From NCBI GenBank assembly GCA_026134085.1, contig JAOQIN010000003.1:31335-95334 (forward strand): DNA of 64,000 nucleotides. The letters are read 5' to 3'. The stretch's first letter is position 1. Each line of letters opens with the position of its first letter. Source of the stretch: Candidatus Methanoxibalbensis ujae (GTDB taxonomy: Archaea; Halobacteriota; Syntropharchaeia; Alkanophagales; Methanospirareceae). This document shows positions 1-64,000 of the stretch, piece by piece. The position numbers and the translations under genes are program-made. Under the pieces are notes generated by a model. The model ran no database searches. It saw nothing but the letters and a program-made list of their open reading frames with translations, and was not told the origin of the DNA.

Positions 1-71
1 GCAGATAAAAGAAGTCCCGACTTGTCGGGATTTGGAGAAATCTTTGATTTCCCTTTTATCCGCTGTTATAT
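1..71 (-). repeat. attC-like site A (cut by window edge)
   Basis: The right outer box is GTTATAT at 65-71. The inner stem pairs gcagataaaag at 1-11 with cttttatccgc at 53-63. An internal hairpin (TCCCGAC/GTCGGGA) sits at about 15-30 and a second (GAAATC/GATTTC) follows. The left box lies beyond the window. The box GTTATAT equals the box that opens the same cassette at site B. The inner stem is nearly identical to that of site D. Confidence 0.7.
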
Positions 72-127
72 GACCCGAGGGGCAAGGTTGCTTCGCAACC
101 AAAGAGTGCAAAGCCCGCCAAGATTCT

Positions 128-1594
128 TTACTCATATTTATCCCTCAATTTACTCTTACTCATTTGATCAGGCTTTCTGAAGTTCGCAGTGTAATTCTTT
201 TTCCTGCCGCAGCTCTCAATGAATTCAAAGCCCTGCTTTTCAGCCAACAAACGGACAACCGGCAAAGGTAAAAAGTCAGGGTCTCCCGGCTGTTCTGTGA
301 TGGATAATAAACCGGAGGGTTTTAAGACTCTGTATATAGCACCCAAACACCTTTCCTTATCTGAAACTTCACCTAAAACTGCAACGAGAAAGACAACATC
401 AAATTCATTCTCATCAAACGGAAGATCAACAGCATCTCCCTGAGTAAATCCAACATTATGCAGACCCGCCGACTGAATCTTACGACGTGCTTTTTCAAGC
501 ATCTCTTTTTGCAAGTCAAACAATTCCAGATGTCCCTGCGGTATGCGCCGTGCAACTTCAACACTGAAGTAGCCGGGACCAGGACCTATCTCAAGCACAT
601 TGAAATCCTCTTTGAGATGAAGCCTATCAGCCAGCTTCTGGGGAGAAAGAATAAGTCTCCGCAAAGGAAAATCCAACCAGAAGGATATTTGAGAGGGATA
701 AGTCCCCTTGCCGAAAAAACGCCTTAGGATCCCCTTCTCCGCTGATCTCATTTGGCAGCCTCTTATACGGGTCAAAGTTTTCGGTCCAAAAATGAGCGTT
801 ATTACCACTGATAAAATAATAATCAAAATCAGACTGTATAGCCTGCCCTGCTCTGTCAATGGAATGAGATTTCCACTGAAATTGCACATGAAGTGAAAAA
901 GTATAGCGGAGAGAGTGCTGCGGTTGGTGTTGTTGTAAATCCAGGTGAATAGAATTGAAAGAAAGATTGGGCTGAAAATAAACGTCCAGAAATCCAATGT
1001 GCCAAATTTTAACACATCGTGCTGCCACTGTCCTTTCATGAAGAAAAGGGGAAGATGCCACAATGCCCATACCACGCCCAAGAGAAGGCTTGAGAAAAGG
1101 GCATTATACCTTGCCTGCAAGCCATCCAGAGCATAACCACGCCAGCCCAGCTCTTCTGGTAATGGTCCATAGAGCAGGATAAAAACGGCAAAAGGAAGAA
1201 TTCTCCATGGTTCAAACAGCAGATTTCTGGCTGTTTCAAACTCAGGCCACGGTGAGCCTGCAAGAACGCTTAACAGAAGGGCAAGAGTGTTCAGCACAGG
1301 AAATGTGAGCCAGATGACCAGATGCCATCTTTTACCAATCCGCCTGATGTCAAATACACGCTGCCAGTAATCTCTCCATTCTTCTTTATCGTGGGTGCGA
1401 GAGATTAAGATGATTTCCGCAATTGCAGGGCCGAACAACCCAAGGGCACCGAGAACTATTGCTGGGAATGTAAAGACATTCCAGCCCAGCAATATAACCC
1501 ATATCCAGAAGAACCATGAAATGCCAAGGGCCAGAGTAAAAAACCGCCATGGATTTGCAGCTTTTGAGTTTTTTGTGCTCATTATTTTATCCAT
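128..1594 (-). CDS. CPBP-family intramembrane protease fused to a class I SAM methyltransferase
   Basis: This 488-residue protein has two parts. Residues 1-275 are a multi-pass membrane domain with the CPBP/Abi signature: EELGWRG (glutamates and arginine of motif 1, about residues 147-153), WALWH (motif 2 histidine) and HFMCN (motif 3). CPBP proteins are metal-dependent intramembrane proteases or presumed proteases. Residues 300-480 are a soluble methyltransferase with the SAM-binding motif EIGPGPGYFS and the acidic motif ELFD. The fusion is a single open frame, so either a membrane-tethered methyltransferase or a recent join is possible. A Shine-Dalgarno (AGGAGAGGAG) precedes the ATG. It is the distal gene of cassette 1, 25 nt after the GxGD-protease candidate. 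Substrates are unknown. Confidence 0.8.
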   Translation of the reverse strand: MDKIMSTKNSKAANPWRFFTLALGISWFFWIWVILLGWNVFTFPAIVLGALGLFGPAIAEIILISRTHDKEEWRDYWQRVFDIRRIGKRWHLVIWLTFPVLNTLALLLSVLAGSPWPEFETARNLLFEPWRILPFAVFILLYGPLPEELGWRGYALDGLQARYNALFSSLLLGVVWALWHLPLFFMKGQWQHDVLKFGTLDFWTFIFSPIFLSILFTWIYNNTNRSTLSAILFHFMCNFSGNLIPLTEQGRLYSLILIIILSVVITLIFGPKTLTRIRGCQMRSAEKGILRRFFGKGTYPSQISFWLDFPLRRLILSPQKLADRLHLKEDFNVLEIGPGPGYFSVEVARRIPQGHLELFDLQKEMLEKARRKIQSAGLHNVGFTQGDAVDLPFDENEFDVVFLVAVLGEVSDKERCLGAIYRVLKPSGLLSITEQPGDPDFLPLPVVRLLAEKQGFEFIESCGRKKNYTANFRKPDQMSKSKLRDKYE

Positions 1595-1619
1595 GCTTTT
1601 TACTCCTCTCCTGTTGATC

Positions 1620-2309
1620 TCATAAACTATACCTTAAAACGATTGTAACAAAAATCAAAACAGGGGACGAAGTTGCTGGAATTCCACGGTACCACGGTTT
1701 GTTCTTAAAAGATAGCATACCAATAATGTTCGGAATCTGCCCAACAATGATAGCACTGATAGCCATCCAAATAGCATGTATTCCCCAAATTTTTAGAGTA
1801 GCCCCCACAATAAGGGCAAAAACAAACATATCTCCAATGCCAGTTATTTGATATAATCCTGAGAAACCTGGAATGGGCATGCAAATCGATAGCCTTTTTG
1901 CAATTGTTTTATTCTCAATTAGTTTTCGGTTAGGAGTCCCCTTCCCAAACCGTGTAAAACTGATGAAATCTATTATAGCGATGGGTATCAGAAAACTTAT
2001 TAACTTCTCCTGGCTTGAAAGCCAATAAGCAGCCAATATTCCTAATAAAATTCCACCAAGCATATATGATACATTGTGTAGATATAAAACATTATCTCGA
2101 AAAGGTTGCCGCCATGTCCAAATGGCCAAGACTATCACTATTGCGAGAGCAATTATAATTGATAGGATAGATAAATGCGAAATCAAAAATGCAAGCAGGA
2201 TGTTGGTTAAGCTCAACATGATTATATAAAAAATTATCCGGAAATAAGCAAATTTATTTCTATTTTTCTCTTTTGTAGTGAGATTTTTATTCTTCATTTT
2301 CTTCACCAT
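1620..2309 (-). CDS. Multi-pass membrane protein, candidate presenilin/SPP-like GxGD aspartyl protease
   Basis: The 229-residue protein has about seven hydrophobic segments after a lysine-rich N-terminus. Three spaced motifs resemble the presenilin/signal-peptide-peptidase family: an aspartate in IAIIDFISF (like YDxI), GIGDMFVF (the GxGD motif) and IPATSSP near the C-terminus (like the PAL motif). In that family the two aspartates cut substrates within the membrane. The family call is inferred from these motifs only; PAT instead of PAL is a deviation. It is the first gene of cassette 1 and lies 25 nt upstream of the CPBP-methyltransferase fusion, so two putative intramembrane proteases may be co-transcribed. 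If the motifs are chance, it is simply an unknown membrane protein. Confidence 0.5.
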   Translation of the reverse strand: MVKKMKNKNLTTKEKNRNKFAYFRIIFYIIMLSLTNILLAFLISHLSILSIIIALAIVIVLAIWTWRQPFRDNVLYLHNVSYMLGGILLGILAAYWLSSQEKLISFLIPIAIIDFISFTRFGKGTPNRKLIENKTIAKRLSICMPIPGFSGLYQITGIGDMFVFALIVGATLKIWGIHAIWMAISAIIVGQIPNIIGMLSFKNKPWYRGIPATSSPVLIFVTIVLRYSL

Positions 2310-2366
2310 TTGTTAATTTCATGATGTTATATATTTTTTCTGTTTAAAAATGGGGTTCGGAATTTA

Positions 2367-2436
2367 ATATAACAATTTGCAGGTATGCGAAGTGCCGCAG
2401 GCATTTGAGTGGGCAAAGCGAACCCGCCTGTTATAC
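2367..2436 (-). repeat. attC-like site B
   Basis: The outer boxes are ATATAAC (2367-2373) and GTTATAC (2430-2436). The inner arms GCAGGTATGCG and GCGAACCCGCC pair imperfectly. The characteristic GAAGT-hairpin (TGCC/GGCA)-TTTG element lies inside. The left box read on the minus strand, GTTATAT, is identical to the right box of site A, which closes the same cassette. Confidence 0.7.
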
Positions 2437-2508
2437 GATCCGAACGAAGTGAGGACGAGGAGCGAAGCGACGAAGCGTTCCGCCCAAAGCTCCATGAAAT
2501 CTTATGTT

Positions 2509-3291
2509 CTACCATATTAAAATCTCCCCATATGTTATTTTTGTCCCCTTTTCAGCAGTTTTTGTTTTTTTAAGTATTATTTTGCGTATATGTCTTAAAT
2601 ATTCTTCTCTGAATATCACAAATCCATTATCAAATTTAATGAAATTTTTATTGAACACATCTAACGCATTTTTGCATTTTACCTTGGTAGTTTCTCTTAC
2701 GCGAGGATTCAAAATTTTACTTTTTAATTCATTTACATCAATAACTAGGTATGGAACTTCCACAACAATATCGGCATGAGTTTGTTGCCTTTTCGTAAAT
2801 CTACGATTCGAGGCTTCTCGCCTATAAGACACTTTTTTAACCTGAATAGCGATTTTTATTTTGTTTAATTCCACAATCGCGTCTATTCCCATCATGTCCA
2901 ATTCTGCGGACGAGATTAATTTTTCTTTAAAAAGAGCATTCCATAGGTATTGAAAATGAAACTGGGTAAGAATTGACATCCATATACGATACAACCTTGC
3001 TTTAAATCCCTCTTCAACAAATTGCAAAGAGCATCCATAAAAATACTTTTTTATAAAGTCATAGATATAAGGGTTGAGTTTTTCTCTCCAATAGATCTTA
3101 AAAATTTCATCATAATCCTTAAAATCAGTAGAATCCCAATAATATTTATAGTATATTTCAAGAGGTAACAATTCTCGTGGCAAATCCCGCTCAACAGTTT
3201 TTATTTGTCTCAGATGTGCATATTTTTGTACCTCTATGTTTTTGAGAAAATCTACGAGTTTCTTTAAGTCTACTTTCCAGTTTCTTACCAT
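2509..3291 (-). CDS. TaqI-like type II restriction endonuclease
   Basis: The 260-residue protein contains a PD-(D/E)xK-like core at about residues 128-152, DMMGIDAIVEL followed by IAIQVKKVSYRREA. This block resembles the catalytic block of the TaqI endonuclease family, in which Asp and the Q-x-K residues bind the metal. It starts inside the last codons of the methyltransferase gene (7-nt overlap), so the two form an R-M operon within one cassette. By analogy with TaqI it would cut a short palindrome containing TCGA, but specificity cannot be read from the sequence. Length is close to TaqI (about 263 residues). It is intact, unlike several other cassette genes. Confidence 0.75.
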   Translation of the reverse strand: MVRNWKVDLKKLVDFLKNIEVQKYAHLRQIKTVERDLPRELLPLEIYYKYYWDSTDFKDYDEIFKIYWREKLNPYIYDFIKKYFYGCSLQFVEEGFKARLYRIWMSILTQFHFQYLWNALFKEKLISSAELDMMGIDAIVELNKIKIAIQVKKVSYRREASNRRFTKRQQTHADIVVEVPYLVIDVNELKSKILNPRVRETTKVKCKNALDVFNKNFIKFDNGFVIFREEYLRHIRKIILKKTKTAEKGTKITYGEILIW

Positions 3292-4643
3292 AATAACACC
3301 TCTTTTAATTTTTTAAGTTCTTTTTTTGCAGGCAAAGGAAGCAATTTTAATTGTGTTATATTGAAATGATAAGTTATATCCCTAAACACATCCTTTACAT
3401 ATTTTTTTATTATTTTTGAATTCAAAAATTCAACTACTTCTTCATCAGTGAGATCAAATTGCATATTTGTCAAAGTATGCTTTCTCAATAAATGATAAAC
3501 ATCACCCATCCACGGATACGCCCTGTAATCATATGCAGCACCTACTTGTCCATCTCCCCTGAAACCCAAGCCAACGACTATGTGCGGTTTGTCAAAAAAC
3601 TTTCTTAACTTTGTTTTTTTATTTCTATCTATCCAATATCCAGTCACAGCTTTATAAATCACTTCACCTATTTTCAAGTTCCTCCCATTGAGAACTGGAA
3701 GTAAGTTGTCCTTATTTATTTCCTTTGCCCTGATGATCTCTGAATTATGTTTTATCTCCGGTGTTCTTGGCGATATCTTTATTGTGTATATATCGCCAAC
3801 TCTATAACTGCAAATTTCATCAACCTTCCTGCTAAATTCTGTGGAGAATGACACAACTTCTCCTTTCCAACTGTCATTTCTTGTAATCAGTTTTGGGCTG
3901 CCATTGTTATAATCAAACAACCTCAGCTTACCCCTTTCTGATCTTGTTTTTACAAATTTTAAAACGACAGTAGTCACGTCTGCCTCTGGTTTAAAAACCT
4001 CACCACCCATATATACAAGTTCAATTTCACCTCTTGAAGCGAGAAAACTACGAAGTTTTTTGAACTCATCGAGAATCATGAATGTTGCAGGAACAATAAA
4101 TATAAGTTGGCCATTTTCTTTTAATAATTTTACAGACTTTTCTATGAATGCTCCATAGACATTGTATTTTCCATACCAGGTTTCATATATTTCTTTATAT
4201 TTTCTTTTTGTCTCATTATCTACACGAATGGTATAATGCTCTGATAAGCTTGGAATACCATAGGGTGGATTTCCTATGATTATGTCAAATTTTTCGTCTG
4301 TCTCCCATAGTAAATAATCACTGTGAATGATTTTTATATCCTGTGCGAGGTTGCTCTCATTTATATAATCAATCACCTCTTTATTAATTTCTACACCTAT
4401 TTTTGGGGAGGAATTTTCAAAAATATGCCTCTTAATTCTTTTGATCCCAGACAAAAACTGACAGATTCCGCATGCTGGTTCAAGGATCTTAGCAGTTTGA
4501 GGCAACTCATTTTCATTTATTAGATTTACCATAAAATCAACTATCCACTGAGGCGTGAAAAAAATACCCCAATCTCTCTTTATATGTTTGATTTTGTTGT
4601 TTACTACATTTGCATGAGCCTCAACCTTTGTACTATCCATCAT
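3285..4643 (-). CDS. TaqI-like N6-adenine DNA methyltransferase
   Basis: The 452-residue protein has N6-adenine methyltransferase motifs in gamma-class order: FFTPQWIVDFMV (motif X), ILEPACGICQFL (motif I, SAM binding), and IIGNPPYGIPS (motif IV, catalytic NPPY). The C-terminal half contains the TaqI-type target-recognition region, ending near ITYHFNITQLKLLPLP. It would protect host DNA from the endonuclease encoded immediately downstream. The start is ATG at 4643, preceded by AAGGAAGATC. It is the first gene of cassette 2. R-M systems are known integron cargo and can stabilise arrays by addiction; that role here is inference. Confidence 0.85.
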   Translation of the reverse strand: MMDSTKVEAHANVVNNKIKHIKRDWGIFFTPQWIVDFMVNLINENELPQTAKILEPACGICQFLSGIKRIKRHIFENSSPKIGVEINKEVIDYINESNLAQDIKIIHSDYLLWETDEKFDIIIGNPPYGIPSLSEHYTIRVDNETKRKYKEIYETWYGKYNVYGAFIEKSVKLLKENGQLIFIVPATFMILDEFKKLRSFLASRGEIELVYMGGEVFKPEADVTTVVLKFVKTRSERGKLRLFDYNNGSPKLITRNDSWKGEVVSFSTEFSRKVDEICSYRVGDIYTIKISPRTPEIKHNSEIIRAKEINKDNLLPVLNGRNLKIGEVIYKAVTGYWIDRNKKTKLRKFFDKPHIVVGLGFRGDGQVGAAYDYRAYPWMGDVYHLLRKHTLTNMQFDLTDEEVVEFLNSKIIKKYVKDVFRDITYHFNITQLKLLPLPAKKELKKLKEVLLW

Positions 4644-4713
4644 GATCTTCCTTTATGTAGTATGCTTTTAAAATACTTTTAAATTTTTTATCAGAGTTTC
4701 AGGGCGAAATGTC

Positions 4714-4789
4714 ATATAACCCCGCATATACAACGTTGCGACGAAGTGTGAAGGCAAGGAGTAGCCTTGGCGTCTGTGCTGTGCCATCT
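4714..4789 (-). repeat. attC-like site C (right box decayed)
   Basis: The left box is ATATAAC (4714-4720). The inner sequence gcatatacaacgttgcgacgaagtgt closely matches site J (14178-14249). The expected right box reads GCCATCT where J has GTTATCT, so the GTT is lost. The left box read on the minus strand (GTTATAT) matches the right box of site B (GTTATAC) at 6 of 7 positions. A 7-bp CTGTGCC duplication lies just beyond it. Confidence 0.55.
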
Positions 4790-4848
4790 GATGTGCTGTG
4801 CCGTTCTCTGTCATAGCTGAGCAAAAACTCGAGCGAGAAAAACCGCCC

Positions 4849-5124
4849 CTATCTCTGCTGATTGATTGTCATGCAGTTGCTCCACTCGCTCGCTGAAATA
4901 AAATATTGAAATAAAATAGCTAACATAGCAGTCGCAACAGGAAATGTGAGACACCACAATGCGAGAGATACCATCGTAGCTGCCATTATTCCCAATCCAC
5001 CTGAGATAACACCTGCAATACCTGCCGCAACATTTATAAATAAAAAGTCGTTGTAACTGGAAAAGGTGATGGAAAGTGAAGAAAAGGGATCTATATTTGG
5101 TGGTATTTGTCTGTAGTCTTGCAT
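4849..5124 (-). CDS. Small membrane protein of unknown function
   Basis: The 91-residue ORF has two hydrophobic segments (about residues 28-50 and 55-75), the first rich in glycine (AAGIAGVISGGLGIM). Its stop codon lies 60 nt before attC-like site C, the usual spacing in this array, and it has the array orientation. Its N-terminal 49 nt overlap an opposite-strand ORF (5076-5450), so one of the two could be spurious. No ribosome-binding site is convincing. Function unknown. Confidence 0.4.
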   Translation of the reverse strand: MQDYRQIPPNIDPFSSLSITFSSYNDFLFINVAAGIAGVISGGLGIMAATMVSLALWCLTFPVATAMLAILFQYFISASEWSNCMTINQQR

Positions 5125-5450
5125 CTAACCTACTCGTTCAGCTCACTCCCTCAGTAAACTGGCCCCCAATTTTTTATGTATTCATCATAACACTTTTCAC
5201 AACACTCCTCTCCCTTTATCTGCTCATTCTCAATGGCATATTCATGAAACTCTCCAAAGCCGGACTGTTCCTTTTTCTTCTGATATTCCCCCTCATAATG
5301 TTCTTTACGTTTTGGTTCGGTCTGTGGGGTTATTGTGATTTGCTGAATCTGAGCAAAACAGGTGATTGCGTACTTGTAGCTCTGATAGTCCTTCCTGTCA
5401 CAATTGCTGTCGCTGTGGTTGGTCCGATCCTTACGATTTTAAGGAAGTAA
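5076..5450 (+). CDS. Four-TM membrane protein of unknown function (opposite strand in cassette)
   Basis: The 124-residue ORF has four well-spaced hydrophobic helices (about residues 7-25, 30-52, 62-85 and 98-120) and a GTG start with a plausible ribosome-binding site (ggtgatgga). Its composition is typical of a real membrane protein. It is on the plus strand, against the array direction, and overlaps the start of 4849-5124. Divergent genes do occur in cassettes. No family recognised. Confidence 0.45.
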   Translation: MKKRDLYLVVFVCSLASNLLVQLTPSVNWPPIFYVFIITLFTTLLSLYLLILNGIFMKLSKAGLFLFLLIFPLIMFFTFWFGLWGYCDLLNLSKTGDCVLVALIVLPVTIAVAVVGPILTILRK

Positions 5451-5552
5451 TGAGATGCTAAGAGCATGATATTTTCGCCCATAAATTAAGAGGTATTTTG
5501 TAATTTTTTCTGTTGGCCTCTCAGATAAGAAATCTGATATCATAAATAACCC

Positions 5553-6278
5553 CTATGTATATCTACTTGTTTCATTTGTTACCTCATCCATTTTATCCAG
5601 ATCATTCTGTTGAAATTGTTTCATAAACTGTTCCATCGGGAAGGGCTTTCCATGCCCCGGAGTTTTTATTCTCAACTTTTTCAGTTTCTTGACACTTTCA
5701 TTTGCTACTGTTAAGTCGTCCATAATAGAGCTGAGAACTGGTTTGTCTTTATTTTCAAGCAGATCTCCGCAAAAAAGATCGCCATCTGCTGTCAGTATTC
5801 CTATTGAACCTTTTGAGTTCCCGGGAATATGAAGAACTTTTGCATTGAATCCGTATTCAGTGAGATCATATCCCTCATCAATACATAAATCCGGTTTGAA
5901 TCGCTCCTTTTTGCCAAATCTGAACAGGATGCGAGCCATCATTCCAAGGAGAACATTGCCTTTTCTCCTGTTCCAGAACATGTCTCCACGTTCGCTCATT
6001 CCCGAATCACCATGATGCATCGCTATCCCTGCACCGAACTTTTCACGGAGATGAGCTGCATTGCCTGTGTGGTCAAAATCTCCATGGGTTAAAACGATAA
6101 GTTTGAGATTGCCGGGTTTACACCCCGCTTTTTCAAGTTCTTTTTCAAGTTCGGCGCGCTTATTTGAACATGCTGTGTCGATCAGGATATAGCCGGTGTC
6201 GGTTTCTATGAGGTAGCAATTTACGGTACCTAACTTATAAGGCAGTGGTAAAGTAATGGTCTTGAGCTTTGTAGACAT
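5553..6278 (-). CDS. Metallo-beta-lactamase-fold hydrolase
   Basis: The 241-residue protein has the MBL metal-binding motif THGDFDHTG (HxDxDH variant, about residues 64-71), a middle region with IPGNSKGS (third metal histidine replaced in the usual HTPGHS position), CGDLL (bridging aspartate) and PGHGKP (last histidine). A glyoxalase II-like or other small-molecule hydrolase role is possible. The IPGNSKGS block lacks the histidine usually seen there, so substrate or metal loading may be altered. A strong Shine-Dalgarno (GGAGGAAGG) precedes ATG at 6278. It is in cassette 3 and follows a small membrane protein gene at a short distance. Confidence 0.8.
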   Translation of the reverse strand: MSTKLKTITLPLPYKLGTVNCYLIETDTGYILIDTACSNKRAELEKELEKAGCKPGNLKLIVLTHGDFDHTGNAAHLREKFGAGIAMHHGDSGMSERGDMFWNRRKGNVLLGMMARILFRFGKKERFKPDLCIDEGYDLTEYGFNAKVLHIPGNSKGSIGILTADGDLFCGDLLENKDKPVLSSIMDDLTVANESVKKLKKLRIKTPGHGKPFPMEQFMKQFQQNDLDKMDEVTNETSRYT

Positions 6279-6317
6279 TTTATCCTTCCTCCTTTTCTTG
6301 CCGACAGGGCGCTATCT

Positions 6318-6698
6318 TCACTCCAGCTCGTGTCCCCTTTCGACTCGGGACTCTGCGAAGCTGCAGAGTCGTCTATCGCACGGCTCGTAAGAAGCTGGAC
6401 ACAGCAAGGACACAGTCCAGCCCACGATTCCTCCAAATGCCAGTAGGCGTATCAGAGCTGGATAGGAGGATTCCCAGATCCACAGCCCCACCATGCCGGG
6501 GAGAAACAACACCCAGACGATTATCTGTGCGATCAAAGGCAAGCCTCGCATCCAGTTCCAGACCAAGTCCAGCCACTCCAAGTTCATGACCAGTGCGACA
6601 ATGAACCCGCCCCACCACATCGCGAAAATCACGACGGCGTAGGTGCTGAGTACTCGTGTAACAACATCGCTCCAGAACGATGGATCCTTCATAATCAC
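6318..6698 (-). CDS. Small three-TM membrane protein, unknown function
   Basis: The 126-residue ORF has hydrophobic helices at about residues 17-37, 53-72 and 83-100, with many tryptophans. The C-terminal 25 residues are hydrophilic (CDRRL...RVERGHELE). It is the first gene of cassette 3 on the minus strand, just inside site D, and lies 40 nt upstream of the MBL hydrolase gene, so the two may be co-transcribed. No family recognised. Confidence 0.5.
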   Translation of the reverse strand: MIMKDPSFWSDVVTRVLSTYAVVIFAMWWGGFIVALVMNLEWLDLVWNWMRGLPLIAQIIVWVLFLPGMVGLWIWESSYPALIRLLAFGGIVGWTVSLLCPASYEPCDRRLCSFAESRVERGHELE

Positions 6699-6737
6699 TC
6701 ATCCCTTCTTCATGGCTATGCCTCTTTATATGCTTTC

Positions 6738-6806
6738 GCTTAACGTTTCGCGGATAAAAGACGAAGGCTTGGAAATCTTTGATTTCACTTTTATCCGCTG
6801 TTGGGC
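6738..6806 (-). repeat. attC-like site D (best consensus)
   Basis: The outer boxes are GCTTAAC (6738-6744) and GTTGGGC (6800-6806); read on the minus strand they are GCCCAAC and GTTAAGC, both perfect fits to RYYYAAC and GTTRRRY. The inner stem is a perfect 11-bp pair, GCGGATAAAAG with CTTTTATCCGC. The spacers are asymmetric: 5 nt on the low-coordinate side and 1 nt on the other, as in sites A and H. An internal GAAATC/GATTTC hairpin is shared with site A. Confidence 0.8.
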
Positions 6807-6840
6807 GTCCCAATGGGCAAAATTTTTCTAAAAAGAAGTT

Positions 6841-7131
6841 TTGAGTTTTCGAGAGCTCGGTTTTATTCTGCTTATGGCTTTATTATCAAACTACATGGAG
6901 TATCTGAGCTATAAGCTTGGCGTTACTTTCTACGATGTTGTCAATCTTTGCTCCGTTGAGATAGTACAAGCATTTGCTTACGTGATCACGTGGTCAGTTT
7001 CAATGATTAAAATCCCGAAAAGATTAGATCAGTCTGAGTTTGAGTGGGTGCTGTGTGATATTGTATTGGATATTGTGTTAGATGTCTTGGAGGGGTCGAA
7101 TGGTTGTACCGGTTCCGCCTCCTGGGTCTAG
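6841..7131 (+). CDS. Possible small protein, opposite strand in cassette (doubtful)
   Basis: The 96-residue ORF begins with TTG and has a short hydrophobic N-terminus followed by acidic, I/V/L-rich sequence. It occupies the otherwise empty 270 bp between site D and the surface-protein gene and overlaps that gene's 3' end by 54 nt. No ribosome-binding site is evident. It could equally be decayed cassette DNA. Confidence 0.2.
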   Translation: MSFRELGFILLMALLSNYMEYLSYKLGVTFYDVVNLCSVEIVQAFAYVITWSVSMIKIPKRLDQSEFEWVLCDIVLDIVLDVLEGSNGCTGSASWV

Positions 7132-7770
7132 GTCGAGGATGATAAGGAGTCCCCTATACCCCTCTTTCTTCACGACTATTTCGTAGACTTCTCCAAGCTT
7201 AAACATGTGACTTAATTCTCCATTGCTATCGGTGTAACCTACGAATGTGCCGTTTATGTAGACTTCAGCTTTCTCGACGGGACGTCCATTGGAGGTAATG
7301 CGCATAACTTTGAACTGCTTATCATCGTACAACCTTTCAAGCTTCATGCTAAAAGACAGATATCCTTTAAGTCTTACGTTGACGAACGTTGCTTGGGGGA
7401 AGAAACCTTCCTTTTCGGCGTAAATTTTGTACCATCCTTCCTCCTCGAAAACATGGGTGATTTCTCCGCTTGAGTTCGTCTCGCCTATGTACATTCCCTT
7501 CGTCGATAAGTTGTGGTCCTTCGCGACGTAAACCTTGGCTCCCTTGACGGGGTTGCCTCTGAAATCTCTGACAATTATCTTGACTCTCTCGCCGATTGTT
7601 GGGTTCTCGGGTATGAGGTCTATCTTCAGCTTGTTAGCTTCTGGCTTCTCTGGCTGCTTTGTCTCCATTACTTCAACTTCAATAATTTTCATGTTTAACG
7701 CTAAAGTGCTAACTATCAGCATGACTATAGCTACGGCTGTAGCTAGGAAGATGGCTCCCCTTCTATGCAT
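7078..7770 (-). CDS. Membrane-anchored protein with two carboxypeptidase-regulatory/Ig-like repeats
   Basis: The 230-residue protein has an N-terminal signal anchor (MHRRGAIFLATAVAIVMLIV) and a charged linker. Two related beta-sandwich modules follow, at about 50-130 and 135-215. Each carries the pattern GxxVxGAKVYV...GETNSSGEI...YKIYAEKEGF, with the second reading VEKAEVYI...GYTDSNGEL...YEIVVKKEGY. Such domains occur in archaeal cell-surface proteins. A good Shine-Dalgarno (GAAGGATACAG) precedes the ATG. It is the last gene of cassette 4; its stop is 272 nt before site D, longer than usual. Likely an extracytoplasmic protein; role unknown. Confidence 0.7.
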   Translation of the reverse strand: MHRRGAIFLATAVAIVMLIVSTLALNMKIIEVEVMETKQPEKPEANKLKIDLIPENPTIGERVKIIVRDFRGNPVKGAKVYVAKDHNLSTKGMYIGETNSSGEITHVFEEEGWYKIYAEKEGFFPQATFVNVRLKGYLSFSMKLERLYDDKQFKVMRITSNGRPVEKAEVYINGTFVGYTDSNGELSHMFKLGEVYEIVVKKEGYRGLLIILDLDPGGGTGTTIRPLQDI

Positions 7771-7797
7771 CTGTATCCTTCGATAAATTTAATGTGT

Positions 7798-8466
7798 TCA
7801 CGTATTTAAATATTTCATTCTTTCATTCTCGCAATATCTTCTGATCAGGCAGTCTTCGCATTTGGGATTCCGCGACCTGCAAATTCGCCTTCCAAATTCT
7901 ATCAGTATTGGGTTTTCGTTCTTTGTTTTGGTGGTATCTCAGATTCGAGTTTCGCTCTCAAACTCTCATAATTGTCTCTTTCACCGGCTATTCCCAATCT
8001 TTTCATTATTCTGAAAATGTGAACATCAATGGGTAGTACCTGTTCTCCCTTAATCGCCATTAAAAAGACATCTGCGGTTTTCGGGCCAATTCCCTTTATT
8101 GAGGTCAGTTTTTTCTTTACCTCGTCATAAGGAAGTTTCAATATTTTTATCTTTCCATCGTATTTTTCAACTAAATCTTCGGCGATATTTTTGATTCTTC
8201 TGGCTCTGATCCTATATAAACCCGCCGGTTTAATAACTTTCTCAATCTCTCTCATTTGCCTTTGCCACATCTTCAATGCCATTAAACCTCTCACTAAATC
8301 TTTCAGTGGCAGTTCTCACATTTTTCCAATACATTCGCTGGGAAAGGATTATACTAACCAATGTTTCGAACGGAGTATATCTTTCCCACCACTCGTTGAT
8401 TTTGTATTTCTTAGGATCTCCTCTATCTTTTGAAGTTTTGTTCCCATACTCATCACTTGGCAGCAC
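7798..8466 (-). pseudogene. nth: Endonuclease III-like gene with multiple frameshifts
   Basis: Pieces of an endonuclease III (HhH-GPD base-excision glycosylase/lyase) lie in three frames. An N-terminal stub (MGTKLQKIEEILRNTK) and the following SIILSQRMYWKN block are in different frames. The catalytic HhH region KGIGPKTADVFLMAIKG with LPIDVHIFR is in a third piece (7902-8294). The Fe-S loop CRSRNPKCEDCLIRRYC (C-x6-C-x2-C-x5-C) is in yet another frame at 7815-7880. At least three frameshifts (near 8415, 8270 and 7925) would have to be repaired to give a full protein of about 215 residues. All key residues survive, so the decay is recent or the frameshifts are sequencing errors. Confidence 0.8.
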
Positions 8467-8635
8467 TCGCCTTACAGATGTATCTCATCTTACATCGTGC
8501 GCATCCCTTTTTTCTTCCGAACTGATTTAGCACCATTATCGCCAGGAAGCCAGTTAGACTTATTCCACCAGATACTGAAAATTCCCCGTGCAGAAACATC
8601 GCAACGGGAATGGCGATGATTGGAATAATTGTCAA
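8453..8635 (-). CDS. Small membrane protein with C-terminal cysteine pair
   Basis: The 60-residue ORF (TTG start) has two short hydrophobic stretches and ends with RKKGCARCKMRYICK, a C-x2-C-x5-C arrangement. It overlaps the start of the endonuclease III pseudogene by 14 nt in the same direction, suggesting translational coupling. It may itself be a remnant. Function unknown. Confidence 0.35.
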   Translation of the reverse strand: MTIIPIIAIPVAMFLHGEFSVSGGISLTGFLAIMVLNQFGRKKGCARCKMRYICKASAAK

Positions 8636-8771
8636 TAGACCTCAGGTTAAACAAGCCGGTTTCACTCCCACATCATAATTACCGGATTTCTGAATAAACA
8701 CGAACTCGATTTACCCCAGCCGGTGCCGCACAACTTGCCGTAGTAATAGCAATGCGTGCAAAGATGTTCCC

Positions 8772-8957
8772 TTAATGAATCCGAGCATTAAAAAAGCAAA
8801 TAACATATAAATGAACGGACAATCCCTCAAGTTTCAATGCAGACATACTGTGAGCTGCGAATCCAAACCAGAGCAATAGCAAAACATTTGTTAAAACCGC
8901 CGTTGCCTTTAATTCTCCAATCCATTTTCGTATAGTTTTTGTTTTTCCATATTTCAC
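8772..8957 (-). CDS. Small membrane protein downstream of AlkA-like gene
   Basis: The 61-residue ORF has a basic N-terminus (KYGKTKTIRKW) and one long hydrophobic segment. Its GTG start overlaps the last codons of the AlkA-like gene, a sign of coupling. The 130 nt between its stop and the next ORF (8636-8771) hold nothing recognisable. Function unknown; could be spurious. Confidence 0.3.
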   Translation of the reverse strand: MKYGKTKTIRKWIGELKATAVLTNVLLLLWFGFAAHSMSALKLEGLSVHLYVICFFNARIH

Positions 8958-9874
8958 ACTTTCTTTCTATTTTCCACATTATAAGCACATATTAAATAAT
9001 AAATTACCCATCCCCTGAACTCGCCCCACCTTTCCGTAAATTTTCTAACGGTATCTCCTGATTGAAGTTTTCCGTCAAAGTAGAAGTGTGAAACTGCTTT
9101 TCTGGCTCCGAGGTCATCGGGAACGCAGAGATCCATTCTTCCTAATGTCGTTATCAGTATTAACTCGGCAGTCCACCTTCCGATTCCCTTAAATTTCATC
9201 AACTCTTCAATTGCTCCCTCATTACCCAATCTTTTAATTTTCTCCAAATCGTATCCATCGGCAACTTTCAGTGCGAGTTCTTTGATGTATCTGGCTTTCT
9301 GACGGGATAACTTACACTTCCTCAATTCGTTCTCATCGGCATTTGCCAACACTTGAGGTGAAGGAAAATCGTAATATGGTTCGCCATCGATTTCTATTTT
9401 CTCTCCGAATCTTTTGACCAATTCCCCAGTCATGACATAGGCAACCCGTAAAGAAATCTGCTGCTGGATTATCACTCTGATCGCTCCCTCAAATATACTC
9501 GCCCCGATTCCCGGCGGTCTCAGACCGTAAAGTTCTTTCTTTATCTTACGAAGTATCTCATCTTGTTCCATAAAATCATACAATGCTCTGAGGTCATCTC
9601 TCAATCTAAAAATGTCCGCGATTTTATCCGACAGATATCTCTTCTCTTTCGTATTGAGTTTGGAAAATGCGTTAACCCTCAACTTTGGCTTTTCCACAGT
9701 GCCAACAGAAGTAACCTCCATTGGAACTAATCTATCTCCAATTTTAAAACTCCGTCTCCAAATGCCATCTTTATAAATTTCTGGCTGTGGCTCTTTCGAT
9801 GAAGAATAAAATTTCCACTGCAGATCAAAATCATAGGGCGGAGTTGGTAGGAGTTCGAATGAAGTTTTATCCAT
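8954..9874 (-). CDS. AlkA-like DNA glycosylase (HhH-GPD family)
   Basis: The protein of about 306 residues has an N-terminal beta-rich domain and an HhH-GPD domain. The helix-hairpin-helix reads LMKFKGIGRWTAELIL and is followed by the catalytic-aspartate region CVPDDLGARKAV. This arrangement is typical of DNA-3-methyladenine glycosylase II (AlkA), which removes alkylated bases in base-excision repair. It lacks the Fe-S cysteines of endonuclease III. ATG at 9874 is preferred over the GTG at 9883 because AAGTGAT sits at ribosome-binding distance. It is the first gene of cassette 4, just inside site E, followed by a small membrane ORF and the broken endonuclease III gene. Confidence 0.8.
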   Translation of the reverse strand: MDKTSFELLPTPPYDFDLQWKFYSSSKEPQPEIYKDGIWRRSFKIGDRLVPMEVTSVGTVEKPKLRVNAFSKLNTKEKRYLSDKIADIFRLRDDLRALYDFMEQDEILRKIKKELYGLRPPGIGASIFEGAIRVIIQQQISLRVAYVMTGELVKRFGEKIEIDGEPYYDFPSPQVLANADENELRKCKLSRQKARYIKELALKVADGYDLEKIKRLGNEGAIEELMKFKGIGRWTAELILITTLGRMDLCVPDDLGARKAVSHFYFDGKLQSGDTVRKFTERWGEFRGWVIYYLICAYNVENRKKV

Positions 9875-9961
9875 GATAATCACTTAAATTCAATTTATTT
9901 AATAATTTTTTCACACGTCGTGTCAAATCAAGATTTGAAAATAGCGAACCCTCGAAATTTC

Positions 9962-10046
9962 GCCTAACGTTTTGCGGACATACGAAGTTCTGCTTTGCGA
10001 AATTTGGGCGTAGCCGAAGGCGAAGCCACATATCCGCCTGTTGTCC
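9962..10046 (-). repeat. attC-like site E
   Basis: The outer boxes are GCCTAAC (9962-9968, perfect RYYYAAC) and GTTGTCC (10040-10046). The inner stem is GCGGA(CA)TA with TATCCGC. The GAAGT-hairpin-TTTGGG element and a second hairpin (GCC GAA GGC) lie inside. The left box (minus GTTAGGC) resembles the right box of site D (GTTGGGC, 6/7), and the right box equals the left box of site F, but E's own two boxes do not match each other. Confidence 0.75.
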
Positions 10047-10099
10047 GAGTGCGTTAGCGCCGAAGCGAAGCGGAGAGTTCACGGAGCCCCGCCGAGAAA

Positions 10100-10489
10100 T
10101 TAAACTTGCTTTTCTCTTATTATCAAAAAAACTATTGAAAGTATTAACCCTGTTGTATAAAGAGGAGAAATTGTAAAGTAAAATGGAAAGAATAGGTTAG
10201 GTATTACAGAAATGGTTGTGACTAAAACTTCGGTGAAATTGTAACCAAAATATAAAACTGATGAATATTCTCCCAAATTTTTCTTCTTCAGTAAGGTATA
10301 AGCGATTACTACTCCAACAAGACCATTCGCTAATAAACATATTGAAGTGTTTATGCCACCTAATTTAATGCCAAAGAAATGGGTTTCTGGAGTTATAAAT
10401 GAAGTAAAAACTAAACCGAAGAAATTTAGTCCAAGAAGAAATATGAGTATGTACCTCACAATATTGGCTAAATTTATGTTTTTCATCAT
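10100..10489 (-). CDS. Small four-TM membrane protein, unknown function
   Basis: The 129-residue protein has four hydrophobic helices (about residues 8-30, 40-66, 75-95 and 103-124). It is the sole gene of cassette 5 (about 520 bp), the most typical cassette in this array, with the stop 54 nt before site E. An AT-rich TATA-like stretch (tatttaatataaac) precedes the start, so it could carry its own archaeal promoter. No family recognised. Confidence 0.6.
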   Translation of the reverse strand: MMKNINLANIVRYILIFLLGLNFFGLVFTSFITPETHFFGIKLGGINTSICLLANGLVGVVIAYTLLKKKNLGEYSSVLYFGYNFTEVLVTTISVIPNLFFPFYFTISPLYTTGLILSIVFLIIREKQV

Positions 10490-10551
10490 AGTTTATATTA
10501 AATACTAAATTATTTTAAAAACTTCTTCCTAAGCGGGGCGGAGTGAATTTC

Positions 10552-10649
10552 GGACAACGTCTGGGGCGTATGCGGAGTTGCGGAGCGAAGCGACGCAATT
10601 TGGGTGTAGCGACCATAAGGGGGCAAAACCGCATACGCACCTGTTGTCC
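10552..10649 (-). repeat. attC-like site F
   Basis: The outer boxes are GGACAAC (10552-10558) and GTTGTCC (10643-10649). The inner stem GCGTATGCGG with CCGCATACGC is perfect over 10 bp. The left box matches the right box of site E over nine bases (GTTGTCCGA), and the right box matches the left box of site G over the same nine bases. Confidence 0.75.
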
Positions 10650-10693
10650 GAGTGCGAAAGCACCGAGCAATCCGAAGGCGAGAGTCCCGCCGC

Positions 10694-11095
10694 TCATATT
10701 TTTTCTTCCTCCATCCATATTTTAAGATAGCTTTTTAACGTTTGAACGAAATTTTTGGCAGTTTCTAACATATCTCTTGCCTCTCCTTCAGTGACGATAA
10801 AACCTATGCCGTAATCCCCTATCAATCTTTTATCATAGGCATCGTTAAGCGTTTTCCTCAAACCTCTATCAAAAATTCCTGTTTTTATAAAGTGTTCTCC
10901 AAATAAACTTATCCAAATAAACCTATCACTCCTTTATGAGAAGAAGCACTCAAGTTCTTGGTAAGAAGTGCCGCTTCTGCCATGAAAAACATCGCATAAT
11001 AGTTGAAACACAGGAATCGTAATCTCCAATATTAAGGGTTTGTTCTGCTGTTTTTAGAAATTTCCTTTTTCTATGAAATCCTTTATCTCCTTCAT
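10694..11095 (-). pseudogene. HEPN-domain gene, broken by at least three frameshifts
   Basis: Fragments in three frames reassemble into a HEPN domain protein: [17 protein letters not shown], then [16 protein letters not shown] and [16 protein letters not shown], ending in EGEARDMLETAKNFVQTL. Frame changes occur after the first ten codons and again near the YYA block. A third comes from a 14-bp tandem duplication (tccaaataaactta, about 10907-10934). The start codon overlaps the stop of the upstream nucleotidyltransferase gene (ATGA), the classic MNT-HEPN toxin-antitoxin layout in which HEPN is the RNase toxin. The toxin half seems inactivated while the MNT frame is intact. Confidence 0.75.
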
Positions 11096-11412
11096 ATCCT
11101 TATCCCCTCTTTCCTCACATTTATTACAAATGGATAATTATAGTTTTCAAAGAAGGTCTTAGGAAGAGCAATAACCGAAACAAGTTCTCCCTTCTCAAGT
11201 AATATGTCAAACAGAAGGTCACTCAAACTTCTCCTCACCTCAAAGGGATCAATTGAATCATCAATGAGCACAAGTAAATCTATGTCTGAATCTTTTGTCG
11301 CTTCGCCTCTCGCATGAGAACCATAAAGAATAATCTTTTTAATCTTATCTCTATATCTTTCTATCAGATGACATTTCACTTGATTTACCAGTTGAGTTAT
11401 TCTCTTATCCAT
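11092..11412 (-). CDS. MNT-type minimal nucleotidyltransferase (antitoxin-like)
   Basis: The 106-residue protein shows the minimal nucleotidyltransferase signature GSHARGEATKDSDIDLLV (GS-x9-DxD). In MNT-HEPN modules this enzyme neutralises the HEPN toxin, in known cases by adenylylating it. The third acidic residue of the fold is not obvious. It is the first gene of cassette 6 and overlaps the broken HEPN gene by 4 nt. Confidence 0.8.
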   Translation of the reverse strand: MDKRITQLVNQVKCHLIERYRDKIKKIILYGSHARGEATKDSDIDLLVLIDDSIDPFEVRRSLSDLLFDILLEKGELVSVIALPKTFFENYNYPFVINVRKEGIRI

Positions 11413-11445
11413 TTTTTCACCACTTTAAACGGGGTTCGGGATTTC

Positions 11446-11519
11446 GGACAACGTTCTGGTATGTGAAGTTTTGCCTTGCGAAATTTGCACGAGCGTTAGC
11501 GAGCCACCTCCTGTTAGCA
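11446..11519 (-). repeat. attC-like site G
   Basis: The outer boxes are GGACAAC (11446-11452) and GTTAGCA (11513-11519). The GAAGT-hairpin (TTTTGC/GCGAAA)-TTTG element and a second hairpin (GCG TTA GC) lie inside; the outer stem is weaker than in D or F. The left box equals the right box of site F over nine bases. Confidence 0.65.
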
Positions 11520-11589
11520 GACTTGAAGGGCAAGGTGCGAAGCATTGCAGAGTGACAAAGCCCGCCACACATCCAGACAATCACTGAGT

Positions 11590-12054
11590 TTATTTTCTAA
11601 TGGTCATTTTGCATCCTTTGTCTGTAAATTCCGCCGTCAAATTCACTCCTAAATTCTCGGCAACGGGCTTGAAGTAACCATTTATGCACCCACCACAATG
11701 TTGCTCCTTCGTTATCGGAGCTCCTTTCTCTGCAAATTCCAGGGCTACCTTTAGATTGTTGCATTCCTTAATCTCCAAAGTAACACTTCCATCCTCATTT
11801 GGCACAACATCCACATCGCTACCAAAGACATTTTTGCATGTTATCGCCTGGGTCATCGCAAAACCCATAGGGTCATCTTTTCCCATCGCTTTAAATTGTT
11901 CAGCAGATTGCTTTGCCACTCGTTGATTGTATTCTTCCAATCCCTGCGGCCCCAGTTTCTCCATGATGAAGCCAATTGCTCCATACATCTGCTCCACCCA
12001 CATTTGGGTGAACATCTTTTGTCTTTCTTTTTCCGGCAAAGTCGGTATTTCCAT
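11590..12054 (-). CDS. Hypothetical protein with cysteine-rich C-terminus (CGGC)
   Basis: The start is placed at ATG 12054, giving 154 residues; a longer open frame upstream (to 12471) has non-protein-like sequence and crosses a degenerate attC-like remnant. The protein is soluble and mostly helical in its first half (PEKERQKMFTQMW...). The C-terminal half holds CKNVFGSDVDVV, KECNNL and HCGGCINGYF with a final DKGCKM. The spaced cysteines suggest metal binding or a V4R/hydrolase-like scaffold, but I do not recognise a family with confidence. It is the only intact gene of cassette 7; its stop lies 71 nt before site G. Confidence 0.6.
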   Translation of the reverse strand: MEIPTLPEKERQKMFTQMWVEQMYGAIGFIMEKLGPQGLEEYNQRVAKQSAEQFKAMGKDDPMGFAMTQAITCKNVFGSDVDVVPNEDGSVTLEIKECNNLKVALEFAEKGAPITKEQHCGGCINGYFKPVAENLGVNLTAEFTDKGCKMTIRK

Positions 12055-12551
12055 CTCTTTTACCCCCTGTTTGAATGTTGTTTTATGATTGCATATAAAC
12101 TTACTCCTTCTCAAGGCGGGCCTGGGCATTTCACTGGGGATATGTGAAGTTTCCCGTAGGCAAATCTGGATGAACTTTTCACCGCGCCATCTCCCAGCAT
12201 GAAACATAAATTTACCGAAGGCTGATATACCTCCACCAAAAGAGTTTGTTCCGGCATAGAGCTCCATCATAACGGTATAGTGAAAGATAACCAGGGGTGA
12301 ATGATCGCACTCTGTAGTGTCCCACCATGAGACCCAGCACAAATGGATTGTAAAGTGAGGTCTCAGTCGAATACCATAAGCGAGGGCAGCTCCTTCATAA
12401 TGCCTTCTGGCAGGAAAAAAAGCCGAAAGCGTGGGCAAGAGCTGGGAATGTAAAGAAAAACATGAAAGCATACCCTGTTCTTACCCAAAGACTTTCGTGG
12501 CCTGAGTCTTTTATGCTTCATTTTTCAGTGCCCCCTACTATCGGCTGTTTC
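12055..12551 (-). other. Gene-poor cassette DNA with degenerate attC remnant (about 12125-12180)
   Basis: No gene is supported here. At 12146-12176 the sequence atatgtgaagtttcccgtaggcaaatctgg has the GAAGTTT-hairpin-AAATYTGG core shared by sites E, G and H, but without AAC/GTT boxes, so it looks like an attC site that has lost its ends. The remaining stretch to site H has only short open frames and may be a decayed cassette fused to cassette 7. Confidence 0.4.
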
Positions 12552-12636
12552 ATCTAACATATCGCAAATATGCGAAGTTTGGCGTAAGCCAAATTTGGCA
12601 ATCTTTGATTGCGAAACCACATATTTGCTGTTATGT
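12552..12636 (-). repeat. attC-like site H
   Basis: The outer boxes are ATCTAAC (12552-12558, perfect RYYYAAC) and GTTATGT (12630-12636). The inner stem GCAAATATG pairs perfectly with CATATTTGC. Two internal hairpins are TTTGGC/GCCAAA and GCAATC/GATTGC. The right box equals the left box of site I (GTTATGTC, 8/8) and differs from its own left box (GTTAGAT). Confidence 0.8.
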
Positions 12637-12687
12637 CCCCCGATAGGGTAAATTGCGAAGCAATTTGAGTTCCGCCGCCGAGCATTA

Positions 12688-13364
12688 TTATAATTCTACT
12701 GTGGCAATTATTGGTAAATGATCGGACAGTCTTGGCTTTTGATTAAAATTTCGTTCTCATCACCAACCTTGATTTCCTCAACTTTGACATCTTTCGGGAT
12801 AAAAAGATAATCCAATTGATATGGTTTCTTGTTCGCAGGAGAAATAAAAGTAAAAGCTTTTGGGATGAATTTAAGAGAGATTATAACCTATTTGATAGTT
12901 CTTTTTTCTGCTAGTATTCCCCAATCTTTATATTTACATCGAAACTTTTCATCCATATTGAAATCTCCGCCAATAATGATCGTTTGCACTCTATTCATTA
13001 TTCCGAATATAGCTTAACATACTAAAAACTTGGAGAACTCATTTTCATCAAGTCCAATATAATTGTAAACATAAATACTATTCTTTTCTCAGCTAATTCC
13101 ATTTTGGCAGAAACATAAAAATCTACAAGCACATCAATTTCTGAATTATTGGAAATTATGTTTTCTTCTTTTACCTGCATTATATCCAGATTTTTCTTAA
13201 TCAATACAGCATTCATTTCACCACGGATAATATGGTATTTTTTCTTATCGCATAAGCATATAAACTAAATAATCCCACCTCAAAATCTAGTTTATTAAAA
13301 TAGTAAAATTTTTTCTTGTATATGCAGCTCTGTTTATGTTCCATGTAACGATTTTCAGCTTCAT
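12688..13364 (-). pseudogene. Endonuclease/exonuclease/phosphatase (ExoIII-like) gene, frameshifted
   Basis: The start MKLKIVTWNINRA (ATG at 13364, with an AGAGGGGGA ribosome-binding site) is the N-terminal motif of the EEP nuclease superfamily. Later pieces in other frames show SEIDVLVDF, YVYNYIGLDENEFSKF, TIIIGGDFNMDEKF (the GDFN catalytic motif) and SDHLPIIATVEL (the SDH motif, ending at 12688). At least three frame changes and internal stops separate them. An intact version would be about 220 residues and could act in DNA repair. It fills cassette 8 (about 780 bp) almost completely; the stop lies 52 nt before site H. Confidence 0.8.
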
Positions 13365-13401
13365 TTTCAATCCCCCTCTATTTGTGAGGCGGCGGAATTA
13401 G

Positions 13402-13497
13402 ACATAACGTCCCCGGTGTATCTGAGTATCTGAAGTCCGCCGAAGGTGGATTTGGGCAGGTGCTGTAAGGCACGAAGCCAGATACGCTCTGTTAGCG
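13402..13497 (-). repeat. attC-like site I
   Basis: The outer boxes are ACATAAC (13402-13408) and GTTAGCG (13491-13497). The inner stem GAGTATCTG pairs with CAGATACGCTC with extra bases bulged. The GAAGT-hairpin (CCGCC/GGTGG)-ATTTGGG element and a second hairpin (GTGCTG/GGCAC) lie inside. The left box equals the right box of site H. Confidence 0.7.
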
Positions 13498-13509
13498 GAA
13501 CTTTTATTT

Positions 13510-14121
13510 TTAAATAAATAAAAAAAGAGTCATTATATTAGCCGACGAGTGTGTTATCCAGCTCGGAATGATACTGCCATTTCCCACCTTTTCATTTATG
13601 TATCCCATTAAATAGCCAATTGTCCCTGTAAGCAATACTATCGCTGTTATTCCAACAATATTTCTAATTATCTCCCAGAATAAAACCCCATGCATTAAGC
13701 CAAATAATATACTTTGTAAAAGATTTCCATAATTAAATCCCAATAAATTGATGAACCTTTTTCCAAGAAAACCCCTGAACAAAATTTCTTCCGACATTGC
13801 TGTTGCCACCATTGATTTGATTAAAACAATCAGTATCGCATCCACACAAAATCCCATTTGTTTTACAGCTCCACCGACTAAACCTTCAGCCCTAAGAGAA
13901 TCAAGTAATCCAAGTTTCCAATACACCAGCCAAGAACCACCAAAATACAACAGTGCTACAACTATTGAGATCGGAATAGATTTTCTCTCAGGTTTAATTA
14001 GTCCAATATACCTCAAAAAGCCAGTTATCTTCTTATTTTTCACTAGATAAAAAATCAAAGGTATTGCTGAAAAAATCGCAACTTGGATTAAAGCCGAAAT
14101 TAAAGTTATTAAAACAATCAT
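13510..14121 (-). CDS. CPBP-family intramembrane metalloprotease
   Basis: The 203-residue, roughly six-helix membrane protein carries the three CPBP motifs: EEILFRG (about residues 111-117), FGLMHG (motif 2 histidine) and ITHSSAN near the C-terminus (motif 3). Related proteins are membrane proteases, including Rce1-type CAAX proteases and bacteriocin-immunity proteins. Two Shine-Dalgarno copies (GGAGGTAATAAAGGAGGTAAT) precede the ATG as a 13-bp tandem repeat, and an AT-rich TATA-like run lies upstream. It is the single gene of cassette 9, and its stop is only 13 nt from site I. Confidence 0.85.
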   Translation of the reverse strand: MIVLITLISALIQVAIFSAIPLIFYLVKNKKITGFLRYIGLIKPERKSIPISIVVALLYFGGSWLVYWKLGLLDSLRAEGLVGGAVKQMGFCVDAILIVLIKSMVATAMSEEILFRGFLGKRFINLLGFNYGNLLQSILFGLMHGVLFWEIIRNIVGITAIVLLTGTIGYLMGYINEKVGNGSIIPSWITHSSANIMTLFLFI

Positions 14122-14177
14122 TTTTATTACCTCCTTTATTACCTCCTTATTTTATATTTACAATCCGAGGATGTCTC

Positions 14178-14249
14178 CAGCATATACGACGTTGCGACGA
14201 AGTGTCCTGAAGGGCAAGGCGTAGCCGTGGCGTATATGCTGTGTTATCT
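14178..14249 (-). repeat. attC-like site J (left box decayed)
   Basis: The perfect inner stem CAGCATATACG (14178-14188) pairs with CGTATATGCTG (14231-14241), followed by the right box GTTATCT (14243-14249). No AAC box is found on the left. The core is a close relative of site C at 4.7 kb. The matching boxes expected for cassettes 9 and 10 are missing here, so this end of the array is decayed. Confidence 0.55.
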
Positions 14250-14294
14250 GATGTGCCGTTCTCTGTGTCGCCAAAAACCGAATCGTAAACCTCA

Positions 14295-15080
14295 TCAAGA
14301 TATACCTCCAATCCGATTTGCTTTTTTGGAGATGACTCGCCCTGCTCGCTTAAAGAACACGCTCAACAATGCTCCTGAAACGATCAGCGCAATCCAATCG
14401 ATCACGATGACAGCAACCTCATATCTGTATTCGAGGTCGCTTCCGTAGAGCAGAGCGAGGACGATGAGCGATCCGACTGCCAGGACAGAACTTGCGCCGA
14501 ATACAAGCCGTATTATCCACTCAAGCCTCTCACGCCGGCCGAACGCGAGAGCGACAAACAGGAAGGACACGCCCATCATCAGGTGGCCGACTTCCTCCAG
14601 TGCAATAAAAACCCCGTGCGGATTGTATTGCGAGAGGAGCGAGAGCCCCTCAACCTCGCCCTTCAGGAGACTGGGCTGCATAACCGCAAGTTGAATGAAG
14701 TAGTTTGTGGCGAGCACAGCCGCAGAGATCACGGCAAAGGACAATGCGACTTGGCTGAATACCCGCCTGTCGGCAGAGGCAGAGGCGTAGTGGTGGATGC
14801 AAACAACGAGCACAACAAATAGCAGTGACATCAGGAATGCTGGATACATCCAGAGGTAGTCATTTGGAACGAATACGGCGGCATCGGTATAGGGATATGT
14901 AATACACGAATCCAACATACAGAACGGCCCGGACCGTGGAGGGGCGGTTGTGACGGCGATAACCAGAGCCACCGCTGCAGCTACTGCTGTTGAGATTGAG
15001 GTCCAGAATCCAAGCACACTCTGTCTGGCGGAGTTTGTAGTTTCGGCATCAGTAACCTGATTTGATCTTAATTGAGACAT
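14295..15080 (-). CDS. Six-TM membrane protein, unknown function
   Basis: The 261-residue protein has about six hydrophobic helices (residues about 28-45, 75-95, 105-130, 160-185, 195-215 and 225-245). Its conserved-looking motif NPHGVFIALEEVGHLMMG sits before helix four; Glu and His there could be functional. GGAGGAAAA precedes the ATG at ribosome-binding distance. GC content is higher than in neighbouring cassette genes. It lies 46 nt from site J and may be the last intact cassette gene or the first chromosomal one. No family assigned. Confidence 0.6.
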   Translation of the reverse strand: MSQLRSNQVTDAETTNSARQSVLGFWTSISTAVAAAVALVIAVTTAPPRSGPFCMLDSCITYPYTDAAVFVPNDYLWMYPAFLMSLLFVVLVVCIHHYASASADRRVFSQVALSFAVISAAVLATNYFIQLAVMQPSLLKGEVEGLSLLSQYNPHGVFIALEEVGHLMMGVSFLFVALAFGRRERLEWIIRLVFGASSVLAVGSLIVLALLYGSDLEYRYEVAVIVIDWIALIVSGALLSVFFKRAGRVISKKANRIGGIS

Positions 15081-16577
15081 TTAATTTTCCTCCTTCGCTG
15101 GCTCCACATTCGCTTTGACGTTCGCTTTGTTTGCTCACGGATCTTATTTCTTTTTCGTTTCTACTTATCATTTTTGTCTTTCTCGGGCAAAGCATTCAGC
15201 GTCCTGAGGATATGCTTGAGGCAAATTTGGGCTCTGTAGCCATTCCTGTCAGCAGAGGCCATTCCTGTCAGCAGAATGGCGAGGCACGAAGTAAGAGTTC
15301 AGACGCCGCCGAATTTCTGTATCATTTCACTTTTTTACACTTTTTTATAATCAGACCTATCAGGCCTTCATGCTGCCTTAACGAATTTTTCTTTTGCGTC
15401 ATTGCATGCATACACGGAGACAGCTCCAGGCTCATCGTCCCAAAGGTGTGGCTTTCTCAATTCTCAAGTTGTCGTAGCTCTCAAAGATGTAACGATGTTC
15501 ATCAGCCTGTCTCCTGTTAGGAGATTCAGAAGTCGTTGGTAAGTGCCTCTCTCTGACACCTTATTTTTCATAGTAAACCACTCCCGGCTTGAACATCCAA
15601 CGAGAACCACCATCTCTGACACGGAGAGCGTTAAAGATGGCAAGGCTTTTTCTATTGCCGCAACCTATCAAATCAACCCTTTTTCCACTTCCTTTCCTCT
15701 CTCTTCGTTCCTTTTATTTTTTCATAAACGTGAGAGTTCAGACCTGATTCTTGCTCCGTTTGCCCAGTCTGTCAGAATTTCAAGTTGAAGCAGATGACAA
15801 TGCGGTGTAACCAGCTGAGAAATGCTCAGTAGCATCCCCCTTTTCAGTTCCTGTCATCATCAATATAACAGGAAGCGGATCCTGCCAGACGCTTCTTCTG
15901 GCACATAAGCCGAAGCGGGGCCCATGTCTCTGCGGGTGAGCCTGAGGCTCTTGCAAAGGCTTTCCCAAATTCTTCTAAATCCAATTAGCTTGGCATACTT
16001 CTCATCGTATCCGAGAGCTCGCATCTGAGAGCTAAATCATGAGCATTCTGGGCCTGTGTGAGGCATCAGATATAGGCATCAGGTATGATCTTCCTCCTTA
16101 ACCACCATTGTTTCCCTGCAGGACTTGTTTCTGTTTCCCATTCGCAAAGAGCAGCACGGTGAATTCCTGGCAGGTGTGGGAGACCAAGTGAGACCGGAGG
16201 TGAAGGTATCATTTCCCTGTTTTATTGTCTTAAATGGCTACTGTGAAATGTTTGGCGAGAAGCAAAGATAGCTTCGGCACTTCGCCAAAATCTGCGGGGC
16301 TTCAGATGCGCTCGGAAAGATGCTTACGTGCTCCCCAAAACCAGACAAGCCAGACACAACAATGTCTGAGGAGCCAGCATAGTCAGCATATGCATCGTCA
16401 AATGATGTGCTCTCACCCATCCCTGTGCTCACATCTCATCATTTATATTTCATCAATATTTCATCACAAACGCCTATATGTCATTATCATCTCCCTCTTT
16501 TATTGTTTGTTTTTATTTCTCAAATTTAATGCAGGCAACGAGTTCGCAGCGGGTGTGTGCAGGGAAAACTTCTTTAA
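15081..16577. other. 1.5-kb gene-poor stretch at the expected platform end of the array
   Basis: No ORF here has a protein-like composition on either strand, and no tyrosine recombinase motifs (R...HxLR...Y) were seen. Near 15195-15317 lies a degenerate attC-like remnant: gaggcaaatttgggctctgtagcc followed by the gagttcagacgCCGCCG extension seen after sites E to H, disrupted by an 18-bp tandem duplication (gccattcctgtcagcag, 15239-15276). The rest holds short open frames only and looks like decayed DNA. Confidence 0.5.
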
Positions 16578-16613
16578 GTGATCAATGAAGAGTGTAGAGA
16601 GGAGGTGTGGGAA

Positions 16614-17267
16614 ATGGATATAAAATGGCATGGACATGCGTGTTTTGAGATATCTGCTGCTGGCATGAAAGTTGTGACGGATCCTTATGACAGCAGCATA
16701 GGATATGAGATGCCTGCGATCGCGGCGGACATAGTGACAGTGAGTCATGACCATTATGATCACAACAATGTGAGTGCGCTTGCAGGTGAGCCTGCAGTCG
16801 TGCGAGGAGCGGGAGAGCATGTTGTGAAAGGCATTCGGTTCGTTGGCATTGAGACATTTCATGACACAAGAATGGGGGCGGAAAGAGGCATAAACACTGT
16901 TTTCGTGTGGGAGATGGAGGGCATACGCCTGTGTCATCTCGGTGACCTAGGGCATGTGCTTGATGATGAACAGGTTGCTGCCATAAGGGGGGAAGGTGAC
17001 ATTGATGTGCTCTTTGTCCCTGTGGGCGGCGTGTTCACTGTTGATGCGGAGGATGCGAGCAAGGTTGTTGAGCAGATATCTCCGAGGATTGCGATTCCCA
17101 TGCACTACAAGACGAAAGGGCTGAAGCTGAACATCGCGGACGAGCGCGAATTTCTGCGCGGGAAAGAGGACAGAGTGCGCCGGGAGGAAGTTCTGACAAT
17201 CACAAGGGACACTGTTCCGACTGCTGCCGAAGCGGAAATCGTGGTATTGGAGAGATGGAAGCGCTGA
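16614..17267 (+). CDS. UPF0173 metallo-beta-lactamase-fold hydrolase
   Basis: The start is placed at ATG 16614, where GAGGAGGTG sits 7 nt upstream; the protein then begins MDIKWHGHACFEI, the normal start of this family. The 217-residue protein has SHDHYDHNN (HxHxDH), FHD, CHLGDLGH and IPMHYKTK, the full set of MBL metal ligands. Members are metal-dependent hydrolases of uncertain substrate, distantly like UlaG lactonase. It is the first clearly chromosomal gene after the cassette region. Confidence 0.85.
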   Translation: MDIKWHGHACFEISAAGMKVVTDPYDSSIGYEMPAIAADIVTVSHDHYDHNNVSALAGEPAVVRGAGEHVVKGIRFVGIETFHDTRMGAERGINTVFVWEMEGIRLCHLGDLGHVLDDEQVAAIRGEGDIDVLFVPVGGVFTVDAEDASKVVEQISPRIAIPMHYKTKGLKLNIADEREFLRGKEDRVRREEVLTITRDTVPTAAEAEIVVLERWKR

Positions 17268-17362
17268 ACCAAGTGGCTCACACTCTGTTTGCTGTGGGCG
17301 GAATTCTCCTTCCTGCACTCCCACTGTGGTGGGTGCTTATGAGTAATGATCATTATGAGTAA
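17255..17362 (+). CDS. Possible 35-residue hydrophobic peptide
   Basis: A short frame starts inside the last codons of the UPF0173 gene (ttggagagATG) and encodes a peptide with one membrane-like segment (LFAVGGILLPALPLWWVLM). The coupling and hydrophobicity suggest a small membrane protein, but length alone gives little statistical support. A 16-bp tandem duplication (atgagtaatgatcatt) overlaps its end. Confidence 0.25.
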   Translation: MEALNQVAHTLFAVGGILLPALPLWWVLMSNDHYE

Positions 17363-17410
17363 TGATCATTGAGAGATACACAGAGTGGAAGAGAAGGAGG
17401 ATTTGCGACC

Positions 17411-17731
17411 ATGATTGTTGTTAACACAGATTTTGTGCCCGGGAAGGAAATATCAGAAGTGCTTGGTATCGTGAAAGGAAATGTCATCTGGGCAAAACAT
17501 GTCGGAAAGGACATCCTCGCAGGTTTCAGACAGCTTGTGGGCGGTGAGATAAAAGAATACACTGAGATGATGACAGAAGCACGGGAGGTTGCACTGAAAC
17601 GCATGACGGAAAAAGCGGAAGAACTCGGCGCTGACGCTGTTATAAATGTGAGATTCATCACATCAATGGTGATGCAGGGAGCCGCTGAAATACTCGCTTA
17701 CGGAACAGCGGTGAGATTAAAAGAGAAATGA
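17411..17731 (+). CDS. UPF0145 (YbjQ-like) protein
   Basis: The start at ATG 17411 follows an AGGAGGA ribosome-binding site; the longer frame from 17369 is unlikely. The 106-residue protein matches the YbjQ/UPF0145 family: a short beta strand start (MIVVNTDFVPG), GIVKGNVIWAKHVGKD, and the final ADAVINVRF...EILAYGTAV. Homologues form pentamers and have been described as heavy-metal-binding-like domains; the biochemical role is unknown. Confidence 0.8.
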   Translation: MIVVNTDFVPGKEISEVLGIVKGNVIWAKHVGKDILAGFRQLVGGEIKEYTEMMTEAREVALKRMTEKAEELGADAVINVRFITSMVMQGAAEILAYGTAVRLKEK

Positions 17732-17881
17732 TAAAGGAGAAATGACTGACGGGCGCTCGCATGTGCCAGATTTGAGCAATGTGCCAGATTTGAGCATTTT
17801 CAGATCTCAACTTCTCTGATGAGGCAACGTCTGATAAAAAAGGTCTGATAAAAAAGGCAACGAGTTTTGTAAATAGAAGAA

Positions 17882-18790
17882 ATGCTGATAGGCGCGCCTG
17901 TATGGCTTGGAAATCGCCCTTTCAGGCAGACGCTCTCATCACTGAGGCATGCAGGCTGCGATTATCTGGAGTTCTCACTTGACTTCCCTCTTCCCGAATG
18001 CATGCGCACATCCGATGATTTCAGGCAGATGCTTGATGAATTCGGCCTGAAAATTGCTTTTCACTCGCCTTTGGATGTGCAGACAGTGCATCCACGCAGC
18101 GAGATATTTGAGGCAGGCATGAAAATACTGAAGAGATGCTTTGAGTTCTGCTCCCGATTTCCTTCAACATTGTACTACAATCTCCATCTACATCCAAGAA
18201 TAACTACAATGAAACTGAAGGATATAAGGGAGAAGATTAAGAAAATATGCACGAAACAATGTGAGGAAATTGCAAGAATTGGTGAGGAATTTGGGTTGAC
18301 GCTGACTGTTGAGAATGATTTCATGCCTTTTGAGATGTCAGAGCTCATATTTGAAGCCGTTTCAGAGACTGGAATGTGGTTCACACTTGACATCGGTCAT
18401 GCGATCATATCTGATATGCATTTCCGCAAGCAGAATGCGAGCAGCGGTGGGGGGGTCCGGCGAGGACATGAGGAGAAAAATGGAAGAGATGCGAATGTGT
18501 TCAGAGCCTCGGAAATCAGAGCATCGGAGATAATCAGTCGCTGGATGGAGAGGTGTGCCGACAGGGTGCTTGTTGTGCATATTCACGATTGTGCACTTCG
18601 TGGCTGTGAGAAGACTGACCACATATCCCTCGGCCGTGGTGATCTTGACATTGAAGAGGTGTTGAACACTGTCAGGCGTGCAGATTTCAAATATATGCTT
18701 GTTGAGGCTTTCTGGCGAAACAGGCAGAAGGAGGAAATGACATACGATGAGATGCGCCGGAACATTGAAATATGCAGATCAATATTATAA
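17882..18790 (+). CDS. Xylose isomerase-like TIM-barrel protein (AP endonuclease 2 family)
   Basis: The 302-residue protein shows YLEFSLDFPLP, IAFHSPL, LHLHPR, LTVENDF, FTLDIGHA, VVHIHD and MLVEAFW at the expected barrel strands. The E, D, H and H residues at strand ends are those that bind metal in the endonuclease IV/sugar isomerase superfamily. Function may be a sugar isomerase or epimerase or an AP endonuclease; the sequence does not decide. After the DIGHA strand is a low-complexity insert with the tandem RASEIRASEI (about 18430-18540), apparently a recent expansion. Confidence 0.7.
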   Translation: MLIGAPVWLGNRPFRQTLSSLRHAGCDYLEFSLDFPLPECMRTSDDFRQMLDEFGLKIAFHSPLDVQTVHPRSEIFEAGMKILKRCFEFCSRFPSTLYYNLHLHPRITTMKLKDIREKIKKICTKQCEEIARIGEEFGLTLTVENDFMPFEMSELIFEAVSETGMWFTLDIGHAIISDMHFRKQNASSGGGVRRGHEEKNGRDANVFRASEIRASEIISRWMERCADRVLVVHIHDCALRGCEKTDHISLGRGDLDIEEVLNTVRRADFKYMLVEAFWRNRQKEEMTYDEMRRNIEICRSIL

Positions 18791-18795
18791 TAAAA

Positions 18796-20220
18796 TTATT
18801 TAAATTTTTTCAGAATTTTCCCTATGGGTGTGCCACTGCGGGTCATGAATCCCCCTCTCCCCCTCTCAGCTGCGCTCAGCCCTTTAAGCATGCGCTGCAT
18901 CATGCGATGATATTTTAGGAGTTCGCTCACCTCAGCGGTTGTGGTCCCTGAGCCACGGGCAATTCTCCTTATGCGAGATGCGTTTATTATGCGCGGATCA
19001 TTTAGCTCTTCATCTGTCATTGAATCCATCATTGCCTTGAATCTCCTGAGTTTTTCCTCAGTTATTTGAGATATTTCATCATTTAAATCTATGTTCAGAG
19101 TGCCAAATGGCATCATTTGAAGCAGTTTCTTCAGAGGTCCCATTTTTCTGAGCGCTTCAAGCTGCTTATACATGTCTCTCAATGTGAATTTTCCTCTCAG
19201 TATTTTCTCACCGAGCTCATCAACCGTTTCTTCATCTGTCTGCTGTTTGACGCTCTCCTCAGCGATTTCCATAAGCGTCTGTATGTCTCCGAAGCCGAGC
19301 AATCGTGATATGAATCTTTCGGGGATGAAGCGCTCAATATCGTCTATCTTCTCGCCTGTTCCTATGAACGCGATTCCAGCGTTTGTCTCCGAAACTGCTG
19401 AAAGAGCTCCGCCGCCTTTTGCAGTGCCGTCCATTTTTGTGAGTATGATGCCTGTTATGCCGACTGCCTCGTCAAACGCCTTAGCCTGCTCTGATGCGAG
19501 TTGACCTATCGCCGCATCTATGACGAGAAGGCGCTGCTCTGGATTCACAGCATCGTTAAGCGCACGCAGCTCCTCTATCATATCAGATTCAAGCGCATGT
19601 CTTCCTGCTGTGTCTATTATTTTGACATCATACTTCTCAAACAGCTTGAGACCTTCAAGTGCAACATCAACAGCATCTATGCCACTCATAAGACCCTCTT
19701 CCATTCGCACGGCACCGTCGCCGCTGAAATCACATCCGGATGTTGAGATGCCGCCATCATAGAAAGGAACACCCATGGATGAGCAGAGCTGCTTCAACTG
19801 CTCTGAAGCTGCAGGTCTGTGGACATCAGCACATATTACAGCGGGCTTCAGCCCTTTTTTCTGGAAGAACCTTGCGAGCTTCGCACATGAAAGCGTCTTT
19901 CCAGAGCCGTTCAGGCCGAAGACGAGTATTTTCTGCGGAGAGAGTGGAACTTCAACACCCCTTCCAAGAATCCTCAAAAGCTCTTCATACACAACGCGTA
20001 TGGCATACTCCCTCGGGTTCAGTGTGGCCCCTTCCTCACGCAGCACACGCTCCCTGACACGATTTGACATTCTCTTCACGAGGGATATCTTCACATCCGC
20101 CTGAATGAGCGCACGCTGAATGTCCCTGACAACTTCATCAATCACTCTCCTGTCTATGCGATTCGCTCGTATGAGCTTCTGCACAGCTCCCCGTAATGTC
20201 CTGCTCAAACCTTCATGCAT
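18796..20220 (-). CDS. srp54: Signal recognition particle GTPase SRP54
   Basis: The 474-residue protein has the N domain, a G domain with GLNGSGKT (P-loop, about residues 106-113), DTAGRHALE (G3), [10 protein letters not shown] (G4) and the FIGTGE region, and a methionine-rich M domain (PFGTLN..., [14 protein letters not shown]) that binds 7S RNA and signal sequences. Together with SRP19 (at 60 kb) and 7S RNA it targets membrane and secreted proteins. It is divergently oriented to ruvC. Length is slightly above the usual archaeal 440-450. Confidence 0.95.
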
Positions 20221-20494
20221 CTTTTCTCATATCGTCCTCATATTATTTCGCTGTTTCTTTTCGCCTTTCGCTGTTACTTTTAGCCTTGCAGTGAGATGTG
20301 GGAAATGTCGGTTTTTGCCGACACCACTGGTAAGAAGGGAAATCTGTCCGGAGGAATAATTGAAATTGAGTATGAAAGGGCATCGTATATCTTGCGGAGA
20401 TGTGAATCATTCCACGGTCTATGGACGACCTCGTGTATGGCGTGTATGGTGATGGGATCTGCTGCGGGATCATTCCAGCTGCTGAAGTGGGGAA

Positions 20495-21001
20495 ATGGCG
20501 CGTGTTATTGGCATAGACCCGGGGATTGCTGAAACAGGTTGGGGAATCGTGGAACTGGGAGACGATGGATTTCGCTGTGTTGCACATGGGTGCATCCGGA
20601 CAAGGCAGGATCAGCCAAAGGAGATGAGATTGAAAACAATATATGACTCACTGCTGAAAATAATAAGCCAATATGAGCCCGATATAATGGCGATTGAAAA
20701 GATATTTTTCAATGCAAATGTGAAAACAGCTATGAGCGTTGGTCAATCACGGGGTGTTTGTATGTTAGCCGCTGCAGTTTCCGGGTTGAAAACATACGAA
20801 TATAATTCATCTGCTGTAAAAAACATAATAACCGGACGGGGAAGAGCATCAAAGAAGGAGGTTGCTCGCTGTGTATGCGAGATTTTGCATATGGACAAAA
20901 TTCCCAGACCATACGATGTGACAGATGCTCTCGCAATAGCGCTCGCCCACCTATTGAAGCAACAGCAGAGGTCAAGCGATGCATCTGCTTCCGGACCATG
21001 A
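20495..21001 (+). CDS. ruvC: Crossover junction endodeoxyribonuclease RuvC
   Basis: The 168-residue protein has the RNase H-like fold signature of RuvC: GIDPGIAETGWG (first catalytic Asp), MAIEKIFF (Glu), GRGRASKKEV and DVTDALAIALAH (final two Asp). RuvC cleaves Holliday junctions as a dimer, normally together with RuvAB in bacteria. Archaea usually rely on Hjc, so this is probably an acquired or lineage-specific gene. No ruvA or ruvB lies nearby. Length and all four catalytic acids fit a functional enzyme. Confidence 0.9.
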   Translation: MARVIGIDPGIAETGWGIVELGDDGFRCVAHGCIRTRQDQPKEMRLKTIYDSLLKIISQYEPDIMAIEKIFFNANVKTAMSVGQSRGVCMLAAAVSGLKTYEYNSSAVKNIITGRGRASKKEVARCVCEILHMDKIPRPYDVTDALAIALAHLLKQQQRSSDASASGP

Positions 21002-21361
21002 CTATAAATTCAAAAGCAGCGTGAATGATATGAACCAGCCGAAAAGAGTCATAAAGGAGAGATAAAGGAAATCTTTCGCATCTTTGAGCATGTTGTAGCG
21101 AGGATATATGAACCTCTGTATCAGTATGAATATCATAGCAATAAGTAATCCATCGCCCTCTGCAGGATTTGTCAGCGTAAAGGACAGGATGCCTGCGATG
21201 ATGCCGAAAATTGTTGGGAAAATCACTTTCTTCACACCCAATATGTATTCTTCATTGCCTCGCAAAGATGCAAATGCATGACGCTCTGCGTTCTTCGTGC
21301 TGTCGGTGCTCCTGCTTTCAGTTCTCTTTCTTTCAGTTTCGGTCATATCATCAGATATCAT
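21002..21361 (-). CDS. EMC6-like archaeal membrane protein
   Basis: The 119-residue protein has a charged N-terminus of about 38 residues and three transmembrane helices. The FPTIFGIIAGILSF, IQRFIYPRY, DFLYLSFMTLFGWFISFTLLLN pattern matches the archaeal EMC6-like family, related to a subunit of the eukaryotic ER membrane protein complex. A membrane-protein insertion role is inferred from that relationship only. It is convergent with ruvC, with no gap. Confidence 0.75.
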   Translation of the reverse strand: MISDDMTETERKRTESRSTDSTKNAERHAFASLRGNEEYILGVKKVIFPTIFGIIAGILSFTLTNPAEGDGLLIAMIFILIQRFIYPRYNMLKDAKDFLYLSFMTLFGWFISFTLLLNL

Positions 21362-21377
21362 TATCAGTCACCTTCAG

Positions 21378-22307
21378 TCACCGGTGTGATATCATGCGCT
21401 CTATTGCCCTTCTCGCATCTGCTGCGACATCCTCAGGAACTCTCACAACTGGTTTTTCTCTCTCCAATGCCGCCTCTATTTTGGGAAGTGAATGCATTTT
21501 CATCTGCGGGCACACAGCATTCTCTGATATCGGATAAAACTTTTTTGATGGGTTCTGCTTTTTCAGTCTGTATATCAGGCCTATTTCCGTGCCTATCACG
21601 AATTCACTCGCTGAGGATTTGCTGCAATACCTGAGCATGCCGCTTGTTGAGGCGATGAAATCAGCATTCTCCTGAACCTCAGGAACGCATTCAGGATGCA
21701 CAACAACCTCTGCATATGGATGAGATGCGCGAGCGGCGATGAGGTCTTCAAGTGATATCTGGTGATGTGTCGGGCATATTCCATATTCTGGAACTGTTAT
21801 GATCCTCTTATCGCTTCGCTTCCTCACAAAATATGAGAGATTCTTATCGGGACCAAATATGATATTTTGTGAGGACATGGCATTCACGATTTCAGGAGCG
21901 TTCGCGGATGTGCATATGCAGTCCGCAAGCGCCTTTGCGTGTGCGCTCGTGTTTACATACAGCACGACCTCAGCATCTGGATGCGCTCTCCTTGCCTCTC
22001 TTATCATCTCCGCATTTAACATCTGCGCCATCGGGCATATCGCTCCGACATCTGGAAGCAGCACTTTCCTGTCGGGATTCAGAACATAGGCTGTCTCCGC
22101 CATGAAATCAACACCGCAGAAAACAATGATGTCCGCATCAGTATTCTGAGCGGCTATCGCAAGCTCAAGCGAATCACCGACGACATCCGCAATCTCCTGA
22201 ACCTCGGGTCTCTGATAGTTGTGTGCAAGAATGAGAGCTCTCTTCCTTCGCTTCAGCCGTTCTATGCGCTCCTTCAGATCCATCAACCTCAACTGAAAAT
22301 CTTCCAT
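21378..22307 (-). CDS. nadA: Quinolinate synthase NadA
   Basis: The start is placed at ATG 22307 (AGGTGACGAGG upstream), giving 309 residues; the longer frame has no family-like sequence. The three Fe-S cysteines are visible in DCICTSAN, HPECVPEV and VCPQMKMHSL, and ALILAHNYQ and VFCGVDFMAETA are family motifs. The [4Fe-4S] enzyme condenses iminoaspartate with dihydroxyacetone phosphate to make quinolinate for NAD. No nadB/nadX or nadC is adjacent. Confidence 0.93.
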   Translation of the reverse strand: MEDFQLRLMDLKERIERLKRRKRALILAHNYQRPEVQEIADVVGDSLELAIAAQNTDADIIVFCGVDFMAETAYVLNPDRKVLLPDVGAICPMAQMLNAEMIREARRAHPDAEVVLYVNTSAHAKALADCICTSANAPEIVNAMSSQNIIFGPDKNLSYFVRKRSDKRIITVPEYGICPTHHQISLEDLIAARASHPYAEVVVHPECVPEVQENADFIASTSGMLRYCSKSSASEFVIGTEIGLIYRLKKQNPSKKFYPISENAVCPQMKMHSLPKIEAALEREKPVVRVPEDVAADARRAIERMISHR

Positions 22308-22584
22308 CCTCGTCACCTGCGTCCAATGTACATCTTTCCTAATTTCTATCCCCCATCCTAAAAGGTTCACGCCCCGTTTTCCATTTCTTCTCCATCTCCC
22401 GACCCATTCACATTTGGCAGCTGGAACATCGAACATCAGACTCACGCAGGAGGGCTCTGCATGTCTCTCTGTTGAGACGGAGGAAGTATAAAACTGAAAC
22501 TGAAACAGTTCTGAAACAGAAACAGAGAGAGTGAATCAAGAGATGAAACAGAAAATATAGAGCAAAGGTACAGAGCAGCTGAGA

Positions 22585-22674
22585 TAGCGGGGGATGGATT
22601 CGAACCATCGATCTCCGGGTTTCTCCGCCTGCGCTTATGAGCCCGACGGGATATCCTGACTACCCCACCCCGCT
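22585..22674 (-). tRNA. Initiator tRNA-Met (CAT) with a 15-nt intron
   Basis: The acceptor stem AGCGGGG pairs perfectly with CCCCGCT, starting with the A1-U72 pair of archaeal initiators. The anticodon stem TCGGG/CCCGG has the three G-C pairs diagnostic of initiator tRNA. The loop is CTCATA-A with anticodon CAT. Between positions 37 and 38 about 15 extra nucleotides (AGCGCAGGCGGAGAA on the tRNA strand) are inserted, the canonical archaeal intron position. The T arm GATGG-TTCGAAT-CCATC is intact. The discriminator is A and CCA is not encoded. Confidence 0.9.
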
Positions 22675-22695
22675 GCTATGATTTTTTTATTCACA

Positions 22696-22712
22696 CTCAT
22701 TTAAATACTTTG
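22696..22712 (-). promoter_or_regulatory. TATA-box promoter of tRNA-iMet
   Basis: On the minus strand GCAAAGTATTTAAATG provides a BRE-like purine stretch and a TATA box centred about 28 nt upstream of tRNA position 1, the normal archaeal spacing. Confidence 0.6.
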
Positions 22713-22867
22713 CGCCACGCCATCGTCACATCATCACATGGCGATCAAAGGCAAAGGCAGAGCAGTTTCCGCGTTGCAGCCTCTGCTTGAAAAAGGTTTC
22801 CATATAAAAATGAATTTGGAAAAAATAGAAAGATTTAAAAGAGGCGAGCGATGGATGGTAGAGGGGG

Positions 22868-23161
22868 ATGGACGAGGAGAAGCTTATAGAGAGTGCACAT
22901 GTGCTTTTCCACCCGATAAGATACAGAATTGTGAAGGTGCTGAAAGAGCGACCGATGCACATAAACGAGATAAGCGACAGGATCGGGAAGGATCGGAGAC
23001 TTGTCTCGCATCATCTGCTCACACTTGAGGAACATGGGTTCCTCGCAAGCAGATACTATGTGTCGCAGATGCCACGGTCAAAGGGAAAAGCAATACGAAT
23101 CTACTGGAACACGGAGAAGGTGAAGGAAGTCATGGAAGAACTTCGTGATATGCTGTATTGA
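22868..23161 (+). CDS. ArsR-like winged-helix transcription regulator
   Basis: The 97-residue protein is a single winged helix-turn-helix: HPIRYRIVKVL (helix 1), MHINEISDRIG, RRLVSHHLLTLEEHGFL (recognition helix and turn), then a wing with SRYYVSQMPRSKGKAIRIY and a C-terminal helix. No metal-binding cysteines are present. ggaggg lies just upstream. It sits between tRNA-iMet and the convergent rfcL gene with no obvious target operon. Confidence 0.8.
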   Translation: MDEEKLIESAHVLFHPIRYRIVKVLKERPMHINEISDRIGKDRRLVSHHLLTLEEHGFLASRYYVSQMPRSKGKAIRIYWNTEKVKEVMEELRDMLY

Positions 23162-23342
23162 CCCGCTGATGCTCTCTGCTGAGGCGAATTTCTGCAGAGT
23201 CCGTTTGAGCCGAGTGAGGAATACTCCCGCATCCCGAAGCAGCCTCTGCCAGCACATGTTGTGTCGCTCAATACCGTGCGGACAATGGAATGAATGGATG
23301 TGCCTGGCTTTATGCTCATTGAATTCATGACATTAAATTCAA

Positions 23343-24824
23343 TCATGATGTCTCATCAAGCTCAAAATCTGTCAATGTCCGCTGTTTCCTTCGCTCTTCT
23401 TTTTTATCTTTTGGCTCCCCATCTCTCAGCTTGGGCTCTCCTCTCTCTCTTTTCTCTCTCTTTTCTTCTCTCTCCTCTCCACATTTTTCTCTCTTCTCCT
23501 CCCCTCTTTCATCACTTTTTTTCACATGCGCTTCTGCCGTCACTGTATCCGCTGCTTTTCTCATCCATTTTTTCGCAAAAAATTTCTCCTCTTTTTCATG
23601 TTTAAAAATTTCATCAATTTTTGCAAGTATGCGCTCTGCTTTTTCTGAGTCTGTGAGGAGCATTATCTCCTCCTTTTTCAGATTTAAATCTGCTGAGATT
23701 TCAGCTGCATGTGAGATGTCATTCTCAAAAATGATTTTGAGCAGGGGCATCAGCATGCGAGCGGATTTTATGGATATATGAGCGTGTTCGCCTATTTTTC
23801 GTGCAAGTTCTTCTGAAAGAGTGTCTGAGCGTCGCCATGAGGGAGGGCGATATTTCTGGAATGTTGCTGCTGCGCGTTGCTCAGCCACCTCTGCGATGCA
23901 AGCCATGAGACTGCTCGCATATTTCCAGAGATGGAAATTCCCAGTTCTTCTTGTGCGACCGATGAACTTATCTGCAAGGCGCATGCAGTGCATGCCGAGC
24001 GGATGTGCTGCGTGTGAGATGTTCTCATATATCCATCGTTCCACATCTTCAGGAGTCATGTCAAGGTTTATGAGCATGAGATAAGCATTTTCAGCACTGC
24101 ATCCGTGGAATATACGGCTCATAACAGTGAATATTGTTTCTTCTCTGTCTCGCTCTGATATTGCCATATCTTTAAGCGGTTTTTCAACTGCATAAGCATC
24201 TGAAGCGATTGAAGCAGCTGCCTGAAGGTCATTTATTGCAGATCTAAGATCGCCTTTTGCATTTTTTGCAATTAAACGCAGCACGGATTCGTCTATATTC
24301 AGATTTTCTGATTCACATATGTTGCGCAATACACTCATAACTGCATGTTCGCTCAATCTTCTGAAGCGAATGACTTTGCAATAGCGTCTCAGAGTGCTGC
24401 TTATCTTGTGTAAATCGTTTGCTATGAGCACGATCGGCTGCTCACTCCTTTTCACAATCTCGGTTATCGCCTTTATGCCTCCTCTGTCCTCCTTTCCATG
24501 AATGTTGTCGGCTTCATCGAGGATTATCAGCCTCGTTTTGCCGCCGCCGCTCAGCGTCTCACTTTCAGCGGCATGCCCCACTATGTTTTTTATGATGTCC
24601 GCACTTCGCTTGTCAGATGCGTTGAGCTCAACGAAATCCCACCCCTTCTCAGAGGCGAGTGCGAGTGCGGCGGAAGTCTTCCCGCATCCAGGCGGTCCGT
24701 GAAGGATTGCCGCCCGGTGCTTTGGGAAAGAATCAGCCCACGCACGCAGCTCCTCCACTGCGCTTGGATTTCCGACAACCTCGCTCAAACGCCTCGGACG
24801 ATACTTCTCAGCCCACGCCGTCAT
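23343..24824 (-). CDS. rfcL: Replication factor C large subunit
   Basis: The 493-residue clamp-loader ATPase has HGPPGCGKTSAALALA (Walker A), LIILDEADNIHG (Walker B, DEAD-like), sensor 1 near LIANDLHKIS and sensor 2 in KGDLRSAINDLQ. It loads PCNA with the RFC small subunit at replication forks. The last ten residues, QRTLTDFELD, form a PIP box for PCNA binding. Before it lies a long Glu/Lys/Arg low-complexity tract (about residues 425-480) with repeated EEKREK units, longer than usual for the family. Confidence 0.93.
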   Translation of the reverse strand: MTAWAEKYRPRRLSEVVGNPSAVEELRAWADSFPKHRAAILHGPPGCGKTSAALALASEKGWDFVELNASDKRSADIIKNIVGHAAESETLSGGGKTRLIILDEADNIHGKEDRGGIKAITEIVKRSEQPIVLIANDLHKISSTLRRYCKVIRFRRLSEHAVMSVLRNICESENLNIDESVLRLIAKNAKGDLRSAINDLQAAASIASDAYAVEKPLKDMAISERDREETIFTVMSRIFHGCSAENAYLMLINLDMTPEDVERWIYENISHAAHPLGMHCMRLADKFIGRTRRTGNFHLWKYASSLMACIAEVAEQRAAATFQKYRPPSWRRSDTLSEELARKIGEHAHISIKSARMLMPLLKIIFENDISHAAEISADLNLKKEEIMLLTDSEKAERILAKIDEIFKHEKEEKFFAKKWMRKAADTVTAEAHVKKSDERGEEKREKCGEEREEKREKRERGEPKLRDGEPKDKKEERRKQRTLTDFELDETS

Positions 24825-24910
24825 TTCGATCTTTCATGTTTCCCGTCTGTTTTCCGGCTCATATTTCCAGCTCATATCAAACATTAACAGTTCATGTTAT
24901 GTTAGTAACG

Positions 24911-26044
24911 ATGCGACTGCTTGCAACAGGCTATTCCGTGCGACAGATGGCATGCTCAGGCGCGAGGGCATCACATGAGATCATCGCTGCCGATGCATTC
25001 GGCGATATTGACACAAGAGAATGCTCATATGCATTCACAAAACTGAACTTTCCACTGAATGAAAGGGAAATAAAACATATTGAGATGATTTCCGAAAATG
25101 TTGATGGTATAATTGTGGGTTCAGGGTGCGAAACTGCAAAATTAAGTGAGAAAATTGAGAAGAAAATCATAGGTAATCCACCTGATATCATGAAAGAGGC
25201 TGCAAATAAGGAGAAACTGTCAGAATATCTGGATGATCTCGGAATACCACACCCGCGAACATACACCAAAAGCGACATTTCATCTTCAGCACGGATGAGG
25301 TTTCCACTGGTTGCGAAGCCCATATATGGTGGCGGCGGCACATCAAACATCCTGTGCAGGAACGAGCTGGAGCTGAGGCATGCACTGAAACATAAGAACA
25401 TCATATTTCAGGAGTTCGTGAAGGGGATGCCAGCAAGCGTATCTGTCATCTCAACAGGCAAAAAGGCAATTTCTATATGTGTTAATGAGCAATTAATCGG
25501 GCTGAAATCGCTGAATTGCACACATCAGTTCGTGTATTGCGGAAATATATCTCCATTAAAGACGAAATTTGAGAGAGAGATGTGTGATATTGCGGAGATA
25601 ATTGTTCTTGAACTTGGATTGATTGGTTCCAATGGTGTTGATTTCATAATTACGGATGATGGATTTTTTGTTATAGAGGTGAATCCGAGATTTCAGGGCT
25701 CTCTGGACACTGTTGAGCTATGCACGGGACTGAATGTTGTGGATGCGCATTTGAAAGCGTGTGGCGGCGAGCTGATTGAGGGGAATATCAAACTGCGCTC
25801 GGTGGATTGTCATGATCTTCATTATGCTGCGAGACTTATAATTTTCGCCGAGCGAAACTGCATTGTGGCAAAGCAAATGAAGAAAAAATATGATTGCAAA
25901 TTCATTGCTGATATTCCGCCGAGGGGTCGTGTGTTGAGGAGAGGTGAGCCTCTGGCATCCGGGATAGGAGTTGGTAACAGCAGAGAAGATGCTTTTGAGG
26001 CTGCAATGGATGCCGTTAAAAGTGTTAAGCGGTGTGTGATATGA
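24911..26044 (+). CDS. ATP-grasp family enzyme (COG2232-like)
   Basis: Taking ATG 24911 (MRLLATGYSVRQMACSGARA) gives 377 residues; ATG 24899 is an alternative. The N-terminal domain is Rossmann-like. The ATP-grasp core shows FPLVAKPIYGGGGTSN (nucleotide loop), IIFQEFVKG, VDFIITDDGFFVIEVNPRFQGSLD (metal-binding E and N). Relatives of this group are archaeal ligases of unknown substrate. The stop codon overlaps the start of the phosphatase-like gene (ATGA), so the two probably act together. Confidence 0.75.
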   Translation: MRLLATGYSVRQMACSGARASHEIIAADAFGDIDTRECSYAFTKLNFPLNEREIKHIEMISENVDGIIVGSGCETAKLSEKIEKKIIGNPPDIMKEAANKEKLSEYLDDLGIPHPRTYTKSDISSSARMRFPLVAKPIYGGGGTSNILCRNELELRHALKHKNIIFQEFVKGMPASVSVISTGKKAISICVNEQLIGLKSLNCTHQFVYCGNISPLKTKFEREMCDIAEIIVLELGLIGSNGVDFIITDDGFFVIEVNPRFQGSLDTVELCTGLNVVDAHLKACGGELIEGNIKLRSVDCHDLHYAARLIIFAERNCIVAKQMKKKYDCKFIADIPPRGRVLRRGEPLASGIGVGNSREDAFEAAMDAVKSVKRCVI

Positions 26045-26889
26045 TGTGCTCCCTCCTGCAGATCGCACCTACAATCGCGAAGATGTTCGCGATACCGCTG
26101 AGCTCTGATGCCGAACCTCTGAACGAGGTGCTGCAGCTTCAAAATCAAAATCAAATTCAAATTCAAAATCAAAATCAAAATAAAAACAACAGTGATTTTC
26201 GCGTTGTTTTGATAGTCATTGACAGCTTTGATTGCAACATATTTAGATCATTTGCATCAGATTTCCCTGAGATCAACGCACTTGTTGATAGGGGCATACT
26301 CCTCCCATGTGATACCGTGAGCACGCACACAACACCTGCAATAGCATCAATCCTCACAGGTCTACCACCAGAATCACACGGAATTACAACAGAAAATGAT
26401 GTTGGGAAATCAAATATTGATTCAATACTTGAGATTATTGATGCTTACGGCTTCAAAACTGCAGCAATTTTGGAGGAAAAAGGTGCCGAACCTCTGAAAA
26501 ACAGGATAAGCCTTGTTTTTCCGGTCAGAGACAGGGAGGACATCATGAGCTATGACAGTGAAGTTGCGAGAGATGTTATCAGTGCGCTGAGTGATGGTGC
26601 TGTGATGATATTTGCACATCTCCGCACGATTGACAGATTTGCACATCGTGCATATGACATGCATGTTGCTGCGAGGTTCACGGATGCAATTGTCGGCCAT
26701 ATCGTGCGTGCTATCAGAACGACAGACGCAGAGACAATTTTGATCATGTGCGGAGACCATGAGGCACACACGCAGAATGAAACGCCAGATGAGGAAGCCC
26801 GGGTGCCACTGATCGCAGTGCCGCTCAACACTCAGCTATCAAGCGCAGCGATAAGCATAAGCGATAAGCTGATGGAGAATCATGACTGA
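26041..26889 (+). CDS. Alkaline phosphatase-like hydrolase (nucleotide pyrophosphatase/phosphodiesterase type)
   Basis: The 282-residue protein has VVLIVIDSFDCNIF (metal Asp), VSTHTTPAIASILTGLPPESHGI (nucleophile Thr region and PPxxHG motif), IFAHLRTIDRFAHRAY (D and H ligands) and CGDHEAH (final DH), the ligand set of the alkaline phosphatase superfamily. It is shorter than typical family members. Residues about 33-50 are an NQ/IQ repeat encoded by tandem caaaat hexamers (26137-26190), just before the catalytic domain. Translation is coupled to the upstream ATP-grasp gene. Confidence 0.75.
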   Translation: MMCSLLQIAPTIAKMFAIPLSSDAEPLNEVLQLQNQNQIQIQNQNQNKNNSDFRVVLIVIDSFDCNIFRSFASDFPEINALVDRGILLPCDTVSTHTTPAIASILTGLPPESHGITTENDVGKSNIDSILEIIDAYGFKTAAILEEKGAEPLKNRISLVFPVRDREDIMSYDSEVARDVISALSDGAVMIFAHLRTIDRFAHRAYDMHVAARFTDAIVGHIVRAIRTTDAETILIMCGDHEAHTQNETPDEEARVPLIAVPLNTQLSSAAISISDKLMENHD

Positions 26890-26962
26890 AAAATGAAAAA
26901 ACAGAAAGAGTGAAAAAGAATAAAACATAATAATTTTAAAAAGGGTGGAGGATCCATCAGAT

Positions 26963-28006
26963 ATGCTGAAAATTGTTTCAGAGCGTAATACGGGAGTGAA
27001 AGAAGTAAGGAACAGCAAAACATTTGATATAGTGCGGCGTATGGGGGTGATAACAGCCGACAAAGTGCGTTTGAAGAGGCATCCAGTGAGCAAACCTGTT
27101 ACTATTTTCAATCCAGCACTCATGATAGAGGGTGATAAAGCCTCGATATACGGGCGAATAATTCTCGGTTATTTCACATATGCGAGTGCTGTTGCGGAGA
27201 TAACTGTTTCGGTGGACGATATACTCTCAGAAACAATATCTGAGAGATATCTGACAGCCGAGATAAAGCTGATACCCGACAACAGGTTTGACATATGGGG
27301 TGTTGAGGACCCCAGGGTCAGCGAGGTTGATGGAAATCTGTTCATGACATACTGCGGGCGCACAGTAAACTATTTTGACGCATCAAAGCGGGCGAACAGG
27401 ACATTTCCGATAGCAGCAATACGTGAAAACGGAATATGGAGGAAGACATGCGTTTTCCGTCTTCCAGTTGAGTTCAGAGACTTTCTTGTGAGCGATAAAG
27501 ATGCGTTTATATGCAGGGTTGGCGATCGTATAAGGCTTTTCCACCGTCCGCACATGATGGATGAGCGGTTTTATCTCGCGGCAAGCGAGGTTTCTGATGA
27601 TGCGCTGCATATGAGAGATCTCACAGAGGTCTCAGTGAGCAACACACACCTCATATGCGAGCGTGCGAAATTTGAGGAGCGAATAGGATGGGGAACTCCT
27701 CCAATAAAAGTGGCGAAGGATGAATATCTTCTGCTGCTACATGGTATAAGCATGGAAATATATCGCGTGTTCGCTGTTCTGATGAATGAAAATCTGGAAA
27801 TAACAGCAGTGTCTCCACACTACATAATGGAACCGCGGGAGAACTACGAGGTATATGGAGACAGACCGTTTGTTGTATTTCCATGCGGCGCTCAGGTAGT
27901 TGACGACGAAATAATCATATCATATGGAGCTGCTGATTCAGCAATAGGATTTGGTGTCATAGATCTGAGTGAGCTGCTGTCAATCCTCGACTCAAACAGG
28001 ATATAG
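26963..28006 (+). CDS. Glycoside hydrolase family 130-like protein
   Basis: The start at ATG 26963 follows GGTGGAGGA at ribosome-binding distance; 347 residues. A five-bladed propeller is suggested by FNPALMIEG, WGVEDPRVSEVDGNLFMTY, IRLFHRPHM, RIGWGTPPIKV and VVFPCGAQVVDDEIIISYGAADSAIGFG, which match GH130 mannoside phosphorylases/hydrolases. The Asp in EDPR is the usual catalytic acid. The genome also makes mannosylated solutes (32.9-35.2 kb), so a mannoside substrate is plausible but is inference. Confidence 0.8.
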   Translation: MLKIVSERNTGVKEVRNSKTFDIVRRMGVITADKVRLKRHPVSKPVTIFNPALMIEGDKASIYGRIILGYFTYASAVAEITVSVDDILSETISERYLTAEIKLIPDNRFDIWGVEDPRVSEVDGNLFMTYCGRTVNYFDASKRANRTFPIAAIRENGIWRKTCVFRLPVEFRDFLVSDKDAFICRVGDRIRLFHRPHMMDERFYLAASEVSDDALHMRDLTEVSVSNTHLICERAKFEERIGWGTPPIKVAKDEYLLLLHGISMEIYRVFAVLMNENLEITAVSPHYIMEPRENYEVYGDRPFVVFPCGAQVVDDEIIISYGAADSAIGFGVIDLSELLSILDSNRI

Positions 28007-28013
28007 GCGTGAG

Positions 28014-29153
28014 TCAGTGATGTTGCTGTTCTTCACTGTCAAATGCTCGCAGAAGCTCTTTCTGCCGTCTGCTGAGTTTTTTGGGCACGCGCATCTTGAG
28101 CTTCACAAGCATGTCGCCGCGATGTCTGGGGTTTTTTATTGAGGGCATGCCCTTTCTTTTCACCCTTATCACAGAATCAGGGTCTGTTCCGGGGGGAATC
28201 TTCACATGCACATGATCTCCATCTATTGTTCTGACTCTTATCTCGTCGCCGAGTGCGAGCTGAGCGAATCTCACGGGCACTTCACAGATGAGGTCGTCGC
28301 CTATACGCTTGAAATGCGGATCCTCTCTCACCTTGACAACTACGAAAAGATCGCCGGGAGGTCCACCTGAAGTTCCTGCGGCTCCCTCTCCCGCAATTTT
28401 CAGATGCATACCATCCATAACTCCAGCTGGAATGTGAATGCGAATGCGCTTCCTCCTCTCACGGCGACCGCTGCCACCGCACACATCACATCGTCTCTCA
28501 ACTATATTTCCGCTGCCACGACAGTTCGGGCATTGGGTGATTGAGATGAAATGTGAGAATCCGTAATGCTGTTCCCTCCGGAGCTGACCTGTGCCGCCGC
28601 ATGTGGGGCATGTGCGCAATCCTCCGGGAGCAGCGCCTGATCCTCCGCAAACATCGCATACCTCCTCCTTCAACACTTCTATGTCCCTCTCAACGCCTCT
28701 CGCAGCCTCTTCAAGGCTTATCTCCACCTCACAATACACATCTGCTCCCTTCCTCGCAGCCTCCCCTCTCTCCCGCTCACGCCATCTTATAAAATCCTCA
28801 AACAGCGAGCCTCTGCCAAATCCAAAATCAAATCCGAAATCCCTGAAAAAATCGCCGAATATGTCTTCAATGTCGCTGAACCTCGTGAACTTTGACCAGT
28901 CAAATCCCCCAGGACCGAAATCCACGGCTTCATGTCCATATCTGTCGTAGGCAGCACGCTTCTCAGGATCAGAAAGCACCTCATACGCCTCAGAAATCTC
29001 CTTGAACTTCTCCTCTGCCTCCTTTGGATTGTCCTTGTTCAGATCAGGATGATACTTCTTCGCAAGTCTTCTGAACGCTCGCTTTATCTCCTCCTGCGAT
29101 GCATCCCTGCTCACACCAAGAATCTCATAGTAATCCTTCTTCCTGCTGCTCAA
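28014..29153 (-). CDS. dnaJ: Chaperone DnaJ (Hsp40, type I)
   Basis: The 379-residue protein has a J domain with the HPD motif ([11 protein letters not shown], about residue 35), a Gly/Phe-rich linker with acidic [14 protein letters not shown], four zinc-finger CxxCxG repeats ([32 protein letters not shown]) and the two C-terminal substrate-binding domains. It stimulates DnaK ATPase. dnaK and grpE are not in the window. It is convergent with the GH130 gene, 7 nt apart. Confidence 0.95.
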
Positions 29154-29304
29154 CTCCTCTCGCCCCTATCCTCCCTCTATTTGATCATATTTTCCACCTT
29201 TCCACCTGACATTTTCCGCGGCTCTCTCCGCTGACATATAAACTTCAATTTCAAATTTCAAATAAATTTCCCGCTGGCTTCATCACGCCATTGGCATGAG
29301 ATGG

Positions 29305-29880
29305 TTAAGAATTATGTCTGTGAGACAAATCATGCGCATTTTCTTTGCTTTCTGCATTGCTCACAATTACTTTTATCTTTTTCTTCAGAACAGGAACGAG
29401 CTTTTTTACGACAAGTTCACCATCTCTCTCAATCCTGTATTTGTTCACCGGCACATCAGGAACGTCGCCGTTCACCTCATATATGTAAAATCCATTTTCG
29501 CCGTTTATAGAAACAATGAACTCCTTCTCATCTATTTTCCTCACACCAATCCCCGAAACTTCTTTCAGAACATCCAAGACACTCTTTCCCTTCTCCACTT
29601 TTACCTCGTAATCTTCGCCAAACACATCCAGAATCTCATATAATCTGTCTTTATTGATGCTTAACACTCTCGTCCTTCCGAATTCTTCGGATACAACGAG
29701 TCCTGCATCTTCCAATATACGCACATGTTTGGCTGCTACAGGCACTGAGATACCTATTTCCTGAGCAAGCCCCGTGATGTGATATTTGCGGTGCATCAGC
29801 AGCTTTAGCATCTCCATTCTCGTCTTGCTGCTGATCGCCTTGAACATCTCTATATTCATATCGCTCACATTTCTTTCCAT
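29305..29880 (-). CDS. ArsR-like winged-helix regulator with extra C-terminal domain
   Basis: The 191-residue protein has an N-terminal winged helix (SSKTRMEMLKLL, ITGLAQEIG, PVAAKHVRILEDAGLV) and a C-terminal domain of about 90 residues (GVRKIDEKEFIVSINGENGFYIYEV...) that is beta-rich and not recognised. It ends with VIVSNAESKENAHDLSHRH. Its start overlaps the end of the ADP-ribosylglycohydrolase gene by 16 nt, so the two are co-transcribed. Confidence 0.75.
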   Translation of the reverse strand: MERNVSDMNIEMFKAISSKTRMEMLKLLMHRKYHITGLAQEIGISVPVAAKHVRILEDAGLVVSEEFGRTRVLSINKDRLYEILDVFGEDYEVKVEKGKSVLDVLKEVSGIGVRKIDEKEFIVSINGENGFYIYEVNGDVPDVPVNKYRIERDGELVVKKLVPVLKKKIKVIVSNAESKENAHDLSHRHNS

Positions 29881-30812
29881 AACTTGTGTAAGTTATCTGC
29901 CAATTGTCTTATATAACTTTGGCGTTCAAGATCTGTGAGCCAGTAATCCGGAATTTCAGAAACGGTGTGGAATGCTCCGCTTATCGCGCCTGTCATCGCA
30001 GCGATCGTGTCCGTGTCGCCGCCGACGCTTATCGCAAATTTTATGCTCTCCACGAAATTTTCTGTGTGGAGGAAGGAAAATATGGCTGTGGGAACTGAGT
30101 TCAGCGCTTCTATTCCGTTCCCGAGCTCACTGATGACGCGCTTCCTGACTTCATCATCATGTCTCTCCATGCGCAGGATCTCCTCAATTCTGCTCAGTTT
30201 TTCCATGTATGAGGAGGAGATGGGCGCTTCCTTCAACGCACGCAGCATCTTGAGCCTCTCACCGCCTGTATCGCTTCTCACAGCGAGTGCGACCGCATAT
30301 GCCTGAAGCGCGGCACCTTCCTTCGCGAGTTGATGTGCATGTGTTATGAGGCTTGATTCATATGAGACCTCCACAAGCTTGTTCACATCGTCGTGATAAA
30401 GCAGGCCAACAGGCACAACACGCATCGCCGCACCGTTTCCGTATGAGCCCTCACCGCCGAAAAGCGAGAGAGATGCCTCCCTCCACCTCTGACATCCGAT
30501 GCGACGGAGAATTCTGAAGACTTCCTCAGTCCCCGGGCCGTATCCCCTGCTCCCATCGTAGTTTCGCAAAAACTGCATCGCCATGTGCTCACCGTTGAAT
30601 CCTCTGCACGCGATGAGCGACTCCGCAACCCCTATCATCATTTCAGTATCGTCTGTGTATCTGCCAGAAACCATTTTCCATCCTCTTTCATCATATAAAC
30701 GTGCTGCACGCTCGCCGCTGAATCCCTCAACAGGCGCCCCTATCGCATCGCCAACCGCAGCACCAAGCATCGCACCTTCAAACTTCCTCAGCAGAATTTC
30801 ATCGCCTGTCAT
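29865..30812 (-). CDS. ADP-ribosylglycohydrolase (DraG/ARH family)
   Basis: The 315-residue all-helical enzyme shows GAAVGDAIGAPVEG at the N-terminus, GRYTDDTEM (metal-binding TDD), GNGAAMRV and SVGGDTDTIAAMTGAISGA (second metal site). Family members remove ADP-ribose from proteins or hydrolyse related ADP-ribosyl bonds. It is in an operon with the winged-helix regulator. The upstream 90 nt contain tandem gtgaaatag/cgaaata repeats. Confidence 0.9.
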   Translation of the reverse strand: MTGDEILLRKFEGAMLGAAVGDAIGAPVEGFSGERAARLYDERGWKMVSGRYTDDTEMMIGVAESLIACRGFNGEHMAMQFLRNYDGSRGYGPGTEEVFRILRRIGCQRWREASLSLFGGEGSYGNGAAMRVVPVGLLYHDDVNKLVEVSYESSLITHAHQLAKEGAALQAYAVALAVRSDTGGERLKMLRALKEAPISSSYMEKLSRIEEILRMERHDDEVRKRVISELGNGIEALNSVPTAIFSFLHTENFVESIKFAISVGGDTDTIAAMTGAISGAFHTVSEIPDYWLTDLERQSYIRQLADNLHKLWKEM

Positions 30813-30934
30813 TATGCTCTGTTATGAACGAACAGTGAAATAGTGATAGTGAAATAGTGAAATAACGAAATAACGAAATAGCAAAATAAATAGCGAATTC
30901 CATGCTTTTTTATCAAAAAAACCGCTTTTCAGAT

Positions 30935-31672
30935 ATGGCACGCAGGATACCGAGATTGATGTTGGGCACCTCGCCCTTCATAGGGGCTGCGCAGTTTGGC
31001 AGGAGAGCACATGAATATCGCATGAGATTTTTCCATAACGAAGAAAACATGGTGGAAATTTTTGTGAAATCAGCAGAATATGGTGTGAAGGCTGTGCAGT
31101 TGATTGTTTATGAGCCTCTTGTCAATGCCCTGAAAAGGGCTGAAATGGATACGGGCGATGATTTTTTTGTTGTTGCAACAGTGACAGGCAGCAGATTTGA
31201 GCATGATTTGAGTGTTTTGGAGGACATCAATCCCGAAATTATCGCAGTTCATGCGCTTTTCTGCGATTCACTTGACGAGCGGATAGGGGGATGGACCGCG
31301 AAAATAAGAGATGTTGGAGCAATTCCAGCTGCGGCAACACATATTCCTGGAGACACGATACCCGAAATGGACAGAGCAGGGTATGATGTTGAGTTCTACC
31401 TCGCACCGCTGAACCCTGTGGGGTATGCGATGCTTCCTGACTTTGAAAGTGCGATAAGAGCTATTAAAATGACTGATAAGGGAATAATAGCGATAAAGCC
31501 GCTCGCAGCCGGAAATATCAGGCCGGATCGTGAGGTGTTTTCCTTCATATTCAAATATGCGGATGCTGTGAGTGTGGGCGTAACATCAGATGGCGAGATG
31601 AGGGAGACATTTTCGGCTGCCCGCGCCGCAGAGGCGAAAGACGAGCGCAACTGGAGGGTGACTGAGATATGA
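30935..31672 (+). CDS. Conserved archaeal TIM-barrel protein, unknown function
   Basis: With the start at ATG 30935 (MARRIPRLMLGTSPFIGAAQFG) the protein has 245 residues and alternating strands and helices consistent with a TIM barrel (AVQLIVYEPL, VVATVTGS, IIAVHALF, IPAAATHIPG, EFYLAPLNP, IIAIKPLAAG, AVSVGVTSD). The last two strands recall aldo/keto reductases, but no NADPH tetrad is clear. Its stop overlaps the hisC start (ATGA), so it is co-expressed with hisC. Confidence 0.6.
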   Translation: MARRIPRLMLGTSPFIGAAQFGRRAHEYRMRFFHNEENMVEIFVKSAEYGVKAVQLIVYEPLVNALKRAEMDTGDDFFVVATVTGSRFEHDLSVLEDINPEIIAVHALFCDSLDERIGGWTAKIRDVGAIPAAATHIPGDTIPEMDRAGYDVEFYLAPLNPVGYAMLPDFESAIRAIKMTDKGIIAIKPLAAGNIRPDREVFSFIFKYADAVSVGVTSDGEMRETFSAARAAEAKDERNWRVTEI

Positions 31673-32757
31673 GAGGAGTGCGTGAGTGTCTCAAGCATGT
31701 CACGGAATACAAGCCTGGCAAAACTGTGAAGGGTGCGATAAAGCTGAGTTCAAATGAGAACCCGCTTGGAACGAGCAGGGAAGTTGTCAGTGCGCTTTCT
31801 GAGATGCTGAGATATGAGATAGACCTCAGCAGATATCCCTGGTATGAGCGGGAGGATGTTCTGCGTGAGGAGATTGCTGCATATCTGCATCGCTTTCATC
31901 ATGTGCGCATTCCGAAGGAGAACATAGTCATAGGTGCAGGCTCGGACGGCATTCTTGACACACTCACCAGAATTTTCATGGAGGTGAACACAAACGCTGT
32001 CATACCGATACCGACATTCTCGCTTTATGAGTCTCTCGTTCTCCTCTCAGGAGGATATCCCGTATTCGTGTCTCGCATAAAAGGGGACAATTCTTTCCGA
32101 ATTTCCGCTGAATCTCTCATAAGCGCAAGCGATGAGCGCACGAAGATGCTTTTCCTATGCTCGCCAAACAACCCCACCGGGGATTCTGTCGGGAAGAAAG
32201 ATATGATGAGCATTGTTGAACAGTTTGACGGCATTATCATCATAGATGAGGCTTATGCTGAGTTTGCATATCATTCTTTCATTGATATGCCGCTGAAATA
32301 TGAGAACATTGTTGTGACTCGCACATTTTCAAAGGCTTTTGCGCTTGCAGGACTTCGCATAGGCTATGCAGTTCTTCCTGACTGGCTTGTGAGCACATTT
32401 AAAAAGACGTCTCTCCCATTCAGCGTGAACAGTGTTGCGATAGAAGCAGCTATAATCGCACTTCATGATTATGAGCATCTGCGCATGAGCATAGAGCATG
32501 TGAGGCGTGAGAGAGAGTTTCTGAAAGCGGGACTGAGTGAGCTCCTCAATGTTTATGACTCGGATGCGAACTTCCTGCCTGTTGATGTGTCGCCAATGAA
32601 ATCAGCATTCGTCTGCGATGAACTTCTGAGCCGCGGAATAATCGTGAGAGACTGCTCATCATTCAGAGGTGCTGGAGACACGCTGATCCGCATATCCATC
32701 GGCAGGAGAGAGGAAAATGAGAGGCTGATAAGCGCATTGAAGGAGATAATGGCATGA
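31669..32757 (+). CDS. hisC: Histidinol-phosphate aminotransferase
   Basis: The 362-residue PLP fold-type I aminotransferase has LSSNENPLGTS at the N-terminus, IGAGSDGILD, CSPNNPTGDSV, IIDEAYAEF, and TFSKAFALAGLRIGY with the PLP lysine. This set is typical of HisC, which makes histidinol phosphate in histidine synthesis; broader substrate use is possible since no other his genes are adjacent. It is coupled to the upstream TIM-barrel gene by a 4-nt overlap. Confidence 0.88.
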   Translation: MRGVRECLKHVTEYKPGKTVKGAIKLSSNENPLGTSREVVSALSEMLRYEIDLSRYPWYEREDVLREEIAAYLHRFHHVRIPKENIVIGAGSDGILDTLTRIFMEVNTNAVIPIPTFSLYESLVLLSGGYPVFVSRIKGDNSFRISAESLISASDERTKMLFLCSPNNPTGDSVGKKDMMSIVEQFDGIIIIDEAYAEFAYHSFIDMPLKYENIVVTRTFSKAFALAGLRIGYAVLPDWLVSTFKKTSLPFSVNSVAIEAAIIALHDYEHLRMSIEHVRREREFLKAGLSELLNVYDSDANFLPVDVSPMKSAFVCDELLSRGIIVRDCSSFRGAGDTLIRISIGRREENERLISALKEIMA

Positions 32758-32905
32758 GCTCCGGTTGTGCGCTGTGCTGTTGCTGTGATCTGAGTTGAGG
32801 ATCCGAGTTGATTTGAGGATTGTATTGGGGTCTGGGTGTGCTGTGAGTTGTGAGTTGTGTATTGTGTGTTATGTGCTGTTTGACCGCAACCTGACCGCAA
32901 CCTCT

Positions 32906-32918
32906 TTTATATATAAAG
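32906..32918 (+). promoter_or_regulatory. TATA box of mpgS, probably giving a leaderless mRNA
   Basis: tttatatataaag lies with its centre about 22 nt before ATG 32934. At the usual archaeal TATA-to-start distance transcription would begin at or next to the ATG, and no Shine-Dalgarno is present in between. An 11-bp tandem repeat (tgaccgcaacc) precedes it. Confidence 0.55.
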
Positions 32919-32933
32919 AAGTATTTATCATTG

Positions 32934-34181
32934 ATGTTACTTGAGATTCCGAGACACACGGAGATATTTGGGTCTTTGAAGCTGCACGAGTTGCAGCGTG
33001 TTATAAAGCTGGATTCCGGAAACTATGATGCACCTCATGCAAACAGCATTCCGAGAGATGCGCTGATGGAAGTTCTCAGGCGTTCTGCGATGATTATACC
33101 TATAAAAAACGAAAAAATTCACCTTCTTGATGGAGTTTTAAGAGCAGTTCCGCACGATACAACAATAATAATTGTGTCAAACAGTTCAAGAGATCCTCAG
33201 GACAGATATAAAATGGAGAAAGATGTTGTTAAACGCATTGCTGAACTCACAGGTCAGGAGATAATAATGATTCATCAGAAGGATGATGGTCTTGCGATTG
33301 CGTTTCACGATATTGGATACAAGCACATACTTGACGATAACATGCTTGTGAGGGACGGCAAGGCTGAGGGCATGATAATAGGGATACTCATAGCGAAGGC
33401 TATTGGCAAGGGTTATGTCGGTTTCATAGATGCGGACAATTACATTCCGGGGTCTGTGAACGAGTATGTGCTTGATTATGCTGCTGGTTTCTGTATGTCC
33501 AAGAGCCCCTACTGCATGGTGCGCCTTGCATGGAGATACAAGCCCAAGGTAATAGAGGAGCGCCTTTATTTCAGGAAATGGGGTCGTGTGAGCGAGAGCA
33601 CAAACAAGTATCTCAACATGCTCCTCTCAGTGTGCACTAATTTTGAGACCGGCATAATAAAAACGGGAAACGCAGGAGAGCATGCTATGACCATGAAGCT
33701 TGCTGAGATACTGCAGTTTTCAACAGGATACTCAATTGAGCCATATCAGTTCGTTTATCTTTTTGAGGAGTTCGGATTGTGTGCTCAAGAGCACTCTTCC
33801 TTTCCTGATGCAGTGAAGGAGGGGGTTGAAATATTTCAGATAGAGACACTTAACCCGCATATTCACGAGGAAAAAGGAGAAGAACACATCACAAACATGC
33901 TGCTTGCATCGCTTTCAACAATATATCACAGCAGAATTTGCAGCGATTTCGTCAGAGAAGGTCTCATGCACGAGATAGAGGAGATGACAGGAAGGCGGGA
34001 GATGCCGGAGGAAAACATCAAAATGCCTCCCATCGGCAATATAGATGCGGATCTCTTCATGAAAATAATTGAGAGCAGTTCAGATACATTCAAATGGTTC
34101 AGCGCTCAGACATCATCAGCTTCCCACACAGCAGCCACATTTGATGACAGGGAATCTGTGAGAGAGGTAATGGAGGAGTAA
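32934..34181 (+). CDS. mpgS: Mannosyl-3-phosphoglycerate synthase
   Basis: The 415-residue GT55 enzyme transfers mannose from GDP-mannose to 3-phosphoglycerate, the first step to the compatible solute mannosylglycerate. Visible family features are RSAMIIPIKNEK near the N-terminus, the IVSNSSRD and MIHQKDDGLA blocks, GYVGFIDADNY (DxD metal motif), CMVRLAWRYKPK and CTNFETGIIKTGNAGEHAM. ATG 34934-type internal starts are not needed; the start is ATG 32934. mpgP follows 13 nt downstream. Presence suggests adaptation to salt or heat stress. Confidence 0.93.
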   Translation: MLLEIPRHTEIFGSLKLHELQRVIKLDSGNYDAPHANSIPRDALMEVLRRSAMIIPIKNEKIHLLDGVLRAVPHDTTIIIVSNSSRDPQDRYKMEKDVVKRIAELTGQEIIMIHQKDDGLAIAFHDIGYKHILDDNMLVRDGKAEGMIIGILIAKAIGKGYVGFIDADNYIPGSVNEYVLDYAAGFCMSKSPYCMVRLAWRYKPKVIEERLYFRKWGRVSESTNKYLNMLLSVCTNFETGIIKTGNAGEHAMTMKLAEILQFSTGYSIEPYQFVYLFEEFGLCAQEHSSFPDAVKEGVEIFQIETLNPHIHEEKGEEHITNMLLASLSTIYHSRICSDFVREGLMHEIEEMTGRREMPEENIKMPPIGNIDADLFMKIIESSSDTFKWFSAQTSSASHTAATFDDRESVREVMEE

Positions 34182-34194
34182 TGGAAGAGTAAGC

Positions 34195-35184
34195 ATGTGG
34201 TGTGTTCTGTTCTCGGATATTGACGGCACATTGCTTGATACTGAGTATTCTATTGATGTTGTTCTCCCAAAAATATATGCATTAAAATGCCCTCTTATAT
34301 TCTGCACCACGAAAACACATGCTGAGATTGAATATTATAGAAAAATATGCAATGTGAATGATCCTTTTATCGTTGAAAACGGAAGTGCTATATATATTCC
34401 TGATGGTTATTTCCCGTTTTTTGATGAATTATTTGATTATGTGCGAGATGAGTGTGATGAGTGTGAAGGAGAAGTGAGTGTTGAGGTGCGCGATGGATAC
34501 ATAGTGCTTGAACTCGCCGCTGATGCGGGCACTGACAGATACATGCATATGAGGCGTGTGTTGAGGGAGATCTCACATGAGACCGGTGTTGAAATCAGGG
34601 GATTCGGAGATATGAGCGTCAGGGAACTGGCGGATGTGAGCGGGTTGAGTGTTGAGCTTGCGGCGCTTGCGAAGTGCAGAGAATACAGCGAGAGCTTCCT
34701 GATTGTATCGTCATCGTCTGTCGCCATGAGTTCTGAGGGCAGTTTCATGTGTGAGAAGAAAGAGAAGGAGAGAGAGGAAGACAGCATGAAAGGAAGCATG
34801 GAAGTGCGTCATATCATGGAAAAAGCATCAGAAAGAGGATTTCGCATATCTCACGGCGGAAGATTCTTCACGATATACAGCGGAGAAGTGGATAAGGGGA
34901 GAGCAGTTCGCATACTTAAAGCGCTTTTTGCCAGGGAACACAGAAACAGAAACAGAAACAAAGACAAAAACAAAAACAGAAAAACATATGGCATAGGAGA
35001 CAGTGCGAACGACATTCCCATGCTCTCCGAGGTTGACATTCCGGCACTCGTCCGAAGACCTGACGGCAGCAGTTGCGTGGATATTGTGCCTGAGCCTCTG
35101 AGATCCAGAATTTATGTGACGAGAGGAGCAGGTCCTGAGGGATGGGTGGAGTTTGTCCGGAAATTTGGACTGGTGCATGAATGA
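34195..35184 (+). CDS. mpgP: Mannosyl-3-phosphoglycerate phosphatase (HAD family)
   Basis: The 329-residue HAD-IIB phosphatase has FSDIDGTLLD (nucleophile Asp), IFCTTKTHAE (motif 2) and YGIGDSANDIPML (motif 4). It dephosphorylates mannosyl-3-phosphoglycerate to mannosylglycerate. Compared with the usual 240-270 residues it is long: one acidic/basic insert (about 34740-34800, KKEKEREED) and one Asn/Arg/Lys repeat (34938-34985, RNRNRNKDKNKN) explain the difference. Both inserts lie before motif 4, likely on surface loops. Pairing with mpgS supports the call. Confidence 0.9.
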   Translation: MWCVLFSDIDGTLLDTEYSIDVVLPKIYALKCPLIFCTTKTHAEIEYYRKICNVNDPFIVENGSAIYIPDGYFPFFDELFDYVRDECDECEGEVSVEVRDGYIVLELAADAGTDRYMHMRRVLREISHETGVEIRGFGDMSVRELADVSGLSVELAALAKCREYSESFLIVSSSSVAMSSEGSFMCEKKEKEREEDSMKGSMEVRHIMEKASERGFRISHGGRFFTIYSGEVDKGRAVRILKALFAREHRNRNRNKDKNKNRKTYGIGDSANDIPMLSEVDIPALVRRPDGSSCVDIVPEPLRSRIYVTRGAGPEGWVEFVRKFGLVHE

Positions 35185-35189
35185 TGTTT

Positions 35190-36248
35190 TCATATTTTCA
35201 ATCCGCAGAGAAGTGCGATGAATATTGCTGCTGCTATTATGTCTGCTGAAGTTCCCGGGTTTATGCCATGTGTGATAAGTTCGTCATCATATTTCTCTAT
35301 TTCATTATAATAATTATTATAATCATTATGATTGTCATAAACATTCTCACAATCAAAAAATCCATTCAACTTTTCAAGGAGTTCCGCAGCTCTTTCACGC
35401 ACATATCTGCTCTTTTCCGCTCCGAACTTCATCCGCACGAAGGTGTCCTCTTCAGAGGCGAGCAGATGAATGTAGGCATAAGATATGACATCTGATATGA
35501 TATGTTTTCCGCTGATATGTCTTCTGCGGGCATTATGCCTCGCGATTTCAGTCAGATTGCATTGCATGCGCGTGTCAGTGCATGTGCTGCTCATCTCAAG
35601 TATGAGATCCGCATATTTGAATGAACGCGGAAATCCTCCAACGAGTTCTGCGGATATAGTGTCGTATGAGGCTGAGATTGAGAGTATATCATGCAGTGTC
35701 AATCCTCTTCGCAGTATCTCATTCACCGCATCAGGATCACGAACATCAAGGTCATCAACATGCTGAACACGCACATTTGCCTTTTGAAACGCATTATACA
35801 GCTGAACAGCATCCTCAACTGTGCTTTCTCGCATTATTTCAATTGCGTGCTCACGCATCTCCATCATCATCGCGGTATACGAGCCATCATGAAGCTGCTC
35901 ATGAGATTTTCCGGCAGCCATTGCGAGCGGTATGAAAAGAAGTATGGAGCCAAAGTGCGTGTTTCCGCCACTCTGCCATCGCATGCTCTCTTCAACTCCT
36001 TCTCTCACAAGCCTTCCTATATTTCCGCCTGTTTTACCAGTGACGCCTATAAGTGCAGCATATCTGAACACCGGAAACAGCGCTACAGCAGATGCCATGA
36101 AATGCTCGTATTTGGTATCAGGAAAATCATGCATCCTGCTCACATTACCCGGCTTTGGATACGCTGAAACCTCCAGAAGAAGAGCAAGAACACCGCAGCG
36201 CGCAATGTCATCTTCATATGCATGATGTCTCGCTGCCCCATGCCTCAT
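35190..36248 (-). CDS. Triphosphoribosyl-dephospho-CoA synthase-like protein (CitG/MdcB family)
   Basis: The 352-residue helical protein shows LLLEVSAYPKPGNVSRMHDF, FMASAVALFP, GGNTHFGSILLFIPLA and INPGTSADIIAAAIFIALL, motifs of the CitG/MdcB family. CitG makes the prosthetic group precursor of citrate lyase; archaeal members exist without citrate lyase, so the substrate here is uncertain. Near the C-terminus an Asn/Tyr/Asp low-complexity insert (about 35295-35345, DNHNDYNNYYNE) interrupts the family sequence. Confidence 0.75.
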   Translation of the reverse strand: MRHGAARHHAYEDDIARCGVLALLLEVSAYPKPGNVSRMHDFPDTKYEHFMASAVALFPVFRYAALIGVTGKTGGNIGRLVREGVEESMRWQSGGNTHFGSILLFIPLAMAAGKSHEQLHDGSYTAMMMEMREHAIEIMRESTVEDAVQLYNAFQKANVRVQHVDDLDVRDPDAVNEILRRGLTLHDILSISASYDTISAELVGGFPRSFKYADLILEMSSTCTDTRMQCNLTEIARHNARRRHISGKHIISDVISYAYIHLLASEEDTFVRMKFGAEKSRYVRERAAELLEKLNGFFDCENVYDNHNDYNNYYNEIEKYDDELITHGINPGTSADIIAAAIFIALLCGLKI

Positions 36249-36312
36249 ATTCTATGTATTATGTCAACTGATGGCTATGTGATAGTTATGTCAGCTGACG
36301 GATGTCAACTGA

Positions 36313-36385
36313 TAGCCCGGCCAGGATTCGAACCTGGGTCGTGAGGTCCAGAGCCTCACATGATTGACCGCTACACCACCGGGCT
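36313..36385 (-). tRNA. tRNA-Gln (CTG)
   Basis: The cloverleaf on the minus strand has acceptor AGCCCGG/CCGGGCT, anticodon arm TGAGG-CTCTGGA-CCTCA with anticodon CTG, and T arm CCAGG-TTCGAAT-CCTGG. The discriminator is A, CCA is not encoded, and there is no intron. Starting A1-U72 is usual for archaeal tRNA-Gln. Confidence 0.9.
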
Positions 36386-36414
36386 GCTCCCTTCTCCCTC
36401 AGCTCTTTTTTGTT

Positions 36415-36430
36415 CTCATTAAATTAAATG
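36415..36430 (-). promoter_or_regulatory. TATA-box promoter of tRNA-Gln
   Basis: On the minus strand CATTTAATTTAATGAG, preceded by the purine-rich CCACAAAG, lies about 30-45 nt upstream of the tRNA 5' end. Confidence 0.5.
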
Positions 36431-37007
36431 CTTTGTGGCATAAACCATAATTATATTTTTATATTTTATGGCAGCGAGAGGGGATAAGTTGCCGGAAAGG
36501 AGAAATTCTTTTCAGCTCTGGAGAAGAGGAATGGGGAAGAGGATGAATGAAGGAAAGAGAGAGGAGAGGAAGACCAAATGTTTTGCTATTTTCATGATAT
36601 TGCATGATTGCATATGAACAGCAGATAGGGCAGATAGAAGTGAGAGCTCCATCATAAGGCTCCATCATCATTCTGTTATTGCTGTGGATAGTTCTGGAGC
36701 AAAAGTAGCAAATCTGAGTGAATTCGTCATAAATGGAGGGTAAGGATAGACTTCAAGAGCCAAAATGGTGAGAGTTTTCAAGAAAGGAGAGTATGTGCTG
36801 TTGGGAAAACATTATGAAGGAAATTAAATATTTCATGTCAAACATTCCGAATGAAATTAATTTTATGGACATATAAATAATAATCTGCATCAATAAATCC
36901 GCATCAATCAAAAATGAATTTGGGAAATTCAATTACAGAATTGTGCCACAAAGCGAAATTAAGATGCAGTCGCCCGGCAGGTATTGTCGCTGTTGCGCTC
37001 TCACGCG
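36431..37007. other. Intergenic region without a supported gene
   Basis: Between tRNA-Gln and cheR there is purine-rich and then AT-rich DNA with only short frames. A minus-strand frame around 36560-36735 has two CxxC-like pairs (ICYFC, CPICC) that recall a zinc ribbon, but it has no start codon. It could be a gene remnant. Confidence 0.4.
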
Positions 37008-38036
37008 CTATCTTGGCGGCTTTCTGAAAATTCGTTCCTGCACGTTCACGCATATGAACTTTTCCCTTGCCTCACCCGTCAGCGTCTCTGTTTTTCCTAT
37101 TATCAGAAATCCTCCATCATTCAGTGAGTTATAGAAGTCCATGAACAAGCGTTCCTGAAGCTCTCTTGAGAAATATATCATCACATTCCGGCAGAAAATC
37201 ACATCAAAATACCGGAGTTTCTCGCCGGATATCAGGTCATGCTTCCTGAATCTAACAAGTCTTTTCACAACATCTTTTATTCTGTATCCTCCATTCTCGC
37301 TGTGAAAATATTTTTTCAAAATGTTCGGCGGAATGTTTTTGAGTGAAAATTGCTGATAAAATCCCTGCATGGCCTTTTTCAGCGCATCATCATCTATGTC
37401 AGTCGCAAGAATGGATACCAGAAGATTTCCCAGATCATCGCCGAGCTCCTCAAGCAGTATAATTGCGATCGTGTAGGGCTCCTCGCCAGACGCACATCCC
37501 GCACTCCATATTCTCAATGTGCCCGACCTCTCTGTGCCCGACCTCTCCGCGCCTGACCTCAAAGCTTCCCGGCGAACGCCTAAGCCCACGCAGCCCGTCG
37601 CACGCATGCCATCATCATTCCCGCCATGCTTTTCGCAGTCGCCCCTCGCACCGTAATCACAGCTGCCCGGCACATTGCCACGCCACTTCTCAGCCTCTCC
37701 GCATACTTTTTCCCCTCTGCTTTTTCTTCCGATCTTTCTGCTCAATATCTCCGGAAGCACTTCATTCCTGAATGCAAAGAATGTGCCCGGATCTCTGAAA
37801 AATTCGGTAACATTTATCGCAACACTGTCCATAATGTGCGCATATTCTTCAGGATTTTTTTCCAGATAGCGGAGATATTGTGCATACGAATTCACACCTA
37901 TCGCTCTCATTCTGCCGGATATTCTTCTTTTTATGTATTCTCTTTTGTATCTGGAGAAATCAAGACTGGTTTTTGAATATATCCTGTTGATCAGCACATT
38001 GAAAGCGAGTTCCTCGCTCATTTCTTTATAATTCAA
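37008..38036 (-). CDS. cheR: CheR chemotaxis protein methyltransferase
   Basis: The 342-residue protein has the CheR N-terminal helical domain (SLDFSRYKREYIKRRISGRM) and the SAM-dependent methyltransferase domain with VAINVTEFFRDP, IWSAGCASGEEPYTIAI, LATDIDDDAL, FDVIFCRNVMIYFS and GGFLIIGKTETL. CheR methylates glutamates of chemoreceptors. The normal spacing between the two domains is broken by about 70 extra residues (roughly residues 105-180), Gly/Arg/Cys-rich with RSGAERSGTERSGTLR repeats (about 37490-37720). No other che genes are adjacent. Confidence 0.88.
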   Translation of the reverse strand: MNYKEMSEELAFNVLINRIYSKTSLDFSRYKREYIKRRISGRMRAIGVNSYAQYLRYLEKNPEEYAHIMDSVAINVTEFFRDPGTFFAFRNEVLPEILSRKIGRKSRGEKVCGEAEKWRGNVPGSCDYGARGDCEKHGGNDDGMRATGCVGLGVRREALRSGAERSGTERSGTLRIWSAGCASGEEPYTIAIILLEELGDDLGNLLVSILATDIDDDALKKAMQGFYQQFSLKNIPPNILKKYFHSENGGYRIKDVVKRLVRFRKHDLISGEKLRYFDVIFCRNVMIYFSRELQERLFMDFYNSLNDGGFLIIGKTETLTGEAREKFICVNVQERIFRKPPR

Positions 38037-38104
38037 AATGAATGGGGAATTGCATTTCGCTCATTTAAACCTTTTTTAATGATGTTCTGCCATCTATCAT
38101 CGTG

Positions 38105-38557
38105 ATGTGTGAAATATGCGGAACTGTCCGAAGGATAGGCACGATTCACACACCTTTCAGAGAAATCAGCGAGGTGCCCAGACAGAGCAACATCGTCAGC
38201 GAAATATGCAGAATTGAGATATTCAGAGAATATGAAGAGGGGCTCAGGGACATAGAGACATTCACACACATAATCGTTCTGTACTGGCTGCATAGAGTAT
38301 CAGGATTTTCAATGCTCACAAAAACACCCTGGGATGACAGACTGCACGGAGTTTTCGCAACAAGATCTCCCTACAGACCGAACCCAATAGGGCTTTCAGT
38401 TGTGAAACTGATCGGTAGAGAAGGGAATGTGCTCATTGTCAGCGGTATTGATGCAGTAGATGGCACTCCGTTGATAGATATAAAGCCTTATGTGCCCAAA
38501 TTTGATGAGAAGCCCAACGCAAATGCCGGATGGCTTGACAAAACTGAACGAAGATAG
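38105..38557 (+). CDS. trmO: tRNA (adenine37-N6)-methyltransferase TrmO (TsaA family)
   Basis: The 150-residue protein matches the TrmO/VirR YaeB-like family: IGTIHTPFRE at the N-terminus, THIIVLYWLHR, GVFATRSPYRPNPIGLSVVKL (SAM-binding signature) and GTPLIDIKPYVPKFD. The family methylates t6A37 to m6t6A37 in certain tRNAs. The four residues CEIC in the first ten are outside the usual motif. It is divergent from cheR. Confidence 0.85.
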   Translation: MCEICGTVRRIGTIHTPFREISEVPRQSNIVSEICRIEIFREYEEGLRDIETFTHIIVLYWLHRVSGFSMLTKTPWDDRLHGVFATRSPYRPNPIGLSVVKLIGREGNVLIVSGIDAVDGTPLIDIKPYVPKFDEKPNANAGWLDKTERR

Positions 38558-38589
38558 CGGGGAAAGGCCACAAAGGCTCAGAAAAAGAC

Positions 38590-39663
38590 TCAGAAAAGGA
38601 TCACGATTGCGATCATCAGAAGTTTCGTCAGCATGCTGAAAGCATAATTTGCAATGCTTATTTTCACGCCCAGCCTGCCGAAAAGCGAGACATACATGGA
38701 GAAGCTGTGCTTCACATATATCATCGTGATCGTGAGCATACTTCCGACGAGCAGTGTGAGTATCGCCTGCTTCGCATCTATGATGCCGCTGTTGAGCAAT
38801 GTGATAACTGTCGCATATCCTGCCGAAAAATGAACCAAATCCGCTATTATCGCAGATATGCACGCACCAGGAAGACCTAAAATGCGCAGAACAGGCTCAA
38901 AAAAGGACCCTATTAAGTTCATACCGCCTGAAATAAGAAGAAAATCCATTATAAAAAATGCTATTATAAATGTTGGAAGGATTTTTTTGAGCGTTTTTGC
39001 TGATTTTCTTATTGAGATCAGGATAATGAGGTTTTTTGAATGATTGTGGAGATCTGATGGGATGGATGATTTCGCCGACGATGATGATTTCGCTGACGAT
39101 TGTGATGATTGAGGAGATTGAGGGGATGATGGGGATGATGAGGATGATGAGGATGAGGAAGATAATGAGGATGATGGAGATGATAAGGGAGGCGCAGAGG
39201 ATGTGTGGCTCAATGAAAATCTTGCGATGAAGAATGCGATGAGGCTTTGCAGGAATGAGGAGAAGAGGTTGAGCACAATATGAACAGTGCCTATGAAAGG
39301 GCCGAGTATGAACACGGCGAGGATGGCATGCCCTCTGAAGAGTGATTCACCTGCGACTATGGGAAATGTCGCCATTATTGAGGTAAGCAGTGCCTCCTTC
39401 CCGCCGACATTTCCGGACTGATAGAAGCCTGCCAGCATTGCCTTTCCGGCGGTCGGATTTATGAAACATGTGAGCAGCGAGCTTATACACTCCTTCGGCA
39501 GCCTTGATGCACGGCAGAAAGGCAGGAGAAGCGGTGTGAACCTATCTATAACGCCGCTCTCCATGAAAATATTTGCAAGTATTACTCCTATGACAATCAA
39601 TATGACGGTTTTCGGAAGAAATCTCATCATGTCGTTTAAAATCGCCTGTAACACATATTCCAT
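38590..39663 (-). CDS. Nucleoside recognition (Gate) domain membrane protein
   Basis: The 357-residue protein has about nine hydrophobic segments with the duplicated NucleosideRec arrangement: LLTCFINPTAGKAMLAGFY in the first half and ADLVHFSAGYATVITLLNSG in the second, similar to spore maturation protein and nucleoside transporter gate domains. Substrate unknown. Between halves is an unusual Ser/Pro/Gln-rich tract of about 50 residues (39045-39200), encoded by tandem gatgatgag repeats, forming a long cytoplasmic loop. Confidence 0.75.
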   Translation of the reverse strand: MEYVLQAILNDMMRFLPKTVILIVIGVILANIFMESGVIDRFTPLLLPFCRASRLPKECISSLLTCFINPTAGKAMLAGFYQSGNVGGKEALLTSIMATFPIVAGESLFRGHAILAVFILGPFIGTVHIVLNLFSSFLQSLIAFFIARFSLSHTSSAPPLSSPSSSLSSSSSSSSSSPSSPQSPQSSQSSAKSSSSAKSSIPSDLHNHSKNLIILISIRKSAKTLKKILPTFIIAFFIMDFLLISGGMNLIGSFFEPVLRILGLPGACISAIIADLVHFSAGYATVITLLNSGIIDAKQAILTLLVGSMLTITMIYVKHSFSMYVSLFGRLGVKISIANYAFSMLTKLLMIAIVILF

Positions 39664-40092
39664 TTTATGTTATCTCCTCCTCTGCTCTGTTCCCTTTATA
39701 ATATTGTCATGAATTTCATTTTATTCATGGAGATCTCCTGCCAGATTTGGGGTGGAGGATTAAGTCGTCAATGATATCCGAATGCCTTGTGCTCGGGAGG
39801 TGTGTGTTATTTATCTGTGGGGCATCTGACAGCCATTATAATTACCGTGAGGACGCACTTGTTATGGCAGCACTTGTTATGGCATTGTCGTGAGTGAAGA
39901 GCGGAGAGGATGAGAGAGAGGAGAGGATGAGAGAGAGATAAGCGAGGAGGATTTGAGATGTGAGTGTGTAATTGGATGAAAGATGATGAATGTATGATGT
40001 ATGATATATGATGTATGGATGGGATGTATGGATGTGATGGATGGGTTCGGATATGATTGGCAGGAAAATGAAGTGAGAGGAGGTTATGGAAA
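39664..40092. other. Repeat-rich intergenic region upstream of dnaG
   Basis: No gene is supported. At 39895-39945 a gagaggatgagagaga unit recurs, and at 39985-40045 an atgtatgat/ggatg unit recurs. The last 15 nt (gagaggaggttatgg) carry the dnaG ribosome-binding site. Confidence 0.5.
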
Positions 40093-41382
40093 ATGCAGGA
40101 GAACACAACCACAAAATATATAGTTCATGCTCAGTTCAAAGCGGAGGGTTTTGTTGAGAGATCGGATGTAGTGGGAGCGATATTTGGTCAGACGGAGGGG
40201 TTGCTTGGAGAGGATCTTGATCTGCGTGATCTGCAGAAGAGTGGCAGGATAGGCCGTATAGAGGTGACTGTATCCACGCATGGCGGGAAATCAAGTGGTG
40301 ATATTCTCATACCGTCGAGCCTTGACAAGGTGGAGACAGCTCTGCTCGCGGCTGCACTTGAGACCATAGATCGTGTGGGTCCGTGTATTGCGAGGGTTGA
40401 AGTGAAGAAGATAGAGGATGTCCGTGCGGAGAAGCGACGAAAGATAGTTGAGCGCGCGAAAGAGCTGCTGAGGCAGTTCACTGAGGAGAGCCTTGAATGT
40501 GAAAAGATGGTTGAAGAAGTGCGAGAAGCGCTTAAGGTGGAGGAGATAACGCAGTATAAAGGACTTCCAGCAGGTCCGAATGTTGAGAATGCGGATGCGA
40601 TAATCATCGTTGAAGGTCGTGCGGATGTTTTGAATCTGCTGAAATGCGGCATCCGGAATGTTGTTGCTGTGGAGGGCACGAACATACCTGAGGTTATCGT
40701 TGACTTATGCCGGAGAAAGACAGTAACCGCTTTCTTTGACGGAGACAGAGGCGGCGAGCTCATACTGAAGGAGCTGCTTCAGGTTGCTGATGTTGATTAT
40801 GTGGCTCTCGCACCTGAGGGAAAGAGCGTTGAGGACATGACATATAAAGAAATCGTGAAAGCACTGCAGAACAAGATCCCCGTGGAGCAGTATGAGCAGA
40901 TGTTGGAGAGGAAAGAGCATCAACAGCACAAACTTCGCCTCTCAAGAAAAAGAGGCCGAGACAGTGCCGCAGCCGCAGCAGATGCGGTTGAGGATGTGGG
41001 AGGCGGCGAGAGCGCAGCAGATGATGAAAAAAATACTCAATCCTCTCCCGCTCCTCTCACACAGCATCAGATGGAGCATCAGGGAGGCAAGCGCGCGATA
41101 ATGCAGTTTCTGAAAGCACTTCATGGCACATTCAACGCGGTCATGCTTGATGATTCATGGAACATCGTGATGGAGACATCAGTGAGAGAGCTCGTAAACA
41201 ATCTGAGGACATGTGAGGAAGTCACAGGCGTCGTCTTTGATGGAGTCATCACTCAACGCATCATAGATGTCGCAACAGAGAAACATATAAAATTCGTGGC
41301 AGGACTGAAAAAAGGAGAAATAGTGCGTGCTCCCGTATTTCTCAAAATATTCACGCTGTCAGATGATGCCGCATCAGGTTGA
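40093..41382 (+). CDS. dnaG: DnaG-type primase, archaeal form
   Basis: The 429-residue protein has the archaeal DnaG N-terminal region, a TOPRIM domain with IIVEGRADVLNLLKCG (catalytic Glu), AVEGTNIP, TAFFDGDRGGELIL (DxD) and YVALAPEGKSVEDM, and a C-terminal domain. Archaeal DnaG associates with the exosome and is also linked to primase activity. After residue 275 there is a linker of about 60 residues rich in Ala/Asp/Gln (RDSAAAAADAVEDVGGG..., about 40950-41085) that looks like a lineage-specific expansion. AGGAGG lies upstream of the ATG. Confidence 0.93.
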   Translation: MQENTTTKYIVHAQFKAEGFVERSDVVGAIFGQTEGLLGEDLDLRDLQKSGRIGRIEVTVSTHGGKSSGDILIPSSLDKVETALLAAALETIDRVGPCIARVEVKKIEDVRAEKRRKIVERAKELLRQFTEESLECEKMVEEVREALKVEEITQYKGLPAGPNVENADAIIIVEGRADVLNLLKCGIRNVVAVEGTNIPEVIVDLCRRKTVTAFFDGDRGGELILKELLQVADVDYVALAPEGKSVEDMTYKEIVKALQNKIPVEQYEQMLERKEHQQHKLRLSRKRGRDSAAAAADAVEDVGGGESAADDEKNTQSSPAPLTQHQMEHQGGKRAIMQFLKALHGTFNAVMLDDSWNIVMETSVRELVNNLRTCEEVTGVVFDGVITQRIIDVATEKHIKFVAGLKKGEIVRAPVFLKIFTLSDDAASG

Positions 41383-41383
41383 T

Positions 41384-41520
41384 CCTCTCCAGCCCTCCAG
41401 CTCTCCAGCCCTCCAGCGGATCCCTTCATGGCATCATCGTGGCACCCTCATGGCATCATCGTGGCACCATCATGGCATCATCGTGGCACCATCATGGCAT
41501 CATCATGGCATCATGGCATC
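41384..41520. repeat. Tandem repeats between convergent dnaG and thiolase genes
   Basis: A ctctccagccctccagc unit is doubled at 41384-41417. Then a 22-bp unit (catggcatcatcgtggcaccat) occurs three full times from 41427 to 41492, followed by shortened copies spaced 11 and 8 bp, running into the last codons of the thiolase gene. Confidence 0.85.
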
Positions 41521-42488
41521 ATTCTCCGCCACATCTTGCCCCCGGCATCACGCACAATTCGTGCTCTCAGCTTGCAGAATGCGCACACATCGGATGATGA
41601 GACTTCACCGCACACACTGCACACACCGCACACGCCTCTTTCCCCAATGGTCTCCTCAGATGATGCCTCAGATGCGAGTTTTGCGATGCCCCTCACGAAA
41701 TTTTGCGTAAATCCTGTTTTTCTTCTCTCTATTTCGCGAACTATGTCCTTCCAATCATCTCTGTGTGGTGCGAAAGGGCATCTGTCCTCAAGCAATGGCA
41801 GATTTTCCGCACTGACATAGAGCCTGTTCTCCTCCTCCGTGCGCTCAAAAAGAGGGCGTGCTTTCGTCACAACGGATTCTGCGAATGATTCTGCTCTCGG
41901 CTTGAACTTCAGGATCCATGATATATTTCCGCCAACGATATTTTTCAGCGCAAATGCAGCAATATCATCAGATGTGTGCCCGGTGACGACGACATCAAAG
42001 CCGTGCATGCGTGCTGTCCGATTCATTATATATCGCTTGGCTGTTCCACATGCAGCACATCGCTTCCGCATGCGAGCATCTTTTATCGTAAATCCGAAAT
42101 CCGCAAGATTCACTGTGAGAAGAGGCATCTCAATCATTTCTGAGAGCTCTTTCACAACTTTCTCCGCTCTGTCTGAGTATTCACCAGTGCCCAGGTTTAT
42201 GTGGAGCATCTCAAGCGACCAGTTGAAATCATTTATTTTTTTGAGCACATGTGCAAGCGCTACACTGTCCTTCCCTCCTGAAACAGCAATGAGAACACGC
42301 TCATTTTCTCGCAATATGCAATGTCTCTTTATGCTCCGTCTGACAAGCGCCTCATAAAACCGAGGATAACATGCCTCACATAGAGAAATGCGATATGTCC
42401 TGAATGTTGTCACCGCAGGCTTGCCACATTTGTCACATCTCACATCTCGCATGCCTCCCCTTTCCTCTGCTTTCTTTTCTTCTTCCAC
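41511..42488 (-). CDS. tRNA 2-thiolation enzyme, TtuA/Ncs6 family
   Basis: The 325-residue protein has an N-terminal zinc finger (CDKCGKPA...CEAC), the PP-loop ATPase motif AVSGGKDSVAL, the Fe-S/zinc cysteine pair CAACGTAKRY, and a C-terminal zinc finger (CSVCGEVSSSDVCAFC). This is the layout of TtuA/NcsA enzymes that adenylate and thiolate tRNA uridine 54 or 34. Which position is modified cannot be told. Repeats at 41.4 kb reach its last codons. GTG 42488 is the assumed start; ATG 42452 is an alternative. Confidence 0.88.
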   Translation of the reverse strand: MEEEKKAEERGGMRDVRCDKCGKPAVTTFRTYRISLCEACYPRFYEALVRRSIKRHCILRENERVLIAVSGGKDSVALAHVLKKINDFNWSLEMLHINLGTGEYSDRAEKVVKELSEMIEMPLLTVNLADFGFTIKDARMRKRCAACGTAKRYIMNRTARMHGFDVVVTGHTSDDIAAFALKNIVGGNISWILKFKPRAESFAESVVTKARPLFERTEEENRLYVSAENLPLLEDRCPFAPHRDDWKDIVREIERRKTGFTQNFVRGIAKLASEASSEETIGERGVCGVCSVCGEVSSSDVCAFCKLRARIVRDAGGKMWRRMMP

Positions 42489-42582
42489 TCTCCTTTTTCT
42501 TCCTGCCCGCCATCACTTCCCGCCCGCCATCATCAGCTCAGGTCGCTGCCGCATCTTACCGATATCAGAGCTCAGCTCATCA

Positions 42583-43293
42583 TCATATCTGATTGCGCAG
42601 TTCACGGATTTCAGGTGCGTTGCAGACATTTTCAGGCTTGCCGTTTGTGAGTTCGCATATAAGTGCTGTGAGCACATTTGCCTCTTCCTCCTTTCCGAGA
42701 GTTTCGCCGGATCCTGTCCGGTAGAACTTGCAGCCGAGGACGATTGTCGGATATCCTCCCGTGGAGAACCTGGAGAATATGTCGCGATCGGCGTTTGTGT
42801 CGTTGTAATTGTCATGCACGGATATGTGCCCTTCAAATTTTGCGGTGACATTTTTGAATATTGGATGCTCCCACACGCAGTGAGAACATCCGGGAATACC
42901 GAAGAAGTAAACGACAGGCTTGCCATCTTCCATGCATATATCGCTCTCGCTCACCATGAAATTCCCTATTGTCGGGATCGGAAACGCATAAGAAAGTATG
43001 GATTTTCCATCTTTTTGGATGAGATAGAAGACCTCCTCACGCGTGCCCCGAATTTCTGTGAGGTTCATCCTCACTCTATACAGGGAGGCATTGCTGACTG
43101 GCGTGACCTCAACAACATCTGCATTCACACCCATGCGCGATAATATATTCAACGCATTCTCTCCCGCCTCATGAGGGCTTATTACAGCTTTTTCAGACGG
43201 CGCGACTTGAGATGCATACACGAAGCCGACTGCAATGCCAACGCCCACACCGCATATTGCTGCGAGTATTGCGACCACAACATATCTTTCCAT
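42583..43293 (-). CDS. Membrane-anchored thioredoxin-fold protein
   Basis: The 236-residue protein starts with a signal anchor (MERYVVVAILAAICGVGVGI) and, after about 100 residues, has VVYFFGIPGCSHCVWEHPIF, a thioredoxin-fold CxxC active site facing the outside of the membrane, with GGYPTIVLG as the cis-proline strand. Additional cysteines in CELTNGKPENVC may form a disulfide. A role in extracytoplasmic thiol-disulfide exchange is inferred. Confidence 0.8.
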   Translation of the reverse strand: MERYVVVAILAAICGVGVGIAVGFVYASQVAPSEKAVISPHEAGENALNILSRMGVNADVVEVTPVSNASLYRVRMNLTEIRGTREEVFYLIQKDGKSILSYAFPIPTIGNFMVSESDICMEDGKPVVYFFGIPGCSHCVWEHPIFKNVTAKFEGHISVHDNYNDTNADRDIFSRFSTGGYPTIVLGCKFYRTGSGETLGKEEEANVLTALICELTNGKPENVCNAPEIRELRNQI

Positions 43294-43424
43294 GGGATAT
43301 CACATGTGATGCATTCTTAAAATTCCTTATGCTTGCGGAGGCTGTGCTGTGATTGATGCTGTGTGAGGCGGAGAATTGTAATGGCGCAATTTTTTTATAG
43401 AATGATGCGGAAGGGCGTGAGCGG

Positions 43425-44798
43425 ATGACTGTTGGGATCCTGGGAGGCGGACTAACGGGTCTGACTCTCGGCTTTCTGATAGAGGATTCGGAGATCCTGG
43501 AGAGGGAGAATGAGTGCGGTGGTCTCTGTCGTTCAACGAGCGAGGAAGGCTTCACATTTGACTGCTTCGGCTCTCACATAATATTCTCAAGAGATCGGGA
43601 AGTCTTGAATTTCATGCTGCGCATGCTGGGCGATAATGTTGTCAAGTGCAGGCGAAACACGAAGATCCTCTACAACGGGAGGCTCGTGAAATATCCATTT
43701 GAAAACGGATTGGCTGACCTGCCATTGCGTGAGAACCTGAAGTGTGTCGCCTCTTTTCTGTTTGCAAGGGCGAAGAAGTGCTTACACCGCTGCGACGGCT
43801 TTTCATCATTCCATGAATACCTTCTCGCAAATTTCGGCGGAGGGATCTCATCAAAATACCTTATTCCATACAACGAAAAAATATGGAAACGCCCGATAAG
43901 CGATTTGAACGCATCCTGGGCAGCGGGCAGAGTCCCCTCACCGAGCGTGTTTGATGTGCTCCGTTCATCTCTCGGCTTTAACTCGGAGGGTTACACACAT
44001 CAGTTGAACTTTTATTATCCAAAAAGAGGAGGGATAGAGGCATTAATAAACAGTATAGAGCGGAAATGCGCCGATAAAACCGTGTGTAATTTTGAAGTTA
44101 AGGCAATCTGGCACTCAAACGACAAGTGGTATGTCTCAAATGGAGAGGAATGCATGAAATATGATAAAATTGTGGCGACAATTCCTGTTTTTTCTGTTGT
44201 TGATGCGTTGAGAGAGGGGGGAGAAAATGTTCCTGCGAGCGTCGTTCATGCGTCAAGAGGGCTGTCTTTCAATTCGCTCATAACAGTCATGATCGGTTTG
44301 GAGGGGGAGCCTCCTGTGAATGCGAGGATAGAAATTGAGGAAGGTGCAGATGCTGAAACAGGCGAGAATATGAGAGGAATTTCATGGCTTTACATTCCCG
44401 ACGCAGACTGCCTGCCTCACAGGGTTGCGTTCCCTTCAAATTACAGCAAATATGTTGCGCCGGAGGGCAAGACAGCAGTGCTTGCTGAAATCACATGCGC
44501 ATGCGGAAGTAGTGGAATCTGGAATATGAGCGATCATGATATAATGGAAAGAACAATAAATGATCTGAATCGCAAGGGAATACTGAACAGAAATTACATA
44601 TGTTTCGCGAAAGTGGTGAGAGCCCCTCTCGCTTATATAATATATGACAGGAATTATGAGCGGAATGTATTGACTTTGAGAGAATATTTTGGGAAAAAAG
44701 GGATAATTCTCGCGGGCAGATTTGCAAAATTTGAGTATATGAACATGGATGATTGTGTGAAAGACGCTATTGAAATTGCGAGAATGCTGGTCGCGTGA
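43425..44798 (+). CDS. FAD-dependent amine oxidase/UDP-galactopyranose mutase-like flavoprotein
   Basis: The 457-residue protein begins with the dinucleotide-binding motif VGILGGGLTGLTLGFLIE, then GGLCRSTSEEGFTFDCFGSHIIF, typical of UGM-like and protoporphyrinogen oxidase-like flavoproteins of polysaccharide clusters. YNEKIWKRP, FYYPKRGGIEALI and the C-terminal GIILAGRFAKFEYMNMDDCVKDAIE (FAD closure) follow. Probably acts on a nucleotide sugar or prenyl substrate; not certain. Ribosome-binding GAAGGGCGTGA precedes the ATG. Confidence 0.75.
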   Translation: MTVGILGGGLTGLTLGFLIEDSEILERENECGGLCRSTSEEGFTFDCFGSHIIFSRDREVLNFMLRMLGDNVVKCRRNTKILYNGRLVKYPFENGLADLPLRENLKCVASFLFARAKKCLHRCDGFSSFHEYLLANFGGGISSKYLIPYNEKIWKRPISDLNASWAAGRVPSPSVFDVLRSSLGFNSEGYTHQLNFYYPKRGGIEALINSIERKCADKTVCNFEVKAIWHSNDKWYVSNGEECMKYDKIVATIPVFSVVDALREGGENVPASVVHASRGLSFNSLITVMIGLEGEPPVNARIEIEEGADAETGENMRGISWLYIPDADCLPHRVAFPSNYSKYVAPEGKTAVLAEITCACGSSGIWNMSDHDIMERTINDLNRKGILNRNYICFAKVVRAPLAYIIYDRNYERNVLTLREYFGKKGIILAGRFAKFEYMNMDDCVKDAIEIARMLVA

Positions 44799-45113
44799 TC
44801 GTGTGAGCTGTGAGTGAGTTGAGCGCGGAATATCTGCCTCCTCACCTCATCTGACTTGAAGCCTCACTGTCTGTGCATATGCATGGGCAACGGATGAAGC
44901 CGAGCTGCATGCGCCTGTTCCGCCACAAGCTTTTGCTGTTGCTTTCTCTTCGCAGACGCCACTTCTTGGTCACTGTCACTTTATTTTATTCTTATTTTTT
45001 TATTCTTATCTCTATTTTATCGCTTTATTTATCGCGCTCGCGCTGAGGGTTGTGCATATTGCGTTGTGCATATAAGGTGCATATAAATCATCAATCAATA
45101 TAGAGGGAGAAGA
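44799..45113. other. Intergenic region upstream of sepS
   Basis: No gene supported. The sequence is T-rich around 44975-45030 (possible terminator for the flavoprotein gene). It ends in a tandem gcatataa-type stretch and the sepS ribosome-binding site tagagggagaag. Confidence 0.4.
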
Positions 45114-46703
45114 ATGAAATTTGACACGGAGCGGATAAAAGAGGAGATCTGCAAGGATTTTGAGCGTGTTTGGCTTGAAGGCTCCTCGTATATAGAGGAG
45201 AAGGGTTTGAATGAGCGTTTTCCTCGCTCTGTGATGAGGGAGCGGGTTGGAAGGTCGCATCCTGTATTTGACACAGTTCAGCGATTGAGGGAGGCATATC
45301 TGCGGATGGGCTTTGAGGAGGTTGTGAATCCGGTTTTTGTGAGTGAGGAAGATGTCAGGAAGCAGTTCTGGAAGGAATCTCTTGCGGTGCTTGACCGATG
45401 TTACTATCTTGCGGGTCTCCCACGACCTGACATTGGAATTTCGGAGGAGCGTATCACAGCGATTGAGAGACATCTCGGCAAAACACTTCGGGCTGATGAA
45501 ATTGAAGCGCTCAGGAGCACACTTCACAGATACAAGCGCGGCGAGATCGACGGTGATGACCTTCTCAACGAGATCTCCGCATCTCTGAATGTGAGTGACG
45601 CGGTTGTGGCTGCGATCATTGATGATGTTTTTCCCGAGATGGTTGAGCTATCTCCCGTCGCAACGAGTATGACGCTTCGCAGCCACATGACTTCAGGATG
45701 GTTCATCACGCTTAAGGCGCTCTGGGGGAAGAAGCCAACGCCCATAAAGCTTTTCTCAGTTGACAGATGCTTCAGGAGGGAGCAGCGTGAGGGAGAGACA
45801 AGACTTCGCAGCTATCATTCGGCGAGCTGTGTGATATGCGATGAGCATGTGAGCATTGACGAGGGTATGGATGTTGCGACCCGCCTCCTTTCTCAGTTCG
45901 GTTTCACGAGGATAAAGTTCAGGGAGGATGAGAAGCGCTCAAAATATTATGTTCCCGGGACGCAAACGGAAGTTTTCTGCTGGCATCCTCGCCGCAAAGA
46001 ATGGGTTGAAGTCGCCACATTCGGCATATATTCGCCCACTGCACTCTCGCAGTATGATATTCCCGTGCCTGTTATGAACTTTGGACTTGGTGTTGAGCGG
46101 CTTGCGATGATATTGTATGATGTTGATGATGTCAGAAAGCTTGTCTTTCCGCAGTTTCATGAGTGGCATCTCTCCGATATTGAGATTGCATGCATGATAC
46201 GCGTTGAGAGAACGCCAGTCACGAAGGAAGGTGAGCAAATTGCGAGGGGCATTGTGAGGATATGCGAGGAGCATGCGAACGCACAGTCGCCATGCGAGTT
46301 CCTCGCGTTCAGCGGTGAAATACTGGGAAGGCGTGTTGATGTGTATGTGGTTGAGCGGGAGGAGAACACTCGTCTTTGCGGTCCTGCGTTTTTGAATGAG
46401 GTTGTGGTGTATGATGGCTCAATATATGCGGTGCCCCGTGATGAAAAATGGAAATTCATGTTTGAAGATGGGATATCCACAAATATACGGTTTGTTGATG
46501 CGTTCGCAGCACTCGCCGCTCATGAAATTGAGAGAGGAGCATCAAATGTGCGTGTGAGAATTGTGAGAAGCGCATCAGACATAAACCTGCGCATAGATGA
46601 TGTTGCGGTCAGATATATCACAGCAAAAAACAGAAAAATAGACATCAGAGGTCCTGTATTTATCACAGTTGTCGCAAGGTGCAGTTCTGCTGTGGAAGAT
46701 TGA
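45114..46703 (+). CDS. sepS: O-phosphoseryl-tRNA(Cys) synthetase
   Basis: The 529-residue class II aminoacyl-tRNA synthetase has ELSPVATSMTLRSHMTSGWF, FSVDRCFRREQREGETRLRSYHSASC (motif 2), and NFGLGVERLAMILY (motif 3). It charges tRNA-Cys with phosphoserine, which SepCysS then converts to cysteine; this indirect route is characteristic of methanogens and close relatives such as Archaeoglobus and ANME. Length and motifs match the family (about 535). This is the best lineage marker in the window. Confidence 0.95.
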   Translation: MKFDTERIKEEICKDFERVWLEGSSYIEEKGLNERFPRSVMRERVGRSHPVFDTVQRLREAYLRMGFEEVVNPVFVSEEDVRKQFWKESLAVLDRCYYLAGLPRPDIGISEERITAIERHLGKTLRADEIEALRSTLHRYKRGEIDGDDLLNEISASLNVSDAVVAAIIDDVFPEMVELSPVATSMTLRSHMTSGWFITLKALWGKKPTPIKLFSVDRCFRREQREGETRLRSYHSASCVICDEHVSIDEGMDVATRLLSQFGFTRIKFREDEKRSKYYVPGTQTEVFCWHPRRKEWVEVATFGIYSPTALSQYDIPVPVMNFGLGVERLAMILYDVDDVRKLVFPQFHEWHLSDIEIACMIRVERTPVTKEGEQIARGIVRICEEHANAQSPCEFLAFSGEILGRRVDVYVVEREENTRLCGPAFLNEVVVYDGSIYAVPRDEKWKFMFEDGISTNIRFVDAFAALAAHEIERGASNVRVRIVRSASDINLRIDDVAVRYITAKNRKIDIRGPVFITVVARCSSAVED

Positions 46704-46720
46704 CAGGAGGTGTTTGCGGC

Positions 46721-47356
46721 ATGTTGATTGTGGTGGCTGGCATGCCAGGTGCGGGCTCATCAACAGTGATCCAACGCGGTCTTGAGATGCTGCGCCACAT
46801 GCGTTCTTCAGATGCGGAAGCAGTTGAGAAATCTGAGGAGGCATCAGAGCGTGCCGAATTCGTGCATTTGAATTATGGGGATGTGATGTTTGAGATAGCC
46901 TCACAGGAAGGCATCATAAACAGGGATCAGATCAGAAAACTCCCTCATGAAACTCAGACACTCATACAGAAAAAGGCATGCAGGAGAATTGCGGACATGA
47001 GCAAAGATGCGAACATAGTCCTTGACACACATTGCACAATAAAAACACCTTTCGGATATCTTCCAGGTCTCCCTGCGGATGTCCTCCACGAGTTGTCTCC
47101 TCGCCTGTTCGTGCTCATAGAGGCCTTTCCTCATGAGATCGCAAGAAGAAGAAAGACAGATAAAACGAGAATGCGGGATGAAGAAGCGGAAGAGGACATA
47201 GCAGAGCATCAAGCAATGAACAGAGCAATCTCAATGGCTTACGCCTGCCTCACCGGCGCGCCCGTGAAAATTATTGAGAACCACGACGGCGAAATCGAAA
47301 AAGCAGCAAGAGAGTTCGCAGAAACTGTGATGAAGCTGCATACGCTGCAACACTGA
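46721..47356 (+). CDS. adkA: Adenylate kinase, archaeal type
   Basis: The start at ATG 46721 follows AGGAGG at 46705-46710, giving 211 residues. VVAGMPGAGSSTV is the P-loop variant of archaeal adenylate kinases; FVHLNYGDVMFE, RDQIRKLPHETQ, VLDTHCTIKTPFGYLPGLP and RRKTDKTRMRD are family blocks. It interconverts ATP, AMP and ADP. An acidic insert (SSDAEAVEKSEEASERAE, about residues 27-44) is longer than usual. It lies 17 nt after sepS and is probably co-transcribed. Confidence 0.92.
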   Translation: MLIVVAGMPGAGSSTVIQRGLEMLRHMRSSDAEAVEKSEEASERAEFVHLNYGDVMFEIASQEGIINRDQIRKLPHETQTLIQKKACRRIADMSKDANIVLDTHCTIKTPFGYLPGLPADVLHELSPRLFVLIEAFPHEIARRRKTDKTRMRDEEAEEDIAEHQAMNRAISMAYACLTGAPVKIIENHDGEIEKAAREFAETVMKLHTLQH

Positions 47357-48318
47357 AGAGATTGCTGTGCACTGTGCTGAAGTGCTGAAGTGTGCTGAAG
47401 GAAAGAAGAGGGGAAAGGAGGCGATAACATGAAAGGTCTGGCTGTTATGTTCATTTTATCTTTCTGTTTCAACATGTGAAAGCGTGGCGAGGGCAGTCAG
47501 ACTGAATCCCAAACCGAATCCAGTTCAAATAAGAGGGGTTTCATATTTTTAATGATTGGGAGAGCATCTCCCGTCGCAATAATCAATTCTCCGCACAGAA
47601 ACACAGAAACACTTATAAACTAAAAAACATGAAAGAATCAGAAAAATAAATAAAACGAAATAAAAAGATCGAATGAAAAGAAAAAGGAAAGATTAATACT
47701 GAATAAATAAACAATTTCAATATTATTCTGAATCAATATTATTGAAACCAGAACAATACTTTTTTAAGTATGGACTATCTCTGAAAGACAGATTGTAGAA
47801 AATTTTACAAAATTGTAGAAACTGACTCTGTCTTTGGAAGAGCATTGTAATGAAAAACTGATAATCGTCGGAGCATAAAGCAGGTGAGGCAACAATAGGA
47901 ACTGGATGGGGTTTCAGATGCTGAATGATGAAGTGAGGAACCGGAGGATCAAGTGGCAGTTCACCATCCCTATTGGAATTGCACCCTGCCTTGATTTCTG
48001 GCGTCAAGAAGATGCGACACTCCAAGCCCCTCTCCATCCATCATCCAATGCAAAGACGTAAAGGAGAGAAGACAGGAAGCGACAACTCCAAAGCCATACA
48101 CCTCCTGGTCCGAAGAGGATGTTGAAAACATAGACTTCGCAACTTAAATGGCAACTTAAATGAACATAATGTGATGGTCACTTGGCTGACATCGCCATAG
48201 AGTGAGAGAGGTAAGTGGATTTATATCCCTATTTCCTCATTCAATTTCCTCATTAAAAGGAGCAAAGCCGAGAGCGGATTTCCTTTCCATTCCATTGCAT
48301 GATTCGTATGAATCTCCG
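47357..48318. other. About 960 bp without a supported gene
   Basis: Tandem gctgaagt repeats follow adkA (47370-47400). The middle (47590-47770) is A-rich. A 104-codon minus-strand frame (47723-48037) has no recognisable sequence. Near 48100-48140 a plus-strand fragment reads KPYTSWSEEDVENIDFAT before a stop, possibly the tail of a dead gene. A tandem gcaacttaaatg lies at 48139-48162. Confidence 0.4.
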
Positions 48319-48972
48319 TCAGATGCCCTCATATTTTCCTATCAATATCCATGAAATATGGTGATGAACTTCGCCATTGGCATGAGGTTCATAATATTCG
48401 TGCTCGTATAGCTCTTTGATATTTAGGAAAGCAAAATCCTCAATCAGTTCTTCTCTGGTGCAGAAATGAATATACACTTTTTCCTGAAATGAATTGTCAG
48501 AAACGGGAATGCCCTTTCCGTAATGTTCAGGATCTCTTACTGAAAGTGTGCTCAAGAACAGTAATCCGTTTGGTGCCAACGTTCTCATAATTGTTTTTCT
48601 GAGTTCTCCTCTTTCATCCTTTTTTAGGAGGTGATACAGGTTTGAGACAAATACAAGATCATATTTGCCATCTCTCAGCTCTGTGAAATTGCAGCACTCA
48701 AATTTTACATCGTCCACTTTTTGCGTTTTAAATGCCGTATCTGAGGCAATTTCTATAGCTTTTCTGGAAATGTCTATCCCCAAAATCCCGCATCCAAGAT
48801 TGTCCGAAAGGTAGAATACATCACGACCATACCCACAGCCAATGTCCAATATGCTAAATATTCTCTTTTTTAATTTACATTTCTGTAAGTATTTGACTGC
48901 AGCAATGGCCAACTCACTTGGTCTTTCTCCCCAAATATGTTCATTGCTTTTATACTCGTCATCCCAAAACAT
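48319..48972 (-). CDS. Class I SAM-dependent methyltransferase
   Basis: The 217-residue protein has SILDIGCGYGRDVFYL (SAM motif I), GIDISRKAIEIA (acidic motif II), DLVFVSNLYHLLKKDERGEL (motif IV region) and LAPNGLLFLSTL. The start MFWDDEYKSNEHIWGERPS is typical of tellurite-resistance-like or small-molecule methyltransferases. Substrate unknown. It is monocistronic, surrounded by long intergenic DNA. Confidence 0.85.
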   Translation of the reverse strand: MFWDDEYKSNEHIWGERPSELAIAAVKYLQKCKLKKRIFSILDIGCGYGRDVFYLSDNLGCGILGIDISRKAIEIASDTAFKTQKVDDVKFECCNFTELRDGKYDLVFVSNLYHLLKKDERGELRKTIMRTLAPNGLLFLSTLSVRDPEHYGKGIPVSDNSFQEKVYIHFCTREELIEDFAFLNIKELYEHEYYEPHANGEVHHHISWILIGKYEGI

Positions 48973-49147
48973 TTTCAGTCCCTCCTGCCGGCTACTCTTT
49001 TACTTTTCGGCGGACTTCACCATATCATAACCTGTGCTCAGATGAATCATTTAAATAAAAGGCGGGGACATGTGAAACAGAAAAAAGAAAAAATAGAAAA
49101 AGAATAAAAAAATAAAAAAAGAAAAGAAAAAAAAAGGAGGGAGAGAG

Positions 49148-49669
49148 ATGGGCGGGGGTTTGTTGAAGTTTGTTTTGCGTGTGATTCCATCGCTGATATT
49201 CGTCCTCTGTGTTCTCGCAGCATTCGCAACACACGAATTTTCGCTGAAATCAACGCTGTTATCGGCTTCTCCTGAAGAGATTCTTGCTGCGATGCTCCCT
49301 TCGCTGAACACAAGCATGAACGGGGAATTTATAGAAATTGTGGACTCAGGCACTGAAGGAGACAAAAGGTTCATCACGCTTTCAGCCCGCTCGCCTTTTC
49401 CTGCGAATCTGACGGTGAAATCTGGTTCGCTATACGCAGAAGGCGTTAAGTTCGAGTTAGTGGAGCCCGTTGAGATTCCTGCAGGAGGTTCTGCAATTCT
49501 GCGATTTGAAGCGCCGTTGGCTTCTTCCGCACAGCAAACCTTTGAGCCTGAAGTGAGCAAAATCACATTGAAAATGGATGTGAAAGGTGTGGAGATTGAA
49601 TTTAACAGCTTCGCAACGCAACTGTCGACAGCAGCGACAGCAGCGGAGGGTAAGAGCCGAAAGGGGTGA
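49148..49669 (+). CDS. Membrane-anchored protein of unknown function
   Basis: The 173-residue protein has one N-terminal transmembrane segment (VIPSLIFVLCVLAAFATHEF) and an extracytoplasmic beta-rich domain (ITLSARSPFPANLTVKSGSLYAEGV). A strong ribosome-binding site (aaaggaggga) follows a run of about 80 nt that is nearly pure A/G. The stop overlaps the start of the next gene by 4 nt. Unrecognised family; probably works with 49666-50340. Confidence 0.6.
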   Translation: MGGGLLKFVLRVIPSLIFVLCVLAAFATHEFSLKSTLLSASPEEILAAMLPSLNTSMNGEFIEIVDSGTEGDKRFITLSARSPFPANLTVKSGSLYAEGVKFELVEPVEIPAGGSAILRFEAPLASSAQQTFEPEVSKITLKMDVKGVEIEFNSFATQLSTAATAAEGKSRKG

Positions 49670-50340
49670 CGACAGTGGAAAACGCATCTGAGAGGCTCTG
49701 GAAGCGGTTGAACTTTTTTGGCGTTCTCGCAGGCATCTTGACACTTTTACTGCCGTTTTTGGGGCCATGGTGGCACCTCACCATCGGCACAGACGGCGGC
49801 ATTTTCAGCATCCGTGCATCTCCATTTGAATTTCAATTTCAATCCCTCATTCTCAACAAGCAGATTTCAACGGCAGAAACGACAGCATCATTCTTTCCTC
49901 TTTTCTGGTGGCTCAACCTCGCCTTCAAACTCTGTTATGTTTACTTCGGCGTTGCTCTACTCGCAGGCTCGCTTCTCTCACTCTCGGAGAAGCACGCTGA
50001 AAGTGCTGAGACGCTTGTCCGCTTCTCATCGCTGAAACTCCTCTGGCTCGTCGTCGCATTTGTCATCGTGCTCTTCATCACAACATTCATTGTGAATTCA
50101 GCACCTAAGCTCACAGGAGGTGCGATATCAGAAGATTTCTCCATGCCCTTTGCTGGAGTGGAGTGGCTCACTATGCCCTTCACTATGCCCTATGGCAATT
50201 TCCGCATATCTGCGCCTATCGATGTTGGTTTCACAAGCATTTTTGCAGTCGCTGTCATCGCATCGGCTCTTGGAATCGCAGCAAGAATATATCAGAGAAG
50301 GATGGGGTATCATCCTCATGAAAAACCGCAGGTGCAGTGA
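49666..50340 (+). CDS. Four-TM membrane protein, unknown function
   Basis: The 224-residue protein has hydrophobic helices at about 17-35, 72-100, 122-145 and 187-210, and an extracytoplasmic-looking loop after the first helix (GPWWHLTIGTDGGIFSIRASP). Translationally coupled to the upstream anchored protein, suggesting a two-component membrane module. No family recognised. Confidence 0.6.
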   Translation: MTTVENASERLWKRLNFFGVLAGILTLLLPFLGPWWHLTIGTDGGIFSIRASPFEFQFQSLILNKQISTAETTASFFPLFWWLNLAFKLCYVYFGVALLAGSLLSLSEKHAESAETLVRFSSLKLLWLVVAFVIVLFITTFIVNSAPKLTGGAISEDFSMPFAGVEWLTMPFTMPYGNFRISAPIDVGFTSIFAVAVIASALGIAARIYQRRMGYHPHEKPQVQ

Positions 50341-50492
50341 GGAAGTGCAATTATATTTTTCTTGCTGCGACATTCAAGTGAGCGATCCATAGATTTATTG
50401 CTCCTTTCGTCTGCTCCAGAAGCCATGTATTTGGATGGACGCAGTCCAGGTTCGGCATGCGGAACAGGCGATCCCTGAATGATGAGAAGCCA

Positions 50493-50549
50493 ACGAAAGA
50501 AGAGTGAGAGCACGAAAGAAGAATGAGGGCACGAAGGAAGAATGAGAGC
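50493..50549 (+). repeat. Three 19-bp tandem repeats overlapping a start codon
   Basis: acgaaagaagagtgagagc occurs three times with small changes. The third copy contains the GAAGGAAGA ribosome-binding-like stretch and the ATG of the glycosyltransferase gene. Confidence 0.8.
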
Positions 50550-51600
50550 AAATGAACATGTAAGCGGAGGGGAAAGAACAGCGAAAGTCAGGCTTTCCGT
50601 CGGGATTCCGGCGCACAATGAAGAGCGAAACATAGGCAGTCTGCTCAGGAATGTTCTTGGGCAGCGTTTGAGCGATTGTGTTGAACTTGACAGCGTGATT
50701 GTTGTTGTCAGCGGGTGCACAGACCGCACAGCGGAAATTGTGGAGGAGATAGCCAGTGAAGACACACGGGTGCGCTTGATTCGTGAAGAAAAGCGCAGAG
50801 GTAAAGCGTCAGCGGTCAACCTGATACTGAAGGAGTCAAGAGGATGCGATATTCTGGTAATGCTGTCCGCAGACAACATTCCCACAGCCGGAAGCATTGA
50901 GGAGATCATAAAACCATTCCTCCACGAATCGTCCCTTCACGAATCAAAACCATTCCTCCACAAATCGTTCCTCCACAAATCAGGAGAATGCGCTGAGCAT
51001 AGAAACTGCGACTGCGAGGTGGTGCGGCGAATAGGATGGCGAATAGGATGTGTGAGCGGAAGACCATTGCCCGTGAACGATAATCGCACACTTTTCGGCT
51101 TTGCATCTCATCTGCTGTGGAACCTGCATCACTTGATTTCAATGCGATATCCCAAACTCACAGGCGAATTTTATGCGATGCGTGTTGGAATTGTTGACAG
51201 ATTGCCGACAAATATAGTGAATGATGACCTTTACATTGAATATGCTGTGAGGAGAAAGGGTTATGCGATAGTTTATGCGGATAAAGCAAAATCTCTCATG
51301 CGAGGTCCTGAGACATTGGGCGACTTCATCCGTCAGCGCGTGCGTGTCCATATCGGGCATTATCAGATCGCCGGAATGACGGGATACAGACCAAAAACAA
51401 CGAGCATAAGCGACACAATAAGGCATTTGATCGCATTGACTTCGTTTCATAATATGCATTTCATCGCAGCATCTGCTTTTTTTGAGATGATTGCCCGTAT
51501 TGTGGCGTTTTTCAAATTCCATTCCGGGAGGATCCCCGTCATGTGGATGCCAGTCGAGACAACAAAAACACTTCAAGACGGGCTGCATCAGCGTCAATAG
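50542..51600 (+). CDS. Family 2 glycosyltransferase
   Basis: The 352-residue protein has SVGIPAHNEERNIGSLL (GT-A nucleotide-binding), VIVVVSGCTDRTAEIV, GKASAVNLILKES, ILVMLSADNIPT (D-x-D-like) and INDDLYIEYAVRRKGY (catalytic base region), then RQRVRVHIGHYQIAGM. A C-terminal hydrophobic segment may bind membrane. Inserted after the ADN block is a repeat FLHESSLHESKPFLHKS (50915-50985) made from tandem tccacgaatc/tccacaaatc units. It probably builds a surface glycan. Confidence 0.82.
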   Translation: MRANEHVSGGERTAKVRLSVGIPAHNEERNIGSLLRNVLGQRLSDCVELDSVIVVVSGCTDRTAEIVEEIASEDTRVRLIREEKRRGKASAVNLILKESRGCDILVMLSADNIPTAGSIEEIIKPFLHESSLHESKPFLHKSFLHKSGECAEHRNCDCEVVRRIGWRIGCVSGRPLPVNDNRTLFGFASHLLWNLHHLISMRYPKLTGEFYAMRVGIVDRLPTNIVNDDLYIEYAVRRKGYAIVYADKAKSLMRGPETLGDFIRQRVRVHIGHYQIAGMTGYRPKTTSISDTIRHLIALTSFHNMHFIAASAFFEMIARIVAFFKFHSGRIPVMWMPVETTKTLQDGLHQRQ

Positions 51601-51624
51601 CTGCGCCATTATGCGAGCTGCATA

Positions 51625-52788
51625 TCATGCGAAATAGCTGCATATCATGCGAAGTAACACGCTCAACGCACTTCTGAAATTGCACAGCATGTTTGTGTAA
51701 GATGCGTTTGCGAGGGGGCAGTAGCAGGCACCAGCCTTTATAGCACGGCGGATTTCAGATGCTCGTGCTGAGCGCCAGATGCGATTGAAATCGTAGTCGC
51801 AGGCGCGGAGATTGCCGAATGAATATGTGTTTCCGAGCACGCAGCACGCCCACACATCACCTTGTGGTGATATCTGGCATGATGCAAATCCAGCATAACA
51901 CGGGACAACCTGACGGCGCTCCTCAAACACGCGCTTCATCATTTTGTAATACTCCATTCTGAAAGACTGCGTCATGCGCGTGATGAAATCTCCATGCACA
52001 CGCACGGATCTCATGATCTCAGCAAGCGCATTTGAAAGAGAATCCGCACGCGGCGTGATTTTACATCCGACCGTCATCAATTCCTCCCTCTCCTCAGCAA
52101 CCTCAAAAATGTGTGTATCAGCACCCAAGCCTCTCACAAACTCCGTTATCTCATGAATACTGTTCAGATTGTATATTGAGATGACAGTATGAACCCCTAT
52201 CTTGAGATCATATTCGTTTTTCAGCGCTCTCAATCGCTTATATGTGTCAATAAATCGCGAGAAATTGTTTTTAAATCCCCTTATCCAGTCATGCATATCT
52301 CCCACACCGTCAAGCGAGAGATTTATTATGAGCGCTGAACGTGCACCACCCCTTCCACTGCCTCCTCTGCTGCATTTCATTTCAATGAAACTTTTTCTGT
52401 CGTGTGTGCGCCTGAATTCAAGCATCTCCCGCACACGACGCTCTATCAGGCGAGGCATTGTCGCATTCGTCGGCACATTCACGATGTTGGGCTCACAGTG
52501 TTCTATAAGCGCACTGTAAATATGGGAGATGTCATCACGCAAAAAAGGCTCCCCTCCGCTCAGCGTCACCCAATACATGTTTTTACCAATTTTCTCAAAA
52601 ATATGATCATATTCTTCAAGATCAAGCTCATCATGATAATCTCTGAACCTCCATATGTTGCATGTTTTGCACCTGGAATTGCATTTATTGGTCACGCTTA
52701 TCGTGAAATTTACGGGATATGCCGGAAATCCAAGGCTTCTGAATGCTTTCAATTCCAGAATCCTCAGCAGCAAACGCAAGTTATGCAT
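51625..52788 (-). CDS. Radical SAM/SPASM-domain protein
   Basis: ATG 52788 is chosen because GGAGGTG lies 9 nt upstream; the protein has 387 residues. The radical SAM cluster is bound by CNSRCKTCNIW (CxxxCxxC), with VTLSGGEPFLRDD as the SAM motif and INLSLDGVGDMHDWIRG. A C-terminal SPASM-like region has CYAGFASCQISPQGDVWACC and CYCPLAN for an auxiliary Fe-S cluster. A short Gly/Arg/Ser insert (CSRGGSGRGGARS) precedes the INLSLDG strand. Peptide or cofactor modification is likely; substrate unknown. Confidence 0.85.
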   Translation of the reverse strand: MHNLRLLLRILELKAFRSLGFPAYPVNFTISVTNKCNSRCKTCNIWRFRDYHDELDLEEYDHIFEKIGKNMYWVTLSGGEPFLRDDISHIYSALIEHCEPNIVNVPTNATMPRLIERRVREMLEFRRTHDRKSFIEMKCSRGGSGRGGARSALIINLSLDGVGDMHDWIRGFKNNFSRFIDTYKRLRALKNEYDLKIGVHTVISIYNLNSIHEITEFVRGLGADTHIFEVAEEREELMTVGCKITPRADSLSNALAEIMRSVRVHGDFITRMTQSFRMEYYKMMKRVFEERRQVVPCYAGFASCQISPQGDVWACCVLGNTYSFGNLRACDYDFNRIWRSARASEIRRAIKAGACYCPLANASYTNMLCNFRSALSVLLRMICSYFA

Positions 52789-52895
52789 GAGATGGCACCT
52801 CCCGATCATCACCCGCTCGTCACACTCGCAACGCATGGCAGACGGCACACGCATCAACAGCACGCATCAACAGGCAGCACCACTCTGCAGCGCTG

Positions 52896-53948
52896 CTAGT
52901 AGATTCGCAATTCTGCAATATCATCGTCGCGTGCAGGTTTCACGAAGAATGATTGTTTTTTGTCCGCATATCTCACGATCACTTCAACGCCCGGCATATA
53001 TCTCGCATCCGAGTAGCGTGCGGTTATTCTTGCGGCGGTTTCTATTGCCGCTCTCACCTCATCAACATCTGAATCAACCTCCGATGAGAGATCAGCATCC
53101 ACAGCCCTTTCTATTATATCCGCGCTGAGATTCTCATTCTCGAGAAGAGTTATCGGGCTGCCAATGCGAGGCACTTCAAGCACGACATCTGAGGGGCGCT
53201 TCATGGACAACAGCCGATTGTTCTCATCTGCATTTCTTCCGACGATGATTTTGAACTGTTTGAACCTGAAATGTCTGCCCACTTTCAATCGCTCGACATC
53301 GCTCACAGACACATGCGATTTATGTGCGAAGAGGTCCCTCAATTTAGCTGCAAACTCTCTGTTCGTGAGCAAGCAGCCGCCTGCCGGCGAAGCCACATGG
53401 GATAGAGAAATGCCCAAATTCCGTGCAAGTGCGATCTGCATCTTTCGGCTTCTACCTCGTATCGCAAGCAGATTTTTCCTGTCAATCCAGCCCTCAATCT
53501 CGGGAATTGTTCTGGGAAGAAGCTTTGCTGACAGAGGCCTCAAAACAAAACCTTCCAATCCCGCCTCCCTCGCGGTGAGTCTCAATGCCCTCCAGTGCTG
53601 GCTCATAGGTCTTTCGTCAAGAACCTCACCTGTGATTATAAAAGAAGCGCCTGTGCGTTCAGCAATATCCCTCGCCTTCCTCAACATGAATATACGACAG
53701 TCTATGCACGGGTTCATAGCAGTGCCATATCCAAATTTCGGATTTCTGACAACCTGCAAAAACTCCTCATCCGCACGGACAATTACAAGGGGAATGCCTA
53801 TCTCAGCGGAAGATGAGATTGCATAATTCTCACTTTTTATAAATGGCATCTTCACATGCACTCCAACAACAGATATTCCCTGATCCTTCACAATTTTCGC
53901 CGCAAGCACAGAGTCCAAACCACCTGAAATAAGTGCAATCGCCTTCAT
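52896..53948 (-). CDS. ThiI/MnmA-like PP-loop tRNA thiolase without THUMP domain
   Basis: The start is placed at ATG 53948 (MKAIALISGGLDSVLAAK), giving 350 residues. SGGLDS is the PP-loop; NPCIDCRIFML and GGCLLTN hold the cysteines expected for the thiolation reaction, and EVLDERPMSQHWRAL is a family block. The N-terminal THUMP domain of classical ThiI is absent. The group is annotated as tRNA 4-thiouridine synthase-like; the exact target is uncertain. The C-terminal part (about 260-350) is an additional beta-rich domain. Confidence 0.75.
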   Translation of the reverse strand: MKAIALISGGLDSVLAAKIVKDQGISVVGVHVKMPFIKSENYAISSSAEIGIPLVIVRADEEFLQVVRNPKFGYGTAMNPCIDCRIFMLRKARDIAERTGASFIITGEVLDERPMSQHWRALRLTAREAGLEGFVLRPLSAKLLPRTIPEIEGWIDRKNLLAIRGRSRKMQIALARNLGISLSHVASPAGGCLLTNREFAAKLRDLFAHKSHVSVSDVERLKVGRHFRFKQFKIIVGRNADENNRLLSMKRPSDVVLEVPRIGSPITLLENENLSADIIERAVDADLSSEVDSDVDEVRAAIETAARITARYSDARYMPGVEVIVRYADKKQSFFVKPARDDDIAELRIY

Positions 53949-54028
53949 TTTCCCCGCGGCAAGCGGTGCCGGCATGCAGATTTATCTGATCAATCTGACT
54001 GATCACGGTGCCCTATCACGATAACTTA

Positions 54029-55462
54029 TCACGAAAGCGAATACCGATCACTGCTCTCCGGGTTGATCAATTTGGATATCGCTTCAGACCACTGCTTGCG
54101 CCATGGCGGCGTCTCAGGAACGGGCGTTGTCCGTGCGTCTTTGCGGATCACCACAATCACATCCTCGGGACATGCCTTCTCACATGCTCCGCAGAATATG
54201 CATACTGATGTCTCAACATCAACACGCCCTCTCATCCCGTCACGCCTCTTCTCTCCATTCTCCTGATCTCCCTCTTTTTTCTCCTCTTCCTCCTTTTTCA
54301 TCTCTCCCTCCCCTTCCCTCTCCTCCTCTTTTTTCTCCTCTCCTTCCCACACGACGAACCACGCGTTGAAAGGACACACATCACGACATATGCTGCAACC
54401 GCTTGGATCGCATTTTTCAATGTTTTGCAACATGATATCGCCATAAAAGGGCTTCTCAACAGAAATTGCATCATAAGGGCACACAAACACACACCAGCCG
54501 CACTTCTTGCACTTTCGCTCGTCCACAATCAGCCGACCTCCACACTTGAGTCGTGCTATCATGTCCTCGGTCAGAGGCACAATGCTGTCCTTCCCATCAC
54601 ATCCGCCTTCTTCGCCCACTTCGTCCATGCTTTCCCCGCCTGTTTCTGCAACACGCACTTTTATTGCGTTTTCAGGACATAATATCACGCATATTCCACA
54701 ATAATCGCATGCATTTTCATCAACGATCAGATCTGCAAAAGGCACAGGCTCTTCAACAGAAAATTCACGCTCAACAATCATAAAAGCATCGCAGAACTTC
54801 GTGCACACACCGCATAAACTGCATTTTTCCATATCCACTTCTATCTCTCCGCTGCGAGTATCGTCAAAAGGCGCTATCTCCTCCTTCTTGGGAAGTGACC
54901 ACTCAACTTCAAGCGCATCCATAGGACACACACGCTCACATAACATGCATGGCAGACACTTCTCCTCATCAACATTTATCGTGGGATTCAGATGTGGATA
55001 TCCCTCAACCTCCATGAAATTCTTCCACTCCCCGTGTTCATCTCGACCTGTTCGTGCATTATCATTGTCTGCTCCTCTCACTTTATCCACATTTTTCGTG
55101 CATATGAACATTTCAAATGCGTTATAAGGGCAAAAAGCAGCACACATACCACAAAATGGGCACTTATCAACATCCATTATCACAGGAGGTGCGTCCAATC
55201 CGGCTGCAATCTCCGTCACAGGTCCCAATTCCAATGCATTTGTGGGACAGATATCAACACAAATTCCGCAGCCATTACAGCTTTTATAATCATAAACAAG
55301 TTCTCTTCTCTCAACCTCCCTCAGTGCTGTTTCTCCTCTCTCCTCAGATTGCTCGCCGCTTGCCTCTGCCTCCGCATATGTGGAGGGTGCTGGCGCCACC
55401 AGACATGTCTGAAAATACACGAATTTCGTGTCCCTCACATCCATGCCACGCTTCACTATCAT
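54029..55462 (-). CDS. Polyferredoxin with eight [4Fe-4S] motifs
   Basis: The 477-residue protein contains eight cysteine clusters: CNGCGICVDIC, CPFCGMCAAFC, CLPCMLCERVC, CSLCGVCTKFC, CDYCGICVILC, CKKCGWCVFVC, the variant CDPSGCSICRDVC and CIFCGACEKAC. Such proteins carry electrons between oxidoreductases in methanogens and relatives. Before the last cluster an insert of about 45 residues is almost only Glu/Lys/Gly/Arg (54240-54350). No hydrogenase or formylmethanofuran dehydrogenase genes lie nearby, so its partners are not evident. Confidence 0.85.
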   Translation of the reverse strand: MIVKRGMDVRDTKFVYFQTCLVAPAPSTYAEAEASGEQSEERGETALREVERRELVYDYKSCNGCGICVDICPTNALELGPVTEIAAGLDAPPVIMDVDKCPFCGMCAAFCPYNAFEMFICTKNVDKVRGADNDNARTGRDEHGEWKNFMEVEGYPHLNPTINVDEEKCLPCMLCERVCPMDALEVEWSLPKKEEIAPFDDTRSGEIEVDMEKCSLCGVCTKFCDAFMIVEREFSVEEPVPFADLIVDENACDYCGICVILCPENAIKVRVAETGGESMDEVGEEGGCDGKDSIVPLTEDMIARLKCGGRLIVDERKCKKCGWCVFVCPYDAISVEKPFYGDIMLQNIEKCDPSGCSICRDVCPFNAWFVVWEGEEKKEEEREGEGEMKKEEEEKKEGDQENGEKRRDGMRGRVDVETSVCIFCGACEKACPEDVIVVIRKDARTTPVPETPPWRKQWSEAISKLINPESSDRYSLS

Positions 55463-55490
55463 GCCTCACTCACATACATCCACTCACATC

Positions 55491-56633
55491 TCACACGCAG
55501 CTCTTTCTGACAGCGATGTCAAGGCCAAGTATAAATGTGTACGGCGAATAAGGGCGCACCTTGCGCGCATCGATCACATCAACCGAGACATCAAAGCCCG
55601 CAGACGAAGCTGCTTTTTCAATATGTGTCATCAGTTTCTGTTCAGCACGCCTTATAGCAACCTCTTTCCTGCCGCGCATTGCCCTGTCCTCTGTGTATGC
55701 GGATTCAATCGTGTAATAATGTATTATGCCTCTTTCCTTAAGCATTGTAACAGCTTCTTTCAGGAAAGTATGAGATTCCCTGGGCAGATTCATTATTATT
55801 CTGTCTGCAAAATTTTCAAATTGATTGTAAATATTGCTGACATTCTCATTTATCGCAACGATATTTGAGACTTTGTTGAGCTTCATGTTCTCTCTCAGGT
55901 AAAATATGGCATCTGGATTTATGTCAATTGCTATTATGATGCTTTTTGGTGAGCATTTGGCTATCTGAATTGAGAAGCATCCGACACCCGCGAACATATC
56001 TATTATGCGCTCTCCTTCCGCGGCTGCTGTGGAAGCAACGGCGGACGCAATTCTCGCACGCTCTGTTGCGAGTTTGGGATTGAAGTAAACTTTCTCAATG
56101 TCAAGTTTGAACCTGCAGCCGTTCTCCCTGTGTACTGTCTCTGTTCGCTGTTCTCCTGCTATTATTCTCAGATTCCGCCTGCGGAAAACGCCCTCAACAC
56201 CTGAGACCTTCATCGCGACGACCTTCACATGCTTGTGCCTTCGCATGATCTCCGCAGCCATCTCGGAGATTGATATTTTGGAATCGTCTGAAATCTCGGA
56301 ATCATCTGAAATGGAATCAGAAGCGTATGAATCGCTCACCGAAGCGTATGAATCGCTCAACTGAAGCACGGCAATGTCGCCGATGATCTCATATGGTATC
56401 CTCATCACAGACGTTTCTTCACTGACCTCAAACATTCTTCTCATAAAAACTGCCCTGTTAAGAATCCTCATAATTTCGTCAGATGGCTTTCCGAAAAGCG
56501 GGAAGAAAAGAAAATCGCCTTCAGAAACCACCCTCGCCTCCGTGCTCAACAGCGCGTGCTCACGCAGGATCGCACGCACCTCCTCACCATGCTTCTTCTC
56601 CACTCTCACACAGAAAAGCTCTTTTCTTGCCAT
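55491..56633 (-). CDS. trm5: tRNA (guanine37-N1)-methyltransferase Trm5
   Basis: The 380-residue protein has an N-terminal D1-like region, VYFNPKLATERARIAS, IDMFAGVGCFSIQIAK (SAM motif I), IAIDINPDAI (motif II), RIIMNLPRESHTFLKEA (catalytic NPP-like, here NLPRES) and SPYTFILGLDIAV. It makes m1G37, needed for reading-frame maintenance. After residue 92 an insert SDSYASVSDSYASDSISDD (56276-56360, tandem gaagcgtatgaatcgctca copies) separates the domains. Confidence 0.9.
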   Translation of the reverse strand: MARKELFCVRVEKKHGEEVRAILREHALLSTEARVVSEGDFLFFPLFGKPSDEIMRILNRAVFMRRMFEVSEETSVMRIPYEIIGDIAVLQLSDSYASVSDSYASDSISDDSEISDDSKISISEMAAEIMRRHKHVKVVAMKVSGVEGVFRRRNLRIIAGEQRTETVHRENGCRFKLDIEKVYFNPKLATERARIASAVASTAAAEGERIIDMFAGVGCFSIQIAKCSPKSIIIAIDINPDAIFYLRENMKLNKVSNIVAINENVSNIYNQFENFADRIIMNLPRESHTFLKEAVTMLKERGIIHYYTIESAYTEDRAMRGRKEVAIRRAEQKLMTHIEKAASSAGFDVSVDVIDARKVRPYSPYTFILGLDIAVRKSCV

Positions 56634-56690
56634 AATACTGTATTTCCCTCTTAATCATCCTCCCATAAATAATTGCTCAGCTAATTATCT

Positions 56691-56753
56691 GGCAACGGTG
56701 GCAACGGTGGCAACGGTGGCAATGGTGGCAACGGTGGCAACGGTGGCAATGGA
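56691..56753. repeat. Seven copies of a 9-bp tandem repeat
   Basis: ggcaacggt is repeated seven times in an unbroken array, with two copies reading ggcaatggt. It lies in the intergenic region about 58 nt upstream of the trm5 start. Confidence 0.95.
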
Positions 56754-57450
56754 TAATGGAACCGCATAGTAACAGTGAGGAGAGAAAACCCTTCAGCTCA
56801 TGCATTTGAAAAGGATAAGCAGAAGCAGAATGACCTCCTCTTATGGCATACAGTGAGGAGAGGTTCCTCACAGAGGAAACTTCATCTGTCTCACTTTGCA
56901 TGGCACAGGTCTATCATTGCATAATTTTCCCATACTCCCGCTACAAATGCAGGTGGAGCATTTATTAAAGCAGAAATGAATAAAGGCAAAGAATAAAGGC
57001 AAACAACGGGGTTCATGTGGTTACAGAGGGGATAATGAGGGAACAAATAAGTGAAAAAAAATTGATTATAATTATTTTTGAACTTTTTTATATAATACTC
57101 ACTTAATATTCACCCCTCCATCAAAATTTTATTTACATATTTTTGTTTTTTCAGAAATTTACTTTTAATTTAATCCAGTTTGCAATATAAGTCCGATCAT
57201 TTCATCGGCCCTCCGTCCTTTCATATTCAATGTAATGGATTTGTTCACTTAATGTATACTTTACATACAAACTATTTGCACAAAGTGAACATATCCCATT
57301 GAATCAGGGAAAATCTTTTTATGAATATGATAAAGATAAGGAGATAAGGATTGAGGGGGAGCGGAGCGGCTATAATGCTGGATAATGCTGGAGGATGGTC
57401 TGGAACATGAGACAGGATGGGATGATGAGAGATGGGGGGAAGAGATTATC
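56754..57450. other. AT-rich intergenic region upstream of response regulators
   Basis: No gene supported. Around 57050-57260 the DNA is very AT-rich (aaaaaaattgattataattatttttg..., tatactttacatacaaac) and probably holds promoters. gatggggggaagag at 57431 provides a ribosome-binding site for the first response regulator. Confidence 0.4.
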
Positions 57451-57930
57451 ATGTTGAATGATAATGCTGTGAATGATGCCGAATGTAATGCAGTTAATGA
57501 TGCAGCAAGTGTATTGATAGCGAGCAATTCAGCATTTATACGCATAATGTTGGCGACCACATTGCGCAAGATAGGATTTGATGTTATAGGTTTTGCGAGG
57601 AGGGGGGAAGAGGTTGTGTTGAAATGTGATGAATTACAACCAGATGTGCTTATTTTGGATGCGGAGCTTGATGATGGTTCTGACTGCATATCCGTTGCGA
57701 GGAGCATATCTGAGAATGGAGAGGCGCCTGCTGTCATCCTGATATTTCCCGTCTCCTCTGAGAGAAATGCTGAGGAAGCGGTGAGGGCTGTGAAGGCTGG
57801 TGTTGTCGGCTTTCTCATGAAACCCATCACTGAAGGAGATATAAAAACGAGAATAAGCGATTTGAGAGATTATTTGAAGGCACCACGGCGTGTGGCGGAG
57901 AGGGCAGAGAGTGTCGCGGAAAGCAAATGA
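57451..57930 (+). CDS. Response regulator receiver-domain protein, atypical acidic pocket
   Basis: The start at ATG 57451 is favoured by the GGGGGGAAGAG upstream (57385 is an alternative); 159 residues. The receiver fold is clear: PDVLILDAELDDGSD with the phospho-acceptor Asp, the LIFPVSSERN switch strand and GFLMKPI with the conserved Lys. The usual pair of acidic residues after strand one is replaced by ASNSAF, so phosphorylation may be impaired. Repeats NAVNDAECNAVNDAA form its N-terminus. No histidine kinase lies nearby. Confidence 0.75.
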   Translation: MLNDNAVNDAECNAVNDAASVLIASNSAFIRIMLATTLRKIGFDVIGFARRGEEVVLKCDELQPDVLILDAELDDGSDCISVARSISENGEAPAVILIFPVSSERNAEEAVRAVKAGVVGFLMKPITEGDIKTRISDLRDYLKAPRRVAERAESVAESK

Positions 57931-58049
57931 TTTGTTGTGACCTCCGCAAATGCATGGAGAGGAGGAGGGTATGCGGATGATATGAGGGCAGTTTTGTGAT
58001 ATGAGGGCGCTTTGTTTGATTATATGAAGGAAGGCGGGTGGTGTGAACT

Positions 58050-58547
58050 ATGAATGTTGAAGATGTAAACTGTGCTGAGGAAGAAAACTGTGCTGAGGAT
58101 GGAGGTAAAGAGGGATCAGAGGGTCGTGAAAGGGTCAGGATACTGCTTGTGGAAGATGATGAAACGCATGCATTTATCATAAGAAGAATACTGGAGCGAA
58201 GCAAATTGAATACTGAAATTTTTGAGGTGAGAGATGGAGAATCTGCTATGGATTTTCTGCTGAACAGAGGGGATTATGCGGATAAGAGCCTTTATCCGAG
58301 ACCTGATATTGTTCTGCTTGATCTGAGGTTGCCCGGTATTGATGGGACTGAGGTGTTGAGGAGGATAAAGGAAGAGGATGAGCTTCGCGATCTTTCAGTT
58401 GTGATATTGACATCATCTGAAAGTGATGAGGACATAATAAGGACATATGAGGACGGCGCATCTGGATATATTTTGAAATCCGCCTTTGTCCTGAAGAGTC
58501 CGCGGATGAATGGACTGCTTGACATAATCCTTTCACTTGTCAGGTGA
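58050..58547 (+). CDS. Response regulator receiver-domain protein
   Basis: The 165-residue protein has a complete CheY-like set: LLVEDDETHAF (acidic pair), PDIVLLDLRLPGIDG (phospho-Asp), VVILTSSESDED (Thr/Ser) and GYILKSAF (Lys), closest to Rcp1/archaeal single-domain regulators. The N-terminal 27 residues contain CAEEENCAEDGGKEG, a short duplication. It lies 120 nt after the atypical receiver protein, so both may act in one relay without a local kinase. Confidence 0.85.
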   Translation: MNVEDVNCAEEENCAEDGGKEGSEGRERVRILLVEDDETHAFIIRRILERSKLNTEIFEVRDGESAMDFLLNRGDYADKSLYPRPDIVLLDLRLPGIDGTEVLRRIKEEDELRDLSVVILTSSESDEDIIRTYEDGASGYILKSAFVLKSPRMNGLLDIILSLVR

Positions 58548-58578
58548 CTTTATCTCCAATGTCAGGTGACTCCATCTC

Positions 58579-59727
58579 CTATTTCAGTGCGTGTTTTAGT
58601 GCATTTAATGCCATATCAAGTTGAGATCTGCTTATGACGAGAGGAGGAACAAGTCTTATCACAGTGTTTGCTGTGCAGTTCAATATGACACCGTGCTCCA
58701 GAGCCCTCTTCACAACTTTGTCACAGCGCTCTTCAAGCTCTATTCCTATCATCAATCCTCTCCCTCGCACCTCTCTCACAGATTCACATGAAGCCAGCTC
58801 ATCCCTCGCAACTCTCACAAAATATTCGCCGAGCTCCATAGAGCGTGAGACCAGATCATCATTCTCAATGACTCTCAGTGCAGCGAGTGCTGCCGCACAT
58901 GCGAGCGGATTTCCGCCAAATGTGGATGCATGTTCTCCACGCCCGAATGAGATGCCATCGCGAGCCAACATCGCGCCTATCGGAAAACCACCGCCGAGCG
59001 CCTTTGCCACAGTCATGATGTCGGGTTGAACGCCCTCATGATCCTTGCAGAACCATTTTCCGGTGCGTCCCAATCCCGTCTGGATCTCATCAAGTATCAT
59101 CAAAACATTTTTATCATCGCATATCTCGCGAACTCCTCTCAGATATCCATCAGGAGGAATCACAATACCTCCCTCTCCCTGAATTGGCTCAAGTATAACT
59201 GCTGCTGTCTCCTCATCTATTGCCTTTTCTATCGCATATGCATCTCCATAAGGCACAAAATTGACATCTTTTATCAGCAATTGCTCAAACATGCTGCGAT
59301 ATGAATGCGTTATGCTCAATGCACCGAGCGTCCTGCCGTGAAAGCTTCCCTCTGCTGCGATGAATTTTCGCTTTCCAGTGACCTTGAATGCGAGTTTAAG
59401 CGCTGCTTCAACACTTTCCGCACCTGAATTGCAGAAGAAAACACTGCTCATTCCTGTCAGCTCAACCAGCTTCTCCGCGAGATCAACCTGTGGAACGGTG
59501 TAATACAGGTTTGATGCGTGTATAAGGCGTTCAGCCTGTTCCTTTATCGCGTTCACCACAGCGGGATTGCAGTGACCGACATTGTTCACAGCAATTCCGG
59601 CAACACAATCAACATATTCCCTGCCGTTTATATCTCTGACAACCGCTCCCTTTCCCTCAACAATCACGATTCCAATCCTGTTGTATGTCTGCATTATGTG
59701 TTTTCGCTCTCTCTCAATCACATCCAT
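58579..59727 (-). CDS. argD: Acetylornithine/4-aminobutyrate-type aminotransferase
   Basis: With ATG 59727 (GGGAGGGAG upstream) the protein has 382 residues. ERERKHIMQTYNR, VDCVAGIAVNNVGHCNP, FFCNSGAESVEAALKLA, FHGRTLGALS, EPIQGEGG, LILDEIQTG-like MILDEIQTGLGRTG and TVAKALGGGFPIGAM (PLP Lys) match ArgD, which aminates acetylglutamate semialdehyde in arginine synthesis. A lysine-pathway role is possible because archaeal enzymes are often bifunctional. The srp19 gene ends just upstream. Confidence 0.88.
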   Translation of the reverse strand: MDVIERERKHIMQTYNRIGIVIVEGKGAVVRDINGREYVDCVAGIAVNNVGHCNPAVVNAIKEQAERLIHASNLYYTVPQVDLAEKLVELTGMSSVFFCNSGAESVEAALKLAFKVTGKRKFIAAEGSFHGRTLGALSITHSYRSMFEQLLIKDVNFVPYGDAYAIEKAIDEETAAVILEPIQGEGGIVIPPDGYLRGVREICDDKNVLMILDEIQTGLGRTGKWFCKDHEGVQPDIMTVAKALGGGFPIGAMLARDGISFGRGEHASTFGGNPLACAAALAALRVIENDDLVSRSMELGEYFVRVARDELASCESVREVRGRGLMIGIELEERCDKVVKRALEHGVILNCTANTVIRLVPPLVISRSQLDMALNALKHALK

Positions 59728-59778
59728 CGATTTCAACTCCCTCCCCGTATGCTCGTCAGACACTCCACACCTCATCCC

Positions 59779-60153
59779 TCACTTTTCACGCTTTCCTTTC
59801 TGTCTGCTCTTCTTTTTCTCTTTTCGTGCTTTTTTCTTCGCCTTAATTTCACGCTGACTCTGTTTCTCCGCTCTTCCACTTTTTATCTCCGACGCAATTT
59901 TGCGCAGAAGATTGATTTTACTGGTTCTGGAAGGATCGGTGATGACCACCCTGCCAGAGCGCTCCCAATGCGACCGCGGATATGATTTGTGATGCTCAAC
60001 ATCAACACTAAGACCAAGTGACCGGGCAGCTTCAGCTATCTCGTCCACGCTCGGCGACTTCACCGCATCCCTCTGAGAAATTTTTCTGCCATCACTCCTG
60101 CTCCTGTTCGCATCAATGTATGCCGGCCATATTATCATGGCGCTGTTTTCCAT
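59779..60153 (-). CDS. srp19: Signal recognition particle protein SRP19
   Basis: ATG 60153 (MENSAMIIWPAYIDANRSRS) is preferred; 124 residues. IIWPAYID, GRKISQRDAV, SVDEIAEAARSLGL and HHKSYPRSHWERSGRV are the family blocks that bind 7S RNA and allow SRP54 assembly. The C-terminus is a long Lys/Arg/Glu tail (EIKAKKKARKEKKK). It is four nt from the longer argD frame, suggesting co-transcription. Confidence 0.92.
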   Translation of the reverse strand: MENSAMIIWPAYIDANRSRSDGRKISQRDAVKSPSVDEIAEAARSLGLSVDVEHHKSYPRSHWERSGRVVITDPSRTSKINLLRKIASEIKSGRAEKQSQREIKAKKKARKEKKKSRQKGKREK

Positions 60154-60437
60154 AATAAAAAATGGAAATATCATAAACTAATGCATTCGCTCATTGCACA
60201 TAGATACACGAGGCTCCTCGCCGGACGCTCCTCAAGCTTGAGATTCTCACAGGGTGTCATCCTGGCGTGGGCGACTGACTCCTCTGCTCCATTCACACCA
60301 TGAGGAAACTCAATTGGAAAATGGAATTGGAGTTTGTGGTAGAATAGAGGTGATAAAAACGATAAAAGCAATAAAAGCAATAAAAACAAAAAATAAAAAA
60401 TAAAAAACAAAAAATAAAAAATATCAAAGGGCTGTTT

Positions 60438-63400
60438 TCAATTGAAACCCTCCGCGTACACTGCATCAAGCCCCATCATTTTAGGACGGTGCCAGCTGCC
60501 GGGTTTTCGTATGCGTATGTATTGCACATTGTTTTCATCGCACATAAAATCATAGCGCTGCCATCTGAATGAATTGCATGTGACGCTGCCTATATTTGTC
60601 CATGTGACTCCATCTGAGGACACATCCACATACATCTTCGGACGGAATATCATCATCCTGCGCGCCCACACACTCACTTTATCACATTGTCGTATATTTT
60701 TGTCAAATTTTATAACTATTGTCGCATTTTCTAACATCAGTGCACCTGTTCCATCGGGTTCGCCGAGTGCTTCATGTGCAAATATCACATGTCTCCTGCG
60801 GATGACCTTGCTGCCATAGCTCTCAACATGCTCGGAGAGGACTGTCACGATCCTCTTTTCAGAGCGTACATAGTCTTTCCATGAGCCTTTGGCGGCATAA
60901 ATCGTGTAATTGCCCACGGTGCTGAATGAGAATGTTGCGTTTCCGCTTGCATCAGTGAAGTATGTGCAGTTGTCTGCATAGACTGATGCGTTCTCAACCG
61001 GCTCAAACTGTGCTGAGGTGTCGTTGTATGCTGTCACCGTGACCGTTATGTTTTCGCCCACATGCGTGACTGTGCGGTCAATCGTGATGTTGAGCGGTTT
61101 TGTCGTCCATGAGCCGTAATACCAGAGGACACTGTCTCCGTCGGAGAGTGTGTATTCCGATGCACCGGCCCACGGCATGATGAAGTTCACACGATACATC
61201 CAACCGTCATAGCCGGATGCAGCTTCTCCAGCAACTTCATAGACATAAAGTCCCCATGGATATGCGGACACTTTGTAACCGAAGCCGGCTGTCTTGTTTG
61301 CCTCGTCAAGTGCGCCGAGCGCTGTGGGCTCGTTCAGGTAATAGATCCCATCATCGGTGATTATTGTTGAGTTGCTGAATGTCAAAGTTCCTGTCCATAT
61401 CGTGTCATTCCTGCCCTCTATCCTCACACCCACAGTCACTGTTAGCTTCGGAAGCACCGTGACATCCTCAACAAGGGAGTTGTTTGTCTCGTTTATCTCC
61501 TCAACCTCATCGTGGACATCAACAGTCACATTCAGCGTGAAGTTCCCTTCTTCTGGCGGTGTCCACAGGAGTTTGACTGTGCGGTTCTCACCTGCCGGCA
61601 GCGAATCCACGCGCACGACATCAACAATAGTGCCGTCAACGGCGAGTGATACATTTAAACCGGAGGCATCTGAAGCGCCGATGTTTGCAACTGTCGCTTT
61701 TATCTCGTTGGTCACTTCTGCACGCAGACGTTCAGGTGTCTTCACGGACTCGACAGTGAGATCAGCCTTCGGAACGCTGCGAAATGCGTAGACGGTGCCG
61801 TTTCCAATTGTCAAAACAAACGAATCATCGCCAGCCACTGCGACAGCGGGAGATGCTCCACCCTCCGAGGAATTCCAGAGGACATTGCCCGTGAATGCAT
61901 CAAGCGCATAGATGCCCGCGTAATCAAACCACTCTCCCGGCTTTCCGACGAACACCTTTCCATCCGCAACAGCAACTGACTGTGTCCAGCCGCCTATGCC
62001 GAGCTCAACAGGTGTCTCCCATATCAGGTCTCCTGTGGTTGCGTTGAAGCAGTATGTCCTGATGTCGCTGTATCCCGTGCAGCCTCCTGCAACATACACA
62101 TTTCCGTATGCCACCGATGGCGTTGAGTCCGTTCGCATGATAGTCTGATGCCATATGACATCGCCTGTTGATGCGTTCAGCGCATAAAGGTCGCCGTCGC
62201 CGTAGAAGTTGTATGTGGTGACGAACACAATCTTGCAACCTCCGACATCAGCAACCGCAGGAGAGCCGCAGGTGTCAAGCGGAGTGGTCTGATGCCATAT
62301 CACCTCGCCGGTGCTCGCGTTCACGCAATAGATGTTTCCACCGGGATATATCCAGGTGGTCAGGTAGAACACCTTCAGCCCATCAACCTCCGCGTATGCA
62401 GGCGTCCCCTGTGCGTATGCGGTTCCCCATGAACCCGTGTTTGTCTCCTCAAATGTCCACAGCAGCTCACCGGTCTCTTCGTCCAGACAGTAATAATGGC
62501 GACCCTGCCAGTCATTCGTTATGACTTTTCCGTCCGCGATCACAGGACCTCCATTGCACGATGCCTCTTCCGTCGGATGGTGGAAGACCCATATGAGCTC
62601 GCCTGTTGATGCGTTGTAGCATCTCGTGTCCTTGCCAGTTGCGGTGAAAACCTTACCGTCATGATATGCGGGCGATGACCACGAACCCCACTCAGCGGGC
62701 ATAAGCGTCACATTCCAGAGCTCATCGCCCGTCTCAAGGTCAAAACAGTGAAGCTTCGTATCCTCCTCGCCACCGAATCCCGAAGGACCGCTGTATGCAA
62801 ACACCTTCCCGTCTGCGACTGCGACAGATGTGCTCGCGATCGCTCCTATGTTCTGTGACCACGCAATCTCAAACTCATCTCCCCCCATCTCAGCCGGTGA
62901 GAATCCGATGTGAGCCTCATCATAATGGAACTGCGCCCACTCATCCCGCTTTATTATGACTGAGGTTCTCGTGAGCATGTTGTTGGTCTCATCACTCTCT
63001 TCCACATCATCATTGACATCCGCATACGCACATATCACATACGCATCCGCCTCTGAAGGAGTCCATGAGAACTCAACTTCAGCACTCTCCCCCGCACTCA
63101 GCGATGAGATCGTCCGCACACCCACAACATCGCCATCCGTCATGAACGAAACATCAAACTCAGAAGCATCCGCTGAACCCGTGTTCTTCACCTCCACCGC
63201 ATACACGTTTTCCTCGTTCACATATCCCGCGGTCTTCAGCGCGATTTTCCTCACAGTAATGTCAGGCTTAGGCGTTTTCAGCACGATGTCGTGCGTGAAT
63301 CCTCCACTCTCCATGTGGTCCTCTGTGACCTCACGCGCTGTCTCATTTGCATTTGATGTTGAGGAGTCGCTTCCATTTATCAGAAGTGTGTCGTTCGCCC

Positions 63401-63725
63401 TCACATGCTCTGAGTCCGTAACCGCAATGTATAATGAGGAATCCGCAGATGTCCTCACAGCAATATCCTCAGATGTCCCGATATTTCTCACACTTACCGA
63501 TGGATTCAACACGGGAGTGCCGTTCTCATAGGTGACATTGCCCATGATGACGAACGATGTGGGTGGCATCTCCACCACAGCAGCATTAATCGCCAGCTGC
63601 TCCACCTCCCTATCCGCAGCACGCGGCGGCAGATTTGGCATACCCCCCAATGCCGATACAATCGGAGCACACATCACCGCCACACACATCAATGCAGCAA
63701 CAACTCCATGCACACCTCTTTTCAC
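60438..63725 (-). CDS. Large secreted PQQ-propeller/CARDB surface protein
   Basis: GTG 63725 is chosen because GGAGGTGAT stands 7 nt upstream, while TTG 63731 overlaps it; about 1095 residues. A signal peptide (VVAALMCVAVMCAPIVSALGG) is followed by a CARDB domain (about 155-255), an eight-bladed-type PQQ propeller with repeated AVADGKVF and LNASTGDVIWHQ units (about 280-660), a second CARDB (about 665-760), a DUF4430-like domain (NDTIWTGTL...WMYRVN...LWYYGSW), an Ig-like repeat and a C-terminal discoidin-like domain (VDVSSDGVTWTNIGSVTC). Likely a cell-surface or extracellular binding protein. Confidence 0.85.
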   Translation of the reverse strand: MKRGVHGVVAALMCVAVMCAPIVSALGGMPNLPPRAADREVEQLAINAAVVEMPPTSFVIMGNVTYENGTPVLNPSVSVRNIGTSEDIAVRTSADSSLYIAVTDSEHVRANDTLLINGSDSSTSNANETAREVTEDHMESGGFTHDIVLKTPKPDITVRKIALKTAGYVNEENVYAVEVKNTGSADASEFDVSFMTDGDVVGVRTISSLSAGESAEVEFSWTPSEADAYVICAYADVNDDVEESDETNNMLTRTSVIIKRDEWAQFHYDEAHIGFSPAEMGGDEFEIAWSQNIGAIASTSVAVADGKVFAYSGPSGFGGEEDTKLHCFDLETGDELWNVTLMPAEWGSWSSPAYHDGKVFTATGKDTRCYNASTGELIWVFHHPTEEASCNGGPVIADGKVITNDWQGRHYYCLDEETGELLWTFEETNTGSWGTAYAQGTPAYAEVDGLKVFYLTTWIYPGGNIYCVNASTGEVIWHQTTPLDTCGSPAVADVGGCKIVFVTTYNFYGDGDLYALNASTGDVIWHQTIMRTDSTPSVAYGNVYVAGGCTGYSDIRTYCFNATTGDLIWETPVELGIGGWTQSVAVADGKVFVGKPGEWFDYAGIYALDAFTGNVLWNSSEGGASPAVAVAGDDSFVLTIGNGTVYAFRSVPKADLTVESVKTPERLRAEVTNEIKATVANIGASDASGLNVSLAVDGTIVDVVRVDSLPAGENRTVKLLWTPPEEGNFTLNVTVDVHDEVEEINETNNSLVEDVTVLPKLTVTVGVRIEGRNDTIWTGTLTFSNSTIITDDGIYYLNEPTALGALDEANKTAGFGYKVSAYPWGLYVYEVAGEAASGYDGWMYRVNFIMPWAGASEYTLSDGDSVLWYYGSWTTKPLNITIDRTVTHVGENITVTVTAYNDTSAQFEPVENASVYADNCTYFTDASGNATFSFSTVGNYTIYAAKGSWKDYVRSEKRIVTVLSEHVESYGSKVIRRRHVIFAHEALGEPDGTGALMLENATIVIKFDKNIRQCDKVSVWARRMMIFRPKMYVDVSSDGVTWTNIGSVTCNSFRWQRYDFMCDENNVQYIRIRKPGSWHRPKMMGLDAVYAEGFN

Positions 63726-63730
63726 ATGCA

Positions 63731-63740
63731 ATCACCTCCT
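63731..63740 (-). promoter_or_regulatory. Full-length Shine-Dalgarno deciding the surface-protein start
   Basis: On the minus strand AAAGGAGGTGAT is complementary to nine bases of the archaeal 16S rRNA 3' end. Its spacing of 7 nt fits GTG 63725 and excludes the overlapping TTG. Confidence 0.75.
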
Positions 63741-63880
63741 TTCTCACCCTTACACATGCCACACGCTACCATCTCACAAGCTGCTCAACATTTCAACATT
63801 TCAACATGCCATTCAATCCCGGACACGGAAAAAAAAGGAAAAGAAAAAAAAGAAAAGAAAGAAGGGGGTCTGTCCGATCA

Positions 63881-64000
63881 CTAACAGCTTTCCGTCAGTG
63901 TGAAAGGCGTTTTAGCAGCGACAAAGTAGCCCACGCCTCGCTCCATCGTGTTGAAATCGTTGAACACCGATGGTGCACCCGGCACATACACCTCAAACTC
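63881..64000 (-). CDS. C-terminal end of another surface-type protein (partial)
   Basis: Reading from the window edge on the minus strand, 39 codons remain open to TAG at 63881, with VYVPGAPSVFNDFNTMERG and YFVAAKTPFTLTE. The sequence resembles the closing repeats of archaeal surface proteins that follow PKD or similar domains. The start is outside the window. It is upstream of the PQQ-propeller gene on the same strand; the 140 nt between them are A/G-rich. Confidence 0.6.
   Translation of the reverse strand, partial: EFEVYVPGAPSVFNDFNTMERGVGYFVAAKTPFTLTESC

Follow-up and report, generated by a model that had tools for sequence, protein, structure and literature searches.

A recurrent fusion of a CPBP membrane protease domain and a methyltransferase domain in a putative integron cassette of archaea and bacteria

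A gene of Candidatus Methanoxibalbensis ujae codes for a single chain in which a CPBP membrane domain is followed by a class I SAM methyltransferase domain. We have analyzed the stretch of 64,000 nucleotides which contains it (contig JAOQIN010000003.1, positions 31,335 to 95,334), called here the window. As a whole, the best explanation, which we consider probable, is a real two-domain gene of an archaeal chromosome, carried by an integron cassette, that has spread between domains of life and codes for a membrane-tethered processing enzyme. We are highly confident of the anatomy and mobility of the fusion; its function is discussed separately.

The fusion gene

The main features are listed in Table 1. 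The Rce1-like family PF02517 matches residues 130–239 (58.8 bits, Pfam cut-off 22.4), and the Methyltransf_31, 25 and 11 families match residues 328–434, with up to 79.8 bits (cut-off 27). The catalytic motifs are complete in both domains; in the CPBP domain, EExxxR appears as EELGWR (residues 147–152), WxxxH as WALWH (176–180) and HxxxN as HFMCN (234–238). These motifs are retained in three other fusions (L010, L011 and L012) and in a CPBP protein without methyltransferase (L014). Residues 271–488 are soluble according to a hydropathy scan. An AlphaFold2 model from five input sequences has a pLDDT of 35, too poor for the domain interface.

The first-pass annotation had read one frame of 488 codons with both domains, giving no strand; the frame is on the minus strand. 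This frame is real, as both Pfam matches are above their cut-offs and independent intact copies are found. The single-chain combination is genuine and recurrent, with the active-site motifs of the CPBP domain intact. Its domain architecture is new, although both the families and the kind of platform are known; the literature searched contains no described CPBP–methyltransferase fusion.

Table 1. Features of the fusion gene and its attC array. Positions refer to the window.
Feature	Position	Strand	Description	Evidence
CPBP–methyltransferase fusion gene	128–1594	minus	488 codons, 488 aa, ATG start	Pfam, homologues
CPBP/Rce1-like membrane domain	755–1594	minus	residues 1–280	Pfam, catalytic motifs
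Variable interdomain linker	698–769	minus	residues 276–299; contains the G029/G201 breakpoint	
Class I SAM methyltransferase domain	131–751	minus	residues 282–488; motif I LEIGPGPG at 334	
Second gene of the cassette	1620–2309	minus	229-aa protein, about five hydrophobic segments	
attC downstream of the fusion	1–71	minus	whole site −11 to 71 (contig C23, 31323–31405)	pattern scan, covariance model
attC upstream of the two-gene cassette	2367–2436	minus		covariance model
attC	6738–6806	minus		pattern scan, covariance model
attC	9962–10046	minus		covariance model
attC	10552–10649	minus		pattern scan, covariance model
attC	11446–11519	minus	weaker match	covariance model
attC	12552–12636	minus		pattern scan, covariance model

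A putative integron cassette

Seven attC sites are found in the first 12.6 kb of the window, in an array whose genes are on the minus strand. The sites were discovered with a pattern scan; eleven sites were aligned, and a covariance model was searched with cmsearch. In this alignment 86.6% of the cells pair, with double-sided changes in 11 of 17 pairs, and pairing falls to 23–45% when the partner is slid by one to three columns. The sites have pairing R''/R' and L''/L' arms and a GTT crossover. The model gives 38 matches in the window genome, and attC sites are also present beside the homologues L010, L011, L015 and L062; some of the sites it finds in the window or beside these homologues were in its seed set. 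No attC family was matched in Rfam. By its attC features, the fusion gene, which lies within the array, appears to be part of an integron gene cassette. This would be a two-gene cassette, since both the fusion and a gene for a 229-aa membrane protein are placed between the first two attC sites.

The 229-aa protein has no confident match in Pfam, NCBIfam or PDB, and its AlphaFold2 model (single sequence) has a pLDDT of 53. A GIGD motif at residue 157 suggested a presenilin-like protease, which is unsupported by these three databases. The two-gene cassette is intact only in the window. Genome G026 has a decayed copy of both genes in the same arrangement, whose upstream part is 93% identical in nucleotides over 560 bp.

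Some other features of the region may be mentioned. The cassettes of L010, L011, L015 and the window end with GGCGGGGTTCGG before attC and CCGAACCCCGCC after it, which form an outer inverted repeat around attC. A TaqI-type restriction endonuclease and its methylase (2509–4643) are found in the same array, as well as an MNT-like nucleotidyltransferase (11092–11412; PADLOC PDC-S09, 108 bits). A tandem repeat with an 11-base unit is located at 41423–41532.

Distribution in archaea and bacteria

One genome per species was scanned for homologues. The fusion is not unique to the window assembly: intact copies, with 64–82% amino acid identity, are found in four other genomes, both archaeal and bacterial, which belong to unrelated phyla. 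These are MAGs of Thermoplasmata (L010), Desulfofervidaceae (L011) and Nitrospirae (L012), and a genome of the window's own family (L059, genome G029). Intact fusions are thus known in five genomes of several phyla; they differ in linker length and the frame is kept in each of them. Broken or partial copies are present in at least seven further genomes. The isolate Thermodesulfobacterium DSM 14290 has a copy with one stop and 87.8% nucleotide identity; other cases are Thermococcaceae (L013), Archaeoglobus (L015), G344, G026 and G009. The Archaeoglobus copy (L015:4001–5416) has frameshifts and an inverted internal segment (CPBP residues 170–255); the same locus is found in L063 and in G265. Broken copies are about as many as intact ones, so the function is dispensable. 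Judged from their names only, the carriers largely correspond to hydrothermal or thermophilic groups.

The two domains are also found apart. Cassettes L014 and L062 have CPBP without methyltransferase, Marinitoga (L016) has only a broken CPBP, and L087 and L090 are standalone methyltransferases. The related methyltransferase of L090 has an N-terminal hydrophobic segment of its own, as read by eye. No fusion relatives were matched in viral contigs or phages. All relatives in plasmids have less than 60% identity and none spans 80% of the query.

The window contig is archaeal, as it contains the core genes DnaG (549.7 bits, cut-off 300), SepS (748.6 bits, cut-off 380.65) and RfcL, which passes one of its cut-offs. 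On the other hand, the CPBP part of the G344 copy, 93% identical to the window in nucleotides over 857 bp, is located between the bacterial core genes rsmI and queA. Mis-binning therefore cannot explain this distribution. These sequences show horizontal spread of the fusion across the two domains, archaea and bacteria.

Most carriers are MAGs, as is the window genome itself, which would favor an artefact of assembly or binning. Such an origin is practically negligible: independent assemblies carry the fusion, which already refutes it and makes a local frameshift error untenable, an isolate has it as well, although its copy is interrupted, host core genes flank the copies, and the fusion is under purifying selection.

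Selection and modularity

In the intact fusions, dN/dS is about 0.07–0.22 in both the CPBP and the methyltransferase domains, where dS is unsaturated. In the linker, with few codons, the values lie between 0.1 and 0.8. Purifying selection acts on both domains, and the linker is loosely constrained.

The histories of the two domains are partly different. Between the window and L010, the methyltransferase has 91% amino acid identity (dS 0.46) and the CPBP domain 77% (dS 0.87); between L011 and L059/G029, dS is 0.55 in the methyltransferase and 3.2 in the CPBP domain. In a phylogenetic tree, the CPBP domain of G029 groups with that of G201, which has no methyltransferase (support 100/99), apart from the CPBP domains of other fusions. 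The fusion pair is thus found in two separate CPBP clades. G029 and G201, of one genus, have the same locus, with 97–99% nucleotide identity from the upstream gene to the end of the CPBP domain. Divergence begins at the linker: G201 has a stop followed by attC, and G029 continues into the methyltransferase. Joining or separation of the domains at the linker has occurred repeatedly; for G029 and G201, the comparison is compatible with either gain or loss.

In five genomes of a distant genus (L070, L149–L153; the family of G092), a CPBP gene immediately precedes the gene of a related methyltransferase. In this family, the related methyltransferase has no adjoining CPBP in 25 of 30 loci and the adjacency is confined to one genus, so it is a weak independent hint of linkage.

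Possible function

The first-pass annotation considered a processing enzyme in a single chain conceivable, with an Rce1-type CPBP protease followed by a carboxyl methyltransferase. In a CAAX-type pathway, such an enzyme would cleave the AAX residues and then methylate the carboxyl group of a prenylated cysteine. Part of this proposal stands: the fusion is recurrent, the CPBP motifs are intact, and the closest solved relative of the CPBP domain is MmRce1 (PDB 4cad, NF041656), which aligns with residues 12–266 (E 8e-32) and has EExxxR, aromatic-xxxH and HxxxN in common with it. The order of activities also fits. The prenyl-CAAX pathway, however, is unsupported. The fusion adds a C-terminal methyltransferase to what is found in MmRce1, and its CPBP part has 116.8 bits with the equivalog NF041656, whose cut-off is 425. 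ICMT (PF04140), the enzyme which would act after Rce1, has an integral membrane fold; the methyltransferase of the fusion is a soluble class I enzyme unrelated to it, and its Pfam matches, taken to E 0.1, do not include PF04140. In six carrier genomes (the window genome is 89% complete), no alpha repeats of a protein prenyltransferase (PF01239) exceed the cut-off. For these three reasons, the equivalog score, the missing ICMT match and the missing prenyltransferase repeats, prenyl-CAAX chemistry is not supported and we consider it very unlikely. Cleavage followed by methylation is nevertheless conceivable for the fusion. A single gene of the ICMT family, which is broad, is found elsewhere in the window genome.

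The methyltransferase domain is similar to UbiE/ArsM-like class I SAM methyltransferases (Methyltransf_11, 25 and 31; PDB 3mgg and 3dh0), with the Rossmann core and motif I, and the solved proteins nearest to it are generic methyltransferases. Unlike them, it is joined to a membrane protease, and none of the 25 families listed gives an equivalog match above its cut-off. Other CPBP-fold proteins take part in the modification or sorting of membrane proteins, such as LnsA/LnsB in lipoprotein acylation and myxosortase (PMC7387801, PMC11980579); unlike the fusion, no methyltransferase domain is reported for them in the text consulted.

The cavity of MmRce1, a protein of eight helices, opens to the cytosol (PMC7248309). 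In the membrane, the CPBP domain would act as a glutamyl intramembrane protease whose active site is likewise open to the cytosol. If the topology of MmRce1 holds here, the methyltransferase, attached at the CPBP C-terminus, would face the cytosol, which contains SAM. A membrane-associated peptide or protein would be cleaved, and the product or a neighboring membrane-bound target would then be methylated. We infer that cleavage and methylation may act on one common substrate. A membrane-tethered enzyme which cleaves and methylates is the most likely function we can suggest, only as a tentative hypothesis. The broken copies, the CPBP-only cassettes and the 25 loci with no adjoining CPBP count against it.

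It is also quite possible that the fusion is neutral or a matter of convenience: two independent enzymes joined by loss of a stop codon in a cassette, with CPBP as a mere anchor and no coupling between their chemistries. The standalone CPBP and methyltransferase genes agree with this, as do the hydrophobic segment of the L090 methyltransferase and the loosely constrained linker. Against it, the pair is in frame in five genomes and in both CPBP clades, the catalytic residues of CPBP are conserved, and a similar pair is adjacent in another genus.

A role in immunity or defence, in which CPBP would degrade, or the methyltransferase inactivate, an incoming antimicrobial peptide or phage component, appears unlikely. 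Bacteriocin immunity is a known role of CPBP proteins, neighboring cassettes have a restriction-modification pair and a nucleotidyltransferase, and patchy presence with decay fits a defence gene. But the fusion does not specifically match any defence family, its sole PADLOC hit being a generic methyltransferase overlap with mad2, and relatives in phages or viruses are absent from our searches.

A candidate integrase of the related arrays

None of the 59 relatives has a canonical IntI above the cut-off. Several of them have a recombinase of 350–370 aa, which gives 253–255 bits with the XerA model (cut-off 220). Such recombinases, L049 among them, have 237 and 226 bits with the integron integrase model TIGR02249, below its cut-off of 265, and lack the IntI-specific insertion found in a real IntI (L080, 441 bits). 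Sequence comparison rules them out as canonical IntI, since the IntI-specific domain is absent. Their N-terminus has a weak HARP-like match below the cut-off.

In L100:9293–10378, L096, L101 and L109–L148, the XerA-type recombinase precedes a conserved palindromic attI-like site, with attC sites further on along the same strand. The attI-like sites, with eleven distinct examples, are short palindromes found right after the recombinase stop; they end in GTTR and their sequences differ beyond this point. An attC site is found within 1.5 kb of the recombinase in 9 of the 16 loci with downstream DNA. Several other loci, selected on the basis of attC previously identified on their contig, were kept out of this count. 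The chance expectation is about 0.007 per locus, in a test of its own which took 11 of 20 loci, including the selected ones. Five recombinases have no attC detected by the covariance model within about 9 kb. A decayed copy of the recombinase, with attC sites downstream, is found in contig C7 of the window genome (L099:7636–10062).

We consider it rather likely that the integrase which runs the related archaeal arrays is of XerA type and lacks the IntI-specific domain. Ghaly et al. 2022 (PMC9668308) described attC arrays in archaea, movement of cassettes between domains and arrays without integrase, all of which resemble our results; CAAX proteases or methyltransferases are unmentioned in the text of that paper. 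Their study required the IntI-specific domain, unlike the arrays described here, so XerA-type arrays would be scored as integrase-less. Within a partial coverage of the literature, we have found no paper describing a XerA-type integrase for such arrays.

Significance

The most far-reaching interpretation would combine these results: a cleave-and-methylate enzyme in one chain, carrying out a so far undescribed prokaryotic modification of membrane peptides and moved across the two domains of life as an integron cassette, with the XerA-type integrase running the related arrays. Taken in full, this combination is rather improbable.

In summary, this is a protein fusion, apparently borne by a cassette, which crosses domains of life and which one locus shows both joined and unjoined, each state being recent. 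It names a pair of enzymes whose coupling is testable. Some archaeal arrays which have been called integrase-less may in fact have an integrase, missed by tools which demand the IntI-specific domain.
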